Shown here: positions 1-56,050 of the stretch, piece after piece
Position numbering within the stretch: the first letter of the stretch is position 1
Layout: each line of letters begins with the position of its first letter
Translations under genes and position numbers: made by a program
Assembly (NCBI GenBank): GCA_029233965.1
Contig: JARGOP010000033.1
Location: 1 to 56,050 of the forward strand
Direction: 5' to 3'
Source: Verrucomicrobiales bacterium
GTDB taxonomy: Bacteria; Verrucomicrobiota; Verrucomicrobiia; Verrucomicrobiales; DEV007
Length of the DNA stretch: 56,050 nucleotides
Notes under the pieces: generated by a model
The model's input: only the letters and a program-made list of their open reading frames with translations
Databases searched by the model: none
What the model was told of the DNA's origin: nothing

Positions 1-60
1 GAATGCGGGGAGCCCAATGGGGCGAGCTGCGGGTCCTGCGCGATTTGCAGCAGGAGGTGA
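1..60 (+). CDS. possible C-terminal end of a Cys-rich protein (partial, cut by window edge)
   Basis: Frame 1 is open from the first base to a TGA at 58-60 and encodes about 19 residues ending in C-G-S-C-A-I-C-S-R-R, with five cysteines in total. A CGxCxxC ending resembles a zinc or Fe-S binding tail. A TCCTGC/GCAGGA inverted repeat (34-39 and 50-55) lies in the same bases. The stretch is too short to assign a family and could be a chance open frame. Confidence 0.25.
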   Translation, partial: ECGEPNGASCGSCAICSRR

Positions 61-158
61 TCTCGGCGCCGCCGGGGTGAATTCCTTTTTCCGGCTCATG
101 AACGGGGTCGGCTATCCCTTGAGGAATCTCGCTGCTGTCGTTTGCAGGGAATTTTGTC

Positions 159-1562
159 TCACTCCGCAAGCCAGCCGCCGGGCTGAGGAGTGGCGCCGTT
201 TCCGGTTTCCGCGAACCAGGCTTTCAGCTGCTTCAGCATGGTGGCGGCTTTGTCAGGATACTCTGCGGCAAGGTCGGTTGTTTCGGCGGGGTCATTGCCG
301 AGATGATACAGTTCGACCTTTTCGTTTTCGAAAGTGCCGGGTGTCGCCCCGGGATGAAGCACCACCAGTTTCCACGGGCCGTCACGCATCGCTTCGGACC
401 GGTTGCCGCTGTTGCTCAGGGAAGCCCAGTAGAGCGATCTTGGTGTCAGCTCTTTCTGCTCCAGAAGCAGAGGCGTCAGGTCGATGCCGTCAAGATCATA
501 CGCCCCGGGATCAATGCCCGAGAGAGACAGCATCGTCGGCATGAGATCGAGACTGATCAGGGTTTGGTCAGAGACGCTACCCTCTTTAATTTTGCCGGGC
601 CATGTCGCGATGGCGGGAACACAGTGGCCTCCTTCGTAGACGGAACCCTTGCGGCCGCGCAGTTCGGGGCTGCCGCTGGGGAACTCTGCGGCGGCTCCGT
701 TGTCGGAGAAAAAGAAAATGAAAGTGTTTTCGGTTTCACCCAGTTCTTCGAGCGTTTTTCGGATTTGACCGAGGCCTTCATCGACAGGCAGGGTCATGTC
801 GCGATACTTTTCGATGATCTCCTCCCCGGTGGCATTTCGCCAGTCCCAGCGTGTCCACTCGTCCAGGGTACGTCGGACCGGATCACCGGGAACTTGCACT
901 GGATTGTGAATTGCCTCGTGAGCGACGTAGAGGCAGAACGGTTTCCCGGAGCCGGCATGACGCCGGACGAAGTCATCGGCGTAGTTATTGATAAGATGGG
1001 TGGTGTAGCCTTCTTCCGGCGTCTCCTTCTTCCCGTGCCACCAGTCGTGTTTGTAGTGATCACCGACATGGCTCACGAAGTCGATGTTGCCGCTGTGGTA
1101 GCCGACGAATTCATCGAAGCCATGATTCTGCGGATGGAAGTCCTCTGAGTTTTGCGGATATCCCTGATGCCATTTTCCGATGAGACCGGTCGTGTAGCCG
1201 GCTTTCTTCAGCACTTCGGCGAAGGTGGTCTCGGAAAGCTGCAGACCTTTGCGGTGTTCGGGGTGGTCTGAGACCGGATGAATCACCGCTTCGATTCCGG
1301 CCCGCTGTTGATACCTCCCTGTTAGGAGTCCTGTTCTCGTCGGCGAGCAGACCGTGCCGGAGGAGTGGAAGTCGGTGAAACGCATCCCGTCGGCGGCGAG
1401 TCGATCCAGTTCCGGGGTGTCGAAGTAGGGATTCCCGAAGCAACTCAATCCGGCGTAGCCCATGTCATCGACCATGATGACAATAATGTTAGGGCGATCA
1501 TCGGCGTTTGCCCCGGAGAACGAAGAGAACGAGGCAACGAGGAGGCACAGGAAAAATCGCAT
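159..1562 (-). CDS. secreted sulfatase (arylsulfatase family, S1)
   Basis: A 467-residue sulfatase with an N-terminal signal peptide (about residues 1-20), so it is exported. It should hydrolyse sulfate esters, probably on glycans. Metal-binding Asp32-Asp33 lie in the IVIMVDDMGY strand. The formylglycine motif is C72-S-P-T-R76, matching the CxPxR consensus, so Cys72 must be converted to formylglycine. G-K131-W-H133 and the late metal pair D288-N289 are also present, so the active site looks complete. It follows the HDAC-like gene by only 5 bases on the same strand and probably ends a three-gene operon (DUF3592, deacetylase, sulfatase). The substrate cannot be read from sequence. No sulfatase-maturating enzyme lies in the window. 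Confidence 0.93.
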   Translation of the reverse strand: MRFFLCLLVASFSSFSGANADDRPNIIVIMVDDMGYAGLSCFGNPYFDTPELDRLAADGMRFTDFHSSGTVCSPTRTGLLTGRYQQRAGIEAVIHPVSDHPEHRKGLQLSETTFAEVLKKAGYTTGLIGKWHQGYPQNSEDFHPQNHGFDEFVGYHSGNIDFVSHVGDHYKHDWWHGKKETPEEGYTTHLINNYADDFVRRHAGSGKPFCLYVAHEAIHNPVQVPGDPVRRTLDEWTRWDWRNATGEEIIEKYRDMTLPVDEGLGQIRKTLEELGETENTFIFFFSDNGAAAEFPSGSPELRGRKGSVYEGGHCVPAIATWPGKIKEGSVSDQTLISLDLMPTMLSLSGIDPGAYDLDGIDLTPLLLEQKELTPRSLYWASLSNSGNRSEAMRDGPWKLVVLHPGATPGTFENEKVELYHLGNDPAETTDLAAEYPDKAATMLKQLKAWFAETGNGATPQPGGWLAE

Positions 1563-1567
1563 TTTAC

Positions 1568-2509
1568 TCAGACGGATTGAAGGGCTTCGAGGTGGTGTCT
1601 CACGGCAAGGGCGAGACCGGCCTGGTTGTATCCGCCCTCGAGAACGGAAACGAGCCGTCCTTCGGAAAATTCCCCCGCCATTTCCGAGAGGATCCGGGTG
1701 AGGCTGGCGAAGTCTTTGTCGCTGAGGGTGAGCTGCCCGAGAGGATCGTCAAGCCGACTGTCGAATCCGGCGGAAATGATGACGAGGTCGGGTTTGAATT
1801 CCTTCATCTTTGTGGTGAAAGGTCCGCGGAAAGCCGCTTCGATTTCGGCCATGCCCGAGCCGGCGGGGAGGGGGGTATTCAGGGTCGTGTTCTTTCCCTG
1901 ACCACTGCCGGTTTCCTCTTTCATCCCGGTGCCCGGATACCACGGGTGCTGATGAGTCGAGAAGTAGAAGACGCTTCCGTCTTCGTAGAAGATGTCCTGG
2001 GTTCCGTTGCCGTGGTGGACGTCCCAATCGATGATGACGACCCGCTTGAGCCCGTGTTTCTGCTGCGCATAGCGGGCGGCGATGGCGGCGTTGTTGAAAA
2101 TGCAGAAGCCCATGCCGCGGTCGGGCGTGGCATGATGTCCCGGAGGACGGACGGCACAGAAAGCGTTTCGGAGTTCTCCTGAAATGACGCCATCGACCGC
2201 ACCGAGAAGGCCCCCCGCGGCCTTGCGGGCGACTTCCAAAGAGTTAGGGCCGAAGTTGGTATCGCCGGTGCTGAGCTGGCCCGAGCTTCCATCGATTTCC
2301 CGAAGGACGGTTTTCAGGTAGCCGTCGGTGTGAGCGAGGAGGACTTCGTCGTCGGTAACGGAACGCTCCGGCAATGGCTTGCAGGAGTCCGCCACGCCTG
2401 AAGCCGTCAGTTCATTGATGATGGCTTCGATTCTCCCCGGCGCTTCAGGATGGTGATCGCCGGGATCATGTTCGGTAAAGGCGCGGTCGAGGAGGAGTCC
2501 GGTTTTCAT
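1568..2509 (-). CDS. histone deacetylase-family protein (acetylpolyamine amidohydrolase-like)
   Basis: A 313-residue single-domain enzyme of the arginase/deacetylase fold. It shows the family signatures in order: R-P-P-G-H-H at 121-126 (catalytic His pair), the zinc ligands in D161-W-D163-V-H165-H166-G, a third zinc Asp in AGFDS near 250, and a final EGGY motif. All zinc and catalytic positions look intact, so it should remove acetyl groups from an amide. Bacterial members act on acetylpolyamines, acetoin-pathway proteins or acetylated proteins; the substrate here is unknown. No signal peptide is visible, so it is cytoplasmic. Its ATG overlaps the stop of the upstream DUF3592 gene (TGATG), suggesting translational coupling, and the sulfatase follows after 5 bases. 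Confidence 0.93.
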   Translation of the reverse strand: MKTGLLLDRAFTEHDPGDHHPEAPGRIEAIINELTASGVADSCKPLPERSVTDDEVLLAHTDGYLKTVLREIDGSSGQLSTGDTNFGPNSLEVARKAAGGLLGAVDGVISGELRNAFCAVRPPGHHATPDRGMGFCIFNNAAIAARYAQQKHGLKRVVIIDWDVHHGNGTQDIFYEDGSVFYFSTHQHPWYPGTGMKEETGSGQGKNTTLNTPLPAGSGMAEIEAAFRGPFTTKMKEFKPDLVIISAGFDSRLDDPLGQLTLSDKDFASLTRILSEMAGEFSEGRLVSVLEGGYNQAGLALAVRHHLEALQSV

Positions 2510-3006
2510 CAGGATCGTCGAAAGAGAGCGGACAAAATCATACCGCCTCCGCCGATGATGAACAAGCCCGGGAACCAGATCGAATACAGGGCCGCTTTCG
2601 TGTCCCTTTTCAACACCGCCGAAGCGGGGGATTCCGGATCGACGTAGCAGACTGTCGCGGTGCCTGCTTTGTAGTTCTCAATGTGCCTCTTCAGCTTTCT
2701 CGGATCGCTCGCCTCGGTGGGGAGACGCTTGATGCGATCCCCACTGTAGCTCTGGCCATCAAACTCATAGGCGTATTTCACCTCCATGACGTATTTGGTC
2801 ATGCCGCGCTGATTGAGTTCGCTGTCATCGACATCCATGGAGGTGATCACACACGGCGTTTCCACCCAGGAGTCCATCGTCGAGGCGCGCTCATAGGAAC
2901 CCCAGAGATAATAGACGAAGAGACTACCCGCCCCGATGAGGACGAGGCCCATCACGATTTTCCAGATACGACCGGCGAGATTGAGCGGAGGGCGGGAAGA
3001 AGACAT
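2509..3006 (-). CDS. DUF3592-like membrane protein
   Basis: A 165-residue protein with a transmembrane segment near 14-32 (IVMGLVLIGAGSLFVYYLW), an extracytoplasmic beta-rich domain, and a second hydrophobic segment near 140-158 ending in positively charged residues. The middle has the DUF3592 pattern: 'W..TPCVITSMDV', a Y-x-Y-x-F-D-G-Q-x-Y block, and C-Y-V-D-P-x-x-P near 123. The function of this family is unknown. It is the first gene of a leftward set with the HDAC-like and sulfatase genes and is divergent from yqeY across 51 bases. Confidence 0.8.
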   Translation of the reverse strand: MSSSRPPLNLAGRIWKIVMGLVLIGAGSLFVYYLWGSYERASTMDSWVETPCVITSMDVDDSELNQRGMTKYVMEVKYAYEFDGQSYSGDRIKRLPTEASDPRKLKRHIENYKAGTATVCYVDPESPASAVLKRDTKAALYSIWFPGLFIIGGGGMILSALFRRS

Positions 3007-3057
3007 GGGGCAGATGATTTTACGTCGCGAAATGGTTGATCTTGCGTAGCTTAACGC

Positions 3058-3513
3058 ATGAGCGAATTATCCCAACAGATTACGGAAGACATGAAGACAG
3101 CGATGCGTGAGAAGAACACGCTTGCTCTGAACACAATCCGGATGCTGAGGTCGGCGGTCAAGAATGCCGCCATCGAAAAGGGCGGAGCAGATGCGGAGCT
3201 CTCGGATCCTGAAATCGTTGCGGTGATTCGCAAAGAGGTGAAGAAACGCCAGGACTCGATCGAGCAGTACACCACCGCCGGTCGGGGAGAGCTGGTCGCG
3301 CAGGAGGAAGCGGAAATGGCGGTCCTCAATGGCTACCTTCCGGAGCCTTTGAGCGAAGAGAAAATCGCGGAGATCATCGACGCCGCGATCGCCGAAGTCG
3401 GAGCAACTTCCCGCAAGGAGATGGGGCAGGTCATGAAGCTGGTGCAGGAGAAAACGGCCGGCCGGGCAGATGGCAAGACGCTTTCACAGGCGGTCATGGC
3501 GAAGCTTGGCTGA
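3058..3513 (+). CDS. GatB/YqeY domain protein
   Basis: A 151-residue cytoplasmic protein of the YqeY family, matching the usual length (about 150). Typical features are the opening helix 'L.Q.I.EDMKTAMR.K', the 'TIRMLRSA(V)KN' block near residues 27-36, and the C-terminal 'KEMGQVMK' segment. The domain resembles the tRNA-binding tail of GatB amidotransferase subunits, but free-standing YqeY has no firmly known role. It stands alone rightward, divergent from the DUF3592 gene. Confidence 0.92.
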   Translation: MSELSQQITEDMKTAMREKNTLALNTIRMLRSAVKNAAIEKGGADAELSDPEIVAVIRKEVKKRQDSIEQYTTAGRGELVAQEEAEMAVLNGYLPEPLSEEKIAEIIDAAIAEVGATSRKEMGQVMKLVQEKTAGRADGKTLSQAVMAKLG

Positions 3514-3587
3514 GAGCTTGCCTATTCTTTCCGGCCCCGTCTTCCGACTCCCCACAGGAAGAGATCTTTCGCGATAGGGAGAGAAGA

Positions 3588-3686
3588 AACACGAATGCGC
3601 TGCGCTCCCACGAATGGAAATGAATGCCCGCGAGTTCTCCGGGCGTTGATTCATTTTATTCTGTTACAATCCTGCCCGTTCGTGTT
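3588..3686. repeat. AACACGAA-bracketed intergenic element with internal hairpin
   Basis: This gap between yqeY and ispD holds AACACGAATG (3588-3597), CACGAATGGAAATGAATG (3610-3627) and, at the far end, TTCGTGTT (3679-3686), an inverted copy of the first 8 bases. Between them AATGAATGCCCG (3619-3630) pairs imperfectly with CGGGCGTTGATTCATT (3640-3655, 4-base bulge). The same AACACGAATG core recurs inverted at 25710-25719. It could act as a weak terminator for yqeY. I infer a dispersed short repeat. Confidence 0.4.
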
Positions 3687-3709
3687 CTCAACCTGATTTG
3701 TCATCAGAA

Positions 3710-4384
3710 ATGAAAATTTCCGCGATTATCGTCGCTGCCGGCAGCAGTCGTCGCATGGGCTTCGACAAGCTCGCGGCAGACCTTGCCGGTGAATCAGTCC
3801 TCTCCCGCTCGATTCTCGCGTTTCAGTTCTGTCCTGAGGTCTTTGAAATCCGCGTGGTGACGTCGCCGGAGAAAATCGACGGGATTACTGCCGATGCTTC
3901 GCGACTCGGGGTGACCAAATTTGTCGAAGCGATCCAGGGAGGGGCGGAGCGCCATCTCTCGGTGAACGCCGGGCTCTCCCGGGTCAGCGAAGAAGCGGAC
4001 CTTGTCGCGGTCCATGACGGGGCGAGGCCTCTGATTTCTCCGGAAGCGATCACGCGGTGCGGGGAGGTTGCGATGGAGACCCGGGCTGCCAGTCTCGCGC
4101 ATCGTGTCGCGGATACCCTGAAGCGTGCGGACGGTGCCGGCAATGTCTGTGGGGCGGTTTCACGCGAAGATCTCTGGGCGATGGAGACGCCGCAGATTTT
4201 TAACGTTTCCCTCCTCAAGCGTGCCTATGCCTCCGTCCTTGAGGCCGGTGTCGTCGTCACGGATGAAGTATCCGCGATTGAGGCACTCGGGGAGGAGGTC
4301 ACGCTGGTGGAAAATTGCGAGCCGAATTTGAAGATTACGGTGCCGGGTGATCTGGTGATTGCCGCGGCGATCTTTAAGAAGTAA
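3710..4384 (+). CDS. ispD: 2-C-methyl-D-erythritol 4-phosphate cytidylyltransferase
   Basis: Catalyses CTP + MEP to CDP-ME in the non-mevalonate isoprenoid pathway (cytoplasm). From the ATG at 3710 it is 224 residues, the usual IspD length. The N-terminal nucleotide-binding loop A-A-G-S-S-R-R-M-G-F-D-K (residues 9-20), the V-H-D-G-A-R-P segment near 102, and the V-T-D-E-x-x-A-x-E block near 185 are all present. A TTG four codons upstream (3698) is an alternative start, but the ATG places the conserved first strand at the normal distance. No other MEP-pathway gene is adjacent; ispF is often fused or next to ispD in other bacteria but is not here. Confidence 0.95.
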   Translation: MKISAIIVAAGSSRRMGFDKLAADLAGESVLSRSILAFQFCPEVFEIRVVTSPEKIDGITADASRLGVTKFVEAIQGGAERHLSVNAGLSRVSEEADLVAVHDGARPLISPEAITRCGEVAMETRAASLAHRVADTLKRADGAGNVCGAVSREDLWAMETPQIFNVSLLKRAYASVLEAGVVVTDEVSAIEALGEEVTLVENCEPNLKITVPGDLVIAAAIFKK

Positions 4385-4400
4385 TCGACTCGTCCTGCGA

Positions 4401-4718
4401 CTAAAACCGTTCCGGGCGGCAGATCTCCACATCCTCGAGATACATGACCCCTGCGAAATCTTCGAAACACTCGGACAGCACCTTCTCCGCGATGACTTCG
4501 GCCACGGCACGGTCCACCGTGACGACCTCGATCTTCAGGTTGTCGAAGCCCTCGATTACCGTTGCCTTTTTTGAGGTTGAGTGAAGATGGTGCATCCCTT
4601 TCCCGCCAATGGGGACGAGCGTGTATCCTTTTCCGTTACAGGATTCAATGATGGCGCAGACCTTCTCAGAGATGAAATACTCGGTAATAATGACGAGTTT
4701 TTTTGCTGGGTAGAACAT
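4401..4718 (-). CDS. sbtB: PII-like signalling protein SbtB
   Basis: A 105-residue PII-superfamily protein. The strand 'KKLVIITEYF' opens it, followed by a T-loop region G-G-K-G-M-H-H-L-H-S-T (about 38-48) and the second ferredoxin-like repeat 'LKIEVVTVDR...EKVLSECFEDFAGVMYLEDVE'. The overall pattern and the basic ending match cyanobacterial SbtB closely, including 'YTLVP.GGKG' and 'F.D..G..Y...VE'. Known SbtB proteins bind adenine nucleotides including cAMP and inhibit SbtA. The C-terminal CGPxGC redox loop seen in some SbtBs is absent. It sits 24 bases downstream of sbtA on the same strand, the canonical order. Confidence 0.88.
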   Translation of the reverse strand: MFYPAKKLVIITEYFISEKVCAIIESCNGKGYTLVPIGGKGMHHLHSTSKKATVIEGFDNLKIEVVTVDRAVAEVIAEKVLSECFEDFAGVMYLEDVEICRPERF

Positions 4719-4742
4719 GGTGACTGGCTTTTGAGTTGGAGA

Positions 4743-5750
4743 TTAGAGATCAAAAACGACCTGCGCAAGTGCGACGAAAAGAGGGATGCAAATTGCGATC
4801 GCGACCGGTGTCCCGACGCTGGTTGAGGCACCGATGTACGACGAAGGGTTTGCCCATGGAATTCCGGCGCGGATCGTGGGAGGGCCCGAGATGTCGGAGT
4901 TGGATGCGGCAATGACGGAAAGCAGGACGACTCCGCCGGGACTGAAGCCGACCCAGAGATGCGCGAGATAGCCGAGACCGAAGGCGATTAACCCGTGCAC
5001 GATGGGTCCGAAAAAGGCGTAGACGGCGAACCAGTGAGCGACATCTTTGAGTTCTTTGATCCGTGTCCAGGCCTCCATTCCGAGGACGAGCATGAGGACG
5101 GAGAGGAGCCCGCGGAAGAGAGGCTCGTAGAAGCTCGCGAGCACCGTCTCCGGCCTCGCGAAAAGTCCGAGGAAGAGGCCCAGGATCATGGCGGATAAGG
5201 CTGAGCTGCGCAGGCTTTCTTTGACGATGGCCCAGGCGTGCACCTTTTTCCTTTCTCCTCCCTTGTTCTTCTCCCGCTGGATGCTGGCGAGGACGATCGC
5301 GAGGATGAGTGCGGGGATGTCCATGAAGGGATACAGCGCCGGCATCCATGCTTCGAAATTCATGCTTTGCTCCTCCAGCATGACGATGGCCGCGGCCAGG
5401 GTCGAAGCGCTCACCGCTCCGAACAAACCCGCCGTTGCGGTTCCGTCTGCCGAATTGATCCCGGGCAATCGGGAAAAAATGAAATGGCCGAGAAACACGA
5501 TGAGGAGGCCGAGAACGACAGAGATGGCTGCCGGCAACAGCATTTCGGAGAGTTCTGCTCCGCGGATCTCGACGCCGCCTTTCATCCCGATTTTCATGAG
5601 AAGCACGAAAACGACAAACTGGTAGATCGGACTCGGAATCGTCAGTTTGCTGCCGAAGGCGGCAAGGAGAGCCCCCCCGATCAGAAAAGACAAGGTCGGT
5701 GATTGCAACTGCGAGGCAAATTGGCGGAGGAAGTCGAAAATTAGTTCCAT
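4743..5750 (-). CDS. sbtA: sodium-dependent bicarbonate transporter SbtA family
   Basis: A 335-residue inner-membrane protein with about ten hydrophobic segments arranged as two inverted halves, and the signatures of SbtA: 'LLMKIGMKGG' near 50, 'FGAVSASTLAAAIVMLEE' near 110-125, and 'ASNSDISGPPTIRAGIPWANPSSYIGASTSVGTPVAIAI' near 285-320 (described in pieces: NSDISGPP, IPWANPS, STSVGTP). These are the bicarbonate/sodium-binding helices of the cyanobacterial transporter. It is followed by sbtB, which supports the assignment. The charged loop E-K-N-K-G-G-E-R-K-K near 160 is the cytoplasmic linker between the halves. The upstream 170 bases are very AT-rich, unlike the surrounding DNA, and probably hold its promoter. 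Confidence 0.9.
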   Translation of the reverse strand: MELIFDFLRQFASQLQSPTLSFLIGGALLAAFGSKLTIPSPIYQFVVFVLLMKIGMKGGVEIRGAELSEMLLPAAISVVLGLLIVFLGHFIFSRLPGINSADGTATAGLFGAVSASTLAAAIVMLEEQSMNFEAWMPALYPFMDIPALILAIVLASIQREKNKGGERKKVHAWAIVKESLRSSALSAMILGLFLGLFARPETVLASFYEPLFRGLLSVLMLVLGMEAWTRIKELKDVAHWFAVYAFFGPIVHGLIAFGLGYLAHLWVGFSPGGVVLLSVIAASNSDISGPPTIRAGIPWANPSSYIGASTSVGTPVAIAICIPLFVALAQVVFDL

Positions 5751-5820
5751 GGGATAGCGGTAGTGATTGAATGAAGCGCCGGTCTTTTTCCCGTCGCATG
5801 GTGAGAAAACGCTCCGCTGA

Positions 5821-5876
5821 AATATTTTTAAAATATATTAATCAAAAAATATAGTTCTATAAATCAGAACGATAAA
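5821..5876 (-). promoter_or_regulatory. AT-rich sbtA upstream region with a dyad
   Basis: About 50 bases of almost pure A/T precede sbtA. They include the dyad GTTCT-N7-AGAAC (5854-5858 and 5866-5870) and several TATAAA/TATATT-like hexamers on the minus strand. The contrast with the GC-rich surroundings suggests a promoter with an operator. No specific regulator is identified. Confidence 0.3.
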
Positions 5877-5923
5877 AGTCTGCGACAACCCGGAAGCGGG
5901 GACGGGTTTGCCGTATCTGAGAC

Positions 5924-7189
5924 TCAGCGCTTTGCGAAACCTGCTTCGCTGCTCACCATGGCGTCCCGGCTGTCTGTCAGGGTCACAATCCAGGTATTCG
6001 CCTCCGGCGGAAGCCCTTCAGCGATCACTTTTCCCTTTTGGACGACAGCGGGCAGAGTTTCCCATTTCCGTTCGGTCCGGAGACCTTCGTCGCTGGTGTA
6101 GTGAAGCTCCGCTTTCACCAACGGAACCTTCGACTCATACGGGAGAGAAACGACGCCATCGGCGGATATGCTCATCCCGCCGACTTTTGGAAGCGGCGTG
6201 CCCCCGATGAGAAGCGAATCGACGAAGATCCCGATTTCCTTTGGCTCCCATCCCGGCTGATGGCCGTGTCGCATGCGGGGTTCGATTCGAACGGTGCGGG
6301 GCGCCTGCACGAGCGCGTAGGATTTCGCGTAGCTGTCGAGCACGTAGTGCTTGTCGTGAGTTCCGTTGACCCAGAGCGTGGGGACGGTGCATTTCCCGAG
6401 ATGACTTGACGGATCGTAAGCGGCGATCCAGGCCTCGCGGCGTTCTCCAAGAGCATCGATGGAGGGCTTTTGCACGGATTCGCCTTCGTGGAGAAATCCA
6501 CAGCCGTAGACGGGGACGGCGGCTTTGAAGCGATCATCGAGGGAGGCGACGAGGCAGGTCGTGTAACCACCCCAACTGATCCCGGTAACAGCGGTTTTGT
6601 CAGGATCGACTTCGGCAAAACTCCGCAACAAGGTGTGTGCCTTCATGACGTTGGCGACGGCGTGGTAGGGCCAGTCGTCGTCCCGGGTGCCGCCGATGCT
6701 TTCGAACTTTTCAGCGTGCGTGTGATCGAGTCCGGCCTTCTCAAGTCGAACCCGGTCCTCGCGGGAATGATTGGCATCGGGGACTTTCCCCCCGTCAGCC
6801 CGGAAAGTCGGTGCCGGGGGACGTCGACCTGAAAGGTCCATCGCAATGGCGGCATAGCCACGTTGTGCCCAGAGCCAGACCCAGTCGGAGAAGGCGGTGC
6901 CGCCGCCTCCGTGGATCAAGACAATGCCGGGAACTTTCTGTCCCTCGTTGAGGTTCCGCAGTGTTTTTGGTGAGGCATAAAAGGCAAAGACTTCGGTGGG
7001 TTTTCCATCGACGGGTTCTCCGGCGTAAAGAATCGACTGGATCGGCCTGCCTTCGTCTTCGATTGAGAAAGCAGGGACCTCTGATTGGAGTCGGCTGATC
7101 GGCCAGGTGCCGGGCGTTTCGTCGGCGGAGGCGAATGGCAGGATGGCGAAGAAGGGAAGAGTAAAAAACAGAGAGAAATGTTTCATCAT
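5924..7189 (-). CDS. secreted alpha/beta hydrolase (acetyl xylan esterase/dienelactone hydrolase-like)
   Basis: A 421-residue exported hydrolase with a signal peptide ending near A20-S-A. The alpha/beta hydrolase signatures are an oxyanion-hole H-G-G-G-G at 93-97 and the nucleophile elbow G-I-S205-W-G-G. An Asp in 'NGTHDKHY' and a His in 'RMRHGHQPGW' complete a plausible triad. The C-terminal 100 residues look like a beta-sandwich appendage. Relatives are esterases acting on acetylated polysaccharides, but the substrate is inferred only. It is the last of five leftward genes that start opposite the XylR-like regulator, 71 bases after the PQQ-propeller gene. Confidence 0.85.
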   Translation of the reverse strand: MMKHFSLFFTLPFFAILPFASADETPGTWPISRLQSEVPAFSIEDEGRPIQSILYAGEPVDGKPTEVFAFYASPKTLRNLNEGQKVPGIVLIHGGGGTAFSDWVWLWAQRGYAAIAMDLSGRRPPAPTFRADGGKVPDANHSREDRVRLEKAGLDHTHAEKFESIGGTRDDDWPYHAVANVMKAHTLLRSFAEVDPDKTAVTGISWGGYTTCLVASLDDRFKAAVPVYGCGFLHEGESVQKPSIDALGERREAWIAAYDPSSHLGKCTVPTLWVNGTHDKHYVLDSYAKSYALVQAPRTVRIEPRMRHGHQPGWEPKEIGIFVDSLLIGGTPLPKVGGMSISADGVVSLPYESKVPLVKAELHYTSDEGLRTERKWETLPAVVQKGKVIAEGLPPEANTWIVTLTDSRDAMVSSEAGFAKR

Positions 7190-7260
7190 GGGAATGCAAA
7201 ACTATCGGATCTCTACCGATTCGTCACTTCGCTAAAGATGACGCCATTGAGGCAGTGAGA

Positions 7261-8511
7261 TCACTTCCACTCGTAGACGTGAATCCCGTTCAGGGAGCGG
7301 ACGAGTAAGCGGTTTCCTTCGATGCCGAGATGGGCCCAGGTCGGTTCATCTTTGCTAATGCTTCGGCGGTCGAGCAATCTGAATTTCTGAGGAGAGGCAT
7401 CGAAAAGAATCAGTTCCCCTTTTTGATCGAGGGCGAGGATGCGGTCACCCTGATGGATCATCGACCAGTATTCGCCGAATTCCTCATCAGTCGACCAGGT
7501 CGCTTCGCCGTTTTCCAATGAGATGCAGTGGAGTTTTTTATCACGCCCGTGGAGATAGGCGTGGTTTCCCCGAATTACCGGGCTGCCCATGTAGCCCTCG
7601 AGCGCCTCGTTATTCCAGAGCTGCTCGACCGCGAATTCTCCTTCTCCATTGGCGGTGATAGAAAAGAGAAAAGCACCGCCGCCATAGCTGGCCGTGAAGA
7701 CCTTGTCGTCTCCGATGATGGAGGGAGTCAGAATATTCATGCCACGAAAGGCTTTCACCGGCGTCGTCCAGAGTTCTGCCCCGGTTTCGAGATCGAGCCC
7801 GGCGAGGGCGAGGCGCGCCTGAACAATCAGTTGGCGCTTCCCTCCCAGAGTCGCGATGACGGGGGAGGAGAAGGCACTTCCGAACATGGCGCGTTTATCT
7901 TCGAGACTGGTCCAGATTGTTTCGCCGGTTTCCGCGTTCAACTTTGCCACGGCGAGACCGGCCTGAACGTAAAGGTCGTTTCCATCGAGGAGAGGGGAGC
8001 AGACCTGCCCGAAGGAGGGAACCTCGGTTTTCTCCCGCTCGGTGAAATCGACCTTCCATATTTCGTCACCGGTATTCGTGTCGAGTTTGACGAGAACATC
8101 CCGCATTCCACCGACGTAGATGGCGCCGTCCCCGGTGACGGGGGTGCTCCGCACCCAGCTTCCGTTTTTTGCGGCAAAGAAGGGGACTTTCATCGCACCC
8201 TTCCACGAGTCGTTCCAATTTTGTTCCCCTGTAGAGAGGTCGAAGGCTCTGACGACTTCGTTCTTCTCTTCCTGCGTGGCGACGGTGAAGACCTTTCCTT
8301 CAGAGGTTACCGGGCTGGAGTAACCCTCGCTGAGTTTCGCCTCCCAGAGCAGAGTGAGATTTTCGCCGCCCAGTTTCTCCGGCCAGGGAGTTTCATTCGT
8401 GACTTCTCCGGTCCGCTCCGGGCCCCGCCATTGATTCCAGTCTGCATTCGAGCGGGTGGCCTGGAGCAGAACGGCGAAGACGACGACGAAAATGAACCGG
8501 TTCTTTTTCAT
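7261..8511 (-). CDS. secreted PQQ-binding-like beta-propeller protein
   Basis: A 416-residue exported protein (signal peptide to about residue 23) made of repeated PQQ/quinoprotein-type blades. The N-terminus has the PVC-typical W-x-Q-W-R-G-P motif, then repeats such as 'VFTVATQ..N.VVRAFDLSTGEQNW', 'VLVKLDTNTGDEIWKV', 'VAKLNAETGETIW', 'ALAGLDLETGAELW' and 'CISLENGEATW', each about 40-50 residues apart. No catalytic residues of true PQQ alcohol dehydrogenases are evident. It may be a binding or scaffold propeller rather than a quinoenzyme. It lies 48 bases after the esterase-like gene in the XylR-divergent block. Confidence 0.88.
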   Translation of the reverse strand: MKKNRFIFVVVFAVLLQATRSNADWNQWRGPERTGEVTNETPWPEKLGGENLTLLWEAKLSEGYSSPVTSEGKVFTVATQEEKNEVVRAFDLSTGEQNWNDSWKGAMKVPFFAAKNGSWVRSTPVTGDGAIYVGGMRDVLVKLDTNTGDEIWKVDFTEREKTEVPSFGQVCSPLLDGNDLYVQAGLAVAKLNAETGETIWTSLEDKRAMFGSAFSSPVIATLGGKRQLIVQARLALAGLDLETGAELWTTPVKAFRGMNILTPSIIGDDKVFTASYGGGAFLFSITANGEGEFAVEQLWNNEALEGYMGSPVIRGNHAYLHGRDKKLHCISLENGEATWSTDEEFGEYWSMIHQGDRILALDQKGELILFDASPQKFRLLDRRSISKDEPTWAHLGIEGNRLLVRSLNGIHVYEWK

Positions 8512-8559
8512 GGAATGGAAACGCTGCTCCTGTCGTTCCGGATGTGGAGAAAAATCGGT

Positions 8560-9429
8560 CTACTTCTTTGTTTTTTCCTCAAGTTTAAGGAGTTCGGTGG
8601 CAAATCGGCGTCCGATTTCCTCCTGGCTTGCCGTGTCGAAGTGGACGGAGTCACCGATGTGACCGGTGAGGTCCCTCGCATCGACGCAGGCGGTGTTGGC
8701 CCGTTGCCCGGGGAGATCGAGGAGGAGTCGATTCATCTCGCTCTTTTTCACTTCGTCGGTGTCGGGTCGCATCTCGCCGATGGTGCAGGCAAGGAAAGGA
8801 AGGTCAGGAATCTCAAGGTCCGCCCGGAGCCTGTCGACGAGATTGTTCAAGGAGGCCGCGTAGGTGGGGAGTGCTGTCACCTTCGAGTCCGCTTCTCCCT
8901 GGAGCCAAAGCACGGCACGAAGCCGGGTCTTCTCTGCAGGCCCCTGTTCCAGAGCCAGTTTTGTTTTCCGGATCGCTTCGAGGTAGAGCGGACCGGTCTC
9001 GCTCCAGAGACGGATCGCTGAGCCGCCGCGAGCAGCAGGGATGAGTCCGATGCGGGTCTTCGGATCCTCCGCTGCGATCATCTCCGCAAAAGCCAGACCC
9101 GGTCCGACGCCGGCGTTGTCGTGGCCTTTGAACGTTTCGGCATTTCCGGTGAGATGGAGGGGATGACGGGCATGATACCAGGCGTCGTTCCGCAGGTGCA
9201 TCATGACGAAGCGGGGATCGTTGAGCGGTTCCTCCGGCATGAAGCCGCGACCTTTCATATTCGACTGACCAATGAGAAGAATAAGGTCGAGGCGTTCCGT
9301 ATCTCCGGGAAGTTCTGTGAGGTCCGCCTTCACCAATGGCGGCTTCGTCGGCGGTGGGGTGGTCACCTTCTGCGCGAGCAGGGAGGCGGGCAGTGAAAGA
9401 GAAAGTGAAATGAGCAGGGCGAAACGCAT
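8560..9429 (-). CDS. sialate O-acetylesterase/carbohydrate esterase family 6-like protein
   Basis: From the ATG at 9429 this is a 289-residue exported SGNH-type esterase with a signal peptide ending L-L-A-Q20; an upstream in-frame start would put 14 polar residues before it. Catalytic motifs are G54-Q-S56-N-M (nucleophile block), R-G-G-S near 126 (oxyanion Gly), W-L-Q-G-E-A-D near 168, and D-S-V-H-F-D near 266 carrying the catalytic Asp/His. This is the sialate esterase/CE6 acetylxylan esterase pattern, so it should remove acetyl groups from a glycan. It is the third gene of the block, 149 bases after the dehydrogenase-like propeller gene. Confidence 0.87.
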   Translation of the reverse strand: MRFALLISLSLSLPASLLAQKVTTPPPTKPPLVKADLTELPGDTERLDLILLIGQSNMKGRGFMPEEPLNDPRFVMMHLRNDAWYHARHPLHLTGNAETFKGHDNAGVGPGLAFAEMIAAEDPKTRIGLIPAARGGSAIRLWSETGPLYLEAIRKTKLALEQGPAEKTRLRAVLWLQGEADSKVTALPTYAASLNNLVDRLRADLEIPDLPFLACTIGEMRPDTDEVKKSEMNRLLLDLPGQRANTACVDARDLTGHIGDSVHFDTASQEEIGRRFATELLKLEEKTKK

Positions 9430-9578
9430 GACGCTATTCTCTGAGGAAACCATCGCTATGGAAAGCCTCAAAACACCGACGCGATTCAGGTCCGCCTGCT
9501 CTGTCAGTGCAGATAACGGGGAAGCGGTCTCGCCGGTGCCTGCCCTGGAAGGAAGTGTTCCGGGTCGGGCCGGTGATG

Positions 9579-11048
9579 TTACTTTTTCAACCGGTTCACG
9601 GTGTAGTAAAAGAGGCCGGTGCGGAGCGGTTGGTCATCGGCAGACCGGAAACCATCCAGTTTCATTCCGTAGACCCAGCCGCCATCGTCCAGGTCCTCCA
9701 AATCAATTTCGATGGTACGGTCATCGACCCGGCGAACGTCCAGGATCTTGATCCCGGATTCATCGAGCTTGTCGCCCCCGTAGTTTCCGGTGTCTTCGTA
9801 GCGGTGTCGTGAGAATTGAAAATTTTCAGGAGATTCGGCCCCTTTCGCGGCCTTTTTTGTAAAGGTGAGGCGAAACCCGGACGGTGTCAGCGTCATCGTT
9901 TTTACGTCGAAAGGGGCAGTTCCGGTGTAGCGAATGCGTTGAAGACCCTCCGCGATCTGCCCCCAACCCCGCGATGTCTGCCCGATATATAGTGTGGTTT
10001 TGTCAGGACTGAAAACAGCGCGATTGTTGCCGGGACGCAATCCGTTGTCTTGGAAGAAATGAGTGCAGGCTCCCTGGTAGACGCCATCCACTTCCTCGAG
10101 CATGAGGCGCGAGAGGCGCTCCCCGTTGTTGTCGGGAAGAATAATCTGACCGCCGTAGGGCCCGAAGACGGTGCCTTCCGGAATCTCCACGGGCTCCGAT
10201 GCAGAGCGGTTCATTTCGGCGTGAGGGAGAAGAACCGCGGCCGGGGTTTTCATTCGGTTGATCTCCTCCAGTGGCAAATCGAGGGGGTCGATCGCGGGGT
10301 TCCACTCCGGATCCCAGACGAGACTGCTGACGTGGCCGTAAAAGTTTCCCCTCTCGACATGATAAAACGGAGTCGCTGCCTTCCAGTCGCCCTGGTTGTC
10401 CCCGGCCCAGAGCCGGTTTTTGCTGTCTAACAAAATACCATTGTGCATTCGGAATCCGCTCGCCCAGGGGGTTGTTTTTCCTTCGCGGTCGATGTGGAGG
10501 ATCCATCCTTTCCAGGTTGCGGCCGAGAAATTCCGTCCGCGTCGACCGACTTTTGAGTAGTCGCCTTTCACGTTGTAAAACACGGGGCCGTTGTGTGAGG
10601 CGGTTCCGATCGCGACGAAGTGACCGCCTTTTCCGTCGGGAACGAGGTGGTTGGTTTCATGATAGTTCCCGCTCATGCCCCAGGGGGAGGCGAGGCTTTC
10701 GTAGAGATCGGCTCGCCCGTCTTTATTGGTGTCGACGAGGCGGGTGAGTTCGGCCATCTGACTCACAATGATTTCGTGATCGCTCACGATGTGCATGCCG
10801 CAGGCGTTGTGCAGACCGCTTGCGAAGAGGCGCCATTCGAACTTCGCCGGATCCTTCTGCGGAGTGGCAATGATGAGGTCGCTGCGTCGCAGAGCGACGG
10901 CAAGGTCTCCGGACGGAGTGAATCCGATCGCGCCGACTTCCGGTGGAACCCCCTCAGGGAACGGAATCGTTTCAATGGAATAGGGCTCGTGAGCGCGGAG
11001 GCAGGAGAGAGTGGACGCGGCGAGTAAGAGGACGGGAAGAATCTTCAT
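9579..11048 (-). CDS. secreted six-bladed propeller, PVC dehydrogenase-like (sorbosone dehydrogenase/DUF7133 type)
   Basis: A 489-residue exported protein with a signal peptide to about residue 19 (ending L-R-A-H). It has propeller features of the L-sorbosone dehydrogenase group: 'GAIGFTPSGDLAVALR', 'DTNKDGRADLYE' (calcium-binding-like Dx[DN]xDG), 'FRMHNGILLDSKNRLWAGDNQGDW' (key parts MHNG and AGDNQGDW), 'GQIILPDNNGERLSR', and a C-terminal domain after about 390. In PVC bacteria such proteins often occur with or are fused to cytochrome c. Here the start overlaps the stop of the upstream cytochrome gene by 4 bases (ATGA), strong evidence of joint translation. The substrate is unknown. Confidence 0.82.
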   Translation of the reverse strand: MKILPVLLLAASTLSCLRAHEPYSIETIPFPEGVPPEVGAIGFTPSGDLAVALRRSDLIIATPQKDPAKFEWRLFASGLHNACGMHIVSDHEIIVSQMAELTRLVDTNKDGRADLYESLASPWGMSGNYHETNHLVPDGKGGHFVAIGTASHNGPVFYNVKGDYSKVGRRGRNFSAATWKGWILHIDREGKTTPWASGFRMHNGILLDSKNRLWAGDNQGDWKAATPFYHVERGNFYGHVSSLVWDPEWNPAIDPLDLPLEEINRMKTPAAVLLPHAEMNRSASEPVEIPEGTVFGPYGGQIILPDNNGERLSRLMLEEVDGVYQGACTHFFQDNGLRPGNNRAVFSPDKTTLYIGQTSRGWGQIAEGLQRIRYTGTAPFDVKTMTLTPSGFRLTFTKKAAKGAESPENFQFSRHRYEDTGNYGGDKLDESGIKILDVRRVDDRTIEIDLEDLDDGGWVYGMKLDGFRSADDQPLRTGLFYYTVNRLKK

Positions 11049-12115
11049 TCGTTCGCAAGGGTTTTGAGGAAGAGGGTGAGTGATTTGATCTGCTTTTTGT
11101 CGATCGGATAGGGCGGCATGTAGCCCGCCGGGTAGGTGTCGACGACCTTGGCCATCGGATTCACGATCGACTCTTCGATGTAGGACTCGTCAGCGGTGAC
11201 GGGACGGTCGAAGCCGGTGATGGTTCTCTCCGCGCCAAAAAGTCCCGCAAAGCTCGGGCCGTGGCCCCGGGTGCCATCTTTGCTGTGGCAGGCGAAGCAG
11301 CCGAGATTTGTGTAGAGTGCCTCCCCCCAGCCGGCGTTGGGGTTATCAGTGGAGTAATCAGGATCCTCATCCGCAGCACCTTCGCTTGAGACCGGTTTTC
11401 CCTGAAGAGTGATCGTGAATGTGTCAGGACCGGTCTTTTCCTCCTTGAATTTATAACCGGATTCGAAGTAGCCGAATTCTTTGGCGCCTTCGATGGTGTA
11501 CTTCTTCACAATTTCGAGAGGCTTCTCCCCGGGTTCAATGCGGACACGTATGGTCGCTTTACCGATCTGGCAGGAAAATTCAGGAACGCCTTCGACAATT
11601 CGATATCCCGTAAAGACCGGCTTTGGCGCTTCGGTGTAATGATCGAAAATTCCGACCGGATGGGAGCCGCGAGCCAGGTAGATGAGCTCACCAACGAGGG
11701 AGGGAACATAGTCGAATCCTTTGCGGCGTCCGCTCTCCGGTTTCCCCCAATATTGCGTCATATCGAGAAATCCGCCCTGCCACGCGTAAAGAAGTCGGCA
11801 TTCGGTGGTGTCCCAGCAGATGGATAGTTCACTGCCGAAGTTCACTCCAATGGCGCCGGGAATTCCGCGGATCGGATCGACGAAGCCATCGACATCCCCT
11901 TTGCCGGGCGAATACTTTCGCGCCCGAAATCCCAAATCGTGGTTTGCCATGACTTCACGGCCAAGTCCCGGATCCGGGAAGTAGGTACGGAGAACGAGAG
12001 GTTCCTCCTTCGTTCCCATCGGCAGATTGCTCAAAGTAATGAATCGATCTGATCCCTCGAGTGAGAGAATCGCGAAAGCGAAAAGGGCTGTCAGCGACGC
12101 TGTGATTGGCTTCAT
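11045..12115 (-). CDS. secreted protein with C-terminal cytochrome c domain (DUF6797-like)
   Basis: A 356-residue exported protein (signal peptide to about residue 20). The first 250 residues form a domain with 'FRARKYSPGKGDVDGFVDPI'-type sequence (fragments YSPGKGDVDGF, GVNFGSELSICWDT) resembling PVC DUF6797 proteins. The last 95 residues are a class I cytochrome c: haem motif C-F-A-C-H near residue 272 and a Met ligand in G-Y-M-P-P-Y near 329, ending in 'LTLFLKTLA'. It probably accepts electrons from a dehydrogenase, most plausibly the propeller protein that overlaps it by 4 bases. It is first in the leftward block and divergent from the XylR-like regulator. Confidence 0.85.
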   Translation of the reverse strand: MKPITASLTALFAFAILSLEGSDRFITLSNLPMGTKEEPLVLRTYFPDPGLGREVMANHDLGFRARKYSPGKGDVDGFVDPIRGIPGAIGVNFGSELSICWDTTECRLLYAWQGGFLDMTQYWGKPESGRRKGFDYVPSLVGELIYLARGSHPVGIFDHYTEAPKPVFTGYRIVEGVPEFSCQIGKATIRVRIEPGEKPLEIVKKYTIEGAKEFGYFESGYKFKEEKTGPDTFTITLQGKPVSSEGAADEDPDYSTDNPNAGWGEALYTNLGCFACHSKDGTRGHGPSFAGLFGAERTITGFDRPVTADESYIEESIVNPMAKVVDTYPAGYMPPYPIDKKQIKSLTLFLKTLANE

Positions 12116-12187
12116 GGGATAAGGTCAGAGGATTCTTGAAAACGCACAATGGACATTTTGTGCAAAAAGGTGCAGTTTTGCGCAGAT
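12116..12187. promoter_or_regulatory. divergent control region with palindrome and phased direct repeat
   Basis: The 72 bases between the cytochrome gene and the XylR-like regulator hold a palindrome GCACAA-N8-TTGTGC (12144-12149 and 12158-12163). They also hold a direct repeat TTTTGTGCA (12156-12164) and TTTTGCGCA (12176-12184) spaced exactly 20 bases start to start. Two-turn direct repeats are the usual layout for AraC-type DNA-binding domains. It is a strong candidate operator for the regulator encoded next to it, serving both directions. Confidence 0.6.
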
Positions 12188-13345
12188 ATGAGTCGACGCC
12201 CACCCTTAGAGATCGCTCTCGCGATCAATGTCGGAATCACCCACCTCGAGCGGGTCGTTCGGGGAATTCGCGAGTATGCGGAGCGTCACACGAGCTGGAG
12301 GTTCCTCATCAGCCCGGAGACTCACTACCTTTCGCCTACGGCACTGGAGGGCTGGAAAGGGAATGGAGTGATCGCTCTTGCCAATACTCCGGAAGACATC
12401 GCTGTGCTCAAGTCGCTCGATTGTCCGGTCGTGAATCTGTCAGGTGCCCTCGCGGAGACACCGTTTCCGCGGGTACGGCCGGATTATGAGCAACTCGGGA
12501 AAATGGGGGCCTGGCATTTGCTGGATCGCGGTTACCGGCGATTCGGTTTCTATGGCATTGCCGACGTCTGGTATTCGGAGTGTTATCAAAAAGGTTTTTC
12601 CGCTGAATTGGAGCGGAAGGGGTTCGATTGTTCGATCCTGCAAGTGCCGGGGACGCTCAGCGCAAAGACACGGTGGGATGTGGGGCAGGGGGAGCTTGAG
12701 CTTTGGCTGGGAACCCTGACCCCGCCCTTTGCGGTGATGGCCGCGCATGACCCCCGGGCTGCGATGGTGATTCGTGCCTGCGAACGGGTCGGGCTGCGGG
12801 TGCCGGAAGATGTCGCCGTGATCGGAGTGAACAATGATACGACCGCGTGTGAATCCTGTCGCCCGCCGCTCACCAGCATCGAGCGAAACGACGCCGAGAT
12901 CGGGCTCGAGGCGGCGAGAATGCTGGACCGACTCATTCAGGGGAAAATCCTCACGAGCGATGAACACGTGGTTTTACCGGGTGAAATCAAAGATCGCGCC
13001 TCGACCGACAGTCTCGCGGTGGATCACCCTGATCTGCTCTCCGCAGTCGAGTTTGCGCGTTCCCATTTTCAGGAGCCGATCGGAGTGAATAACCTGGTCG
13101 ATGCCACACCCCGCTCGCGCCGCTGGCTCGAAGATGCGTTTCTGGAAAGCCTCGGCTGCACTCCCCGCGCGTTCATTTTCCGACTTCGCATGCGGGAGGC
13201 ACAGCGGCTTCTCGTGGAAGAGCCCGAACTGGCTCAGGGAGAGGTCGCACGGCGCTGCGGTTACAGCGGAACCCGTCAGATGAATGCCCAGTTCCGAAGC
13301 GAGATGGGCATCACCGCGAAAGACTACGGCCGGGAGGAAAATTAG
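12188..13345 (+). CDS. XylR-like transcriptional regulator (LacI-type sensor + AraC HTH)
   Basis: About 385 residues from the ATG at 12188. The N-terminal 270 residues resemble the periplasmic-binding-protein sensor of XylR/LacI regulators: opening strand 'IALAINVGITHLERVVRGIREYA', 'GRYRRFGFYGIAD'-like region (DRGYRRFGFYG), and 'VAVIGVNNDTTACESCRPPLTSI' (fragment VIGVNND) near 205. The last 95 residues form an AraC double helix-turn-helix, with 'SRRWLEDAFLESLG', 'LRMREAQRLL' and 'VARRCGYS'. Length and order match E. coli XylR. An in-frame ATG at 12149 would put the palindromic operator inside the gene, so 12188 is preferred. It probably senses a sugar and controls the divergent secreted-protein block. 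Confidence 0.88.
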   Translation: MSRRPPLEIALAINVGITHLERVVRGIREYAERHTSWRFLISPETHYLSPTALEGWKGNGVIALANTPEDIAVLKSLDCPVVNLSGALAETPFPRVRPDYEQLGKMGAWHLLDRGYRRFGFYGIADVWYSECYQKGFSAELERKGFDCSILQVPGTLSAKTRWDVGQGELELWLGTLTPPFAVMAAHDPRAAMVIRACERVGLRVPEDVAVIGVNNDTTACESCRPPLTSIERNDAEIGLEAARMLDRLIQGKILTSDEHVVLPGEIKDRASTDSLAVDHPDLLSAVEFARSHFQEPIGVNNLVDATPRSRRWLEDAFLESLGCTPRAFIFRLRMREAQRLLVEEPELAQGEVARRCGYSGTRQMNAQFRSEMGITAKDYGREEN

Positions 13346-14094
13346 CCGCCGGTATCGTTTCCGGAGTCACGAGACTGAATCGGTAACGGCGGAGTGCTCA
13401 GTGGCTTCGTGAGTTCGGGATTGATTTCAATCTGTTCCCCGCCGCGTTCGACCATGAGGTCATAGTGCTGATAGACGAGATGCATCATAGCCATTTGCAT
13501 CCAGGCGGCGACGACGTACGCACCCACGAAGAGGGCAAAGTATCCCACGATCATCAACGGCATTGCGATGAGTGAAAGAAGGATCAGGTAGCCGATCATG
13601 CTGAGTCCGACTTTCGAGGCGAAGCTCTTCATGAAGCTCCAGGAGAATCCGGATTTGAAATCCATCATCAGTCCCGACCTGAGCATGATGGGGTAGGAAA
13701 AGACAGTGAAGAGGGCGAGGAAAGCGAAGTAGAGGGCGAATCCGATGATCGCGGTGATAATGATGAGGGTCTCATTCCCGTTTTCTGCGAGAGGAATGAT
13801 GATCACGGGTGCAATGCTGAAGAGCACCACGACCGGGACGATAACGAGAGAAAAAACGAGCGTCGCAAGCATCGGCCAAAGTCCCATTTTGAGGTAGTCC
13901 CCGAAAAAATTGAAATCGAAGTCCTCGGCCGGATTCCCCTGTCTTTCGCGGGCAAAGCGCCGTAGCAAAAATCCAATCGCGACCATGGGTCCGACGATTG
14001 GGATGAGCATGGAGACCGAGAGCCCGAGGATCGTCATCCATTTGTTTTCCGTTTTAAAAATGTCTTTGCAGGCGTCGCTGAATTGTATGCTCAT
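13342..14094 (-). CDS. DUF4013 membrane protein
   Basis: A 250-residue integral membrane protein with about five to six transmembrane segments. The opening 'FSDACKDIFKTENKW..ILGLSVSMLIPIVGPMVAIGFLLR' pattern (fragments FSDACKDIF, LIPIVGPMV, G-F-L-L-R-R-F-A-R) and the 'PAEDFDFNFFGDYLKMGLWP' type linker are typical of DUF4013. A hydrophilic C-tail of about 40 residues follows. Function unknown. Its stop overlaps the regulator's stop region by 4 bases (tail-to-tail), so it is a separate unit. Confidence 0.82.
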   Translation of the reverse strand: MSIQFSDACKDIFKTENKWMTILGLSVSMLIPIVGPMVAIGFLLRRFARERQGNPAEDFDFNFFGDYLKMGLWPMLATLVFSLVIVPVVVLFSIAPVIIIPLAENGNETLIIITAIIGFALYFAFLALFTVFSYPIMLRSGLMMDFKSGFSWSFMKSFASKVGLSMIGYLILLSLIAMPLMIVGYFALFVGAYVVAAWMQMAMMHLVYQHYDLMVERGGEQIEINPELTKPLSTPPLPIQSRDSGNDTGG

Positions 14095-14194
14095 GAGTCT
14101 TCTGATGGTCGAATCGAATTTAAGGCCAATACTGATTGTCCTTACGAAAAAAATAAGTCAATTACGGCACGGGTTCAGGGATGAAAAATGATTG

Positions 14195-14253
14195 AAGAGC
14201 GTTTCCGGCTCTTATAGCATTCGGCCCCCGACGGCTGGTTCTACTCTGTCGGG
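14195..14253 (+). promoter_or_regulatory. two hairpins in the leader of the DUF5069-like gene
   Basis: The leader holds AAGAGC-N7-GCTCTT (14195-14213) and CCCGAC-N15-GTCGGG (14227-14253), ending 27 bases before the ATG at 14281. No clear Shine-Dalgarno sequence precedes that ATG. The second hairpin could influence transcript stability or translation; it has no T-tract, so it is not a normal terminator. Confidence 0.3.
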
Positions 14254-14280
14254 AATTTACAAAAGAATCGATTACAATCT

Positions 14281-14721
14281 ATGAGCAATATTGTCCCAAC
14301 CATCAGTTCCGGAACTGCAGGCCCTATCGGCGTTCTTCACCTCCCCCGTCTTTGGATGAAGGCTTCTCTCGGCGCTGCCGGTAAGCTTCATGCTGACTAC
14401 CCTGCAATCGGTGCAGGCTATGACCAAATGGTCCTCGACGGCATCGGCATCGACAAGGCTGACTTCGAAGCCTTCATCGCTGACTCGAAGCCTTCCTACG
14501 TCGAACTTGAAAACTGGATCCTCCAGCAGAAGGGCGGATCGCTTGACCAGAACGCCGTTGACAAGCTCAATGCAGCGATCACCGGTTACATCCATGACGA
14601 CGGAACCCGCAAGGAGATCCTCGATGCAGCAGGTCGCGAAGACGACGGCACGATCAAAGATGCCGTGAATCTGAACAACCTCGACGACTGGGCGACCTTC
14701 CACTCCCAGGAGTTGAAGTAA
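14281..14721 (+). CDS. DUF5069-like cytoplasmic protein
   Basis: A 146-residue soluble, acidic protein without signal peptide. The segment '[37 protein letters not shown]' (fragments [19 protein letters not shown]) followed by '[16 protein letters not shown]' recalls the DUF5069 family, where a conserved 'lpR...K' and a 'P...l..WI' block recur. The function is unknown. Codon choice is strongly biased to C-ending codons (atc, gac, aag, ctc), more than neighbouring genes, suggesting high expression. It has its own strong terminator and a structured leader, so it is monocistronic. Confidence 0.65.
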
Positions 14722-14749
14722 TTCGGTTCCCCAGCCGATTTTTCGAAAA

Positions 14750-14786
14750 CCCGCCGCCGATTCGTTCGGCGGCGGGTTTTTCTTTT
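14750..14786 (+). terminator. intrinsic terminator after the DUF5069-like gene
   Basis: CCCGCCGCCGA (14750-14760) pairs perfectly with TCGGCGGCGGG (14766-14776) around a 5-base loop, followed by TTTTTCTTTT (14777-14786). A-residues before the stem (AAAA) can extend the pairing. It lies 29 bases after the stop codon and isolates this gene from fabV. Confidence 0.9.
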
Positions 14787-14867
14787 CCCCCGGTGGGCAG
14801 GATAAAGCGGTTGTTTTCCGGCCTTCCTCCTGCTAACGCTCTGGGAAATCACAGACTCTATATCGAC

Positions 14868-16052
14868 ATGATTATTCAACCCAAAACGAGAGGATTCATT
14901 TGCACCACGGCTCACCCTGAGGGCTGTGCCGCCAACGTTCAATCGCAGATCGATTACGTGAAGTCCCGCCCGCCGATGGCGAATCCTCCGAAGAAGGTCC
15001 TCGTGATCGGAGCCTCGACAGGCTATGGCCTCGCTTCGCGGATCGTTCCCGCTTTTGGCGGGGGAGCCGCGACGATCGGAGTCTTCTTTGAAAAGCCGGG
15101 AACGGATCGCAAAACCGGCAGTGCGGGTTGGTACAACTCAGTCGCTTTCGAGAAGGCGGCTGCGGATGCCGGACTCTACGCGAAGAGCTTCAACGGGGAT
15201 GCTTTCTCCGGGGAAATGAAGGCAACGGTGATCGAGGCCATCAAAGCCGACCTCGGTCAGGTGGACTCGATTGTTTACAGCCTTGCCTCACCGCGGCGGA
15301 CGGATCCAACCGACGGCGAGACCTATCGCTCGGTTCTCAAGCCGATCGGGCAGTCCTACTCCCAGAAGAACCTCAACACGGATACCGGTGAGGTCGACAG
15401 CGTTACGATCGAGCCCGCGACGGAAGAGGAGATTGCTCACACCGTTAAGGTCATGGGGGGCGAAGACTGGGAACTCTGGATCAAGGCGCTCAATGAAGCC
15501 GGTGTCCTTGCCGATGGATTCACGACCGTCGCCTATTCCTACATCGGTCCGGACCTCACCTATCCGATTTACACGAACGGAACGATCGGAAAAGCGAAGG
15601 AGCATCTCGAGGAGTCGACGGCGAGGATGAATGAGCAGTTTGGAGCCGGCACCGCATATGTCTCGGTCAACAAAGCGCTCGTGACTCAGGCCAGCTCCGC
15701 GATTCCCGTCGTTCCGCTTTACATTTCCCTGCTCTACAAGGTCATGAAAGAGGCGGGCCTTCACGAAGGCACGATCGAGCAGATTCAGCGACTTTTCGCG
15801 GATCATCTTTCCAGCGGGAGCGCTCCGGAGCTGGACGAGAAAGGCCGGATTCGGATCGATGACTGGGAAATGCGCGACGACGTCCAGAGCGCGGTTGCCG
15901 AAGCGTGGGAAAATGTCACGACTGAGAACCTTTCGGAGCTTTCTGATTTTTCAGGATACAAGAATGAATTCCTCAGGCTCTTCGGTTTTGGTCTGGAAGG
16001 CGTTGATTACGAGTCGGATACCAATCCGGAAAGACCTCTTCCTTCCGAATAA
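14868..16052 (+). CDS. fabV: trans-2-enoyl-ACP/CoA reductase (NADH), FabV type
   Basis: Reduces enoyl-ACP in the last step of fatty-acid elongation. From the ATG at 14868 it has 394 residues, the normal FabV length. The opening '[20 protein letters not shown]' block and the Rossmann loop [13 protein letters not shown] are family hallmarks. The catalytic Y-x8-K pair falls in '[10 protein letters not shown]' near residue 235-245, with '[14 protein letters not shown]' before it. In-frame ATG-like codons further upstream lie in the terminator-to-gene spacer and are unlikely. FabV enzymes are known to tolerate triclosan. It stands between two terminators with no other fatty-acid gene nearby. Confidence 0.95.
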
Positions 16053-16074
16053 TACCGGAAAACCAAAAATATAA

Positions 16075-16103
16075 TTTCCATAACTGATCGCATCTGTTAT
16101 ATT
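16075..16103 (+). promoter_or_regulatory. predicted sigma70-type promoter for the L,D-transpeptidase
   Basis: TTTCCA (16075-16080) and TATATT (16098-16103) are separated by 17 bases, giving a start about 60 bases before the ATG at 16168. The leader between them is rich in ACAC/ACAG repeats. Prediction by consensus only. Confidence 0.4.
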
Positions 16104-16167
16104 CTATGTAGGCGTGATTTAACACACCACGTTCACAGACACACAAACACAGATACAGACAGTTATA

Positions 16168-16728
16168 ATGAGAAGAGTACTCTCGTGCGCTCTCTCGGCG
16201 TCCCTGATATTGGGGGCATCGATATTTTCGGCGTGCACTTCAACCCAGGATTCTGCCTCCGCAGATCGTAACGGCAGTTCTTTCCAGAACGCCTTCAAGC
16301 CCAAGCCCTCGATCGAGCGCCGCAAGAGTGGTGCGCGAGTGAATCCGATGGTGCTTTCGCAGAGTACCCGGAGCAATACCCGGGTCGTGATTGATATCGC
16401 AGACCAGCGCGGTTATCTCCTCGTGGATGGAAAAATCGCGGTGGATACTCCGGTTTCGACAGCGCGTCCCGGGAAGTGGACACCCCGCGGGAGCTTCAAC
16501 ATGACGCAACGGGTTCGCACTGGCAAAATCTCGACGATCTACGGAGTCGAGATGCCTTACTGGATGCGACTGAGCGGAAGTGCCTACGGGGTGCACGCAG
16601 GACATCTTCCGGGGTATCCTGCCTCTGCCGGATGTATTCGCCTCCCCGCCGAGTCGGCGCGCGTCATCTTCGACAACACCACCTACGGAACCCGCGTGAA
16701 CGTTTACAGCAGCTGGGGCGGAGCGTGA
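16168..16728 (+). CDS. L,D-transpeptidase (YkuD domain), probable lipoprotein
   Basis: A 186-residue envelope protein. The N-terminus is a signal sequence ending in I-F-S-A-C23, a lipobox-like site with Phe at -3, so it may be a lipoprotein or simply exported. The YkuD catalytic region is H143-A-G-H146-L-P-G-Y-P-A-S-A-G-C156-I-R158, with Cys156 the nucleophile that makes or exchanges 3-3 peptidoglycan cross-links or attaches proteins. Earlier strands 'RVVIDIADQRGYLLVDGK' (fragment DIADQRGYLLVDG) and 'TPRGSF' fit the fold. It has its own promoter-like sequence and terminator. Confidence 0.9.
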   Translation: MRRVLSCALSASLILGASIFSACTSTQDSASADRNGSSFQNAFKPKPSIERRKSGARVNPMVLSQSTRSNTRVVIDIADQRGYLLVDGKIAVDTPVSTARPGKWTPRGSFNMTQRVRTGKISTIYGVEMPYWMRLSGSAYGVHAGHLPGYPASAGCIRLPAESARVIFDNTTYGTRVNVYSSWGGA

Positions 16729-16760
16729 TCAACGCTCTCGATTGAACCCGGGTTTGTGTG

Positions 16761-16793
16761 AAAGCCGTCCCGTTCCGGCGAGACGGCTTTTTT
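16761..16793 (+). terminator. intrinsic terminator after the L,D-transpeptidase
   Basis: AAAGCCGTC (16761-16769) pairs with GACGGCTTT (16782-16790) around a 12-base loop; the run TTTTTT covers 16788-16793. On the opposite strand the AAA at 16761-16763 gives only a weak T-tract, so it may terminate the convergent DUF6807 gene less efficiently. Confidence 0.85.
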
Positions 16794-16810
16794 GTGGCTG
16801 CGGGGAACGC

Positions 16811-17815
16811 CTACTTCCTGGTAAATGCCTCGTAGGCGGTCGCGATCCCGGCATCGTCAGGCGATCCTTTGTGGAAAATGGTGCGATAGCGGAAGGTCAG
16901 CTCCTCGCCATTTTTCAGGACATGCTTGCCTGCCTCTTTCGGAGCGCCCTTTTCAAAGTGTCCCTGGCCGAACGGGTTCGCCGTGAAGAGGCCGTAGTCG
17001 CGGGCGTGCCACCAGGTTGGGTGACGAAAGTTCGAGGGGTGATCAAACATCGCGATACCGACGGCGTTACCGGCACGGTCCACCCCGAAGTAATCGACCC
17101 ACTTGGCGCGCTTGCCCCAGACATCCTTCCCGGCGACGCCCCCGCTGTTGATGGCATCCCCTTTCGCGTGCTCCCCTTTGAGGCGGAGCGTTGGGATAGT
17201 ACGGATTGACCAGGCGCCTTCCTTGTCATCGTTGATCGTTACGTCGCCGGCATCGGCGACGAGGGTGAGGGTCACGTCAATCACGAGCGAGCCGCTGCCG
17301 TCGTAGAAGAGGCGAAATTCACGACGGTCTGACATGACCCGCTTCGTGTCTTCATCAAAGGCCAGCCACTCGGAATTGGTTTTGAACGTGATGGTATCTT
17401 TCGACATCGTGACACCGTTCATCCCTTTGTGCCGGATTGACCCGAAAGTTTTATCCTGTTTTTTCTCATCGAGCGGGAAGTGCCAGAAGTCGAGACCGTT
17501 TACATTGCCGAGCCCATACCACATCCCGCGGTGGTGGATGTGATCAGTTTGCTCGTCTTCGAAGCCTTCCTTCATCGGCCAGTGACGAGTCAGGTTCTCA
17601 CCGGTCGGGCCATTGATCGGGTAGAAGAAGGGTTTCCCTGCTTCATATCCGGATTCGTAGCTGGTGACGTGTTGATCGCCATAGAAGATTTGAATCGGGT
17701 CGGTGCCCCGTATCGACCAGCCCTCGCCGCCGCCGATAACCTGAGCGGTGGAATGGGGTGTAAAAATCGCGAGAAATGCGGAGAGGATGACAAGGGTTGG
17801 AACTGGCAATTTCAT
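16811..17815 (-). CDS. secreted DUF6807 (PmoA-like) family protein
   Basis: About 334 residues from the ATG at 17815, giving a clean signal peptide (MKLPVPTLVILSAFLAIFTP, cut near STAQ). A GTG four codons upstream is possible but overlaps a palindrome. The 'PINGPTGENLTRHWPM' region (fragment GPTGENLTRHWP), 'DHIHHRGMWYG' and 'WWHARDYGLFTANPFGQGHF' (fragment HARDYGLFTANPFG) are the strongly conserved blocks of this PVC/Bacteroidota family. The His-rich H-I-H-H-R-G block suggests a metal or sugar-binding site, but no reaction is established. It is divergent from a Tat-exported TIM-barrel protein, a common association in PVC sugar loci. Confidence 0.87.
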   Translation of the reverse strand: MKLPVPTLVILSAFLAIFTPHSTAQVIGGGEGWSIRGTDPIQIFYGDQHVTSYESGYEAGKPFFYPINGPTGENLTRHWPMKEGFEDEQTDHIHHRGMWYGLGNVNGLDFWHFPLDEKKQDKTFGSIRHKGMNGVTMSKDTITFKTNSEWLAFDEDTKRVMSDRREFRLFYDGSGSLVIDVTLTLVADAGDVTINDDKEGAWSIRTIPTLRLKGEHAKGDAINSGGVAGKDVWGKRAKWVDYFGVDRAGNAVGIAMFDHPSNFRHPTWWHARDYGLFTANPFGQGHFEKGAPKEAGKHVLKNGEELTFRYRTIFHKGSPDDAGIATAYEAFTRK

Positions 17816-17821
17816 GAGTTG

Positions 17822-17869
17822 AGACACTACGTGTCTGCGAGTATCTCAATTCTTGCCGAGACCGGCAAG
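17822..17869. promoter_or_regulatory. two palindromes in a divergent promoter gap
   Basis: Between the DUF6807 gene and the TIM-barrel gene lie AGACAC-TAC-GTGTCT (17822-17836) and CTTGCCG-AGAC-CGGCAAG (17852-17869), both perfect inverted repeats. Their centres are 31.5 bases apart, about three helical turns. CGATACGATACG follows immediately (17872-17883). They look like binding sites for dimeric regulators controlling both genes. Confidence 0.5.
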
Positions 17870-17887
17870 CGCCGATACGATACGTCT

Positions 17888-18799
17888 ATGAGTCTATCCT
17901 CACTTCCCCGTCGCCGTGATCTCCTGAAGCTCGCGCCTGCTGCCATGGCGTTTTCGCCACTCCTGAGTTCGAACCTTTTTGCGCAGGAGAAAAGCAGGTT
18001 CCAGTTCTGCACGTTCACGAAGCCGCTCCAGCACCTCAGTTATGCAGAGATGGCAAAAGCGATCGCCGCGATGGGATTCGACGGAATTGAAGGTCCGGTC
18101 AGGCCCGGAGGACATGTCCTCCCGGAGCGGGTCGAAGAGGATCTCCCCAAAATGGTCGAAGCACTCAAAGCGGAAGGGCTCGATCTGACGCTCATGACTT
18201 CCGCGATCAACGAAGTCAGCAAAGAGCAACATACCGAAAAGGTGCTTCGAGTCGCTGCCGACCTCGGGGTGAAGCGCTTCCGGATGGGCTACTACAAGTA
18301 CGATCTCTCAAAGCCGATTGCCCCCCAGATGGATGAGTTTCGCCCCCGTCTCAGGGAACTGATTGCGCTCACCAATGAACTGGGGATGAAGCCGGTGTAT
18401 CAGAATCACTCCGGGAAAAATTACTTCGGCGGTCCGATCTGGGACATGGCGGAGGTCTTCGACGAATTCGATCCTTCAGAGGTCGGGGTCGCGTTCGATA
18501 TCGGGCATGCCACAGTCGAAGGGGCGAAAGCCTGGCCGCTGAACTTCGCCCGGATCCAACCTTACGTGGACACCATTTATGTGAAGGAGCCGGCGTGGGA
18601 AAACAACCAGCTCGTGTGGGGCGGAATCGGCGAAGGCGCGGTGGATCATTCCTTCTTTTCCCAGTTGAAAAAGAGTGAATTTTCCGGTCCGATCAGTCTC
18701 CATGTCGAATATCTCGGCCACAAGGATCCTGAAATCGTTCCTGCGGTTTTGAAGGCGATTCAGAAAGATTTTGCCACGCTGAAGGAGCTCCTTGCCTGA
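17888..18799 (+). CDS. Tat-exported sugar phosphate isomerase/epimerase-like TIM barrel
   Basis: From the ATG at 17888 it has 303 residues. The N-terminus L-P-R-R-R-D-L-L-K-L-A-P is a twin-arginine-type signal cut near L-F-A-Q. The mature part is an AP-endonuclease-2/xylose isomerase-like barrel: 'AKAIAAMGFDGIEGPVRPGGH', 'GMKPVYQNHSG', 'VGVAFDIGHATVEGA' and 'ISLHVEY' carry the usual Glu/Asp/His metal ligands. Such proteins isomerise or epimerise sugars, but the substrate is unknown. hflX begins on the last base of its stop codon (TGATG), so the two are translationally coupled. Confidence 0.87.
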   Translation: MSLSSLPRRRDLLKLAPAAMAFSPLLSSNLFAQEKSRFQFCTFTKPLQHLSYAEMAKAIAAMGFDGIEGPVRPGGHVLPERVEEDLPKMVEALKAEGLDLTLMTSAINEVSKEQHTEKVLRVAADLGVKRFRMGYYKYDLSKPIAPQMDEFRPRLRELIALTNELGMKPVYQNHSGKNYFGGPIWDMAEVFDEFDPSEVGVAFDIGHATVEGAKAWPLNFARIQPYVDTIYVKEPAWENNQLVWGGIGEGAVDHSFFSQLKKSEFSGPISLHVEYLGHKDPEIVPAVLKAIQKDFATLKELLA

Positions 18800-20136
18800 T
18801 GTTTGATACCCGGGATAAACCGCAGATGGTAGAGCGCGCCTTCCTCATAGGCGCCTACTTTGATCGCTCCGACGAAGCGGAAGCACAAAACCTTCTTAAA
18901 GAGTTGGAGGAGTTGGTGACGACTCTTGGTATCGGTATTGTCGCAACACGGTGTGTTTTTGTCAGGGACAGGAACAAGCGTTACCTGACCGGCTCGGGAA
19001 AGGCCCTTGAGTTGATTGAGGAAGCCGGCGACTACGATGCTGACTGCATCATTTTCGATAATGAACTGCTCCCTTCGCAACAGCGCACCTGGGAGGAAGC
19101 CGGAGATTTGACGGTGATTGACCGTGAAGAAGTCATTCTCGATATCTTCAAGATGCGGGCCCAAACGAAGGAGGCCAGCCTCCAGGTGGAACTGGCGCGC
19201 ATGCAGTATTCGCTACCGCGCCTCGCGCGGATGTGGAGTCACCTTGACCGCCAGCGCGGCTCTGGTGGAGGAGGGTCCGGAGGGGCGGCCCGGGGTGAAG
19301 GGGAGCAGCAGATCGAGGTCGACCGCCGTCTTGCGCGGAAGCGGATCGAGAGGATCAAGACGGAACTCGATGAGGTGCGCCGCAACCGCCAGACGCAGCG
19401 AAAGCAGCGGTCCGATGAAGGGATCGGTCAGGCTTCGATTGTGGGCTATACTAATGCGGGAAAGAGCTCACTCCTCAACATTCTCGCGGGATCGGATGTC
19501 CTCGCCGAAGACAAGTTGTTTGCGACGCTTGATCCCACGACCCGGCGTATCGAGCTGCCGGACGGCCAGCCGTTGTTGATGACGGACACGGTGGGATTCG
19601 TTCGAAATCTGCCGCACCGTCTCGTTGAGGCTTTCAAGGCGACTCTTGAGGAGGCCGTGATTTCCGATTTTCTGATTCACGTTCTCGATGCCAGTGCTCC
19701 CGAGATTTTCGATTTTCACGAGACGACCTTATCCGTTTTGCGCGAGCTCGGTGCCGCGGACAAACCGATGATCACAGTGTTGAATAAAGTCGATCTCATT
19801 GCCGATGATTTGGACCGGATTCACGAATTGAAGAGTCACTTTGACGAGCGGTCCGTTTTCATTTCCGCCGTCACCGGGGAAGGGCTCGACAAGCTGACCG
19901 GACGCCTCTGCGAAATGATGGTGGACCGTGTCGCCCGGCTTACGCTGAAAATTCCCCAGGCGAGGCAGGACCTTGTCGCCCTCTTGCATCGTGAAGCGAA
20001 GGTTCTGGCGACAGCGTATGAGGGGAATGACGTTGTCCTCAGCGCGATTGTTCCACACATCATCCGCCACAAAGTGGAGGAGTTCAGCGTTCCCGGGGAG
20101 AATCCCAGCTCAGCGAACTCGCTGCCCTCCTCCTAG
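18799..20136 (+). CDS. hflX: ribosome-associated GTPase HflX
   Basis: A 445-residue GTPase that splits or rescues stalled ribosomes in other bacteria. The N-terminal HflX domain (about 1-180) ends in a Gly-rich stretch and 'EQQIEVDRRLARKRI', the region usually written GPGE(T/K)xLExDRR; here it reads R-G-E-G-E-Q, a mild departure. G1 is G-Y-T-N-A-G-K-S-S (216-224), G3 D-T-V-G-F and G4 N-K-V-D-L follow, with 'RNLPHRLVEAFKATLEE' typical of HflX. It begins at the stop of the TIM-barrel gene and a sulfatase follows after 14 bases. hfq is not adjacent, unlike in enterobacteria. Confidence 0.95.
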   Translation: MFDTRDKPQMVERAFLIGAYFDRSDEAEAQNLLKELEELVTTLGIGIVATRCVFVRDRNKRYLTGSGKALELIEEAGDYDADCIIFDNELLPSQQRTWEEAGDLTVIDREEVILDIFKMRAQTKEASLQVELARMQYSLPRLARMWSHLDRQRGSGGGGSGGAARGEGEQQIEVDRRLARKRIERIKTELDEVRRNRQTQRKQRSDEGIGQASIVGYTNAGKSSLLNILAGSDVLAEDKLFATLDPTTRRIELPDGQPLLMTDTVGFVRNLPHRLVEAFKATLEEAVISDFLIHVLDASAPEIFDFHETTLSVLRELGAADKPMITVLNKVDLIADDLDRIHELKSHFDERSVFISAVTGEGLDKLTGRLCEMMVDRVARLTLKIPQARQDLVALLHREAKVLATAYEGNDVVLSAIVPHIIRHKVEEFSVPGENPSSANSLPSS

Positions 20137-20150
20137 CTGCCCGAATTGAT

Positions 20151-21617
20151 ATGAAGCGAATTCTCGCCGGTTTCCTCGCAGTGCTCTTTGTCGTTGCGCC
20201 TGTCGCAGGTGTTGATCGACCTCCTAATTTCGTCGTCCTTTTTGTCGATGATCTAGGGTATGCGGACCTCGGGTGCTTCGGGTCTCCGGATATTCGGACG
20301 CCGCGTCTCGATGCGCTCGCGGAGGAGGGGATGCGCTTCACTCATTTTTACGCGCAGCCTATTTGCGGTCCCTCGCGGACCGCGCTGATGACGGGGTGCC
20401 ACCCTCTCCGTGTCGCCGAAAAGGGGAATCAAAAGCAAATTCACCCCGTGGTGCACACGAAGGAGATCACGCTCGCCGAGGTCCTGAAGGAAAAGGGCTA
20501 TGCGACCGGCTGTTTCGGGAAGTGGGACATGGCGGGGCATTCCCAAACGGATTTTCACCCCGGGTTAATGCCGAATCATCAGGGCTTTGACTACTTCTTC
20601 GGCACCCCTTCGAGCAACGATCAATATGTGGATCTCTATCGCAATGAGGAGCGAATCGAAGAAAAAGCGGACATGTCAATGCTCACGAAACGCCACACCG
20701 ATGATGTGATCGGCTTCATTGAAAAACACAAAGACGGCCCCTTTTTCGCCTATGTCCCCTACAGCATGGTCCACACGCGCCTCGACGCTTCTCCGGAGTT
20801 TAAAGGGAAGTCCCCTCGCGGGCTCTACGGGGATACGGTGGAGGAGATCGATTACAACTGCGGCCGGATTATTGATAAGTTAGAGGAACTTGGCCTCACG
20901 GAAAATACCTATGTTCTTTTCACGAGTGATAATGGACCGTGGCTGATCAAGAACAAGGATCGTCTCGACGGCACGCTTCCCTCGGATCATGGAGGGTCGG
21001 CCGGAGAGCTTCGCAGCGGCAAAGTCTCGACCTGGGAGGGTGGTGTTCGCGTACCCACGATTCTGCGGGCACCGGGCCGCGTCCCGGCGGGCACCGAGTG
21101 CGACAAGATTGCGGCGACGATTGATCTCCTCCCAACCTTCGCTAAACTCGCCGGCACGGAGGCTCCGACTGATCGCGTTATCGATGGAGTCGATATCCGT
21201 CATCTTTTTGCGGGAGACTTTGAAGAGGCCGATGAAAATCGGTTTTTCGCCTACTATTTCATCAACTCCCTTCAGGCGGTGCGTCAGGGGAAATGGAAGC
21301 TCCATCTCCCGAGACCGCCAAACCCTCCATGGCTCGGACCGTTTTCGCGGAACAATCATATCGCGGCAGCAGACTGGCAGGGCTTTGCGGAACCGTTTCT
21401 GGTCAATCTCGAGAGCGATCCCGGCGAGACCCGAAGCGTAGCGGGGGAAAACCCCGAGGTGCTCGAAAGTCTCCTCCAACTTGCTGAGAAAGTGAGAGCC
21501 GATATCGGCGACCACGATCGGGTCGGAGAGAACATGCGCTTTTTTGATCCGATGGAAGAACGTCCTGCGAGGCCGCCTTTCCCCCATTTGGTGAGAAGGC
21601 CGAAACCGAAGGGGTGA
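20151..21617 (+). CDS. secreted sulfatase with GKWD variant active-site motif
   Basis: A 488-residue exported sulfatase (signal peptide to about residue 20). Metal ligands D33-D34, formylglycine motif C72-G-P-S-R76 (CxPSR) and late D260-N261 are present. In the motif that normally reads G-K-W-H-x-G, it has G-K124-W-D126-M-A-G-H, so the usual active-site His is Asp. It therefore belongs to a divergent sulfatase subfamily, and it may cleave a different ester or use the nearby His130. It lies 14 bases after hflX and may share its transcript. Its end converges on a degraded polysaccharide-export kinase gene. Confidence 0.9.
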   Translation: MKRILAGFLAVLFVVAPVAGVDRPPNFVVLFVDDLGYADLGCFGSPDIRTPRLDALAEEGMRFTHFYAQPICGPSRTALMTGCHPLRVAEKGNQKQIHPVVHTKEITLAEVLKEKGYATGCFGKWDMAGHSQTDFHPGLMPNHQGFDYFFGTPSSNDQYVDLYRNEERIEEKADMSMLTKRHTDDVIGFIEKHKDGPFFAYVPYSMVHTRLDASPEFKGKSPRGLYGDTVEEIDYNCGRIIDKLEELGLTENTYVLFTSDNGPWLIKNKDRLDGTLPSDHGGSAGELRSGKVSTWEGGVRVPTILRAPGRVPAGTECDKIAATIDLLPTFAKLAGTEAPTDRVIDGVDIRHLFAGDFEEADENRFFAYYFINSLQAVRQGKWKLHLPRPPNPPWLGPFSRNNHIAAADWQGFAEPFLVNLESDPGETRSVAGENPEVLESLLQLAEKVRADIGDHDRVGENMRFFDPMEERPARPPFPHLVRRPKPKG

Positions 21618-21769
21618 AACTTCTTCCGGGACACCCCTGTGATCGCCGGTTGGACCGGAAAGATCGAAGCCGGCGGGGTTTCGGGTCGATTTTCCGGGGT
21701 GGGTCTGATGGGAACGGGGACGGCGATTCAGCTCCCTGATCTTGAATTTCCCAAGCAAACCAGCGCGCA

Positions 21770-23101
21770 CTAAGCCTGTCGCTCGATCCGCCGCGGTTTT
21801 TCGTCGTTTCGTTCGCGTGCACTCTTCGCGGATGCCCCGCGGCGCTCAAAGTTCACCGAGTTTGCCTTCTCTGATCTTGGTGATGGTTTTGATGCGGTTT
21901 TTTGTCCTGGAGATTCAAGCCGTTGGCTCAGAGCAATGCCGGAAAGAAGCCCGCCTGATGACTCGAGGGCCTGCTTCAGCTGTTTGAGGACTTTTCCGGA
22001 ATGTCGCTTGTAGGAAGTCACCGCGATGGTGTGGTCGACGATGCCGGAAACGATCCCGGCCTCGGAGTAGGAGAGGGGCGAGGGGGAAGTGATGAGCAGG
22101 TAATCAAACCGTGACTTCATGTCGTAGATGAGATCTTCCATTCGCTTCCCGGCGAAGAGTCCGGAAGGATCTTCACGTGGAGGACCGCTCGGCATGAACC
22201 AGAGATTGTTCTTCCGGGTCTTCACGACAGTTTCTTCCAGCCTCATTTCGCCGGTGAGATAGTCGGAGAGGCCGGGGTGATTCGCCGCGTCGAATTGTCG
22301 ATAGACTTGAGGATTCCGGAGGTCACCGTCGATGAGAAGAACGGTGTGACCGGCTTCCGCGATGATGACGCTGAGGTTGCTGATGACACTTGGTAACTCC
22401 GAGTCAGGGTCCGCTGAGATGAAGCTGATCATGGAACAATCCCCGGCAGGAAGCTTTTGAATCGCGTTCCGGAGGAAGCGGTAAGGTTCAACAATAGAGT
22501 CGGAGGCACGGCTCAGCTTTGCGAGCGGAGCAGACGGCACCGGCGCAAATCCGATCAGGAGGAGATCAAGCGTGTCGCGCAGATCGGTGGCGACCTGGAG
22601 TGGAGCCCCCCGAACCGCAAACAAGCCGACGAAAACCACGCCGAGAGCAATCCCGGGCAATCCGAGGACGGCAGGTAGATACCAGCGCCCCGTCACCAAT
22701 TCGGCTTCGTCGTCGGTAGCTTCAGTGAGGATCGAAACTGCGGGGCGGGCTTCCCGGTGTTCGACCACGGCAAGTTGATGCCGGGCCTCGAGTAAGCGGA
22801 TCAGATGCGACTGATGAACGAGATCCTCGCGAAGTTGTTCACTTCGGTCAGAGCTTTTTTCTGAGAGTTTACTCAGTTCCCTGAGCTGCGACGAAACTTC
22901 GGCGACGGTGTTGCGCCGACTTTCCAGTTCCAGATTCAAACTCCGGATTCGATCTTCGGCCTCGAGCTGTGCTTCCAGTTCCTTCTGATCGACGAACTCA
23001 TCCGCGATCGCATTGGCCAGCATCGCTCCACCTTCGGGAGTGGTGTCTCGTGCGGTGATCTCGACCGTTCCGTCCACCGGAGTGGAGAACGACGGAGACA
23101 A
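21770..23101 (-). CDS. C-terminal part of a frameshifted Wzz/BY-kinase-like gene, degenerate ATPase
   Basis: 443 residues starting at TTG. It contains the end of a Wzz chain-length domain (P-V-D-G-T-V-E-I, then A-N-A-I-A-D-E-F), a long coiled coil (about 40-120), a transmembrane segment near 145-165, and a CpsD/Wzc-type ATPase domain. That domain keeps the Walker A' strand V-L-L-I-D-G-D-L-R-N-P, but Walker A reads A-D-P-D-S-E-L-P-S-V instead of GEGKS-T, so the catalytic Lys is gone. Walker B reads L-L-I-T-S-P-S with no Asp. The tail has no Tyr cluster. It probably cannot phosphorylate. The N-terminal half lies in another frame just upstream, so the gene is likely a pseudogene. Confidence 0.7.
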   Translation of the reverse strand: MSPSFSTPVDGTVEITARDTTPEGGAMLANAIADEFVDQKELEAQLEAEDRIRSLNLELESRRNTVAEVSSQLRELSKLSEKSSDRSEQLREDLVHQSHLIRLLEARHQLAVVEHREARPAVSILTEATDDEAELVTGRWYLPAVLGLPGIALGVVFVGLFAVRGAPLQVATDLRDTLDLLLIGFAPVPSAPLAKLSRASDSIVEPYRFLRNAIQKLPAGDCSMISFISADPDSELPSVISNLSVIIAEAGHTVLLIDGDLRNPQVYRQFDAANHPGLSDYLTGEMRLEETVVKTRKNNLWFMPSGPPREDPSGLFAGKRMEDLIYDMKSRFDYLLITSPSPLSYSEAGIVSGIVDHTIAVTSYKRHSGKVLKQLKQALESSGGLLSGIALSQRLESPGQKTASKPSPRSEKANSVNFERRGASAKSARERNDEKPRRIERQA

Positions 23102-23462
23102 GGCGCTTCATTTTCTTGAGCGTATCCGGGCGATTTTTCAGATTCCATCGCTGCATGAGGCCGTATTTATCGATCACCTTCAGAAAGAGAACTCCACTCA
23201 TGAGTTCTGCCCGGGCCTGAGTCCGAACAGTCGGGGTGATCGGGCGAACGTCAGTGATCGTGCGGTATACCGGTGCCTCGCCCGGTTTTTCGACGAAAGC
23301 GAGGCGGGAGCTGACCTGGTAACTCACTGGTTTCTTAATAGTTAGATAGGCTCCTCCCGCAAGAAGAATTGAGCCCACCAGAACCACTGAAGTCCACCTT
23401 GCTCGCAGGGCAAACTTAAAATCAGCGAGGCTATACCCAGCCGCATTTTGGTTCGTTACCAT
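22998..23462 (-). pseudogene. N-terminal Wzz domain fragment of the same frameshifted gene
   Basis: From the ATG at 23462 this frame encodes a short cytoplasmic start, a transmembrane segment near 25-47 (S-V-V-L-V-G-S-I-L-L-A-G-G) and a periplasmic Wzz domain up to M-K-R-L-V-S-V-V. After that its sequence becomes unrelated basic residues, while the neighbouring frame picks up the family pattern. The distance from 23462 to 21770 is 1693 bases, one more than a multiple of three, so removing a single base near 23084-23095 would restore a protein of about 563 residues. The site has no homopolymer, which argues against a simple read error. Confidence 0.6.
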
Positions 23463-23520
23463 AATAATTAGAATACCCTGATTATTAAGGCTTACAAAAT
23501 AAATTTTTGGCGCAAGTCCT

Positions 23521-23577
23521 GGAATGACGAACAACCCAAAACCGAAAGAATGACGAAATCTCAAATCCGAAATCTGT
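23521..23577. repeat. GAATGACGAA / AAATCCGAA intergenic repeat, copy 1
   Basis: Contains GAATGACGAA (23522-23531), AGAATGACGAAATC (23548-23561), TCAAATCCGAAATC. The same core words occur at 49998-50076. It lies upstream of the broken Wzz/BY-kinase gene. The repeated 10-mers and A-rich spacing suggest a dispersed, non-coding repeat family. Confidence 0.5.
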
Positions 23578-23643
23578 GGCCTACGCTCCAAAATTCCCGC
23601 AGAGCCTCTTGGGTATTTGGGTATTTCGCCCCCCGGCCTCTTG

Positions 23644-25605
23644 CTAGGCCTTTTCCAAATCCCTCAGCTCGGATTGAAACCCGCTGCTGAGAATGGGAAA
23701 ACGACACCAGGTTTTGGGGTCGAGGTTTTTGTCATCGAGGTGAAATCCGGGAGCGTAGCGCTCACGCTTCCATTGGTTCCGGCTCCAGAGGCGGAAGAAT
23801 TTGGTGACCCATCCCTTGAGAACTTCCGGCTCGTACCCGGAATGGGATTCGCACATGAATTCCCAGACTTCGATGGGCAGTTTCTTGTCCCGGATCGCCA
23901 GTTTTTCGATCGCATCGAGAACCGGGTAGGGCATCAGGTCCGATTCGTCCGTCTGCTTGTCTTCAGAAGGGCGCAGCTCAGCGGTCGGGGCCTGTACGTT
24001 GATGACTTTCAGCTCAGGGACGGGTTGGATGTCCGGTTGGCACCCTTCCGTTTCCATCCAGACGAGCCATTGCCTCAAAAAGGCTTTATCGATGCCTGAA
24101 ATGGGACTGAGTCCGCCGCTCGTGTCGCCGTCCATCGTCGCGTAGCCAACGGCGGCTTCGGATCGGTTGCTGGTTGAGAGCAGCAGAGCATTGCGAATAT
24201 TGGTGAGCATCCAGACCCCGGGTGCCCGGACGCGCGCCTGAATGTTTTGCAGGGCCACGTCGTCGGTTTCCCAGGTCAGATCGCGACCGATTCCCTTTTC
24301 GACGATGGCACGATAGCCTTCCACGAGCGCATCGACGTCCCATTCCTGATAGTCGGCCTCGATTGCCTTTGCGACTGTTTCGGCAGCACTTCGTGTCGTT
24401 TCGGAACTGTTCCGGGTGCTTTGGTAGACGCAGGAAAGCAACTGGGTCATGAGGGGACGCTCATCAAAACGGATATGCCCCAGCTTCTTTCGAAACCCCT
24501 CCTCGCCGAGATCATCCATCGCGAGGTCGGCCATCAGCTTCACAAGCACCGCCGTTGCCGCTGAATCTGCGCCGCCACTGAGAGAGACGACGAACCCGCC
24601 GGAGTAACTTTTTCTGAGGTAGTCGAAAAGTCCCAGCGCCATCGTGCGGGTGAACTCCTCCTCTTTCGAATCGGCGGCGAGATCAGCATGGCTGAATTCG
24701 GTCGTGTAGGGACCTTTCCATTTGGGTGAAAAATCGACTTTCACGGTGAGGTCATCATTTTCCCCGAGAATGGGACGATGACTCACCTGGCGGGCCTGGT
24801 GCAGCCTCGTGAGGTTCAGATCGATCGTTGCCGCCGTCAGAATAGAGTCGTGAAATGAAAACCGCCTTCCTTCGGCGACATACTCACCACCGCAGGCGAT
24901 CACGGTGCCGCCGTCGTAGATGACGCGCCCCGCTTCGTTGCCGAGCAGGTTGGCGTAAACATAGCCGCAGGCGAAGGCACGGGATCCTTCGAGGACGAAT
25001 CGCTCGCGGACCATCTGTTTCCCGAAGGCAAAGTGACTCGCGCTGGGGTTGAAAATCAGATCCACGCCGCGACGGGCGAGACGGGTGCCGGGACGATTCG
25101 CGACCCAGGCATCTTCGCAGATCTCGAAGCCGAGCCGGACGCCGCCAATGTCGAACACGAGATCGCCGATCGGGACCTTCCTGCCATCTATCTCCATTCG
25201 CTCGACCTGACCTTCGGTCCACGGCTTGAACCAACGGGGTTCGTAATGGAGTCCGTCCCCCGCCAGGTTCTGCTTCGCGACCAATCCGGTGATTTCTCCG
25301 TCTGCGATTACGGCGACAGCGTTGAAGACACAGCTTTCAAACCAGACGGGGAGGCCAACTGCCACGACGATGCCTTTGCACCTCGGAGCGAGCGCGAGGA
25401 GCGACCGCATCGCCTCCTCCCCGACTTCCGGCGAGAGAAACATGTCTTCGCATCCGTAACCCGTGATTGAGAGTTCGGGCAGGCAGAGAAAGCCGACGCC
25501 TCTTTCCCGGGCTTCGTCGATGGCGCCCGCGGCACGTCGAAGATTACCCTCCCAGTCGAGAGGGGTCTGATTCAAACAGGCGGCGCCGGTGACAATGCGG
25601 TTCAT
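23644..25605 (-). CDS. nadE: glutamine-dependent NAD+ synthetase
   Basis: A 653-residue two-domain enzyme making NAD+ from deamido-NAD+, ATP and glutamine. The N-terminal nitrilase-type glutaminase has the catalytic triad E44, K111 and C163 (G-F-E-I-C-E-D). The C-terminal synthetase has the PP-loop S-L-S-G-G-A-D-S (341-348), and later 'NIQARVRAPGVWMLTN' (fragment NIQARVRAP), 'STSNRSEAAVGYATMDGDTSGGLSPI' (fragments SNRSEAAVGY, GDTSGGL) typical of long NadE. Length matches glutamine-dependent forms (about 640-680). It is divergent from pyrD across about 140 bases. The end of the gene is followed by the repeat region upstream of the broken kinase gene. Confidence 0.95.
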   Translation of the reverse strand: MNRIVTGAACLNQTPLDWEGNLRRAAGAIDEARERGVGFLCLPELSITGYGCEDMFLSPEVGEEAMRSLLALAPRCKGIVVAVGLPVWFESCVFNAVAVIADGEITGLVAKQNLAGDGLHYEPRWFKPWTEGQVERMEIDGRKVPIGDLVFDIGGVRLGFEICEDAWVANRPGTRLARRGVDLIFNPSASHFAFGKQMVRERFVLEGSRAFACGYVYANLLGNEAGRVIYDGGTVIACGGEYVAEGRRFSFHDSILTAATIDLNLTRLHQARQVSHRPILGENDDLTVKVDFSPKWKGPYTTEFSHADLAADSKEEEFTRTMALGLFDYLRKSYSGGFVVSLSGGADSAATAVLVKLMADLAMDDLGEEGFRKKLGHIRFDERPLMTQLLSCVYQSTRNSSETTRSAAETVAKAIEADYQEWDVDALVEGYRAIVEKGIGRDLTWETDDVALQNIQARVRAPGVWMLTNIRNALLLSTSNRSEAAVGYATMDGDTSGGLSPISGIDKAFLRQWLVWMETEGCQPDIQPVPELKVINVQAPTAELRPSEDKQTDESDLMPYPVLDAIEKLAIRDKKLPIEVWEFMCESHSGYEPEVLKGWVTKFFRLWSRNQWKRERYAPGFHLDDKNLDPKTWCRFPILSSGFQSELRDLEKA

Positions 25606-25709
25606 AGGATGGGGAGAGTACTGTCCGGTAAATTACGCTCCGGGGCAAACCAGAGTTTTTACGGCCCGTTTCGGAGGCTTCCCTGGCATTTTCGGGTTTC
25701 ATTCCAACC

Positions 25710-25719
25710 CATTCGTGTT
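25710..25719 (-). repeat. inverted copy of AACACGAATG core
   Basis: CATTCGTGTT (25710-25719) is the reverse complement of AACACGAATG at 3588-3597. It lies 30 bases before pyrD. In both places it sits in a spacer just before a biosynthetic gene. Confidence 0.3.
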
Positions 25720-25748
25720 TTCCTTGTTCGACCTCACTATCTCCTTCC

Positions 25749-26792
25749 ATGCCCGACCTCTACCCGCTTGCCCGCAAGATCCTTTTCTCCCTCGACGCCG
25801 AAGCTGCGCATCACGCGACCCTCGCGATGATGAAAACCGCTGACGCCTTCGGGGTTCTCGGGCAGATCACAGGGTTGGATGCAGGATCTGACCCTGTTGA
25901 GTCCCGCGAAATTGAAGTGATGGGCCTGACTTTTCCGAACCGCGTCGGGCTCGCTGCGGGGATGGACAAAAAAGGCGAGGCGATCAGCGCTTTCGGTCAC
26001 CTCGGGTTTGGTCACGTCGAGGTGGGAACGGTCACACCGCTCTGGCAGGCCGGGAACGAAAAGCCCCGCCTCTTCCGGTTGAAGGAGCACGAAGCGATCA
26101 TCAATCGTATGGGATTCAACAATCCGGGCGTTCCTGCGATGATGCAAAACATTGCACAGTCGAAAAAAGGATTCAGTGGCGTCCTCGGGATCAACATCGG
26201 CAAGAATAAGGACACCCCGAACGAGGATTTTATTGATGATTACCTGAAGTGTCTCGAAGGCGTCTACGAAGCGGCGGATTATGTCACCGCCAATCTGTCC
26301 TCACCAAACACCAAAGGTCTCCGTGATTTGCAAAGTGAATCCACCTGCCGGGAGTTGATTCTCAGGCTTCAGGAAAAACGGGAAGAGTTGAAGAGCGCGC
26401 TCGATGGAAAACATGTCCCGCTTGTGATCAAAATCGCTCCCGATCTCGCGGACGATGCGGTGAAATCGCTCGCTGCGGTATTTTCCGAAACCGGGATCGA
26501 TGGAGTCATCACGACGAACACGACGATTGAGCGAGGTGCGGTTCAGGGGCACGAGCATGCGGAAGAAGCGGGTGGACTTAGCGGTGCACCGTTGACTGAA
26601 AAGGCGACCGGGATCCTCGCCCTGCTCCGAAGTGAAATGGATGACACGATTGCCATCATCGGATCCGGCGGCGTCATGACGGCGGCTGATGCGAGAGCAA
26701 AGTTCGATGCGGGAGCCAGCTTGGTGCAGGTCTACACCGGACTGGTGTATCACGGTGCCGCGCTGGTGCGGGAGATCGCGGCGATGAAGTGA
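25749..26792 (+). CDS. pyrD: dihydroorotate dehydrogenase (quinone), class 2
   Basis: A 347-residue class 2 enzyme oxidising dihydroorotate to orotate with a membrane quinone in pyrimidine synthesis. The N-terminal helix 'LYPLARKILFSLDAEAAHHATL' (fragment ARKILFSLDAEAAHH) is the membrane-associating extension that distinguishes class 2 from class 1. FMN-binding blocks include 'NRVGLAAGMDKKGE', 'NRMGFNNPG', 'ANLSSPNTKGLRDLQ' with the catalytic Ser, 'VIKIAPDL', 'ITTNTT' and 'IIGSGGV'. It stands alone, divergent from nadE and convergent with accD. Confidence 0.96.
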   Translation: MPDLYPLARKILFSLDAEAAHHATLAMMKTADAFGVLGQITGLDAGSDPVESREIEVMGLTFPNRVGLAAGMDKKGEAISAFGHLGFGHVEVGTVTPLWQAGNEKPRLFRLKEHEAIINRMGFNNPGVPAMMQNIAQSKKGFSGVLGINIGKNKDTPNEDFIDDYLKCLEGVYEAADYVTANLSSPNTKGLRDLQSESTCRELILRLQEKREELKSALDGKHVPLVIKIAPDLADDAVKSLAAVFSETGIDGVITTNTTIERGAVQGHEHAEEAGGLSGAPLTEKATGILALLRSEMDDTIAIIGSGGVMTAADARAKFDAGASLVQVYTGLVYHGAALVREIAAMK

Positions 26793-26972
26793 AGGCGTTC
26801 TCTGCGTGAGAGAGTATCCGCCGGGCACAGGCCCAGGAACCGAAACGCATTTCACCGTGACAGGATTTCCGCCTGCCTCTGATGGAACGAAAGGTTGTAA
26901 GCCGGAAAATCTGTATGCGACCTGTCTCCGGAGCCACCTTTTTTGCTTCGGGCTTTGAATTGTGCAGTCGGC

Positions 26973-27818
26973 TCACGTCGCACCCTGCCCGGGCAACATG
27001 TAGCTGAGCAGTTGACCGAGACGCTCACGCATTTGCGAGCGCGGGGTGATCACATCAATGAGCCCGTGCTCGAGAAGAAACTCGGCAGTTTGGAAGCCGG
27101 CAGGAAGATCCTGGTGGGTCGTCTCTTTGATCACGCGGGGACCGGCAAAACCGATCATACAGTTCGGCTCGGCCATGTTGATGTCGCCGAGAGTTGCGAA
27201 ACTGGCGGTGACACCACCAGTGGTCGGGTGAGTGAGAACAGAAATGTAGGGGAGCCCCGCGGCATGATGACGGGCGAGGGCACCGCTCGTTTTCGCCATC
27301 TGCATGAGGCTGAGAATACCTTCGTGCATCCGCGCTCCGCCGGAGGCGCTGATGATGATCGCGCCGCGCTTTTCTTCGGTCGCGGTTTCGATGGCACGGG
27401 TGAGTTTTTCTCCAACCGCAGAACTGAGGCTGCCGCCGAGGAATCGGAAATCGATCACGCTGAGAGTGACCGGGTTGCCGAGAAGCGTGCCACGGCCGGT
27501 GAGAACACCTTCTTTGAGGCCGGTCTTCTTCTGATTGGCCTTGATCTTGTCCCCGTAACCTTTGAAGCCGAGGGCATCGATTGGCTCGAGGGTCGCGTCC
27601 AGTTCGTCGAAGGAATCCGGATCAAGCAGCATTTGCACGCGTTCCTGCGAGGTGAGGGTGAAATGATGATCACACTTCGTGCAGACACGGTGGCGCTGCT
27701 TCAATGTAATTTCATCGATGATCGCACCACAGGAGGGACATTTGTTCCACAGGCCTTCCGGCATGTCGGATTTCTTCTTCCCAAGTGATGCGATCGAGCG
27801 CTTTTTAAAGATGCCCAT
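26973..27818 (-). CDS. accD: acetyl-CoA carboxylase carboxyltransferase subunit beta
   Basis: About 281 residues from the ATG at 27818. It is the beta subunit of the carboxyltransferase that makes malonyl-CoA, working with AccA. An N-terminal zinc ribbon has C27-P-S-C30 and C46-T-K-C49. The crotonase-like core shows 'GFKGYGDKIK', 'RGAIIISASGGARMHEGILSLMQMAKTS' (fragments SASGGARMHEG, LMQMAKTS) and 'PYISVLTHPTTGGVTASFA' (fragment HPTTGGVTASFA). A longer in-frame extension upstream has no family similarity. It is 122 bases downstream of comF on the same strand, possibly with its own promoter. Confidence 0.95.
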   Translation of the reverse strand: MGIFKKRSIASLGKKKSDMPEGLWNKCPSCGAIIDEITLKQRHRVCTKCDHHFTLTSQERVQMLLDPDSFDELDATLEPIDALGFKGYGDKIKANQKKTGLKEGVLTGRGTLLGNPVTLSVIDFRFLGGSLSSAVGEKLTRAIETATEEKRGAIIISASGGARMHEGILSLMQMAKTSGALARHHAAGLPYISVLTHPTTGGVTASFATLGDINMAEPNCMIGFAGPRVIKETTHQDLPAGFQTAEFLLEHGLIDVITPRSQMRERLGQLLSYMLPGQGAT

Positions 27819-27940
27819 GGTTGGAAGCCGGGGGGGTAGGGTATGTTCGTGTAGCTGAAACCGGACCACTCCGGCAGTTCGTGTATGCCCAAGCTTAGCG
27901 AGAATTGGCTTTTTCACAACCAATTTCCTCGATCCGGAGC

Positions 27941-28717
27941 TCAGCCGCGAAGGACCGAGAGCCCGACGATACGGGACCATTCGGCTGAAACCCCGTCTCC
28001 GGCGCTCCTTAAAATTCCAGCGCATTCGGAGACCGTCGTTCCGGTAGTCATGACGTCATCGACGATGAGAACCCCATGTCTGGATACGAATTCTTCGCTC
28101 AGCTTTTTCCTGATCCCGAAGGCACCCCGGAGGTTGCCAAGCCGTTCCCGTCGATCCAGCTGTGCCTGACGGACGGTATGGCGGGTCCGTTTCAACAGCG
28201 GTTCCAGCTTCAGGTCCATTCCCGGAGGGGCATTCCGGATAAATTCGCGGGCGATTTCATGGGATTGATTGAATCCCCGGCCCCGTTGCCGTTTTGGATG
28301 CAGTGGTACGGGGACGACAAGCCAGGAATCGACTTCATGGAGCCGGGTGTCATTCCAGACGCGCTGCATGAGCTGTCCCATGAGTCGTGAAAGATGAAGT
28401 TGCTTCCCGTATTTGTAGGCGTGCATCATTTGCCGTGCCTCTCCGGTGCTGCGATATCCGCTCACGGAAAAATCGAAGGCAAGCTCGCGATCCCCGCAGT
28501 TGCCGCAGCGAAAAGTCATCCCGACGGGCGTATCGTAGCTCTGCCCGCAGACAGGGCAGTATCCTTCGGGAATTGGAACCAGCTTGTCCTCGCAGTCTTC
28601 GCAGAGAAAGGGTTTTTCGAGCTGGCGCGGTGAGGAGAGCGGAACTTCGCAGCCGCCGCATTGAGGCGGATAAATCCATCCCACGACCGCCTGACGCCAG
28701 TGCGCGAATCGACTCAT
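27941..28717 (-). CDS. ComF family phosphoribosyltransferase-like protein
   Basis: A 258-residue cytoplasmic protein. The N-terminal zinc-binding part has paired cysteines (C-G-G-C, C-E-D-C, C-P-V-C-G, C-G-N-C-G) at about 20-75. The C-terminal phosphoribosyltransferase-type domain has V-L-I-V-D-D-V-M-T-T-G-T-T at about 213-225, and 'RGFNQS' with 'R-T-R-H-T-x-x-Q' upstream. ComF is needed for DNA uptake in naturally competent bacteria, but many non-competent genomes carry it. Its start overlaps the upstream CPBP protease gene by 4 bases. Confidence 0.92.
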   Translation of the reverse strand: MSRFAHWRQAVVGWIYPPQCGGCEVPLSSPRQLEKPFLCEDCEDKLVPIPEGYCPVCGQSYDTPVGMTFRCGNCGDRELAFDFSVSGYRSTGEARQMMHAYKYGKQLHLSRLMGQLMQRVWNDTRLHEVDSWLVVPVPLHPKRQRGRGFNQSHEIAREFIRNAPPGMDLKLEPLLKRTRHTVRQAQLDRRERLGNLRGAFGIRKKLSEEFVSRHGVLIVDDVMTTGTTVSECAGILRSAGDGVSAEWSRIVGLSVLRG

Positions 28718-29724
28718 TTTTCGTGTTCGGCGAAAGGATCCCGGGGCGACTTGCGGAGGAAAAGCCAGACGCCGAGTCCGGTGAGAAGGACCACGAGCGT
28801 GGAAACCAGGCCAACCCGGAGGGTGTCACCGAGCCAGGGCATCATTTCGGCCCGTTCGAAGGCCCGCGATGTCATCGGGCTCAGGGTTTTGACCCCGAAT
28901 ACCCAGCCGGCATGCAGTCCAATGCCGAGCCACAGCGATCCGGTCTTCATGCGGGTGTATCCCAGAACGAGACCGATCGCGAAGAGCACGGCAAACTCCG
29001 AGAGCAGGAAATAGGGATCCGCAAACTGCGATAAGAAATACTGAAAAATCCGGCCGACCATCCAGAAGCCGGTTCCCCAGGTCACGGGACCGATTTCGAG
29101 AGTGGGAGGCGCGTTGAAAAAGTGGATCACGGCAAAGAAAACGGCGATTGTGAAGAACAGGGGAATCGGCTTCAAAACCCTCGCGAGCACCGCCTGCAGG
29201 GCACCACGGAAGACGAATTCTTCAAGGAATCCCACGGCGAAGCCGGTTCCAACCGCTTGAAGGAGGATCCTGGCGAGGGTTTTGCCGGCGTCGCGGGACT
29301 CATACCACCCCTGATGCAGATAGAAGGCGCCGAGCAGAAGGAGCGTTCCCCCCGCCACCACAAAGCCGAGAAGGCAATGGCGCCACCACGCGGGATTCGG
29401 CTCCAGTTGGAGAAATGCTTTGATCCCGACCTTTTCCCGGCGCCCCGCATTCATCCATTTCAGGGTGGGCCAGAGCAGAAGGAGGGCGCTGACAAGCACG
29501 GCGCGATTGAAGTAACGGGAGAACTTCGCGCGATCCAGGGAACCGTTCAGGCCTTCAAGGAATCCGCCTTCGAGCCATCCTTTCGCGACGATATGCTTGC
29601 CTCCGAAGTAGATCGGCGGAGCGAGAATGGCGGAAAGAATCACGATCCCCGACAGAAAGACGAGGATTTTGAACGCGCCCGACCGCCAGAAAGTCTGTGT
29701 TTCCATGACAGGCCGATACGCCAA
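28714..29724 (-). CDS. CPBP family intramembrane metalloprotease
   Basis: A 336-residue membrane protein with about eight hydrophobic segments. The CPBP (CAAX protease/bacteriocin processing) motifs are F-L-E-E-F-V-F-R-G near 165-173 (double Glu plus Arg), a conserved Phe-x3-His block 'FFAVIHFFN' near 200 and a later 'GIGLHAGW' near 280 with metal-ligand His. It is predicted to cleave within or at the membrane; the substrate is unknown. It is first of a leftward set with comF (4-base overlap) and accD. Confidence 0.88.
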   Translation of the reverse strand: MAYRPVMETQTFWRSGAFKILVFLSGIVILSAILAPPIYFGGKHIVAKGWLEGGFLEGLNGSLDRAKFSRYFNRAVLVSALLLLWPTLKWMNAGRREKVGIKAFLQLEPNPAWWRHCLLGFVVAGGTLLLLGAFYLHQGWYESRDAGKTLARILLQAVGTGFAVGFLEEFVFRGALQAVLARVLKPIPLFFTIAVFFAVIHFFNAPPTLEIGPVTWGTGFWMVGRIFQYFLSQFADPYFLLSEFAVLFAIGLVLGYTRMKTGSLWLGIGLHAGWVFGVKTLSPMTSRAFERAEMMPWLGDTLRVGLVSTLVVLLTGLGVWLFLRKSPRDPFAEHEK

Positions 29725-29775
29725 AAGGCCTCGTAATGCAATGCCGTCCGCACCTCGAAAAGGCCCTCACTGCGT

Positions 29776-29803
29776 CTGACAAAAGGCTTTTCCACGTTAT
29801 CTT
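29776..29803 (+). promoter_or_regulatory. predicted sigma70-type promoter for the Prc protease gene
   Basis: CTGACA (29776-29781) and TATCTT (29798-29803) with a 16-base spacer, about 75 bases before the ATG at 29879. Consensus match only. Confidence 0.3.
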
Positions 29804-29878
29804 AACAGTGTAGGGTTTCTCCCCGAATCCCCTCGAAGGGAAACCGATCACTGACAATTCAGACTCAGCCTCTCTCTT

Positions 29879-32224
29879 ATGTCTCTCAAACGCCTGCCTT
29901 TCCTCCTTCTCCTGCTCGCTTTTGCGCTTTCGGGAACCTCAATCCTCCGCGCTGAGACTCAGTCCGGCGACCTTGCTTACAAAGTCGTTCAGATGCTGGA
30001 GGAAGAGCACTTCCTGCAGGAGCCATTCAATGACAAAATGTCGGCCCGCGTTCTCGAAGGCTACCTTGAGATGCTGGACTTCAGCCGGATCTATTTTACG
30101 AAAGAGGATGTCGATGGTTTTCGGGCCCGCCATGAGACAACGATCGATGATCAGGTGAGAAACGAGTCGATTCCCGCTGCATATGAGATTTACAAGGTCT
30201 ATCAGGAGCGCATCGCGAGCCGGGTGACGATGGCTCAGAAACTCGCGAAGCCTGAGACCTTCACCTATGATTCAGATCGCACCGTCCAGATCTCCCGCAA
30301 GGACCTCGATTGGGCTCCCGCCGGGGAAGCGCATGACCAACTCTGGAGAAACCTGATTGAAGGCGATCTCATTCGTGAAAAGCTCATTGCGGATGCCCTG
30401 GCTGAGGAGGAAGCGGAGGAGCGGGCCGAAAAGCTGGAGAAAGGGGAGCCGATCGAGGAGAAGTCTGAGGAGGCTGAGAAAGAGGCCGGCAAATCCATCT
30501 ACGAAAAAGTCTCGGATCGCTACGACCGGATTCAGAAGCGGGTCGATGAAAATCAAACCGAGGATGTCGCCACCCTTTTCATCAAGGCCATCGCGCGGGC
30601 TTACGATCCTCACTCTGAGTATTTCTCACAGCAGCAGTATGACAATTTCCAGATTGGGATGAACAAATCCCTCACCGGAATCGGCGCGATGCTCCAAAAG
30701 GACGAAGATCAGGGTGGAGCAACGATCGAGGGACTCGTCGTCGGTGGTCCTGCTTTCAAGGGGGGGAACCTTGAAGTGAAGGACCGTGTCATCGGGGTAG
30801 CCCAGGGAGACGGTGAGTTTGTCGATGTCGTCGAAATGAAGCTCTCTGACATCGTCGATTTGATTCGTGGAGAGGTCGGAAGCAAGGTTCGCCTCAAGGT
30901 CGTCCCTGCCGGAAAGACGAGCGGCGTAAAACTTGTCGATATCCAGCGTGACAAGATCGATTTGAAGGACAGTCTTGCGACGGCGGATTTGATCAAGACG
31001 CAGGACCCGACCGGCAAAGATCAGAAACTTGGCTGGATCACGCTTCCTTCGTTCTACGCCGACATGGCCGGTGGTTCGACGAGCACGACGACTGATGTCA
31101 TGAATCTGCTTACACGTCTCACCATCGAAGGAATTGACGGATTGGTCGTCGATCTCCGTGATAACGGTGGGGGATCTCTCGAAGAGGCGATTAATATGAC
31201 GGGGCTCTTCATCCGACGCGGGCCGGTCGTTCAGGCGGTCGATTCGCGCAGTCGCGTAGGGCAGAAGGCTTCCAGCAATATTGAGGCGGTTTACGGCGGT
31301 CCTCTCATCGTTCTTGTCAATCATGCCAGCGCGAGTGCTTCCGAGATTTTTGCGGCCGCGCTTCAGGACTATGGACGTGCCGTGATTGTCGGTGACGGAT
31401 CGACCTTTGGCAAAGGCACCGTCCAGCAGCTCCGTCCGGTTCTTTCGAACCGACTGGTCCTTCCCTTCAATCGGGAGACGAACCAGCAGGGGGCGCTGAA
31501 GCTGACGATTCAGACGTTCTATCGCATCAATGGCTATTCAACCCAGCGTGACGGAGTGGTTCCGGATGTGCAGTTGCCCTCGATCCTGGACATCGCTGAA
31601 ATCGGCGAGGCAACGCTTCCATTTGCGCTTGATGTGAAGCCCATTCCCCCGGCGGGCTACCAGCCCTTTTTCGAGAACCCTCTCCCCATCGACCTTCTGA
31701 GTCAGGCATCCGCCGGTCGGGTCAGCACGGGGCAGGCCTTCGAATACATTCTCAAGGACATCGAGGAGGAGAAGAAGCGGATTGAGGAGAACAAGATCTC
31801 GCTGAATCTTGCCGAGCGGAAGCGCGAAGTGGAAGAGGACAAGCAGGAAGCCGAGGACCGGAAAGAGGAGCGGATTGAACGGTTCGCAAAAATCCGTGAA
31901 GAGGAGAAGGACCTCTTCACGATCTACAAGCTGACTCAGGACAATTTCCGGGACGAAGATCTCACTCTTCGTGACGATCTGTCGGCAGAGGATCTGAGCG
32001 GAATGTCCCGCGGAAAAGAGGATGAAAAAGAAGAGGACAACAAAGCTCTCGAGTATCCTCACAAGTTTGATCCCTATGAGCGCGAGACGGTTCACATCAT
32101 GCAGGACCTCATCGCGATTTCCAAAACCGGCCAGCCCGTGAACATATCCGAGGCGACTCCGATGCAGCGGGACAAGACGGTGCCGATTCCGGCGCGCAAT
32201 CAGGAAGCCACACAGGCAAACTGA
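29879..32224 (+). CDS. carboxy-terminal processing protease, Prc (tail-specific) type
   Basis: A 781-residue periplasmic S41 protease with signal peptide (cut near L-R-A). The N-terminal Prc domain begins 'YKVVQMLEEEHFLQEPFND', followed by a charged Glu/Lys insertion near 170-205 that looks helical. A PDZ domain lies near 255-340 ('SLTGIGAMLQKD', 'GPAFKGGNLEVKDRVIGVAQGDG' in part). The catalytic Ser486 is in S-A-S-A-S-E-I-F and Lys512 in F-G-K-G-T-V-Q, spaced as in E. coli Prc. The C-terminal 200 residues (DUF3340-like) hold a long Glu/Lys/Arg coiled coil. It trims or degrades envelope proteins. It is transcribed alone or with the helicase gene 72 bases downstream. Confidence 0.94.
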   Translation: MSLKRLPFLLLLLAFALSGTSILRAETQSGDLAYKVVQMLEEEHFLQEPFNDKMSARVLEGYLEMLDFSRIYFTKEDVDGFRARHETTIDDQVRNESIPAAYEIYKVYQERIASRVTMAQKLAKPETFTYDSDRTVQISRKDLDWAPAGEAHDQLWRNLIEGDLIREKLIADALAEEEAEERAEKLEKGEPIEEKSEEAEKEAGKSIYEKVSDRYDRIQKRVDENQTEDVATLFIKAIARAYDPHSEYFSQQQYDNFQIGMNKSLTGIGAMLQKDEDQGGATIEGLVVGGPAFKGGNLEVKDRVIGVAQGDGEFVDVVEMKLSDIVDLIRGEVGSKVRLKVVPAGKTSGVKLVDIQRDKIDLKDSLATADLIKTQDPTGKDQKLGWITLPSFYADMAGGSTSTTTDVMNLLTRLTIEGIDGLVVDLRDNGGGSLEEAINMTGLFIRRGPVVQAVDSRSRVGQKASSNIEAVYGGPLIVLVNHASASASEIFAAALQDYGRAVIVGDGSTFGKGTVQQLRPVLSNRLVLPFNRETNQQGALKLTIQTFYRINGYSTQRDGVVPDVQLPSILDIAEIGEATLPFALDVKPIPPAGYQPFFENPLPIDLLSQASAGRVSTGQAFEYILKDIEEEKKRIEENKISLNLAERKREVEEDKQEAEDRKEERIERFAKIREEEKDLFTIYKLTQDNFRDEDLTLRDDLSAEDLSGMSRGKEDEKEEDNKALEYPHKFDPYERETVHIMQDLIAISKTGQPVNISEATPMQRDKTVPIPARNQEATQAN

Positions 32225-32296
32225 GTTGATTCCGCCGCAGGGAGGTCGAGGACTTGATCCCGTCCTCCAGACCTTCTGAGGCGTAGTATCTCCGTC

Positions 32297-34828
32297 ATGT
32301 TCGGCGGACTGGAAGAAGCATTGGAAGGGCTGCAGGTGAACCTGCGGCTCCCCGATCTATGGCAGCAGAAGGCGATTCGGGCCGTCCGTGACGGAAACGA
32401 CGTCATTGTTTCCGCTCCCACCGGTGCGGGGAAAACGTTCATTTTCGAACTGCTCGCCAATGAAGGAAAGCAGCATCCGCAGGGGCGGCAGGCGGTCTTC
32501 ACTGTCCCGACGCGCGCCCTCGCGAACGATAAGTGGCGGGAGTGGAGGAACGCAGGATGGAACGTCGGAATCGCCACCGGAGACCTCGCGGAGAATCTCG
32601 ATGCTCCCGTGATCGTCGCGACCCTCGAAACGCAGCGGGAGCGGTTTCTTTCCGGTCAGGGGCCGTGGCTGCTTGTGATTGATGAATATCAAATGATCGG
32701 AGATCGCCGGCGGGGGCTGCACTACGAGTTAGCGGTCGCCCTTGCCCCTGCCGACACGCGTTTGCTCCTCATGAGTGGCAGCGTCAGCAATGCGAAGCGG
32801 GTTGAGGAATGGCTTACGCGACTGGGGCGTCCCGTCTGTCATGTTGAGACGAAGACCCGACCTGTGCCGCTCGATGAGATTCCGGTGGAGGCTTTTCACC
32901 GGACCGCACCGGGGAAGTATCGGAACTTCTGGCAGCGGCTCGCGATCAACACCCTGCTCTCGGATTGCGGGCCGCTCCTGATCTTTGCGCCTCATCGCAG
33001 AGCCGCGGAGAAAATCGCCTGGAAGATCGCGGAAGTTCTGCCGGAGGATGACCCGCTCAAAGGCGGCCGTGAGTTTGACGTGATCTGTTCCTCTGATGTT
33101 CGCCGACTCATTCAGAAGCGGGTGGCCTTTCACCACTCCGGGTTGAGTTTTGCGGAGCGGGCCGCGGTCGTGGAGCCCCTTGCCAAGGCCGGACAATTGC
33201 ATGTCATCGTGGCCACGATGGGCCTTGCGGCAGGCATCAACTTTTCGGTGCGCTCCGTTTTTGTTGCCGGGACGAGCTATCAGGATGGACCGTTTCAGCG
33301 GGAGGTGAGTCCTGACGAATTGCTCCAGATGTTTGGCCGGGCGGGGAGGCGCGGATTGGACAAAAAAGGGTATGTCATCGTTGGCGATCGGAGTCCGCGA
33401 ATCTACGATGCGCATCCTCTGGAGCTTCACCGTCAAAATGAGCTGGATTGGCCGACCCTGATTCGCCGGATGCATTTCGCGGCGGAATCAGGCAGTTCGC
33501 CTGTGGAAGCGGCTCGCGAGCTGCGTGACCGGCTTTTTTCCCGCCAGAAAATTCATCTTGGTTTTCGCGATCCCGGGGCGGAGTGGGAAGCGGAAGGAGC
33601 CGCTCTCTTCGGGTTGAAGCCGACCCGGAAAGAAGTCCGCAACGCGGCCGGTGAATGGGAGCCGGTTCGCCCGGGAAGGGATTCCACCTGCCCGCTTTCG
33701 AATGCGCTGACGTGGAATCGTGGGAGCTATCGGGCCGCAGAAGGAGACAGCAATCTCATCACCAGTCTCCTCCCGGCCAGGGCGAGGCTCTGTCGTCTCG
33801 ATGGCAAAGGAAAAGGACTGCGGCGCTATGGCCTTGAGATGGCGGTGGCGACCGAGGCTGAGACCGGAAACTTTCTTCTCACCAAATCGACCCGGAAAGT
33901 GGTCGGGGAAAGCGGGAAGCGCTCCGGCTACGGGAGAGAGGAAATCGAGGCTTTGCTGCCGGACGTGATTGCTCCTTCGATGGCACCTGCAAAATTGGAG
34001 GGCTTCGTTCAGCGGGGCCGGAACCTCTATCTCACGGGGCATTTTCGTGACGCGGAGGTAGCGGTCTACCTGGATTCCAGTGACGTTCCGCTCTGTCGTC
34101 CGGAGACCCGCCTCTTCGAAATTGAGGCGACTACGCATTTCACCGACGAGCAGTCCGGCGAAGTGATTGAAACCGCCCCGGGAACTGCAGCCCATGCCTG
34201 GCGAAAGCTTCGCCTCATCGATGAAGCCGGCATCCCGACGAAGCGGGGCGTTCTCTTCAGTTTGTTTCAAGGGGGAGAGGGACTTGCGATCGCGGCGGCA
34301 CTGGAGGACCCGCATTACCCGGTCGATGAGATTATTTTACACCTTGCCAATCTTCGGGCCGGTCACCGGTTTGAGCTGGACTCCGTGCCCGGCGCTGATC
34401 GCCTTGTCGAGTCCGTTGGGAGTGAACGTCTTGCGGCGGCCTGTCGCCAGGCTCATGGTGCGGTCGACTACGAAGGGTATCTGCGTCTGGGGCTGCCGGT
34501 TCAATATGGGGAAGGCGCGGCAGAGGTCCTCTCCCTGATGTTCGAGGGAAAACTTTTTCGACTCTTGTCACAGTCGACTCAACTTGAATTCGGTGCCGGA
34601 GATGTGGAGCGGGCCTTCGTTGAGTGGTTGAGCCTGCTTCGTCATATCACCTACGCTCCGGAGGGAGGGGATGAACGCTGGCGGGAACTCAAGGATGCCG
34701 CCTCCCGTGAGCTTTCAAAACGCGATCGGAGAAGCCCTCTCACTTCGCTTCCGGAGTTGCCTGCGTCGGTCTTGCAGAAGCTACCGCGTCACGGTATCCC
34801 GTTCCGCTCTCTGCGAACCCCTTCTTGA
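32297..34828 (+). CDS. Ski2-like DEAD/DEAH-box helicase
   Basis: An 843-residue superfamily 2 helicase. Motif I is P-T-G-A-G-K-T (41-47), motif II D-E-Y-Q (129-132, not DEAD/DEAH), motif III S-G-S in 'LLLMSGSVSN', and motif VI Q-M-F-G-R-A-G-R-R-G (344-353). The 'AFHHSGLSFAERAAVVEPLAKAGQLHVIVATMGLAAGINF' region (fragments AFHHSGL, ATMGLAAGINF) is typical of Ski2/Hel308-like proteins. The C-terminal 470 residues do not match a domain I recognise. It probably unwinds RNA or DNA; its partner and role are unknown. A YlbF-family gene follows after 31 bases and may be co-transcribed. Confidence 0.85.
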   Translation: MFGGLEEALEGLQVNLRLPDLWQQKAIRAVRDGNDVIVSAPTGAGKTFIFELLANEGKQHPQGRQAVFTVPTRALANDKWREWRNAGWNVGIATGDLAENLDAPVIVATLETQRERFLSGQGPWLLVIDEYQMIGDRRRGLHYELAVALAPADTRLLLMSGSVSNAKRVEEWLTRLGRPVCHVETKTRPVPLDEIPVEAFHRTAPGKYRNFWQRLAINTLLSDCGPLLIFAPHRRAAEKIAWKIAEVLPEDDPLKGGREFDVICSSDVRRLIQKRVAFHHSGLSFAERAAVVEPLAKAGQLHVIVATMGLAAGINFSVRSVFVAGTSYQDGPFQREVSPDELLQMFGRAGRRGLDKKGYVIVGDRSPRIYDAHPLELHRQNELDWPTLIRRMHFAAESGSSPVEAARELRDRLFSRQKIHLGFRDPGAEWEAEGAALFGLKPTRKEVRNAAGEWEPVRPGRDSTCPLSNALTWNRGSYRAAEGDSNLITSLLPARARLCRLDGKGKGLRRYGLEMAVATEAETGNFLLTKSTRKVVGESGKRSGYGREEIEALLPDVIAPSMAPAKLEGFVQRGRNLYLTGHFRDAEVAVYLDSSDVPLCRPETRLFEIEATTHFTDEQSGEVIETAPGTAAHAWRKLRLIDEAGIPTKRGVLFSLFQGGEGLAIAAALEDPHYPVDEIILHLANLRAGHRFELDSVPGADRLVESVGSERLAAACRQAHGAVDYEGYLRLGLPVQYGEGAAEVLSLMFEGKLFRLLSQSTQLEFGAGDVERAFVEWLSLLRHITYAPEGGDERWRELKDAASRELSKRDRRSPLTSLPELPASVLQKLPRHGIPFRSLRTPS

Positions 34829-34859
34829 GGGGTTCAAAAAAGTGTCGTATAGATAGCCC

Positions 34860-35270
34860 ATGGAAGTCCTCTCCCCTAACTCAGCAATTCTCGATAAAAC
34901 CCGTGAGCTCTGCACGCTCATTCTCCAGTCCGGAGAGTATCAGGAGAATGTCAGCAAGATCGAAACCTTCTTCAGGAACGACGACGCGCAGGCGTCCTAC
35001 AAAGAGTTCGCCGCATTGGGTGAAACGCTTCATCAGAAGCAGCAGGCCGGTCTTCTCTCTGACGAAGACGTCGCCGGTTACGATGAGAAGCTGAAAGCAC
35101 TCAAAGCGGATCCGGTCACGGGGGAGTTCATGGAAGCCGAACAGACTCTCAACGGAATCGTCGCTCAAATTTCCAAGACGGTTGGAAAGACTCTCGAACT
35201 GGGTCGTCTTCCCGAGCCTGAAGACATGGAAGAAGGTGGTTGCTGCGGTGGTGGCGGCTGCGGTTGCTGA
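34860..35270 (+). CDS. YlbF/YmcA family protein with Cys-rich tail
   Basis: A 136-residue helical cytoplasmic protein of the YlbF/YmcA family ('AILDKTRELCTLILQSGEY', 'YKEFAALGETLHQKQQAG', 'FMEAEQTLNGIVAQIS'). It ends in G-G-C-C-G-G-G-G-C-G-C. In Bacillus, YlbF and YmcA form a complex with YaaT that binds iron-sulfur clusters and influences RNA maturation by RNase Y. The Cys4 tail may bind a metal or cluster. It follows the Ski2-like helicase by 31 bases, which suggests a shared role in RNA metabolism (inference). Confidence 0.8.
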   Translation: MEVLSPNSAILDKTRELCTLILQSGEYQENVSKIETFFRNDDAQASYKEFAALGETLHQKQQAGLLSDEDVAGYDEKLKALKADPVTGEFMEAEQTLNGIVAQISKTVGKTLELGRLPEPEDMEEGGCCGGGGCGC

Positions 35271-35376
35271 TTCTCCGGCCCGGGCTTAGCAGGCGGCAAA
35301 AAGTCTCATCTCCCTGCGCACGCGTGAATTCGTGAGCCCGGGGAGGAGTGATTCCTGTCGTTCCCGATGCCGATAT

Positions 35377-35412
35377 CCGGGGAGGCGCGATTTGCTATCG
35401 TCCGGCAAGCCC
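35377..35412. repeat. TCCGGRGAGG...CCGGCAAG palindromic repeat, copy 1
   Basis: TCCGGGGAGGCGCGAT (35376-35391 region), TTGCT and ATCGTCCGGCAAG form an imperfect hairpin (GCGAT/ATCGT). The layout matches 46804-46840 at about three quarters of aligned positions, and more loosely 52331-52365. It lies in the convergent gap between the YlbF-family gene and bioA. Confidence 0.5.
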
Positions 35413-35418
35413 TGACTC

Positions 35419-36723
35419 TCAGCCAAGCACATCGTGCGTTGCTTTTTCGAGTGCGTCGATGGCCCGGCTGATTTGGTTTTCAGATATCGCCAGTGGAGGC
35501 ATCAATGTCAGAGTGTCGCGGACGGGGCGCGTGAGGAGGCCATGCTTTCGCGCGGCCCGGCAAACCCGGGCTCCGGTTTCCGCTTTCCAATCGAGTGCTT
35601 CTCCTGAGCGGGCATCGACCAGGTCAATGCCGGCGATGAGGCCCACCTGGCGGAGTTCACCGAAATGAGGGCAGCGATCCACGACTTCCCTGAGAATACT
35701 TGCAAAGGTCTCAATTTTCGAGGGTAGCGACTCGAGCACGTTTTTCTCCTCGAAGACTTGCAGGCTTCCCAGCGCGGCGGCGCATCCGAGCGGGTTTGCG
35801 CAGTAACTGTGGCCGTAGAAAAAGGTTTTCAGTTCTTCGTATTCTCCTAGAAACGCATCGTAGATGCGATCACTGGTCAGGGTCGCAGCGAGAGGCAGGT
35901 AGCCTCCGGTGAGACCTTTCGCGAGACAGAGGAAGTCCGGGATGACCTCTTCGTGTTCGCAGGCAAACATTTTTCCAGTGCGACCAAAGCCGGTCATCAC
36001 TTCGTCGAGAATCAGGAAGATGTTGTGGCGGTCACACCACTCGCGCAGTGATTTCAGCATTCCCGCGGGCCAGGTTCGCATGCCGGCGGCCCCCTGAATG
36101 AGCGGCTCAATGATAAGGCCATTGACCGACTCAAGCGTCGCGGGAGGCAGGGCTTCGAGTTCCCCGGGGTTTTCAATGCGGTGGACGTGGTAGCCGTTCG
36201 CGGAAAAGCGATCCTGGAAGACGCCGATTCCCCCGAGTGAGGCGGCCCCCATCGTGTCGCCGTGATAGGCACCGCCAAAGGCGATGAAGCTGTTGCGGTT
36301 TCCCTGCCCTGAGAGCTGCCGATATTGGATCGCCATTTTGCAGGCGCATTCGATCGCGGTGGAGCCGTTGTCGGAAAAAAAGACTTTGGTCAGGGTGTTC
36401 TCAGGGAAAAGGCCGGCCAGCTTTTCGGCGAGCAGAATCGCTGCTTCGTTGGAAAACCCGAGTGCCGAGCAGTGAGCGATTTGATCGAGCTGATTTTTGA
36501 TCGCGGCATTGATCGTGGGATGGCCGTGCCCGTGAATATTCGTCCAGATAGAGCTGTTCCCGTCGAGATAGGAATTCCCTTCGGTATCGGTCAGGATGAC
36601 GCCGCTCCCCGAGGCGATGATGAGCGGATCATACTCCGACTCCGTCCATCCTTTCATCTGGGTGAAAGGATGCCAGAGGTGCGCCTTATCGAGCTGGCGC
36701 AAATGATCGGTTCGCCCGGACAT
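35419..36723 (-). CDS. bioA: adenosylmethionine-8-amino-7-oxononanoate aminotransferase
   Basis: A 434-residue PLP-dependent class III aminotransferase that converts KAPA to DAPA using S-adenosylmethionine in biotin synthesis. '[11 protein letters not shown]' near residues 16-26 is the BioA signature distinguishing it from other class III enzymes. D240 in L-I-L-D-E-V and the Schiff-base lysine K269 in L-A-K-G-L-T-G-G are present, along with 'AYHGDTMGA'. No other biotin gene lies nearby. It follows the HerA-like ATPase gene by 36 bases on the same strand. Confidence 0.95.
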
Positions 36724-36759
36724 TCGTCGGGATGGATTGGAGTGAGGCCTTCAGGCCTT

Positions 36760-39195
36760 TCACCACGCGGCGCCCAGTTGTGGTTCAGGATTCACCCGAT
36801 ACGGCATCCAGACGATCCCGACGGCTTTCGCGGAACAATTTTTCTTCAAAGGGGAAAGGCTCAGGGTCTCCAGTTTCTCGTTCATGGGATCCATGGCTTC
36901 CTTGAGATTCCCGACCTCTTCCTCGCATTCGCGCTCAAGATCTTCGAGATCCTTCTGATAATCCTCGACTTTCTCTTTAGCCCTCGCGACATCGCGATCT
37001 TCTTTCCAGGCCCGGGAGGCGCCTGACATGGCGCTACGACTCTTTGTGCTGATGCTCCGTCCTAACACGGCTCCCAGAATCGTGCTGCCGATTTTCATCG
37101 CAGTGTCGAGTTTCGCACTGCTTGCCTGGGCCTGCTGTTCTGCAACGGTGTCCATGGCGCGGGCAATGCGATCTTCGATCGTTTTGATTTTCCTTTCGTA
37201 GCTGTCCTGCAATTCGTCGACTTTTTCGTCGCGGATCTCATGAGCAGCGTGAACGAGGCGCGCGCGGAATTCGCCCTCGGTTTCACCGAGATTGGAGTGT
37301 TGGCCCGTGAGGGGGCTCTTGAAGACGGTGATGGTATGGTTTCCGTAGAGGTAGTCCACGAGTTCCTTGCCAAGGTTGGTCCAGAGATTTGAATCCAGCA
37401 TGGACTGAGGCAGCGGGGAGAATGCGGCGCCATCGACCGGTTCGTTTCCGAGTTGGCTGACTTTCATCTGATTCGGCAAAGCAAGATCCTGCGACCAGTT
37501 TACTTCTCCGGAATCCGGATCGATCTTGTTGATCATGGCGACAGATTCCGTTCCGGAAATCCCTTTCTTGCCGTCCTGATAGCGGACCTCGCCGATTCGA
37601 ATCACCGCAGGGACGTAGTTGATTTCTTCGGGCGGGACGTCGGGACCTGCCGGAATAAAAAAGTCCCGGGCACCCCGGGGAAGCCGCGGACGCATCTTCT
37701 CCGCCCTGGCAGGCTTCGGGCTTTCGGCTTCCGGGGTGGGAGTGGCTGCCTGAATCGCTTCGACTTCGGCACGTTTTCCATCCATCAACTTCTTGATCTG
37801 GCGACGTGCGAGAGGACCGGTGAGATAGCTCATGACCCAGCGAACATGGAAGACGACCGGCGCATCTTCGTGAACGTTGTTCATCAGAAAGACACGACTC
37901 CCGAGGCCGGCGAGGAGTTGCTCCATTTTACCGCGATCAAATCCGCTGTCATTGCGTGAGGTGGCTCCTTCGAGTCCGTCGAGGACGCGCGCCTTATCCC
38001 GCTCGGTCTGGAGTCGACCGAGCCACCACGTTCCGATGTTGGAAAGCGCTTTGTAGTCCAGATCGACAGGGTTCTGTGTTGCTAACAAAACACCAAGGCC
38101 GAAGGCGCGGGCCTGCTTCAGCATCGTCATCATCGGCTTTTTCGATGGAGGCATTGCCGAGGGTGGAAGATACCCGTAGATCTCATCCATGTAGAGGAGT
38201 GCCCGGAGACTGGTGGTCCCCGTTTGGGATCGCATCCATCCCAGCATCTGGTTCATGAGAAGGGAGACAAAGAACATGCGCTCTGAGTCACTGAGATGCG
38301 CGATGGAGAAGATCGAGATGCGCGGTTTGCCTTCCGGCGTGTGCATCATGCGCTTGATATTGAGCGGCTCGCCCTCGAGCCAGGTTGAGAATCCGGGGGA
38401 GGCGAGAAGATTATTCATCTTCATCGCGAGCTCGCGCCGGTCCTTCTCGGGGCAGACGGTCTCCAGATCCATGACGCCGATCTTCTCAAACGGCGGAACC
38501 TGAATATGGCGGATGAGACTTTCGAGAGTGACTCCGTGTCCAGCCTGCCAGGCGTGGCTGAAAATATTCGAAAGGAGAATGTGCTCCGGGTCCTGAATCG
38601 GATCAGCATCGACCCCGACAAGTGAGAGGAGGCTGCAAACAGTCGACTCGATGCGCTCGGCAAAGGCTTCGGCATCATCGATGACTTCAAACTCCGGAAC
38701 ATCGAGGGAGCTGAGAATCGAAACCGGCAGCCCCGCGTTCGATCCCGGCGTATAGACGGTCAGATCGACTTTATCGCGGAAGGATTGAATGCGCTCCGGG
38801 CCCTGCCCCCAGCTCGCGAGCCCGTTTTTCCACATTTCCGCGGTCTTCGCGGCGTGCTCGTCCGGAGTGATGCCTTTTTTCAACGCATCGTCCTCGTTGA
38901 TCCAGGGACGAAAATCCTCCGGGGCGAGATTGGGGAACGTGAGGAGCAGGTTCGCGATGTCTCCTTTTGGATCGATGACAATGGCGGGAATGTTGTCCAT
39001 CGCCGCTTCTTCGAGAAGAGCCATGCAGAGTCCGGTCTTACCGGAACCGGTCATGCCGAGGACAACGCCGTGCGTGACGAGGTCTTTTGAGTCGTAGAGT
39101 ACGAGATCCTCCTCCAGTTCCTTCCCGGCGAGGTCATATTCGCGGCCGAGGTAGAACTTGCCAAGCTGTTCGTACGAGTCGGTTTTGATTTCCAT
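36760..39195 (-). CDS. HerA/DUF87-type ATPase with C-terminal coiled coil
   Basis: An 811-residue cytoplasmic ATPase. Walker A is G-M-T-G-S-G-K-T (47-54), followed by V-I-D-P-K-G-D near 73-79; Walker B is L-L-Y-M-D-E-I-Y (333-340). An arginine-finger-like 'LLATQNPVDLDYKALSNIGTWWLGRLQTERDKARVL' segment (fragments ATQNPVDLD, GRLQTERDKARVL) is typical of HerA-like hexameric pumps. The C-terminal 200 residues include a long coiled coil (about 640-770). Relatives move DNA or protein; the role here is unknown. A small secreted protein gene precedes it by 18 bases. Confidence 0.88.
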   Translation of the reverse strand: MEIKTDSYEQLGKFYLGREYDLAGKELEEDLVLYDSKDLVTHGVVLGMTGSGKTGLCMALLEEAAMDNIPAIVIDPKGDIANLLLTFPNLAPEDFRPWINEDDALKKGITPDEHAAKTAEMWKNGLASWGQGPERIQSFRDKVDLTVYTPGSNAGLPVSILSSLDVPEFEVIDDAEAFAERIESTVCSLLSLVGVDADPIQDPEHILLSNIFSHAWQAGHGVTLESLIRHIQVPPFEKIGVMDLETVCPEKDRRELAMKMNNLLASPGFSTWLEGEPLNIKRMMHTPEGKPRISIFSIAHLSDSERMFFVSLLMNQMLGWMRSQTGTTSLRALLYMDEIYGYLPPSAMPPSKKPMMTMLKQARAFGLGVLLATQNPVDLDYKALSNIGTWWLGRLQTERDKARVLDGLEGATSRNDSGFDRGKMEQLLAGLGSRVFLMNNVHEDAPVVFHVRWVMSYLTGPLARRQIKKLMDGKRAEVEAIQAATPTPEAESPKPARAEKMRPRLPRGARDFFIPAGPDVPPEEINYVPAVIRIGEVRYQDGKKGISGTESVAMINKIDPDSGEVNWSQDLALPNQMKVSQLGNEPVDGAAFSPLPQSMLDSNLWTNLGKELVDYLYGNHTITVFKSPLTGQHSNLGETEGEFRARLVHAAHEIRDEKVDELQDSYERKIKTIEDRIARAMDTVAEQQAQASSAKLDTAMKIGSTILGAVLGRSISTKSRSAMSGASRAWKEDRDVARAKEKVEDYQKDLEDLERECEEEVGNLKEAMDPMNEKLETLSLSPLKKNCSAKAVGIVWMPYRVNPEPQLGAAW

Positions 39196-39213
39196 GATGA
39201 AAGAAAAGTGAGG

Positions 39214-39672
39214 TCAGGGAATGAGGGTGTAGCTGATCGATTCGCCGTGAACGCTCTGCATGCCGGGGCGTCCCTGCCATCCCCATAGTTTGAATTTAAG
39301 CTTCGATCCTGTTTTGCCTGCCTTCGCAAAGTCGGCGCTCGTCAGGGTAAAGCGACCACGGCCCGCTGAGGAAACGGGTGGGTGGATCGTTTTCATGACC
39401 TTCAGCCCCGAACGGATTTCGATCTTCGAAACAAAGCCCTGCCTCGTTCGATACGCATAGGGAATCGAAGCGCCGGATTTGAAAGTGCGGGAGCCGCTCG
39501 CATCTCTCGTGATGTGAACATTCGGGCGATAGAGCTGCCGTCTTTCCTGGCGGCGGAGGGTATCGAAGGTTCGGTTCGGTCGAAACCCGAACTGAGCTTC
39601 GGCGCTTGTCGTACAAAATCCGCTGGCGAGAAAGACCGGAACGAGAAGTGAAAGTAAGGTTCGTGAGGCCAT
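39214..39672 (-). CDS. small secreted protein of unknown function
   Basis: A 152-residue exported protein (signal peptide ending A-E-A-Q near 27). The mature part is basic, with 'RRQERRQLYRP' near 40 and two beta-rich halves ('IPYAYRTRQGFVSKIEIRSG', 'GRFTLTSADFAKAG'). I do not recognise the family. It starts a leftward set, 18 bases before the HerA-like ATPase gene. Confidence 0.7.
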   Translation of the reverse strand: MASRTLLSLLVPVFLASGFCTTSAEAQFGFRPNRTFDTLRRQERRQLYRPNVHITRDASGSRTFKSGASIPYAYRTRQGFVSKIEIRSGLKVMKTIHPPVSSAGRGRFTLTSADFAKAGKTGSKLKFKLWGWQGRPGMQSVHGESISYTLIP

Positions 39673-39749
39673 AGGAGAGAGGGTGGTCCGTGTTTACGTT
39701 GTCGCATGGGACGGGGCAGTATGATAGGAACTTCACTCTCGAATTTCCA

Positions 39750-41234
39750 ATGTTTCTTATGAGTAAATCCGCCATCTTCTGTTTCCTCTTCCTCTCACTT
39801 TTTCTGAACGCTTCGGTTCAGGGCGAAGACTCCCGTCTTCCGAATGTCGTCATCGTTTTCACAGACGATCAGGGTTATGGTGACGTCGGCGTCTTCGGTG
39901 CGGAAGGCTACGAGACGCCGCATCTCGATAAAATGGCCGCCGAAGGTCGCATCTTTACCCGCTGGTATGCCGCGCAGGCCGTCTGTTCCGCTTCGCGGAC
40001 CGGTCTTTTGACCGGCTGCTATCCGAATCGTCTCGGAATGCATGGAGCTCTTGGACCGGGCAGCGCTCACGGCATCAACCCGGAGGAGACAACGCTTCCG
40101 GAGGTGTTCAAATCGAAAGGCTACGCCACCGGAATCTTCGGCAAATGGCATCTCGGCGATCACGAGAAGTTTCTCCCGCTGAATCATGGATTTGATGAGT
40201 ACTTCGGGATTCCCTACTCGAACGACATGTGGCCGATGCACCCGACGGCAAAGCATTTTCCGCCCCTTCCCCTGATCGAAGGCAACGACTGGCTGCGTCA
40301 TGCCGATGAACAGGATCAGAAAATGATGACGACCTGGCTGACGGCGAAGGCCGTGGATTTCATCAACCGGAATCGCGAGAATCCGTTTTTCCTCTACGTG
40401 CCCCACCCGCAGCCCCACGTTCCGCTTTATGTCAGTGATCGCTTTGCCGGAACGACTGAAAATGGGATTTACGGGGATGTCATCGCCGAAATCGACTGGT
40501 CGGTGGGAGAGATTCTCAATGCGATCAGCACGAATGGCCTCGACGAAAATACGCTCGTCATTTTCACGAGTGACAACGGGCCGTGGCTTTCCTACGGGAC
40601 TCATGCAGGTTCTTCCGGGCCGCTTCGCGAAGGCAAGGGGACGTCCTGGGAGGGTGGCTATCGTGAGCCATGCATCATGCGCTGGACCGGAACGATTCCG
40701 GCGGGGACGGTGACGGACACACCGGCGATGAATATCGATCTCCTCCCGACCCTCGCGAATTTGATCGGAGCGGACCTGCCTGAGAAAGAGATCGACGGTC
40801 TCGACGTCTGGCCGATTATTTCAGGGGAAGAGGGCGCGAAGAATCCTCACGATGCCTACTGGGTCTACTACAAGCAGAATGAACTGCAGGCCGTCATGAG
40901 CGGTGACTGGAAACTGGTTCTTCCGCATACCTACCGAACCCTGGGAGGTCGTGAGGGCACCAGTGACGGGCTTCCGATCCAGTATGAAAATGTCAAATCC
41001 GGTCTTGAGTTGTATGATCTCAGTAAGGATATCGGGGAAACGGAAAACCTTGCCGAAGCGATGCCGGAAAAAGTGGCTGAGATGATGAAGCACGTTGAAG
41101 CCGCCCGTGCCGAGTTGGGGGACCGCCTTGTGAAGCTGGAGAGCGGTCCCGGTTCACGCGAGCCCGGAAGACTCACGGAAGAGGAGCGGATCGCTCTTGA
41201 GAAAAAACATTGGCCCGACGGAAAGAAAAAGTGA
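39750..41234 (+). CDS. secreted sulfatase (CxAxR type)
   Basis: About 494 residues from the ATG at 39750; the ATG at 39759 (491 residues) is equally plausible and neither has a clear ribosome site. The signal peptide ends near S-V-Q-G. D39-D40, the formylglycine motif C79-S-A-S-R83 and G-K132-W-H134 are intact, with H219, H223 and D275-N276 completing the metal/active site. It is a Cys-type sulfatase that needs maturation, with substrate unknown. The ferredoxin gene follows after 25 bases, so it may be the first of a rightward set (sulfatase, ferredoxin, metF, parvulin). Confidence 0.92.
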   Translation: MFLMSKSAIFCFLFLSLFLNASVQGEDSRLPNVVIVFTDDQGYGDVGVFGAEGYETPHLDKMAAEGRIFTRWYAAQAVCSASRTGLLTGCYPNRLGMHGALGPGSAHGINPEETTLPEVFKSKGYATGIFGKWHLGDHEKFLPLNHGFDEYFGIPYSNDMWPMHPTAKHFPPLPLIEGNDWLRHADEQDQKMMTTWLTAKAVDFINRNRENPFFLYVPHPQPHVPLYVSDRFAGTTENGIYGDVIAEIDWSVGEILNAISTNGLDENTLVIFTSDNGPWLSYGTHAGSSGPLREGKGTSWEGGYREPCIMRWTGTIPAGTVTDTPAMNIDLLPTLANLIGADLPEKEIDGLDVWPIISGEEGAKNPHDAYWVYYKQNELQAVMSGDWKLVLPHTYRTLGGREGTSDGLPIQYENVKSGLELYDLSKDIGETENLAEAMPEKVAEMMKHVEAARAELGDRLVKLESGPGSREPGRLTEEERIALEKKHWPDGKKK

Positions 41235-41259
41235 GAGGGCGGCGTATCTATCCGTCACT

Positions 41260-41547
41260 ATGGCAGAATACGAGGACCGATACCCCAACAACACTCCCGG
41301 AGCTTTCTACGTCGATGACCAGTGCATCGACTGCGACATGTGTCGTCTTAACGCACCGGACTTTTTCACCCGGGACGATGAGGGCGCTCATTCCTTTGTC
41401 CACCGGCAGCCGCTAAGCGAAGATGAGGTGAAGCTCTGTCTCGAAGCGGTCGATGGCTGCCCCGTCGAGGCGATCGGCAGCGACGGACCCACTGAGGAAA
41501 TCGGGGGGAAAAATCACTGCCGTCTTCCGGATTTCGTGCGACAGTAG
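41260..41547 (+). CDS. single-cluster ferredoxin
   Basis: From the ATG at 41260 it has 95 residues. Iron-sulfur ligands are C22-I-D-C25-D-M-C28 and C67-P; with C60 not part of the usual pattern. This fits a one-cluster [4Fe-4S] (or [3Fe-4S]) ferredoxin of the ferredoxin-13/64 type, an electron carrier. An alternative longer start has no family similarity. It is 7 bases upstream of metF. Confidence 0.88.
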   Translation: MAEYEDRYPNNTPGAFYVDDQCIDCDMCRLNAPDFFTRDDEGAHSFVHRQPLSEDEVKLCLEAVDGCPVEAIGSDGPTEEIGGKNHCRLPDFVRQ

Positions 41548-41554
41548 CCGCCAC

Positions 41555-42463
41555 ATGCATATTCAGGACATCATGGCGCAAGGGAAGACGACGTTTTCGT
41601 TCGAATTCTTCCCACCGAAAACTGAGAAAGCCTCCGAGGCTCTCTATGAGACGATTTCCGAGTTGGAGTCGTATGAGCCTGCCTTTGTCAGCGTGACCTA
41701 CGGGGCTGGCGGCTCAACTCGCGAGCTTACGAATGACCTTGTTGTCCGCCTGAAGACAACGACTTCACTTGATCCGATCCCCCACCTGACCTGTGTGTGT
41801 CATCAGGAAAGCGACATTGAATCAATCCTCTCACGCTATGCGGAAGAGGGTGTCAGCAATATTCTGGCCCTGGGAGGGGACCCGCCTCGCGATCTGACGG
41901 ACTATCGGAAAGAGGACGATGCATTCCAACGGGCGGCCGACCTCGTACGCTACATTCGAAATTTCAAAGGGCACGCGGATTCCCGCGGCTTCGGAATTGG
42001 CGTTGCCGGATTCCCCGAAGGGCATCCCGGGACACCGAACCGTCTCAAAGAGATGGATTATCTGAAGGCGAAAGTCGATGAAGGGGCCGACTACATCGTG
42101 ACTCAGCTGTTCTTCAGTAATGACGACTTTCACGACTTCCGGGAGCGCTGCTCGCTTGCGGGCATTGACGTCCCGATCATCGCCGGAATCATGCCCGTGA
42201 CCTCTACCTCCGGAATGGCCCGCATGGCGGATCTCGCTGCGGGAGCCCGTTATCCGGCAAAGTTGCTCCGCGCTCTCGCCCGCGCCGGGAATGACCAGAA
42301 AGCTGTCGAAAAAGTCGGGATCCACTACGCGACCGGGCAGTGCTCCGACCTCCTCGAGCATGACGTCGCCGGCATTCACTTCTACACGCTCAACCAGTCT
42401 CACGCGACGCGTGAGATTTACGCGAACCTCGGTCTCAAGACCTCGGCATCGCTGGTCGCCTGA
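41555..42463 (+). CDS. metF: 5,10-methylenetetrahydrofolate reductase
   Basis: About 302 residues from the ATG at 41555. It reduces methylene-THF to methyl-THF for methionine synthesis, with FAD. Conserved blocks are F-S-F-E-F-F-P-P-K near 14-22, 'VSVTYGAGGSTRE', 'LALGGDPPRD', 'GVAGFPEGHP', 'ADYIVTQLFF' and 'PIIAGIMPVT'. Length matches E. coli MetF. It is packed 7 bases after a ferredoxin gene and 13 bases before the parvulin gene. Confidence 0.95.
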   Translation: MHIQDIMAQGKTTFSFEFFPPKTEKASEALYETISELESYEPAFVSVTYGAGGSTRELTNDLVVRLKTTTSLDPIPHLTCVCHQESDIESILSRYAEEGVSNILALGGDPPRDLTDYRKEDDAFQRAADLVRYIRNFKGHADSRGFGIGVAGFPEGHPGTPNRLKEMDYLKAKVDEGADYIVTQLFFSNDDFHDFRERCSLAGIDVPIIAGIMPVTSTSGMARMADLAAGARYPAKLLRALARAGNDQKAVEKVGIHYATGQCSDLLEHDVAGIHFYTLNQSHATREIYANLGLKTSASLVA

Positions 42464-42476
42464 CCGTAGTGATTCG

Positions 42477-43511
42477 ATGAAGCGTTTCCCCTGGCGCATC
42501 GTCCTTTACACGGTTTTTCTGCTCTATCTCTTCCTCGATTTAAAGGTTTGTCAGGGTCCGCTCCGGCAGTCTTTCTCGGCAAGGCAGAACACGATCGAGG
42601 AGGCGGCGGCAAAGAATCAGTGGGTGGCGCTTGTGAATCAGGAGCCGATTTCGCAGGACCAGCTCCAGGTGGCGGTCTTCCGGCATCTCTACCAACGGGG
42701 GAAAGAAAGCGACGTCATCCCCGAAAAGAATCTCGAGATGATCCGGAGGGGTGTCCTTCAGTCGCTCATTGATGATCTCTTAGTGAAGCAGTATGCCGAC
42801 GGCGAAGGGTTTACGGCTTCCGACGAAGAGATTGCTGAATTCATCGAAACCTGGGAGGCCCAGTTTGGTTCCCCCGAAGAGTTGGCAGAACGATCAGGCC
42901 TTCAGGATCTCAGTCCGGAAGAGCGAATCGCTGAACTGGGACGAATCTGGTCGAGAAAAAAATGGCTGGAAAAGCGAATTGCTCCGGGGATTGATGTCAC
43001 CGATGAGGAGGTTCGCGAATGGTTCGAATCGAACCGCGAGACCGGCAAGGGCTTCGTGGAACCGGAGAAAATCCGGGCGCGAAATATTTTCCTCAGCACC
43101 GTGATCAACGATGATGACTCCCGCGAAGATCTCATTCGAAAAATTCATCGGCAAATCGGTGAAGGGGAGGGAACCTTTGAAGAATTTGCAGAGGAATTTT
43201 CAGAAGACCTGCGGACGAAGAAACGGGGAGGCGATCTGAACTGGTTTGCGCGCGACCGGGTTCCGGATGACTTTGCGGAAGTGGTATTTGCCCTGAAAGC
43301 GGGAGAACTCAGCGAGCCGTTCCGGACGTCAATTGGATGGAATCTGGTGAAGGTTGAGGAGCGTCAGGCGGAACGACCGGTTACTTTTGAGGAGGTCGAA
43401 ACAGAGATTCGGCATCACCTCGAGAACCTGAGAACCGTCGAGACGATCAAGGTGCTCATGAAGAAGCTCCGCACTGTCGCCAACATCCGATTGTTTCCCG
43501 GGAATCTGTGA
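42477..43511 (+). CDS. parvulin-type peptidylprolyl isomerase (SurA/PpiD-like)
   Basis: About 344 residues from the ATG at 42477. The N-terminus has a hydrophobic anchor or signal (I-V-L-Y-T-V-F-L-L-Y-L-F-L). A SurA-like helical domain (about 40-190) contains 'VALVNQEPISQDQLQVA' and 'GVLQSLIDDLLV'. The PpiC/parvulin domain (about 195-305) has 'RARNIFLST', 'FEEFAEEFSED', 'GGDLNWFARDRVPDDFAEVVFALKAGELSEPF' (fragments GGDLNWF, LKAGELSEPF) and 'GWNLVKVEER'. It probably folds envelope proteins. Its stop is 4 bases from the convergent aldehyde dehydrogenase stop. Confidence 0.9.
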   Translation: MKRFPWRIVLYTVFLLYLFLDLKVCQGPLRQSFSARQNTIEEAAAKNQWVALVNQEPISQDQLQVAVFRHLYQRGKESDVIPEKNLEMIRRGVLQSLIDDLLVKQYADGEGFTASDEEIAEFIETWEAQFGSPEELAERSGLQDLSPEERIAELGRIWSRKKWLEKRIAPGIDVTDEEVREWFESNRETGKGFVEPEKIRARNIFLSTVINDDDSREDLIRKIHRQIGEGEGTFEEFAEEFSEDLRTKKRGGDLNWFARDRVPDDFAEVVFALKAGELSEPFRTSIGWNLVKVEERQAERPVTFEEVETEIRHHLENLRTVETIKVLMKKLRTVANIRLFPGNL

Positions 43512-43515
43512 TCCG

Positions 43516-44976
43516 TTATTTCACGTAGGCGGCGAGGCCCTGGAGGCCTCCTTCGCGACCGAAGCCGCTTTCTTTGTAGCCGCCAAAGGGGCTCGTCGGG
43601 TCGAACTTGTTGAAGGTATTTGCCCAGATGACGCCGGCTTTCAGTTGATCCGCGATGCTGAAAATTTTGCTTCCTTTGTCGGTCCAGATTCCGGCGCTGA
43701 GACCATAGCAGGTGTCGTTGGCGAGGGTGACCGCTTCCGCCGGGGTCCGGAAAGTCATGATGCTGAGAACCGGCCCGAAGATTTCCTCTCTCGCGACGCG
43801 GTGGCTCGAAGTCACACCGGTGAAGAAAGAAGGCCGGTGCCAGAAGCCTTCGTCGGGGAGCGGGCAGGAGGAACTGTGCAATTCCGCCCCTTCCTCTTCC
43901 CCTGTCTTGACCAGCTCCTGAATGCGTTTCAACTGCGCCTTTGAATTGATCGCCCCTATGTCGGTGTTTTTGTCGAGGGGATCACCGACACGAAGCGTTT
44001 CGATACGGCGAGTCAGCCGCGCGACAAAGTCATCGTGAATGGACTCCTGGATGAGGAGGCGGCTCCCGGCGCAGCAGACGTGCCCCTGGTTGAAATAAAT
44101 TCCGTTGATGACCCCCTCGACGGCCTGATCGATCGCACAGTCGTCGAACACGATATTGGCGGCTTTTCCGCCCAGTTCGAGCGTCAGTCTTTTTGAGGTT
44201 CCGGCCACGGACCGGGCGATGCGTTTTCCAACCGCCGTGGAACCGGTGAACGCGATTTTATCCACTCCCTCATGCTCAACCAGCGCGGCGCCGGTGTCGC
44301 CGGCACCGGGCACGATGTTCACGACTCCCGGAGGTAGACCGGCTTCCTGAAAAATTTCCGCGAGGTGCATCGCGGTGATGGAGGTGGTTTCCGCCGGTTT
44401 GATGACAACGGTATTGCCACAGGCCAGCGCCGGGGCGATTTTCCAGGCGGCCATGAGAAGCGGGAAATTCCAGGGAATCACCTGTCCGGCAACGCCGAGC
44501 GGTTCCGGGGCTTTCCCGGGGAAGGCATACTTCAGCTTGTCGGCCCAGCCCGCGTAGTAGAAAAAGTGGGCGGCGACGAGAGGAAGATCGACGTCGCGGC
44601 TCTCCTTGATCGGCTTGCCTCCATCCATCGATTCAAGGATTGCCAGTTCGCGCGATTTTTCCTGAATGATCCGGGCAATACGAAAGAGATACTTTCCCCG
44701 TTCCGCCGCATCCATCGGGCCCCACACGTTCCCGAACGCCTGCCGGGCGCTTTTCACGGCGCGATCCACGTCAGCGTGGTCGGCCTTCGCGATTCGGGCA
44801 AGGCGTTTTCCGTTCGCCGGATTGATGGAGTTGAAGTAGCTGCCTGAAGCGGGGGCGACGAACTCGCCATGGATGAAAAGCTCGTACTGCTTCTTCAGGG
44901 CGACCGGGGTCGTCTCCGGGGCGGGAGCATAGTCAAATGCGCTTCCGAATTTGAGATGATGTTTTTTTCTTTCCAT
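43516..44976 (-). CDS. aldehyde dehydrogenase
   Basis: A 486-residue NAD(P)-dependent aldehyde dehydrogenase oxidising an aldehyde to the acid. Motifs: oxyanion Asn in I-P-W-N170-F-P, NAD-binding 'FTGSTAVGK' near 243-251, general base E267 in L-E-L-G-G-K, and nucleophile C301 in G-H-V-C-C-A-G-S-R. It starts 12 bases after the deoC stop, so the two are almost certainly co-transcribed; the acetaldehyde released by DeoC is the obvious candidate substrate (inference). Confidence 0.93.
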
Positions 44977-44988
44977 CCTGACGTTGGG

Positions 44989-45888
44989 CTAACTTTTGGA
45001 GAAGTAGTCAGCGCTTTGATAATTGCCGTCGATGAGTTTGGCGAGTTGGAGCTCCAAGTCTCCGAGAAGTGAGCTGGCCCCGAACCGGAAGAGATCCGGG
45101 GAGAGCCAGTCATCGCCGAGCGTCTCCTTCACCATGACGAGATACTGCAGTGCCTCCTTCGCGGTTCGGATTCCCCCGGCCGGTTTCACGCCGATTCGCC
45201 GACCGGTTTCGAGATAGTGATCCCGTACCGTTTCGAGCATGACGAGGGTCACCGGAAGGGTCGCGGCAGGGGAGACTTTCCCCGTCGATGTTTTGATGAA
45301 ATCTCCTCCCGCCTCGATCGCAAGTTGGCTCACGAGCCTGACATGATCATAGGTCTGCAGCTCTCCGGTTTCGAAAATGACTTTGAGATGGGCCTTTCCA
45401 CAGGCCTCTTTGACCGCGGAGATTTCGTCACTCACTTCGGCGAGATTGCCTTCGAGGAAAGTACCGCGGCTGATGACCATGTCGATTTCATGAGCGCCGG
45501 AGTTCACCGCGTCCTTCACATCGGCGAGTCTCAGGGCAAGAGGGTATTGTCCGCTGGGGAACCCTGTTGCGACCGAGGCGACGGGGATGCCGGTCCCTTC
45601 GAGTTCTTTCGCGGCGTGTGCGACCTGATTCGGATAGACGCAAACTGCGGCGCAGGGGGGGCAGTGGTAGCGTTTCGCCATCGGTTGACGGGCTTTCCGG
45701 CAGAGGCGGGTGACTTTCCCTTTCGTGTCAGCGCCCTCAAGGGTGGTCAGGTCCATCATGGAGACTGCCAGTTTCAGGCCGATCGCCTTTGCTTCGTTTT
45801 TGATGGATCGCTTCTGGAAGGTCGAGGCGCGTTCTTCGACGCCGACCTGATCGATGCGGGGCACAGGGGATTTCAAAACAAATGACAT
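44989..45888 (-). CDS. deoC: deoxyribose-phosphate aldolase
   Basis: A 299-residue aldolase that cleaves 2-deoxyribose-5-phosphate to acetaldehyde and glyceraldehyde-3-phosphate. The barrel carries 'DLTTLEGADTKGKV' near 45, 'CPPCAAVCVYPNQV' near 78, 'EIDMVIS' near 135, the Schiff-base Lys in F-I-K-T-S-T-G-K near 207, and 'GVKPAGGIRT' near 238. The first 35 residues are an extension seen in longer DeoC proteins. It is followed immediately by aldehyde dehydrogenase. No deoxynucleoside phosphorylase lies nearby. Confidence 0.94.
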   Translation of the reverse strand: MSFVLKSPVPRIDQVGVEERASTFQKRSIKNEAKAIGLKLAVSMMDLTTLEGADTKGKVTRLCRKARQPMAKRYHCPPCAAVCVYPNQVAHAAKELEGTGIPVASVATGFPSGQYPLALRLADVKDAVNSGAHEIDMVISRGTFLEGNLAEVSDEISAVKEACGKAHLKVIFETGELQTYDHVRLVSQLAIEAGGDFIKTSTGKVSPAATLPVTLVMLETVRDHYLETGRRIGVKPAGGIRTAKEALQYLVMVKETLGDDWLSPDLFRFGASSLLGDLELQLAKLIDGNYQSADYFSKS

Positions 45889-45916
45889 GACTTTACGCTG
45901 AAGTTCTGCGGGCAGC

Positions 45917-46735
45917 TCAGCACATCTTCACCATGTCTTTCACCAACTGAAAGTAGAGATAAAAAAGTCCGCGCCAGGAGTAGCGGAAGGTTCCGGCCTT
46001 TTCCGCAAGCCGGATCAGCCCGCTTTCCAGGTTGTATTTGATTTGGCGTCCCGTTTCTTTTTCGATGAGCTGGGTGAGCGTTTCCGGGTCCTCCTCCACG
46101 AAATCGGTCGTTTCGAGGGCGAGGTCATCGATCCACTGGTCGTGGACATCGAGGAGTTCCTGGAAGGTTTCGCATTCAGGAGACTGCCGCAACAGCACAT
46201 CCGGGGCTGCTTTCATCGGATTGCTGAAAGGAAGGTTGGTTGTCCGGTAGGTGAATTTGTCTTCGCGGCGTGAAGTCAGGGTGAGGCATGCCCAGGCGAT
46301 GCCATCCTGCTCGGTGAAGCAGATCGCGGCCTGTTGCCTCTTTCCGGGATGATAAAAGATCCGGTAGAACTGATTCATGCCGTCCCATTCCCATCCGTTG
46401 TCGGAGACGTACTCGAAGCCCGCGTCCTCCACTTCAGAGGTCAGCTCGAGGAAGTCGGGAAATTTGGAGGTGTTGGGAGGGGTCGCTTTTTCGAGGGTCT
46501 TATCGACCGGAAGACGGAGCTGGCGAATCCGGGTGAGGAGTTCGACCCAGGGAAGGAGAAACCACATGAGGAGCCCTCCGAACCCTGCGATGATGCTTTG
46601 GGTCGGCAGATAAAAGGCGAGAAAAGTCGCGGCGAGGATGCCGACCGCGCCGAGCTTGCGCAGGAACTTGATCTTGAAGCTGCGCAGTCCGAAAGAGAAG
46701 GCGAGAACGCCGAGAATGATGAAAAGTTCACTCAT
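45917..46735 (-). CDS. membrane-anchored protein of unknown function
   Basis: A 272-residue protein. Two or three hydrophobic segments occupy residues 1-65 (L-F-I-I-L-G-V-L-A-F, then L-G-A-V-G-I-L-A-A-T and a third to about 65). The remaining 200 residues are soluble and acidic, with 'YRIFYHPGKRQQAAICF' and 'DEAPETLTQLIEKET'-like helices (seen as E-D-P-E-T-L-T-Q-L-I). I do not recognise the family. It is 28 bases upstream of deoC on the same strand and could lead that operon. Confidence 0.75.
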   Translation of the reverse strand: MSELFIILGVLAFSFGLRSFKIKFLRKLGAVGILAATFLAFYLPTQSIIAGFGGLLMWFLLPWVELLTRIRQLRLPVDKTLEKATPPNTSKFPDFLELTSEVEDAGFEYVSDNGWEWDGMNQFYRIFYHPGKRQQAAICFTEQDGIAWACLTLTSRREDKFTYRTTNLPFSNPMKAAPDVLLRQSPECETFQELLDVHDQWIDDLALETTDFVEEDPETLTQLIEKETGRQIKYNLESGLIRLAEKAGTFRYSWRGLFYLYFQLVKDMVKMC

Positions 46736-46803
46736 GTGTTGAAGGTTACGATACTGCGCTACGCTGGAGTGAGAAAGGGGAAATCCGCGGGGTTTCGAGC
46801 GGC

Positions 46804-46840
46804 AGTCCGGAGAGGGGCAATTCTTTACCGCCCGGCAAGT
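46804..46840. repeat. TCCGGRGAGG...CCGGCAAG palindromic repeat, copy 2
   Basis: GTCCGGAGAGGGGCAATTC (46804-46822), then TTTACCGCCCGGCAAGTCC. Aligned without gaps to 35377-35412, most bases agree, including TCCGGRGAGG and CCGGCAAG. GGGC/GCCC can pair. It lies in the 144-base gap upstream of the unknown membrane-protein gene. Confidence 0.5.
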
Positions 46841-46879
46841 CCGGCCGCAATGCCCACTCGATTCGGAAAGGAGGGCGAC

Positions 46880-47527
46880 TCACTTCTTCCGCTTAAAGAT
46901 CGCGACGTGGCGATCGACGGACTTGCCTTCGGTCTGAAGCTCGCGGGTTTCGGGATTGAACTCCGTCTTAATCAGTTCCCCGCCAAGTCGCTGGATCGCT
47001 TCGAGCGCGAGTTGATGTTCTTTGTCAAAGTAGCTCGTGATGATAAGACGTCCCTCGTCATCGAGTTTGTTGAGGGCCTGATCGTAGATTTCCTCCCAAG
47101 TCTTTGCCCCGTTCCAGTAGTTCTGGTGGCGCATGAAGACGAGGTCAAATTCTTCACCCAGCTCCTCGTGTCCGTCGAGCTTGCTTGCGTCGCCGGTGAA
47201 GAAATCGAATTCCCTCCTTCCCGGTTTTCCGGGAAGGCCTTTCTTCCCCGAAAAACGCAGATTGGCATCGGCGATTTCCCGGGCACGAACGTCGATCCCG
47301 GTGAGTTTCACTACGCTTTCGTCCCGCTCTCCTTTGAGGTCGGCGATAAAATCCGTCAACACTTCCGCCTCGCGACAATCGCCGCAGGCCAGATCGAGGA
47401 TGCGGGCCTCGTCTTTCTGTGCAAGACGCCGACGCACCGTTTCGTCATCACCCGAGGTGACTTTGCGGAGCATCTTGCGAAGTCTCCGGAGATCTTCCTC
47501 GGTTTCCGCTTTGAAACGGTCAGACAT
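46880..47527 (-). CDS. class I SAM-dependent methyltransferase
   Basis: A 215-residue cytoplasmic protein. Motif I is I-L-D-L-A-C-G-D-C near 48-56 (the SAM-binding loop), an acidic residue in 'LTGIDVRAREIADANL' follows near 78, and 'FDLVFMRHQNYWNG' near 135 is the motif IV region. The opening helices (E-E-D-L-R-R-L-R-K-M-L) are charged. The methyl acceptor is unknown. It starts 9 bases after the DUF3500 gene on the same strand. Confidence 0.87.
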   Translation of the reverse strand: MSDRFKAETEEDLRRLRKMLRKVTSGDDETVRRRLAQKDEARILDLACGDCREAEVLTDFIADLKGERDESVVKLTGIDVRAREIADANLRFSGKKGLPGKPGRREFDFFTGDASKLDGHEELGEEFDLVFMRHQNYWNGAKTWEEIYDQALNKLDDEGRLIITSYFDKEHQLALEAIQRLGGELIKTEFNPETRELQTEGKSVDRHVAIFKRKK

Positions 47528-47536
47528 CGTTCTGAT

Positions 47537-48568
47537 TTACTCGGCGGTATGATGCGCCTGATAGTGTTCTTTGAGAATGTCGCGACCGAAATCCCCGGTG
47601 AAGTCGCGCCAGACGGCGTGGACGTGATTCGCGTTGTTCTGCGTGTTGGCGTATTCGAGAAGGAACGTGGGTCCCTGCACGCGGTAGTAGTGAGGATCAC
47701 CTTTTTCGATGCCGCCGGCCCAGGCGAACACGATCTTGTCAAAGCCCGCCTCTTTGATCGCAGCGAGGTCATCTTTAGCGACGTCGGGACGAAGGCGGTT
47801 CACATACACATTGATCAAAGTGCGGAGCTTCTGGCGTTGCTCTTTTTCGAGTTCTGTCCAGGGCAGGCCGGCATCACCCAGCGAGCTGACGGTCGGCTCG
47901 GCTGCGGTGAGAATATCACGGGGCGCTTTTTCTTCGACGATGGTTTTGGTCCGTTGCTCGTCAGAGAGTGATTGGACGAGCTCCCTGGCTACATCCTCTT
48001 CCGCAGCGAGAACGCGGAGCCCTTTGCGGGGGCCTTCGAGGATTTCGCCGGGATTGGAGGCGAAGAAGTTCGGTGTGCCGGAAACAACGACGCCGTCGGC
48101 GATGGTGAAATTCATCGACATGTGGTGTCCTTCAAAGCGCCAGCCCCAGGCCTTGGAACCGGGTTCCCCGAAGATCGAAACGTAATACATGAGGGTGTCG
48201 CGTTTCGGGTCGTTTTCGAGCTCCCAGAGGACCTGCTCGAGGCTCATGATCTGAAGGGCGGTGAGATAACCACGATGACTCAGGCCTGTGCTGAGAAGGC
48301 CGTAGGCAAGATGCCTCTGATCCGCGCTCATGTCTTTCATCGTCAGCCCGCCCCGCATGCCTTCGCCTTCGAAGGGTTTCGGGATGAAGTGCCAGTTTTC
48401 GCGCTCTTCGTCGGTCAGATCGAATGTCGCGAGATCCTTTTGCTCTTCGCTGAGCATCGAAAGCCAGAGCTTCGCGGCGTCAGCCATATCGGTAGCCGCT
48501 TCGTGAGCCTTCAACGAAGGCGCTGCCATGAGGACGAAAAGAGCGGCAAACAGGGAGAGTTTCTTCAT
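47537..48568 (-). CDS. secreted DUF3500 family protein
   Basis: About 343 residues from the ATG at 48568, with a signal peptide ending near L-K-A. The DUF3500 pattern is clear: 'LSEEQKDLATFDLTDEERENWHF' (fragments LSEEQKDLATF, ERENWHFIP), 'GLTMKDMSADQRHLAYGLL', 'YYVSIFGEPGSKAWGWRFEGHHMSMNFTIADG' (fragments FGEPGSKAWGWRFEGHH, SMNFT) and 'HAVWRDFTGDFG'. The H-H and W residues suggest a binding site; the function is unknown. It is co-directional with the methyltransferase gene. Confidence 0.87.
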   Translation of the reverse strand: MKKLSLFAALFVLMAAPSLKAHEAATDMADAAKLWLSMLSEEQKDLATFDLTDEERENWHFIPKPFEGEGMRGGLTMKDMSADQRHLAYGLLSTGLSHRGYLTALQIMSLEQVLWELENDPKRDTLMYYVSIFGEPGSKAWGWRFEGHHMSMNFTIADGVVVSGTPNFFASNPGEILEGPRKGLRVLAAEEDVARELVQSLSDEQRTKTIVEEKAPRDILTAAEPTVSSLGDAGLPWTELEKEQRQKLRTLINVYVNRLRPDVAKDDLAAIKEAGFDKIVFAWAGGIEKGDPHYYRVQGPTFLLEYANTQNNANHVHAVWRDFTGDFGRDILKEHYQAHHTAE

Positions 48569-48690
48569 GGCGCGTAGTAAGCCAAGGAAAGACCGATAGA
48601 GCAAGGGCGCAATCAATGTCGGCGATGTAACCGTTCGCAGGATTGCTTCGTCTTTGGAAATAGAGCATTCTGTCACAGCCCGACCGGCCA

Positions 48691-49290
48691 ATGTTTTTTT
48701 TCGACCCGACAGGAACCCGATACGACGTGGAGACCGACCTGCCAGAAACTGAATGGGTGGCTCGCGCGAAATCCGGGGATGAAGACGCGTTCCTCCGAAT
48801 CGCGAAGCACTACCATGCCCGGGTTTGGAGCACGGCTTCCCGGTTTGCCCGGTCAAAGAGTGAACTGGAGGACCTCACGCAGGATCTGTTTTTGAAGATC
48901 TGGAAGGGGCTGTCGTCCTACCGCTCGGATGCTCCCTTTGAACACTGGCTCATGAAAGTGACGGTTCGGGGGTGCTACGATTTTTTGAGGAAAAACCGCC
49001 GCCGCCGCGAGCTCGAGCAACTCGTCGATCCGCAGGAGAGCCGCGACCATCACGATGCGCGGCCGAATGAGGCCCGCTCCCGTCAGGAGGCGTGGGAAAC
49101 GGTGTCCCTCCTCCTTGATCAGCTCGAGGCGAAAGACCGGACCGTGATTACTTTACTCGATCTGGAGGAACTGTCGGTGAAAGAGACCGCGAAGTTGACT
49201 GGCTGGAGCGAGTCGAATGTGAAGGTGAGAGCCCATCGTGCCCGGAAGAAAATGAGGGCCCATTTTGATGAACTTGGATTGGAACGATAA
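48691..49290 (+). CDS. ECF-type RNA polymerase sigma factor
   Basis: A 199-residue extracytoplasmic-function sigma factor. Region 2 (about 35-105) has 'DLTQDLFLKIWKGLSSYR' (fragment DLTQDLFLKIW) and 'FEHWLMKVTVRGCYDFLRKNRRRRE' (fragment FEHWLMKVTVRGC). Region 4 (about 135-190) has 'LLDLEELSVKETAKLTGWSESNVKVRAHRARKKM' (fragments LLDLEELSVKE, SESNVKVRAHRARKKM), the -35 recognition helix. It overlaps the next gene by one base (TAATG). The regulon is unknown. Confidence 0.93.
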   Translation: MFFFDPTGTRYDVETDLPETEWVARAKSGDEDAFLRIAKHYHARVWSTASRFARSKSELEDLTQDLFLKIWKGLSSYRSDAPFEHWLMKVTVRGCYDFLRKNRRRRELEQLVDPQESRDHHDARPNEARSRQEAWETVSLLLDQLEAKDRTVITLLDLEELSVKETAKLTGWSESNVKVRAHRARKKMRAHFDELGLER

Positions 49291-49583
49291 TGAAGACGCA
49301 TACTCCGTTTGAAACCCTCGTTGCCCGGGCCCGGTGCCACGAGCCTTTCGGGGAGCCGAATTCCTTCGGGTTCGAGACCTGCCTGAAAGCGGCGATAGCC
49401 GATTCCGCTCCTTCCGGAATCGAACTGATCGGGCGTCTTTCGTGGCGGTTCACGATCGCCTGCCTTCCGCTTCTCCTTATCGCCTTTGTTCTTCTCGGGT
49501 TTCAACATTCCGATTTTCTGCCCGAGGGACTGGGCGGGGTGGTCTCGCAATGGTCCTTCCTGATTCCCGGTGATCTCCTTTAA
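49290..49583 (+). CDS. small single-pass membrane protein, candidate anti-sigma partner
   Basis: A 97-residue protein. The first 47 residues are cytoplasmic-like and contain C16-H17 and C31, but no HxxxCxxC zinc anti-sigma motif. One hydrophobic segment (about 55-70, R-F-T-I-A-C-L-P-L-L-L-I-A-F) follows. Its position one base from the sigma gene stop makes an anti-sigma role likely, though no family is recognised. Confidence 0.7.
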   Translation: MKTHTPFETLVARARCHEPFGEPNSFGFETCLKAAIADSAPSGIELIGRLSWRFTIACLPLLLIAFVLLGFQHSDFLPEGLGGVVSQWSFLIPGDLL

Positions 49584-49586
49584 CGC

Positions 49587-50003
49587 ATGGCCAAACGAAC
49601 CAAGCTCAAGGCCGGTTGTGGTCTCGTTTCTGTTTTCCTTGTCGGGGTGTTCTGCGGGGCTTTCGTCCTGTTTTTCCTTCTCGTGAAGGTGGTCCCTTTG
49701 AGCGAAGGCTGGCGGGACGAGGAATCGAAGGAGTTTGTCCTGAACCATCTTGCCAACCGGCTCAAGCTCACGGACGAGCAGATTGAGAAAATCCGTCCGA
49801 TCGCTTTTTCGGCTCTCGACGAGCGTTACGCGCGCCGGAAAGTCTACGTCGATGCCGACATTGCCATCACCGGAAAGGCCTTCGAGGAAATGCGCGAGAT
49901 CCTCGACGATGCGCAGGAAAAGAAGGCGGAGGAGATGTTTGAAAACTGGAAGAAGGGAAAGGAGCGCTTTCTTCTCGGTGAGGGGGAAGTGAAGGTCGAA
50001 TGA
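49587..50003 (+). CDS. membrane-anchored protein with Spy/CpxP-like LTDEQ helix
   Basis: A 138-residue protein with an N-terminal anchor (about 13-34) and a periplasmic helical domain. The segment L-K-L-T-D-E-Q-I-E-K-I-R-P recalls the LTxxQ motif of Spy/CpxP envelope-stress sensors, though only one copy is clear. Long Glu/Lys helices follow. It starts 3 bases after the small membrane protein, so sigma factor, small protein and sensor-like protein form one operon. Its stop codon lies inside a repeated GAATGACGAA element. Confidence 0.72.
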   Translation: MAKRTKLKAGCGLVSVFLVGVFCGAFVLFFLLVKVVPLSEGWRDEESKEFVLNHLANRLKLTDEQIEKIRPIAFSALDERYARRKVYVDADIAITGKAFEEMREILDDAQEKKAEEMFENWKKGKERFLLGEGEVKVE

Positions 50004-50076
50004 CGAACCGGCCGCGAAAACGTCGAATGACAAACCACACGGCTCCCCAGAGAAATCCGAAGCACTGAAATCCGAA
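49998..50076. repeat. GAATGACGAA / AAATCCGAA intergenic repeat, copy 2
   Basis: Contains GAATGACGAA (49998-50007), GAATGACAAA (50025-50034), AAATCCGAA (50053-50061) and AAATCCGAA (50068-50076). The same words occur at 23521-23577. The first GAATGA contributes the stop codon TGA at 50001-50003 of the CpxP-like gene. Confidence 0.5.
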
Positions 50077-50134
50077 TTTCCGGCTTCGGCTTTCGTTGTT
50101 GTTGCGAGCTTGGGTCCTCGGGGGCTCCGTTATT

Positions 50135-50581
50135 TCAAACCCAGGTAATCTCCGTCTTCACGGAACGCGCCAGAAAGCACTCGTGATGAGCCTTCTCATG
50201 CAGCGTGTTGATTTGCTCCGGAGTCGGCTGCTTCTCACCTGAGAAAACGATTTCCGGATGCATCTCCAGTTTTGCGAGCCAGGGCTTGCCGTCGTTAGCT
50301 TTGGCGAGGTGACCGACGGCATTGTCGCGATACGAATCGACGATAAAACCGCTCATCGAAGCAATCGCGAGAAAGGTCAGCATGTGGCAGCTCGTGAGTG
50401 CTGCGGAAAACGCTTCTTCGGGATCGGTGCAATCCGCATCCCCGAGGTAGTCGGGCGCGGCTGAGGCACGAAGCGATTGACCGCTGCGCGGGAAGCTCCA
50501 CTGGTGGGCTCGTGGATAGTCTTTGTAGCCGAAGCCGTGATCACCGCGTTTCCATTCAAGAGTGGTTTTGTGTTCGCTCAT
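50135..50581 (-). CDS. OsmC family peroxiredoxin-like protein
   Basis: About 148 residues from the ATG at 50581. OsmC/Ohr family proteins reduce organic hydroperoxides using two cysteines. These appear as T-S-C-H-M-L-T-F near residue 77 and H-H-E-C-F-L-A-R near 136; 'ALTSCHMLTFLAI' is the first-Cys helix. The opening 'HKTTLEWKRGD' is typical. An upstream in-frame start adds 18 unlike residues. It stands alone between convergent and divergent neighbours. Confidence 0.9.
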   Translation of the reverse strand: MSEHKTTLEWKRGDHGFGYKDYPRAHQWSFPRSGQSLRASAAPDYLGDADCTDPEEAFSAALTSCHMLTFLAIASMSGFIVDSYRDNAVGHLAKANDGKPWLAKLEMHPEIVFSGEKQPTPEQINTLHEKAHHECFLARSVKTEITWV

Positions 50582-50694
50582 AAGTACTGATTCGGGGAGG
50601 ATCGGGCAGAGATCAACGTGATTTCCAAATTTCACGGGCTCACGAAAATCGCTGATTTCGGTGGCGGGGAAAGACGGGAGTGCTAGGATTTTCC

Positions 50695-51426
50695 ATGCGG
50701 AAATCCCCCCTGATCCACCTGCTTAGCCTTTTCTGCCTCGCCTCACCGGTGCTTTATGCTGACCAGACTCCGGAGCGCTTTGAAAAGGAAGTCACCGAAA
50801 CGCTGGCTCTCGACTACCTGCTTTCGTTTCCCGATGACTATGATGCGGACGCAACCCGCAGGTGGCCGCTCGTGATTTTTCTGCACGGAGCAGGAGAGCG
50901 GGGAAGTGATCTGTCGAAAGTGGCAGTGCACGGCCCGCCGAAGCGGGTTGCTGAAGGGACGGACTTTCCCTTTATTCTCGCTTCGCCTCAGTGTCCGGAG
51001 AACGAGTGGTGGACCGGGCAGCCGGTCCTGGAGTTGATCGATTCCCTCGAAGAGAAGCACCGTGTTGACTCCTCCCGGATTTATCTGACAGGATTGAGCA
51101 TGGGGGGGTATGGAACGTGGCACTTTGCCTGCGAAGCACCGGATCGCTTCGCCGCGATAGCCCCCGTTTGCGGAGGCGGCGTTCCCTACAAAATGAGATG
51201 GATCAAGACTCTGCCGGTGTGGGCATTTCACGGCGAGGCCGACCATGTGGTTCCCTTGGAAGAGTCCGGGCGTCTTGTCGATACCCTGAAGCGGCTCGGG
51301 AACGAAACGGTGAAATTCACGATTTACCCGGAAACAGGGCATGATTCCTGGACTCCCACGTATAACAATCCGGAACTCTACTCCTGGCTGCTTTCGCACC
51401 AGCGGGAAGAGAGTTCTGCCAACTGA
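50695..51426 (+). CDS. secreted alpha/beta hydrolase (carboxylesterase/feruloyl esterase-like)
   Basis: About 243 residues from the ATG at 50695, preceded by AGGA at a good distance; a GTG at 50680 is less likely. A signal peptide ends near L-Y-A. The oxyanion H-G-A-G-E-R-G near 63 and the nucleophile elbow G-L-S-M-G-G-Y near 138-144 are present, with Asp in 'FHGEADHVVP' and His in 'ETGHDSW' completing the triad. It resembles poly(3-hydroxybutyrate) depolymerase-like and phospholipase/carboxylesterases; the substrate is unknown. A metallophosphatase follows after 9 bases. Confidence 0.87.
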   Translation: MRKSPLIHLLSLFCLASPVLYADQTPERFEKEVTETLALDYLLSFPDDYDADATRRWPLVIFLHGAGERGSDLSKVAVHGPPKRVAEGTDFPFILASPQCPENEWWTGQPVLELIDSLEEKHRVDSSRIYLTGLSMGGYGTWHFACEAPDRFAAIAPVCGGGVPYKMRWIKTLPVWAFHGEADHVVPLEESGRLVDTLKRLGNETVKFTIYPETGHDSWTPTYNNPELYSWLLSHQREESSAN

Positions 51427-51435
51427 CTCGAAGCC

Positions 51436-52242
51436 GTGTTGGAAGTCATCCATATCAGCGATACCCACCTCGGCCCGGACCGGTCTCTTGACATCCGTGG
51501 TGCGAATTCCTGCGCCCGCACCGAAGCGCTCGTGAAGTCGATCAACGCGTTGCCGTTTCTACCCGACTTCATCGTTCACACCGGCGATGTTGCCAACGAT
51601 CCCGATCCCGGGGCCTACGCTCTTGCGCAGGAGGTATTGTCCGACCTCAAAGCCCCGGTTTACTACGCGACAGGAAATCACGACGACGTTTCCATGATGC
51701 GGGACGCGCTGACTTTTGGCGAGCACACCTCTCTCGTTGAGGAATCAGCGGATCAGCTCTGCTATCGCATCGGGGGAACGATCAAAGAGAAAGTTCAGTT
51801 CTATGTCATGGATGGCTGGGTGCCGCCGGAGGAGGGGCCCCACGGATTTCTCAGTGAGAATCAGGTTGAGGCGGTCCTCTCGGATATCACGGGGGAAAAA
51901 CCGGTCGCCATATTTCTGCACTACCCGCTCGTGCCCGTCGGGTCGAAATGGATTGACGAGCACTTGCTCACGCGGAACGGCCTTGCGTTTCAACAGAGGC
52001 TCCTCGCTGCGGCCGGAAGTCAGCTCCGGGGTGTCTTCACGGGGCATCTTCACCGCGGGCTGAAGCTTTTTCACGGCGGGGTTTTTCATTCCGGTGTTTC
52101 CAGTCCCGCCTGTGAATTCACTGCGGGTCCGGAAGATGATTTCTGTGACTTCCTGCCGGGCGGGCCGATTCCCTTCAATCACGTCAGTTTCACCGGTGAC
52201 GCGACTCTGGTGAAGAGCTATTCCCTGCCCTTGGAAGCGTGA
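51436..52242 (+). CDS. metallophosphoesterase (CpdA/Icc-like)
   Basis: A 268-residue calcineurin-type phosphoesterase starting at GTG. All five metal motifs are present: D-T-H in H-I-S-D-T-H-L near 7-12, G-D in H-T-G-D-V near 51, G-N-H-D near 80, H in 'LHYPLVP' near 158 and G-H-L-H near 203-206. Relatives hydrolyse cAMP or other phosphodiesters; the substrate is unproven. The esterase gene is 9 bases upstream, so they may form one unit. Confidence 0.9.
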   Translation: MLEVIHISDTHLGPDRSLDIRGANSCARTEALVKSINALPFLPDFIVHTGDVANDPDPGAYALAQEVLSDLKAPVYYATGNHDDVSMMRDALTFGEHTSLVEESADQLCYRIGGTIKEKVQFYVMDGWVPPEEGPHGFLSENQVEAVLSDITGEKPVAIFLHYPLVPVGSKWIDEHLLTRNGLAFQQRLLAAAGSQLRGVFTGHLHRGLKLFHGGVFHSGVSSPACEFTAGPEDDFCDFLPGGPIPFNHVSFTGDATLVKSYSLPLEA

Positions 52243-52301
52243 TGGCCGGACTGGATTTTGTTGTCGTGTTCAGGGCGGTTCGACGGAGTCTTTGCGGCCA
52301 G

Positions 52302-52350
52302 GGTGGAACTTGCTTCCCGGCACGGGGCAGCTGGAGGGGCGAGTTCCACC
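52302..52350. repeat. imperfect inverted repeat GGTGGAACTTGC/GCGAGTTCCACC
   Basis: GGTGGAACTTGC (52302-52313) and GCGAGTTCCACC (52339-52350) pair at 11 of 12 positions with a 25-base loop; CCTCG-TCCGG-CGAGG at 52349-52363 can form a second small hairpin. It lies in the 154-base gap before the glycosyltransferase-HAD gene. Confidence 0.45.
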
Positions 52351-52365
52351 TCGTCCGGCGAGGGG
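52331..52365. repeat. GGAGGGGCGA...TCGTCCGGCGAG element, copy 3 of the palindromic family
   Basis: The stretch from CTGGAGGGGCGAG to TCGTCCGGCGAGGGG has the same arrangement as 35377-35412 and 46804-46840: a GGRGGGGCGA-like left arm, 7-8 variable bases and a right arm ending CCGGC-R-A-G. The match is looser than between the first two. Confidence 0.4.
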
Positions 52366-52396
52366 CACGCACGAATTTTCAAGGAGTCTCTTCGTC

Positions 52397-53551
52397 ATGA
52401 AACGAGCCATTATCGTTTTCCTCAAGCTTCCGGAAGCCGGTCGGGTCAAAACACGGCTCGCAGCCGGACTCGGAGACGAAAAGGCATTGATCGCCTACCG
52501 CCAGATGGTGGCGAGGGTCTTCGAGCAGTGCCGAAACAGCGGCAGCGAGGTGCTCGCGATCGCCTTCGATCCTGCCGCAAAGGAAGCCGAAGTCCGTTCG
52601 TGGCTGGCTCCCTATCTCACTGCTTTCAGGGGAGACGTGCTTTGGATTCCTCAAGTGAATGGCGATTTGGGAGGGCGGCTCGAAACTGCCGCCGGAGCAT
52701 TTTTCGAGGAATATCCCGGCATTGCGTTGAGCATTGTCGGGACCGATTGCGTCGACCTTGATCCCGGGATTTTCGAAGAGGTCACGAAGCAATTGGATTC
52801 CGACGTCGATGTGGTCTTCGGACCGACCGAAGACGGGGGCTACTACCTTCTGGCGATGAAGTCTCTGCAGCCATGCCTGTTCCGCGAGATTCCCTGGAGC
52901 GCATCCACGACCCTGGATGCGAGCCTTGCGGCAGCGGCGTCGGCCAGCCTGAAGACGCATCTCCTGCCATCACGAATCGACGTCGATACCGCTTCGGATT
53001 GGGCGCAGGTGAGTGCCCGCGTCAGCGATAGGAAGTGTGTTTTCTTCGATCGGGATGGAGTCGTGAATCAGTCTCCGGGGGCGGGATATGTCTTGAAAGC
53101 GGATGACTTTCACCTCAATCCGGGCATTCCCGGGGCACTGGCCTGGCTCAGGGAAAACGGATGGCTCGCGATCCTCGTGACGAGCCAGAAAGGAGTCGGG
53201 AAAGGGCTCATGACGCTCCGCGATCTCGATGAAATTCACGGGAAAATGCAACGGGAACTCGCGCAGGTCGGAGGATCCTTCGACGGCATTTACGCTTACA
53301 CCGGGACCGATGATTGTCCGTTTCCGCCGAAGCCGGATCCCGGCATGGTCATTTCCGCTGCGGAAAGCTTTTTCATCGACCGGAGTCAATCCTGGATGAT
53401 CGGGGATGCCGACCGCGATATCGAAATGGGCAAGGCTGCCGGTCTCGCGGGGACGATTCGGATCAAAGGCGAAAAGGCGATCGGCATCGAAGCCGATCAC
53501 ACCCTGAATGGGACTGGTGAAATTATTAATTTATTAGAAAAACTTTTATAA
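52397..53551 (+). CDS. fusion: TIGR04282-type glycosyltransferase + HAD-IIIA phosphatase
   Basis: About 384 residues from the ATG at 52397. Residues 1-205 are a DUF2064/TIGR04282 glycosyltransferase: 'AIIVFLKLPEAGRVKTRLAAGLGDEKALIAYR' (fragments KLPEAGRVKTRLA, GDEKAL), 'LGGRLETAAGAFF', 'IVGTDCVDLDPG' and 'GPTEDGGYYLLAM'. Residues 210-384 are a HAD-IIIA phosphatase like heptose-1,7-bisphosphate phosphatase: D218-R-D-G-V-V-N, 'ILVTSQKGVGKG', 'PKPDPGM' and 'IGDADRDIEMGKAAG'. The four-Cys/His zinc site of GmhB is not present (only one Cys in D-D-C-P-F). The fusion suggests a sugar-phosphate step coupled to transfer. Confidence 0.87.
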   Translation: MKRAIIVFLKLPEAGRVKTRLAAGLGDEKALIAYRQMVARVFEQCRNSGSEVLAIAFDPAAKEAEVRSWLAPYLTAFRGDVLWIPQVNGDLGGRLETAAGAFFEEYPGIALSIVGTDCVDLDPGIFEEVTKQLDSDVDVVFGPTEDGGYYLLAMKSLQPCLFREIPWSASTTLDASLAAAASASLKTHLLPSRIDVDTASDWAQVSARVSDRKCVFFDRDGVVNQSPGAGYVLKADDFHLNPGIPGALAWLRENGWLAILVTSQKGVGKGLMTLRDLDEIHGKMQRELAQVGGSFDGIYAYTGTDDCPFPPKPDPGMVISAAESFFIDRSQSWMIGDADRDIEMGKAAGLAGTIRIKGEKAIGIEADHTLNGTGEIINLLEKLL

Positions 53552-53578
53552 TTCTGAAAATTTAAATTCTGACTGGCT

Positions 53579-53606
53579 TTTACATGCCGGATGAATAGAG
53601 TAAGTT
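53579..53606 (+). promoter_or_regulatory. predicted promoter in the AT-rich gap before clpX
   Basis: TTTACA (53579-53584) and TAAGTT (53601-53606) with a 16-base spacer, about 60 bases before the clpX ATG. The preceding 50 bases are strongly A/T-rich. Consensus match only. Confidence 0.3.
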
Positions 53607-53664
53607 TTCCAACCCTCTGCAGCGTCCCTCGAATTTACGCCGGTCGCGCAACCTTCAAGAATTC

Positions 53665-54966
53665 ATGGCAAGAGCGTCCAACCTCACGATGTGTTCCTTC
53701 TGTGGCAAGAGCCATGCGGAAGTCAAAAAGCTGATTGCCGGTCCCGGTGTCTACATCTGCGACGGTTGCATCAATGTCTGCCAGGGCATTCTCGAAAAGG
53801 AGCTTCATGAAGATGAAGAGGAAGTCTCGACCGAACTCAGCGTGCCGAAGCCGAAAGAGCTCCTTGAGCAGTTGAATCAATACGTGATCGGTCAGGAGCA
53901 TGCCAAAAAGGTCCTCTCGGTTGCGGTTCACAATCACTACAAGCGTCTCCAGCAGTTTTCCGCGCCCGCGAAAATTCGCGCTCACGGCAAATTTTCCGAG
54001 TTCGAGGACGTTGAGATCGAAAAGAGCAACATTCTCCTCATCGGGCCGACCGGTTCCGGAAAGACTCTTCTCGCCAAGACTCTCGCGAAGGTGCTCAACG
54101 TTCCGTTCTGCATTGCTGATGCGACCACTTTAACGGAGGCCGGTTACGTCGGCGAGGATGTCGAAAATATCATCCTCCGCCTTCTCCAGTCCGCCGACTA
54201 CGATGTGAAGCGCGCCGAGATGGGCATCATTTACATCGATGAGATCGATAAGATCGGACGGAAAACCGAGAACGTCAGCATCACTCGTGACGTGTCCGGC
54301 GAGGGCGTCCAGCAGGCGCTTTTGAAAATGCTCGAGGGCACCGTTTGTAATGTCCCGCCGCAGGGGGGGCGCAAGCATCCGCAGCAGGAATACATTCAGG
54401 TGAATACCGAGAAAATCCTCTTTGTCTGCGGTGGCGCTTTTGTCGGACTCGAAGAAATCGTCGGTCGTCGTCTCGGCAAAAAAGTCCTCGGCTTTGGTGA
54501 GGAAACCACCACGATCGCGAGCGAAAGCGATATCGAGAAGCAACTTCGCAATGTCGCTCCGGAAGACCTTCACGGCTTCGGCCTGATTCCTGAGTTTGTG
54601 GGACGACTTCCCATTGTTTCAACGCTCCGCCCCCTCAAGATCGCGGAACTCATTCACGTGCTCACCGAGCCGAAGAACGCGATGGTGAAACAGTACAGCA
54701 AGCTTCTCGCGATGGATGGAGTCGATCTCGATATCACGGAAGACGGTCTTGCCGCGATGGCGGAGGAAGCAATTGATCGCGGCACCGGTGCCCGTGCGCT
54801 CCGGTCCATCTTCGAAAAACTGATGCTCGAAGTCATGTATGACGCCCCGAGTCTTGAAGGGTTTTCCCAGGTCACGGTTGATCGTGAAGTCGTCGAAGGC
54901 ACGAAAGAGCCCAGGGTGATTCAACAGAAGAAGAAAGACCCGGACGACGAGGCCGAAGCGGCGTAA
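53665..54966 (+). CDS. clpX: ATP-dependent Clp protease ATP-binding subunit ClpX
   Basis: A 433-residue AAA+ unfoldase feeding substrates to ClpP. The N-terminal zinc-binding domain has C10-S-F-C13 and C32-D-G-C35. Walker A is G-P-T-G-S-G-K-T (127-134), Walker B I-Y-I-D-E-I-D (189-195), and '[19 protein letters not shown]', the pore-adjacent helix, follows. '[14 protein letters not shown]' and '[19 protein letters not shown]' (fragments [17 protein letters not shown]) are the sensor and lid signatures. No clpP or tig gene is adjacent, unlike the usual tig-clpP-clpX order. Its stop faces the convergent oxidoreductase at 7 bases. Confidence 0.97.
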
Positions 54967-54973
54967 TCGCCCA

Positions 54974-55966
54974 CTACGAGTGGTTGATTCCCTCTTCCAG
55001 AATCCATTGCGCCCCCAGTCCGTGGCGGGCGTCGCACAGGGGGTGGATCTCCAAACCGGGATCGCTGATCGCGGCCAGAAAGTGGGTCGCCGAATTGGTG
55101 AGGTGATCCGGTTGCCCGGGGATATCCAATGCGATCCCGTCGGGATGCTCTGAGGTGGCGAGAATGATGAGCCCTTCGTTGTCCGGTTCAATGATCAGCG
55201 TTCCGGTGCTGCCGTAGAGTGTCGTTCCATAGGACGAAAGCTTTCCAATCTGCGTCCAGCTTGCCTCGGTCGTGGCGATCGCATGCGGGTAGCTGAGGAC
55301 GAGGATGGCATTGTCCTCGAGTTTGAGGTCAGGTTTCAGGCCAGTGCTGATTTTTGTGCCGATAACGGAGCTCGGTCGTCCCAGCAGGACATCGGCGAGG
55401 ACGGCTCCGTAGCAACAGTAGTCCATGAGGGCGCCGGCTCCGTTCAATTCGGCATCGTAGAGCCATTCACAGAACTGGGAGGAACAACCCAGCTCAACCG
55501 GCCCCTGATGGGCGGCGCGATATTTGACCTGCCAAAGCTGACCAATCTCTCCCGCCTGAACCATCGCGATTCCGTGTCGCAATTGCGGCCACCAGGCGAA
55601 GGGCCAGTTGATCATGAGCCTGACCCCGGCCGCTTCAGCGGCGGCGATCATGTGCTCCGCACCGGCCAGAGTCGATGCCATTGGCTTTTCGACGAGACAG
55701 TGGAGCCCGCGCTCGCAGGCCATCACGGTGAGATCTTCGCTGAGACGGTTGCTGCCGAAAATGTAGACGGCATCGAGTGTCTCATTCTCGAGGAGCGCCC
55801 CGTAAGAGTCGTAGGTCTTCCCGGGAAACTCGGCGCGATACTTTTCGAGCAGCTCCGCGTCCGTGTCGGCGGCGGCGGCGAGTTCGGCCTGACCGGTTTC
55901 CTGAAGCTGCTGAAGGTTGCTCCAGACGTGGTCGTGATGAAGTCCGAGGGTGGCGATGCGTTTCAT
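54974..55966 (-). CDS. Gfo/Idh/MocA family oxidoreductase
   Basis: A 330-residue NAD(P)-dependent sugar or inositol dehydrogenase-like protein without a signal peptide. The N-terminal Rossmann domain begins 'RIATLGLHHDHVW', where the usual G-x-G-x-x-G is altered to G-L-H-H-D-H. The conserved E-K-P motif appears as L-V-E-K-P-M-A near 92-97, with 'FPGKTYDSYGALLENETLDAVYI' (fragment YDSYGALLENE). The C-terminal domain has 'YDAELNGAGALMDYCCYGA' (fragment GALMDYCCY) near 170. The poor glycine loop may weaken or change NAD binding. It is convergent with clpX. Confidence 0.85.
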   Translation of the reverse strand: MKRIATLGLHHDHVWSNLQQLQETGQAELAAAADTDAELLEKYRAEFPGKTYDSYGALLENETLDAVYIFGSNRLSEDLTVMACERGLHCLVEKPMASTLAGAEHMIAAAEAAGVRLMINWPFAWWPQLRHGIAMVQAGEIGQLWQVKYRAAHQGPVELGCSSQFCEWLYDAELNGAGALMDYCCYGAVLADVLLGRPSSVIGTKISTGLKPDLKLEDNAILVLSYPHAIATTEASWTQIGKLSSYGTTLYGSTGTLIIEPDNEGLIILATSEHPDGIALDIPGQPDHLTNSATHFLAAISDPGLEIHPLCDARHGLGAQWILEEGINHS

Positions 55967-56015
55967 GCCAGCAGTCTTCTCTCATTCTGTTTCGTTTTCC
56001 CAGTCTTTTTCCTCA

Positions 56016-56050
56016 ATGTCGTCCCTCCACACCGAAACTGCGTCCGGACG
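56016..56050 (+). CDS. possible start of a gene running off the window
   Basis: An ATG at 56016 opens a frame (M-S-S-L-H-T-E-T-A-S-G) that continues to the window edge. It is divergent from the oxidoreductase by 49 bases, a typical gene spacing. Only 11 codons are visible, so no product can be named. Confidence 0.3.
   Translation, partial: MSSLHTETASG

Follow-up and report, generated by a model that had tools for sequence, protein, structure and literature searches.

The window, by which we mean the whole stretch of 56,050 nucleotides analysed here (contig C102 of genome G000), belongs to an incomplete assembly (96% complete) of a member of the Verrucomicrobiota. It carries on its minus strand a gene of the canonical SbtA class of Na+/HCO3- symporters (sbtA, 4743-5750, 335 aa), followed after a gap of 24 bp by the gene of a PII-like partner (sbtB, 4401-4718, 105 aa, minus strand). 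An earlier note on this DNA had described such a pair, in canonical order and outside Cyanobacteria. Both points are borne out: the two genes lie at the place noted and match their families, SbtA over its full length, and all four close relatives come from genomes assembled from metagenomes, of which three bear the title Verrucomicrobia. Upstream of sbtA there is a predicted LysR-type operator of 17 bp (5854-5870). The pair is flanked on one side by ispD (3698-4384, plus strand) and on the other by an alpha/beta-hydrolase-like gene (5924-7189, minus strand), both named by eye. A histone-deacetylase-like gene, also named by eye, lies at most about 3 kb from sbtA both in the window (1568-2509) and at another locus with sbtA (L006:7336-8394); in the window it is part of the ispD neighbourhood shared with congeners, so this proximity is probably due to chance.

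The protein encoded by sbtA matches the Pfam profile Sbt_1 (PF05982) from end to end (positions 1-308 of 308; 301.7 bits for a cut-off of 27, E 7.9e-90). Its sole PDB sequence match at E <= 0.001 is the SbtA Slr1512 (E 7.7e-125, 60% identity); the NCBIfam profiles assign no family to either SbtA or SbtB. The structure of Slr1512 provided the contacts of Na+, and the docked and mutated contacts of HCO3- (PMC8352866). In a sequence alignment using the residues given in that one paper, the window's SbtA is identical to Slr1512 at the five positions of the Na+ site (F110, G111, A112, A320, S322) and at the four of the HCO3- site (S114, Y140, S324, S327), and so are five other verrucomicrobial copies. 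The transporter signatures are thus as well preserved as the earlier note had stated, and the loss of sodium or bicarbonate ligands that it named as a counter-argument did not occur in this sequence alignment. The same can be said of its other counter-argument, a grouping with unrelated SbtA-like permeases, because the protein falls within a canonical SbtA clade of ten rows (100/100 support), in a tree with three cyanobacterial sequences, apart from the paralogues at about 30% identity. It differs from Slr1512 in having Ala at position 115 and Asn at position 323, and in a shorter central cytoplasmic loop, which is also shorter in Pseudanabaena. The two substitutions occur in all six verrucomicrobial copies, where the three cyanobacterial copies compared have Gly and Ser. 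The Na+ and HCO3- pockets lie on either side of position 323, and a change at the matching position of Shewanella SO_3758 affects formate tolerance according to the available text of PMC12093963. A predicted fold model of SbtA (pLDDT 41 with six sequences) was too low for use. SbtA is a real member of its class and looks like a functional bicarbonate importer.

Canonical SbtA is rare in the phylum. With the window's SbtA as query, 21 of 387 genomes match at E <= 1e-30, three of them with canonical SbtA (this genome at 100%, the others at 74 and 72% identity) and the remaining 18 with SbtA-like copies at 29-34% identity. Two of 141 relatives match at E <= 1e-50, namely this genome and G404 of the same genus (71%), and in the class of G023, to which the window does not belong, 3 of 345 genomes gave a match. 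A scan of named genome contigs, which used this single protein as query and reached close relatives only, identified four close loci at 72-77% identity: G023, G174, G526, and GSL.Bin9 (G387), where GSL presumably stands for Great Salt Lake. In some genomes, a fraction of the first-look candidates was scored in these searches (e.g., 5 out of 10), so the absences are not absolute, though a relative at 70% should rank first. In the plasmid collection, tblastn returned 14 records, two of them cyanobacterial (61 and 56%) and the other 12 at 33% or less. We also observed an SbtA at 47% identity on an IMG/VR contig labelled viral (L068, 518-1615), where no SbtB-like ORF follows directly and the surrounding ORFs, judged by eye, resemble bacterial ones; this sequence served solely as one row in the canonical-clade tree.

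The protein encoded by sbtB matches the Pfam profile P-II (48.5 bits), and its best PDB sequence matches with phmmer are the PII-like protein 3dfe of Anabaena and the SbtB Slr1513 (E 1e-17 for slr1513). Its fold model has a pLDDT of 72.7, falling under 50 at residues 38-57 (the T-loop region), and Foldseek searches with this model list SbtB entries first (top hit 7egk_B, E 2.5e-10). Like Slr1513, it is a PII-like protein with the SbtB fold, encoded directly downstream of sbtA. Unlike Slr1513, it lacks the two elements that PMC10117731, in its available text, links to nucleotide handling in the Synechocystis protein. There, the T-loop arginines of R43xxR46 hold the phosphates of ATP or ADP and are needed for apyrase activity, which is abolished when either arginine, or the cysteines of the R-loop, are changed to alanine. 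The window's SbtB has H43-H44-L45-H46 exactly at the positions of R43xxR46, with no preceding alignment gap. The HxxH motif is found in four of the five verrucomicrobial SbtBs (window, L005, L007, and L008), and the fifth, from G404, keeps RNVR. The C-terminal CGPxGC R-loop is not found in the window's protein, which ends at residue 105. In the alignment it is absent from all five verrucomicrobial SbtBs and from Pseudanabaena, and present in Acaryochloris; it is conserved in some SbtB homologues only (PMC8352866). As far as the alignment tells, H43xxH46 and the missing R-loop mark a variant of SbtB, not an exclusion from SbtB membership. With RxxR lost and the R-loop absent, the protein is unlikely to handle ATP/ADP or to be under redox control in the manner of Synechocystis SbtB. 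The genome has seven matches to the cyclase family PF00211, and cAMP may thus well be made by this organism. The earlier view of a well-preserved PII-like partner therefore holds for the PII fold, the similarity to SbtB, and the adjoining sbtA, and fails for the ATP and redox elements of Synechocystis. The sbtB gene directly follows sbtA in five of six verrucomicrobial loci. The exception is G023, where SbtA is present and no SbtB match was obtained at E <= 0.001, which suggests that SbtB is not always needed.

The SbtA-like paralogues of other Verrucomicrobiota at about 30% identity share the Pfam family of the window's protein and the pairing with a PII-like partner, and are possibly pairs of the SbtA2-SbtB2 kind, a label we take from the available text of PMC13249358. 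This genome encodes one such pair on contig C99 (L001:1471-2732), where a second Sbt_1 gene, at about 30% identity, is accompanied by a PII-like partner. In the product of this second Sbt_1 gene, the alignment shows neither Y140 nor S327. A sweep of the phylum gave 17 SbtB-like matches in 16 of the 387 genomes. Fourteen of these lie directly beside an Sbt_1 match, and the other three have no Sbt_1 among the matches listed at the cut-off used. The partners of the paralogues differ from the window's SbtB in the T-loop: by eye, RxxR is kept in 9 and HxxH occurs in none of the other 15 SbtB-like matches of the phylum.

At three of the six loci (L006, L007, and L008), a LysR gene is divergent from sbtA, and a site of the form (G/A)TTCTAT-N6-GAAC immediately precedes the LysR start. 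In the window, no LysR gene adjoins sbtA, but GTTCTATAAATCAGAAC is present at 5854-5870, which places it 103 to 120 bp ahead of the start of sbtA. An intact LysR of the same clade is encoded in this genome on contig C20, which has no Sbt_1 match, with ATTCTATTTTTCAGAAC at its start. The operator was first noticed by eye and then searched as a pattern; matrices were later made from sites outside the window. With the matrix built from L006-L008 alone, 5854-5870 comes first among 56034 positions (18.6 bits; the runner-up has 16.1), as does the C20 site among 10985; the matrix from five LysR-adjacent sites gives 23.2 to the window's site (next 15.8). None of 50 control loci (205438 positions) reached the window's score, with the proviso that L045 is no true control: its site, on contig C137 of this same genome, scores 22.2 where the window scores 22.25 (four-site matrix). 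By itself, the pattern GTTC-N9-GAAC lacks significance, with 2 matches to 1.48 expected in the window, and is found in 15 of 97 loci, some of them unrelated. We regard 5854-5870 as a probable LysR-type control site, shared with other genes of carbon uptake.

Relatives of this LysR in GSL.Bin9, in G394, and on C20 are 49-53% identical to the LysRs of L006-L008; the one of GSL.Bin9 is divergent from dabB and dabA (PF10070, 813 bits) and the one of G394 from an Sbt_1 gene. At the GSL.Bin9 locus (L116:247-5331), we observe that the LysR divergent from dabA and dabB is about 51-52% identical to the sbtA-adjacent LysRs. The best NCBIfam model for this clade is NhaR, at 126-142 bits, which is below the cut-off of 219, in a scan of five of the six proteins, all but that of G394. 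A third Sbt_1 gene of the genome (L045:5443-6403 on C137, minus strand) is split between two frames and adjoins a 5'-truncated LysR remnant. G394 has an unbroken relative of it (86-90% identical), and the split may be due either to decay or to faulty assembly. About 105 bp upstream of the split gene lies the highest-scoring site within its 12 kb, the one of 22.2 bits. Comparable operators were not found upstream of sbtA in L005/GSL.Bin9 (12.7-13.3 bits) and G404 (5.0), upstream of dabB in L116 (9.3 bits), or within the 12 kb that surround the pair on C99 (9.0 bits), these scores coming from two slightly different matrices. The simplest reading of these patterns is a trans-acting regulon comprising the C20 LysR, sbtAB, and formerly the C137 gene. 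The window's pair would thereby differ from Slr1512-Slr1513 in having a predicted operator of an NhaR-like LysR clade. We found no report in the literature naming DabA, SbtA, LysR, and bicarbonate together.

The neighbours of the pair elsewhere also bear on what is transported. In L005 and L008, two of the six loci, sbtB is followed by a carbonic anhydrase gene (NF011765, over the NCBIfam cut-off) whose product has an N-terminal signal peptide visible by eye and looks exported. Such an enzyme would make HCO3- at the cell surface for import by SbtA; no such gene lies beside the window's pair. In L006 (genome G023), a glutamate dehydrogenase gene follows sbtA. The affinity of the LysR clade for NhaR, together with Asn323 in all six verrucomicrobial SbtAs, at the position tied to formate tolerance in SO_3758 in what is available of PMC12093963, could mean that SbtA serves mainly Na+, pH, or ion balance, or takes up another small carboxylate such as formate. 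We regard this as unlikely: all nine site residues are kept, sbtB is linked to sbtA in five of six loci and a carbonic anhydrase in two of six, and genes of related LysRs adjoin dabBA in one genome and a different Sbt_1 gene in another.

The history of the pair was assessed from its insertion site and from the SbtA tree. We found ispD in 29 of the 33 genomes of the genus, this one included, with up to 82% identity in a relative. In 6 of 28 relatives' loci, ispD adjoins the same hydrolase gene with nothing like sbtAB between them. In G394 and G400 this hydrolase is 78-82% identical and next to ispD, with 65 bp separating the two ORFs in the latter. Neither sbtA nor sbtB lies beside ispD in any of the 28 loci, within flanks of at most 1.5 kb, some ended by a contig edge. 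Given this empty site in six congeners (G400 and five others), a gain is the best reading of the segment 4385-5923 (an approximate extent, with its genes on the minus strand). In base composition the segment does not stand out clearly as foreign (GC of 0.58 for sbtA, 0.52 for sbtB, and 0.57 for the window). Contamination of the window's contig was considered and rejected, because its flanks are syntenic with those of congeners.

The tree points in the same direction. In the nine-row tree, the window's SbtA groups with GSL.Bin9 and with three copies of another class (UBA6053, Co_bin.216, and SRR2107179_bin.42) at 99/99, leaving outside the copy of its own genus, G404. A clade uniting the window's copy with that of G404 is rejected, at a cost of 23.3 log-likelihood units and with an AU p of 0.0019, the tested group having been named after a first tree had been seen. 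The midpoint root puts G404 on the cyanobacterial side in the tree with paralogues and on the verrucomicrobial side in the nine-row tree; in both, G404 stays outside the five-copy group. This conflict depends on G404, whose assembly is 77% complete and carries sbtAB on a contig of 5.3 kb that may be contaminated; the conflict would vanish if that contig were misbinned. With these caveats, the phylogeny that the earlier note had proposed as a check for transfer supports it, and the empty site adds support that does not depend on G404. One could instead suppose that a verrucomicrobial ancestor had sbtAB and that most lineages lost it, since SbtA copies occur in at least two classes and in G404, and since a branch separates the six verrucomicrobial copies from the three cyanobacterial ones (100/100). 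We find vertical inheritance decidedly unlikely, given the AU result with its post hoc grouping and G404 caveat, the ispD/hydrolase site empty in 6 of 28 congener loci with the pair beside ispD in none, and the presence of canonical SbtA in just 3 of 387 genomes of the phylum. The sbtAB pair was thus apparently gained by horizontal transfer.

The genome was searched for the enzymes that could use the imported carbon, as the earlier note had suggested. Rubisco (PF00016) has no match in the assembly, with the same search being positive in 5 of 14 control genomes. We identified one beta carbonic anhydrase (PF00484), without an obvious signal peptide by eye, and one PEP carboxylase, outside the window. 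The earlier statement that there are no autotrophy genes is therefore upheld for Rubisco, and the pair differs from the cyanobacterial CO2-concentrating mechanism in residing in a genome without detected Rubisco. Autotrophy by another pathway is highly improbable, because, even if the search covered Rubisco only and SbtA occurs in autotrophs with other pathways (PMC10880623, available text), the window reads by eye as that of a polymer-degrading heterotroph, with sulfatase- and hydrolase-like genes.

Anaplerotic supply of bicarbonate, also proposed earlier, retains its general part: supplying carboxylases is the most reasonable use of the pair. Its specific part, a supply to the carboxylase encoded in part by accD in the window, is not supported. 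Acetyl-CoA carboxylase meets a general need. Since 139 of 141 relatives nevertheless lack an SbtA of this class at E <= 1e-50, we rejected a special use by accD as unspecific. PEP carboxylase is at least as good a candidate user of HCO3-. The available text of PMC10880623 notes, for cells with a CO2-concentrating mechanism, the risk of CO2 leakage when a cytoplasmic carbonic anhydrase coexists with an HCO3- importer, and reports that among autotrophs SbtA is absent below a pH optimum of 4.3. The carbonic anhydrase of this genome, if cytoplasmic, could likewise lead to the loss of imported carbon as CO2, which counts against such a use.

Taken together, we consider it probable that this is a horizontally acquired and functional SbtA-SbtB pair, importing HCO3- under an altered ligand logic of SbtB and under control in trans by a LysR, and serving HCO3--using enzymes. 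HCO3- would enter together with Na+ through SbtA by an elevator mechanism, as proposed for Slr1512, and the T-loop of SbtB would plug the cytoplasmic side of SbtA, with HxxH in place of RxxR and no redox R-loop. The LysR encoded on C20 would switch the transcription of sbtA through the predicted upstream site, and the imported HCO3- would feed PEP carboxylase and other enzymes using it. We infer that import would be of use when CO2 is scarce, as in alkaline or saline water, in a cell where Rubisco was not detected. The pair is thus more specific than first noted, being apparently transferred, endowed with a changed SbtB, and probably under a LysR switch. A more daring extension, which we hold to be doubtful, is that the two to three T-loop histidines replacing the ATP-phosphate arginines make the SbtB plug sense cytoplasmic pH or a metal, not ATP or redox state. 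The importer would then belong to an inorganic-carbon regulon of a new LysR clade, found beside sbtA, another Sbt_1 gene, or dabBA, and would work in heterotrophs as an interchangeable module for carbon uptake.

Since PMC10117731, PMC10030771, and PMC13249358 mention SbtA-like proteins in heterotrophs or outside Cyanobacteria, the occurrence of an Sbt permease beyond that phylum is in itself no novelty. The Sbt-family permease of SAR11 (PMC10030771) and SO_3758 of Shewanella (PMC12093963) resemble the window's SbtA in being of Sbt type in bacteria not known to live by CO2 fixation, and the SAR11 paper mentions anaplerotic enzymes in connection with its permease. In the available parts of these two papers, SbtB is named once each, in a reference title, unlike the sbtB that is paired with sbtA in the window. 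A literature search for SbtA with Verrucomicrobi returned PMC9477826 alone, where the latter term occurs solely in a reference title. Neither an HxxH SbtB nor this LysR operator turned up in the literature, in searches that were not aimed at those letters and in sources that leave out most subscription papers.

SbtA-SbtB has been studied mainly within photosynthetic carbon concentration. An apparently transferred pair in a genome without detected Rubisco would separate bicarbonate uptake from carbon fixation. The way SbtB acts on SbtA and the cue it senses are called unsettled by reviews (PMC10117731 and PMC13249358, in their available text), and an SbtB in which RxxR has become HxxH would provide a natural variant for both questions.
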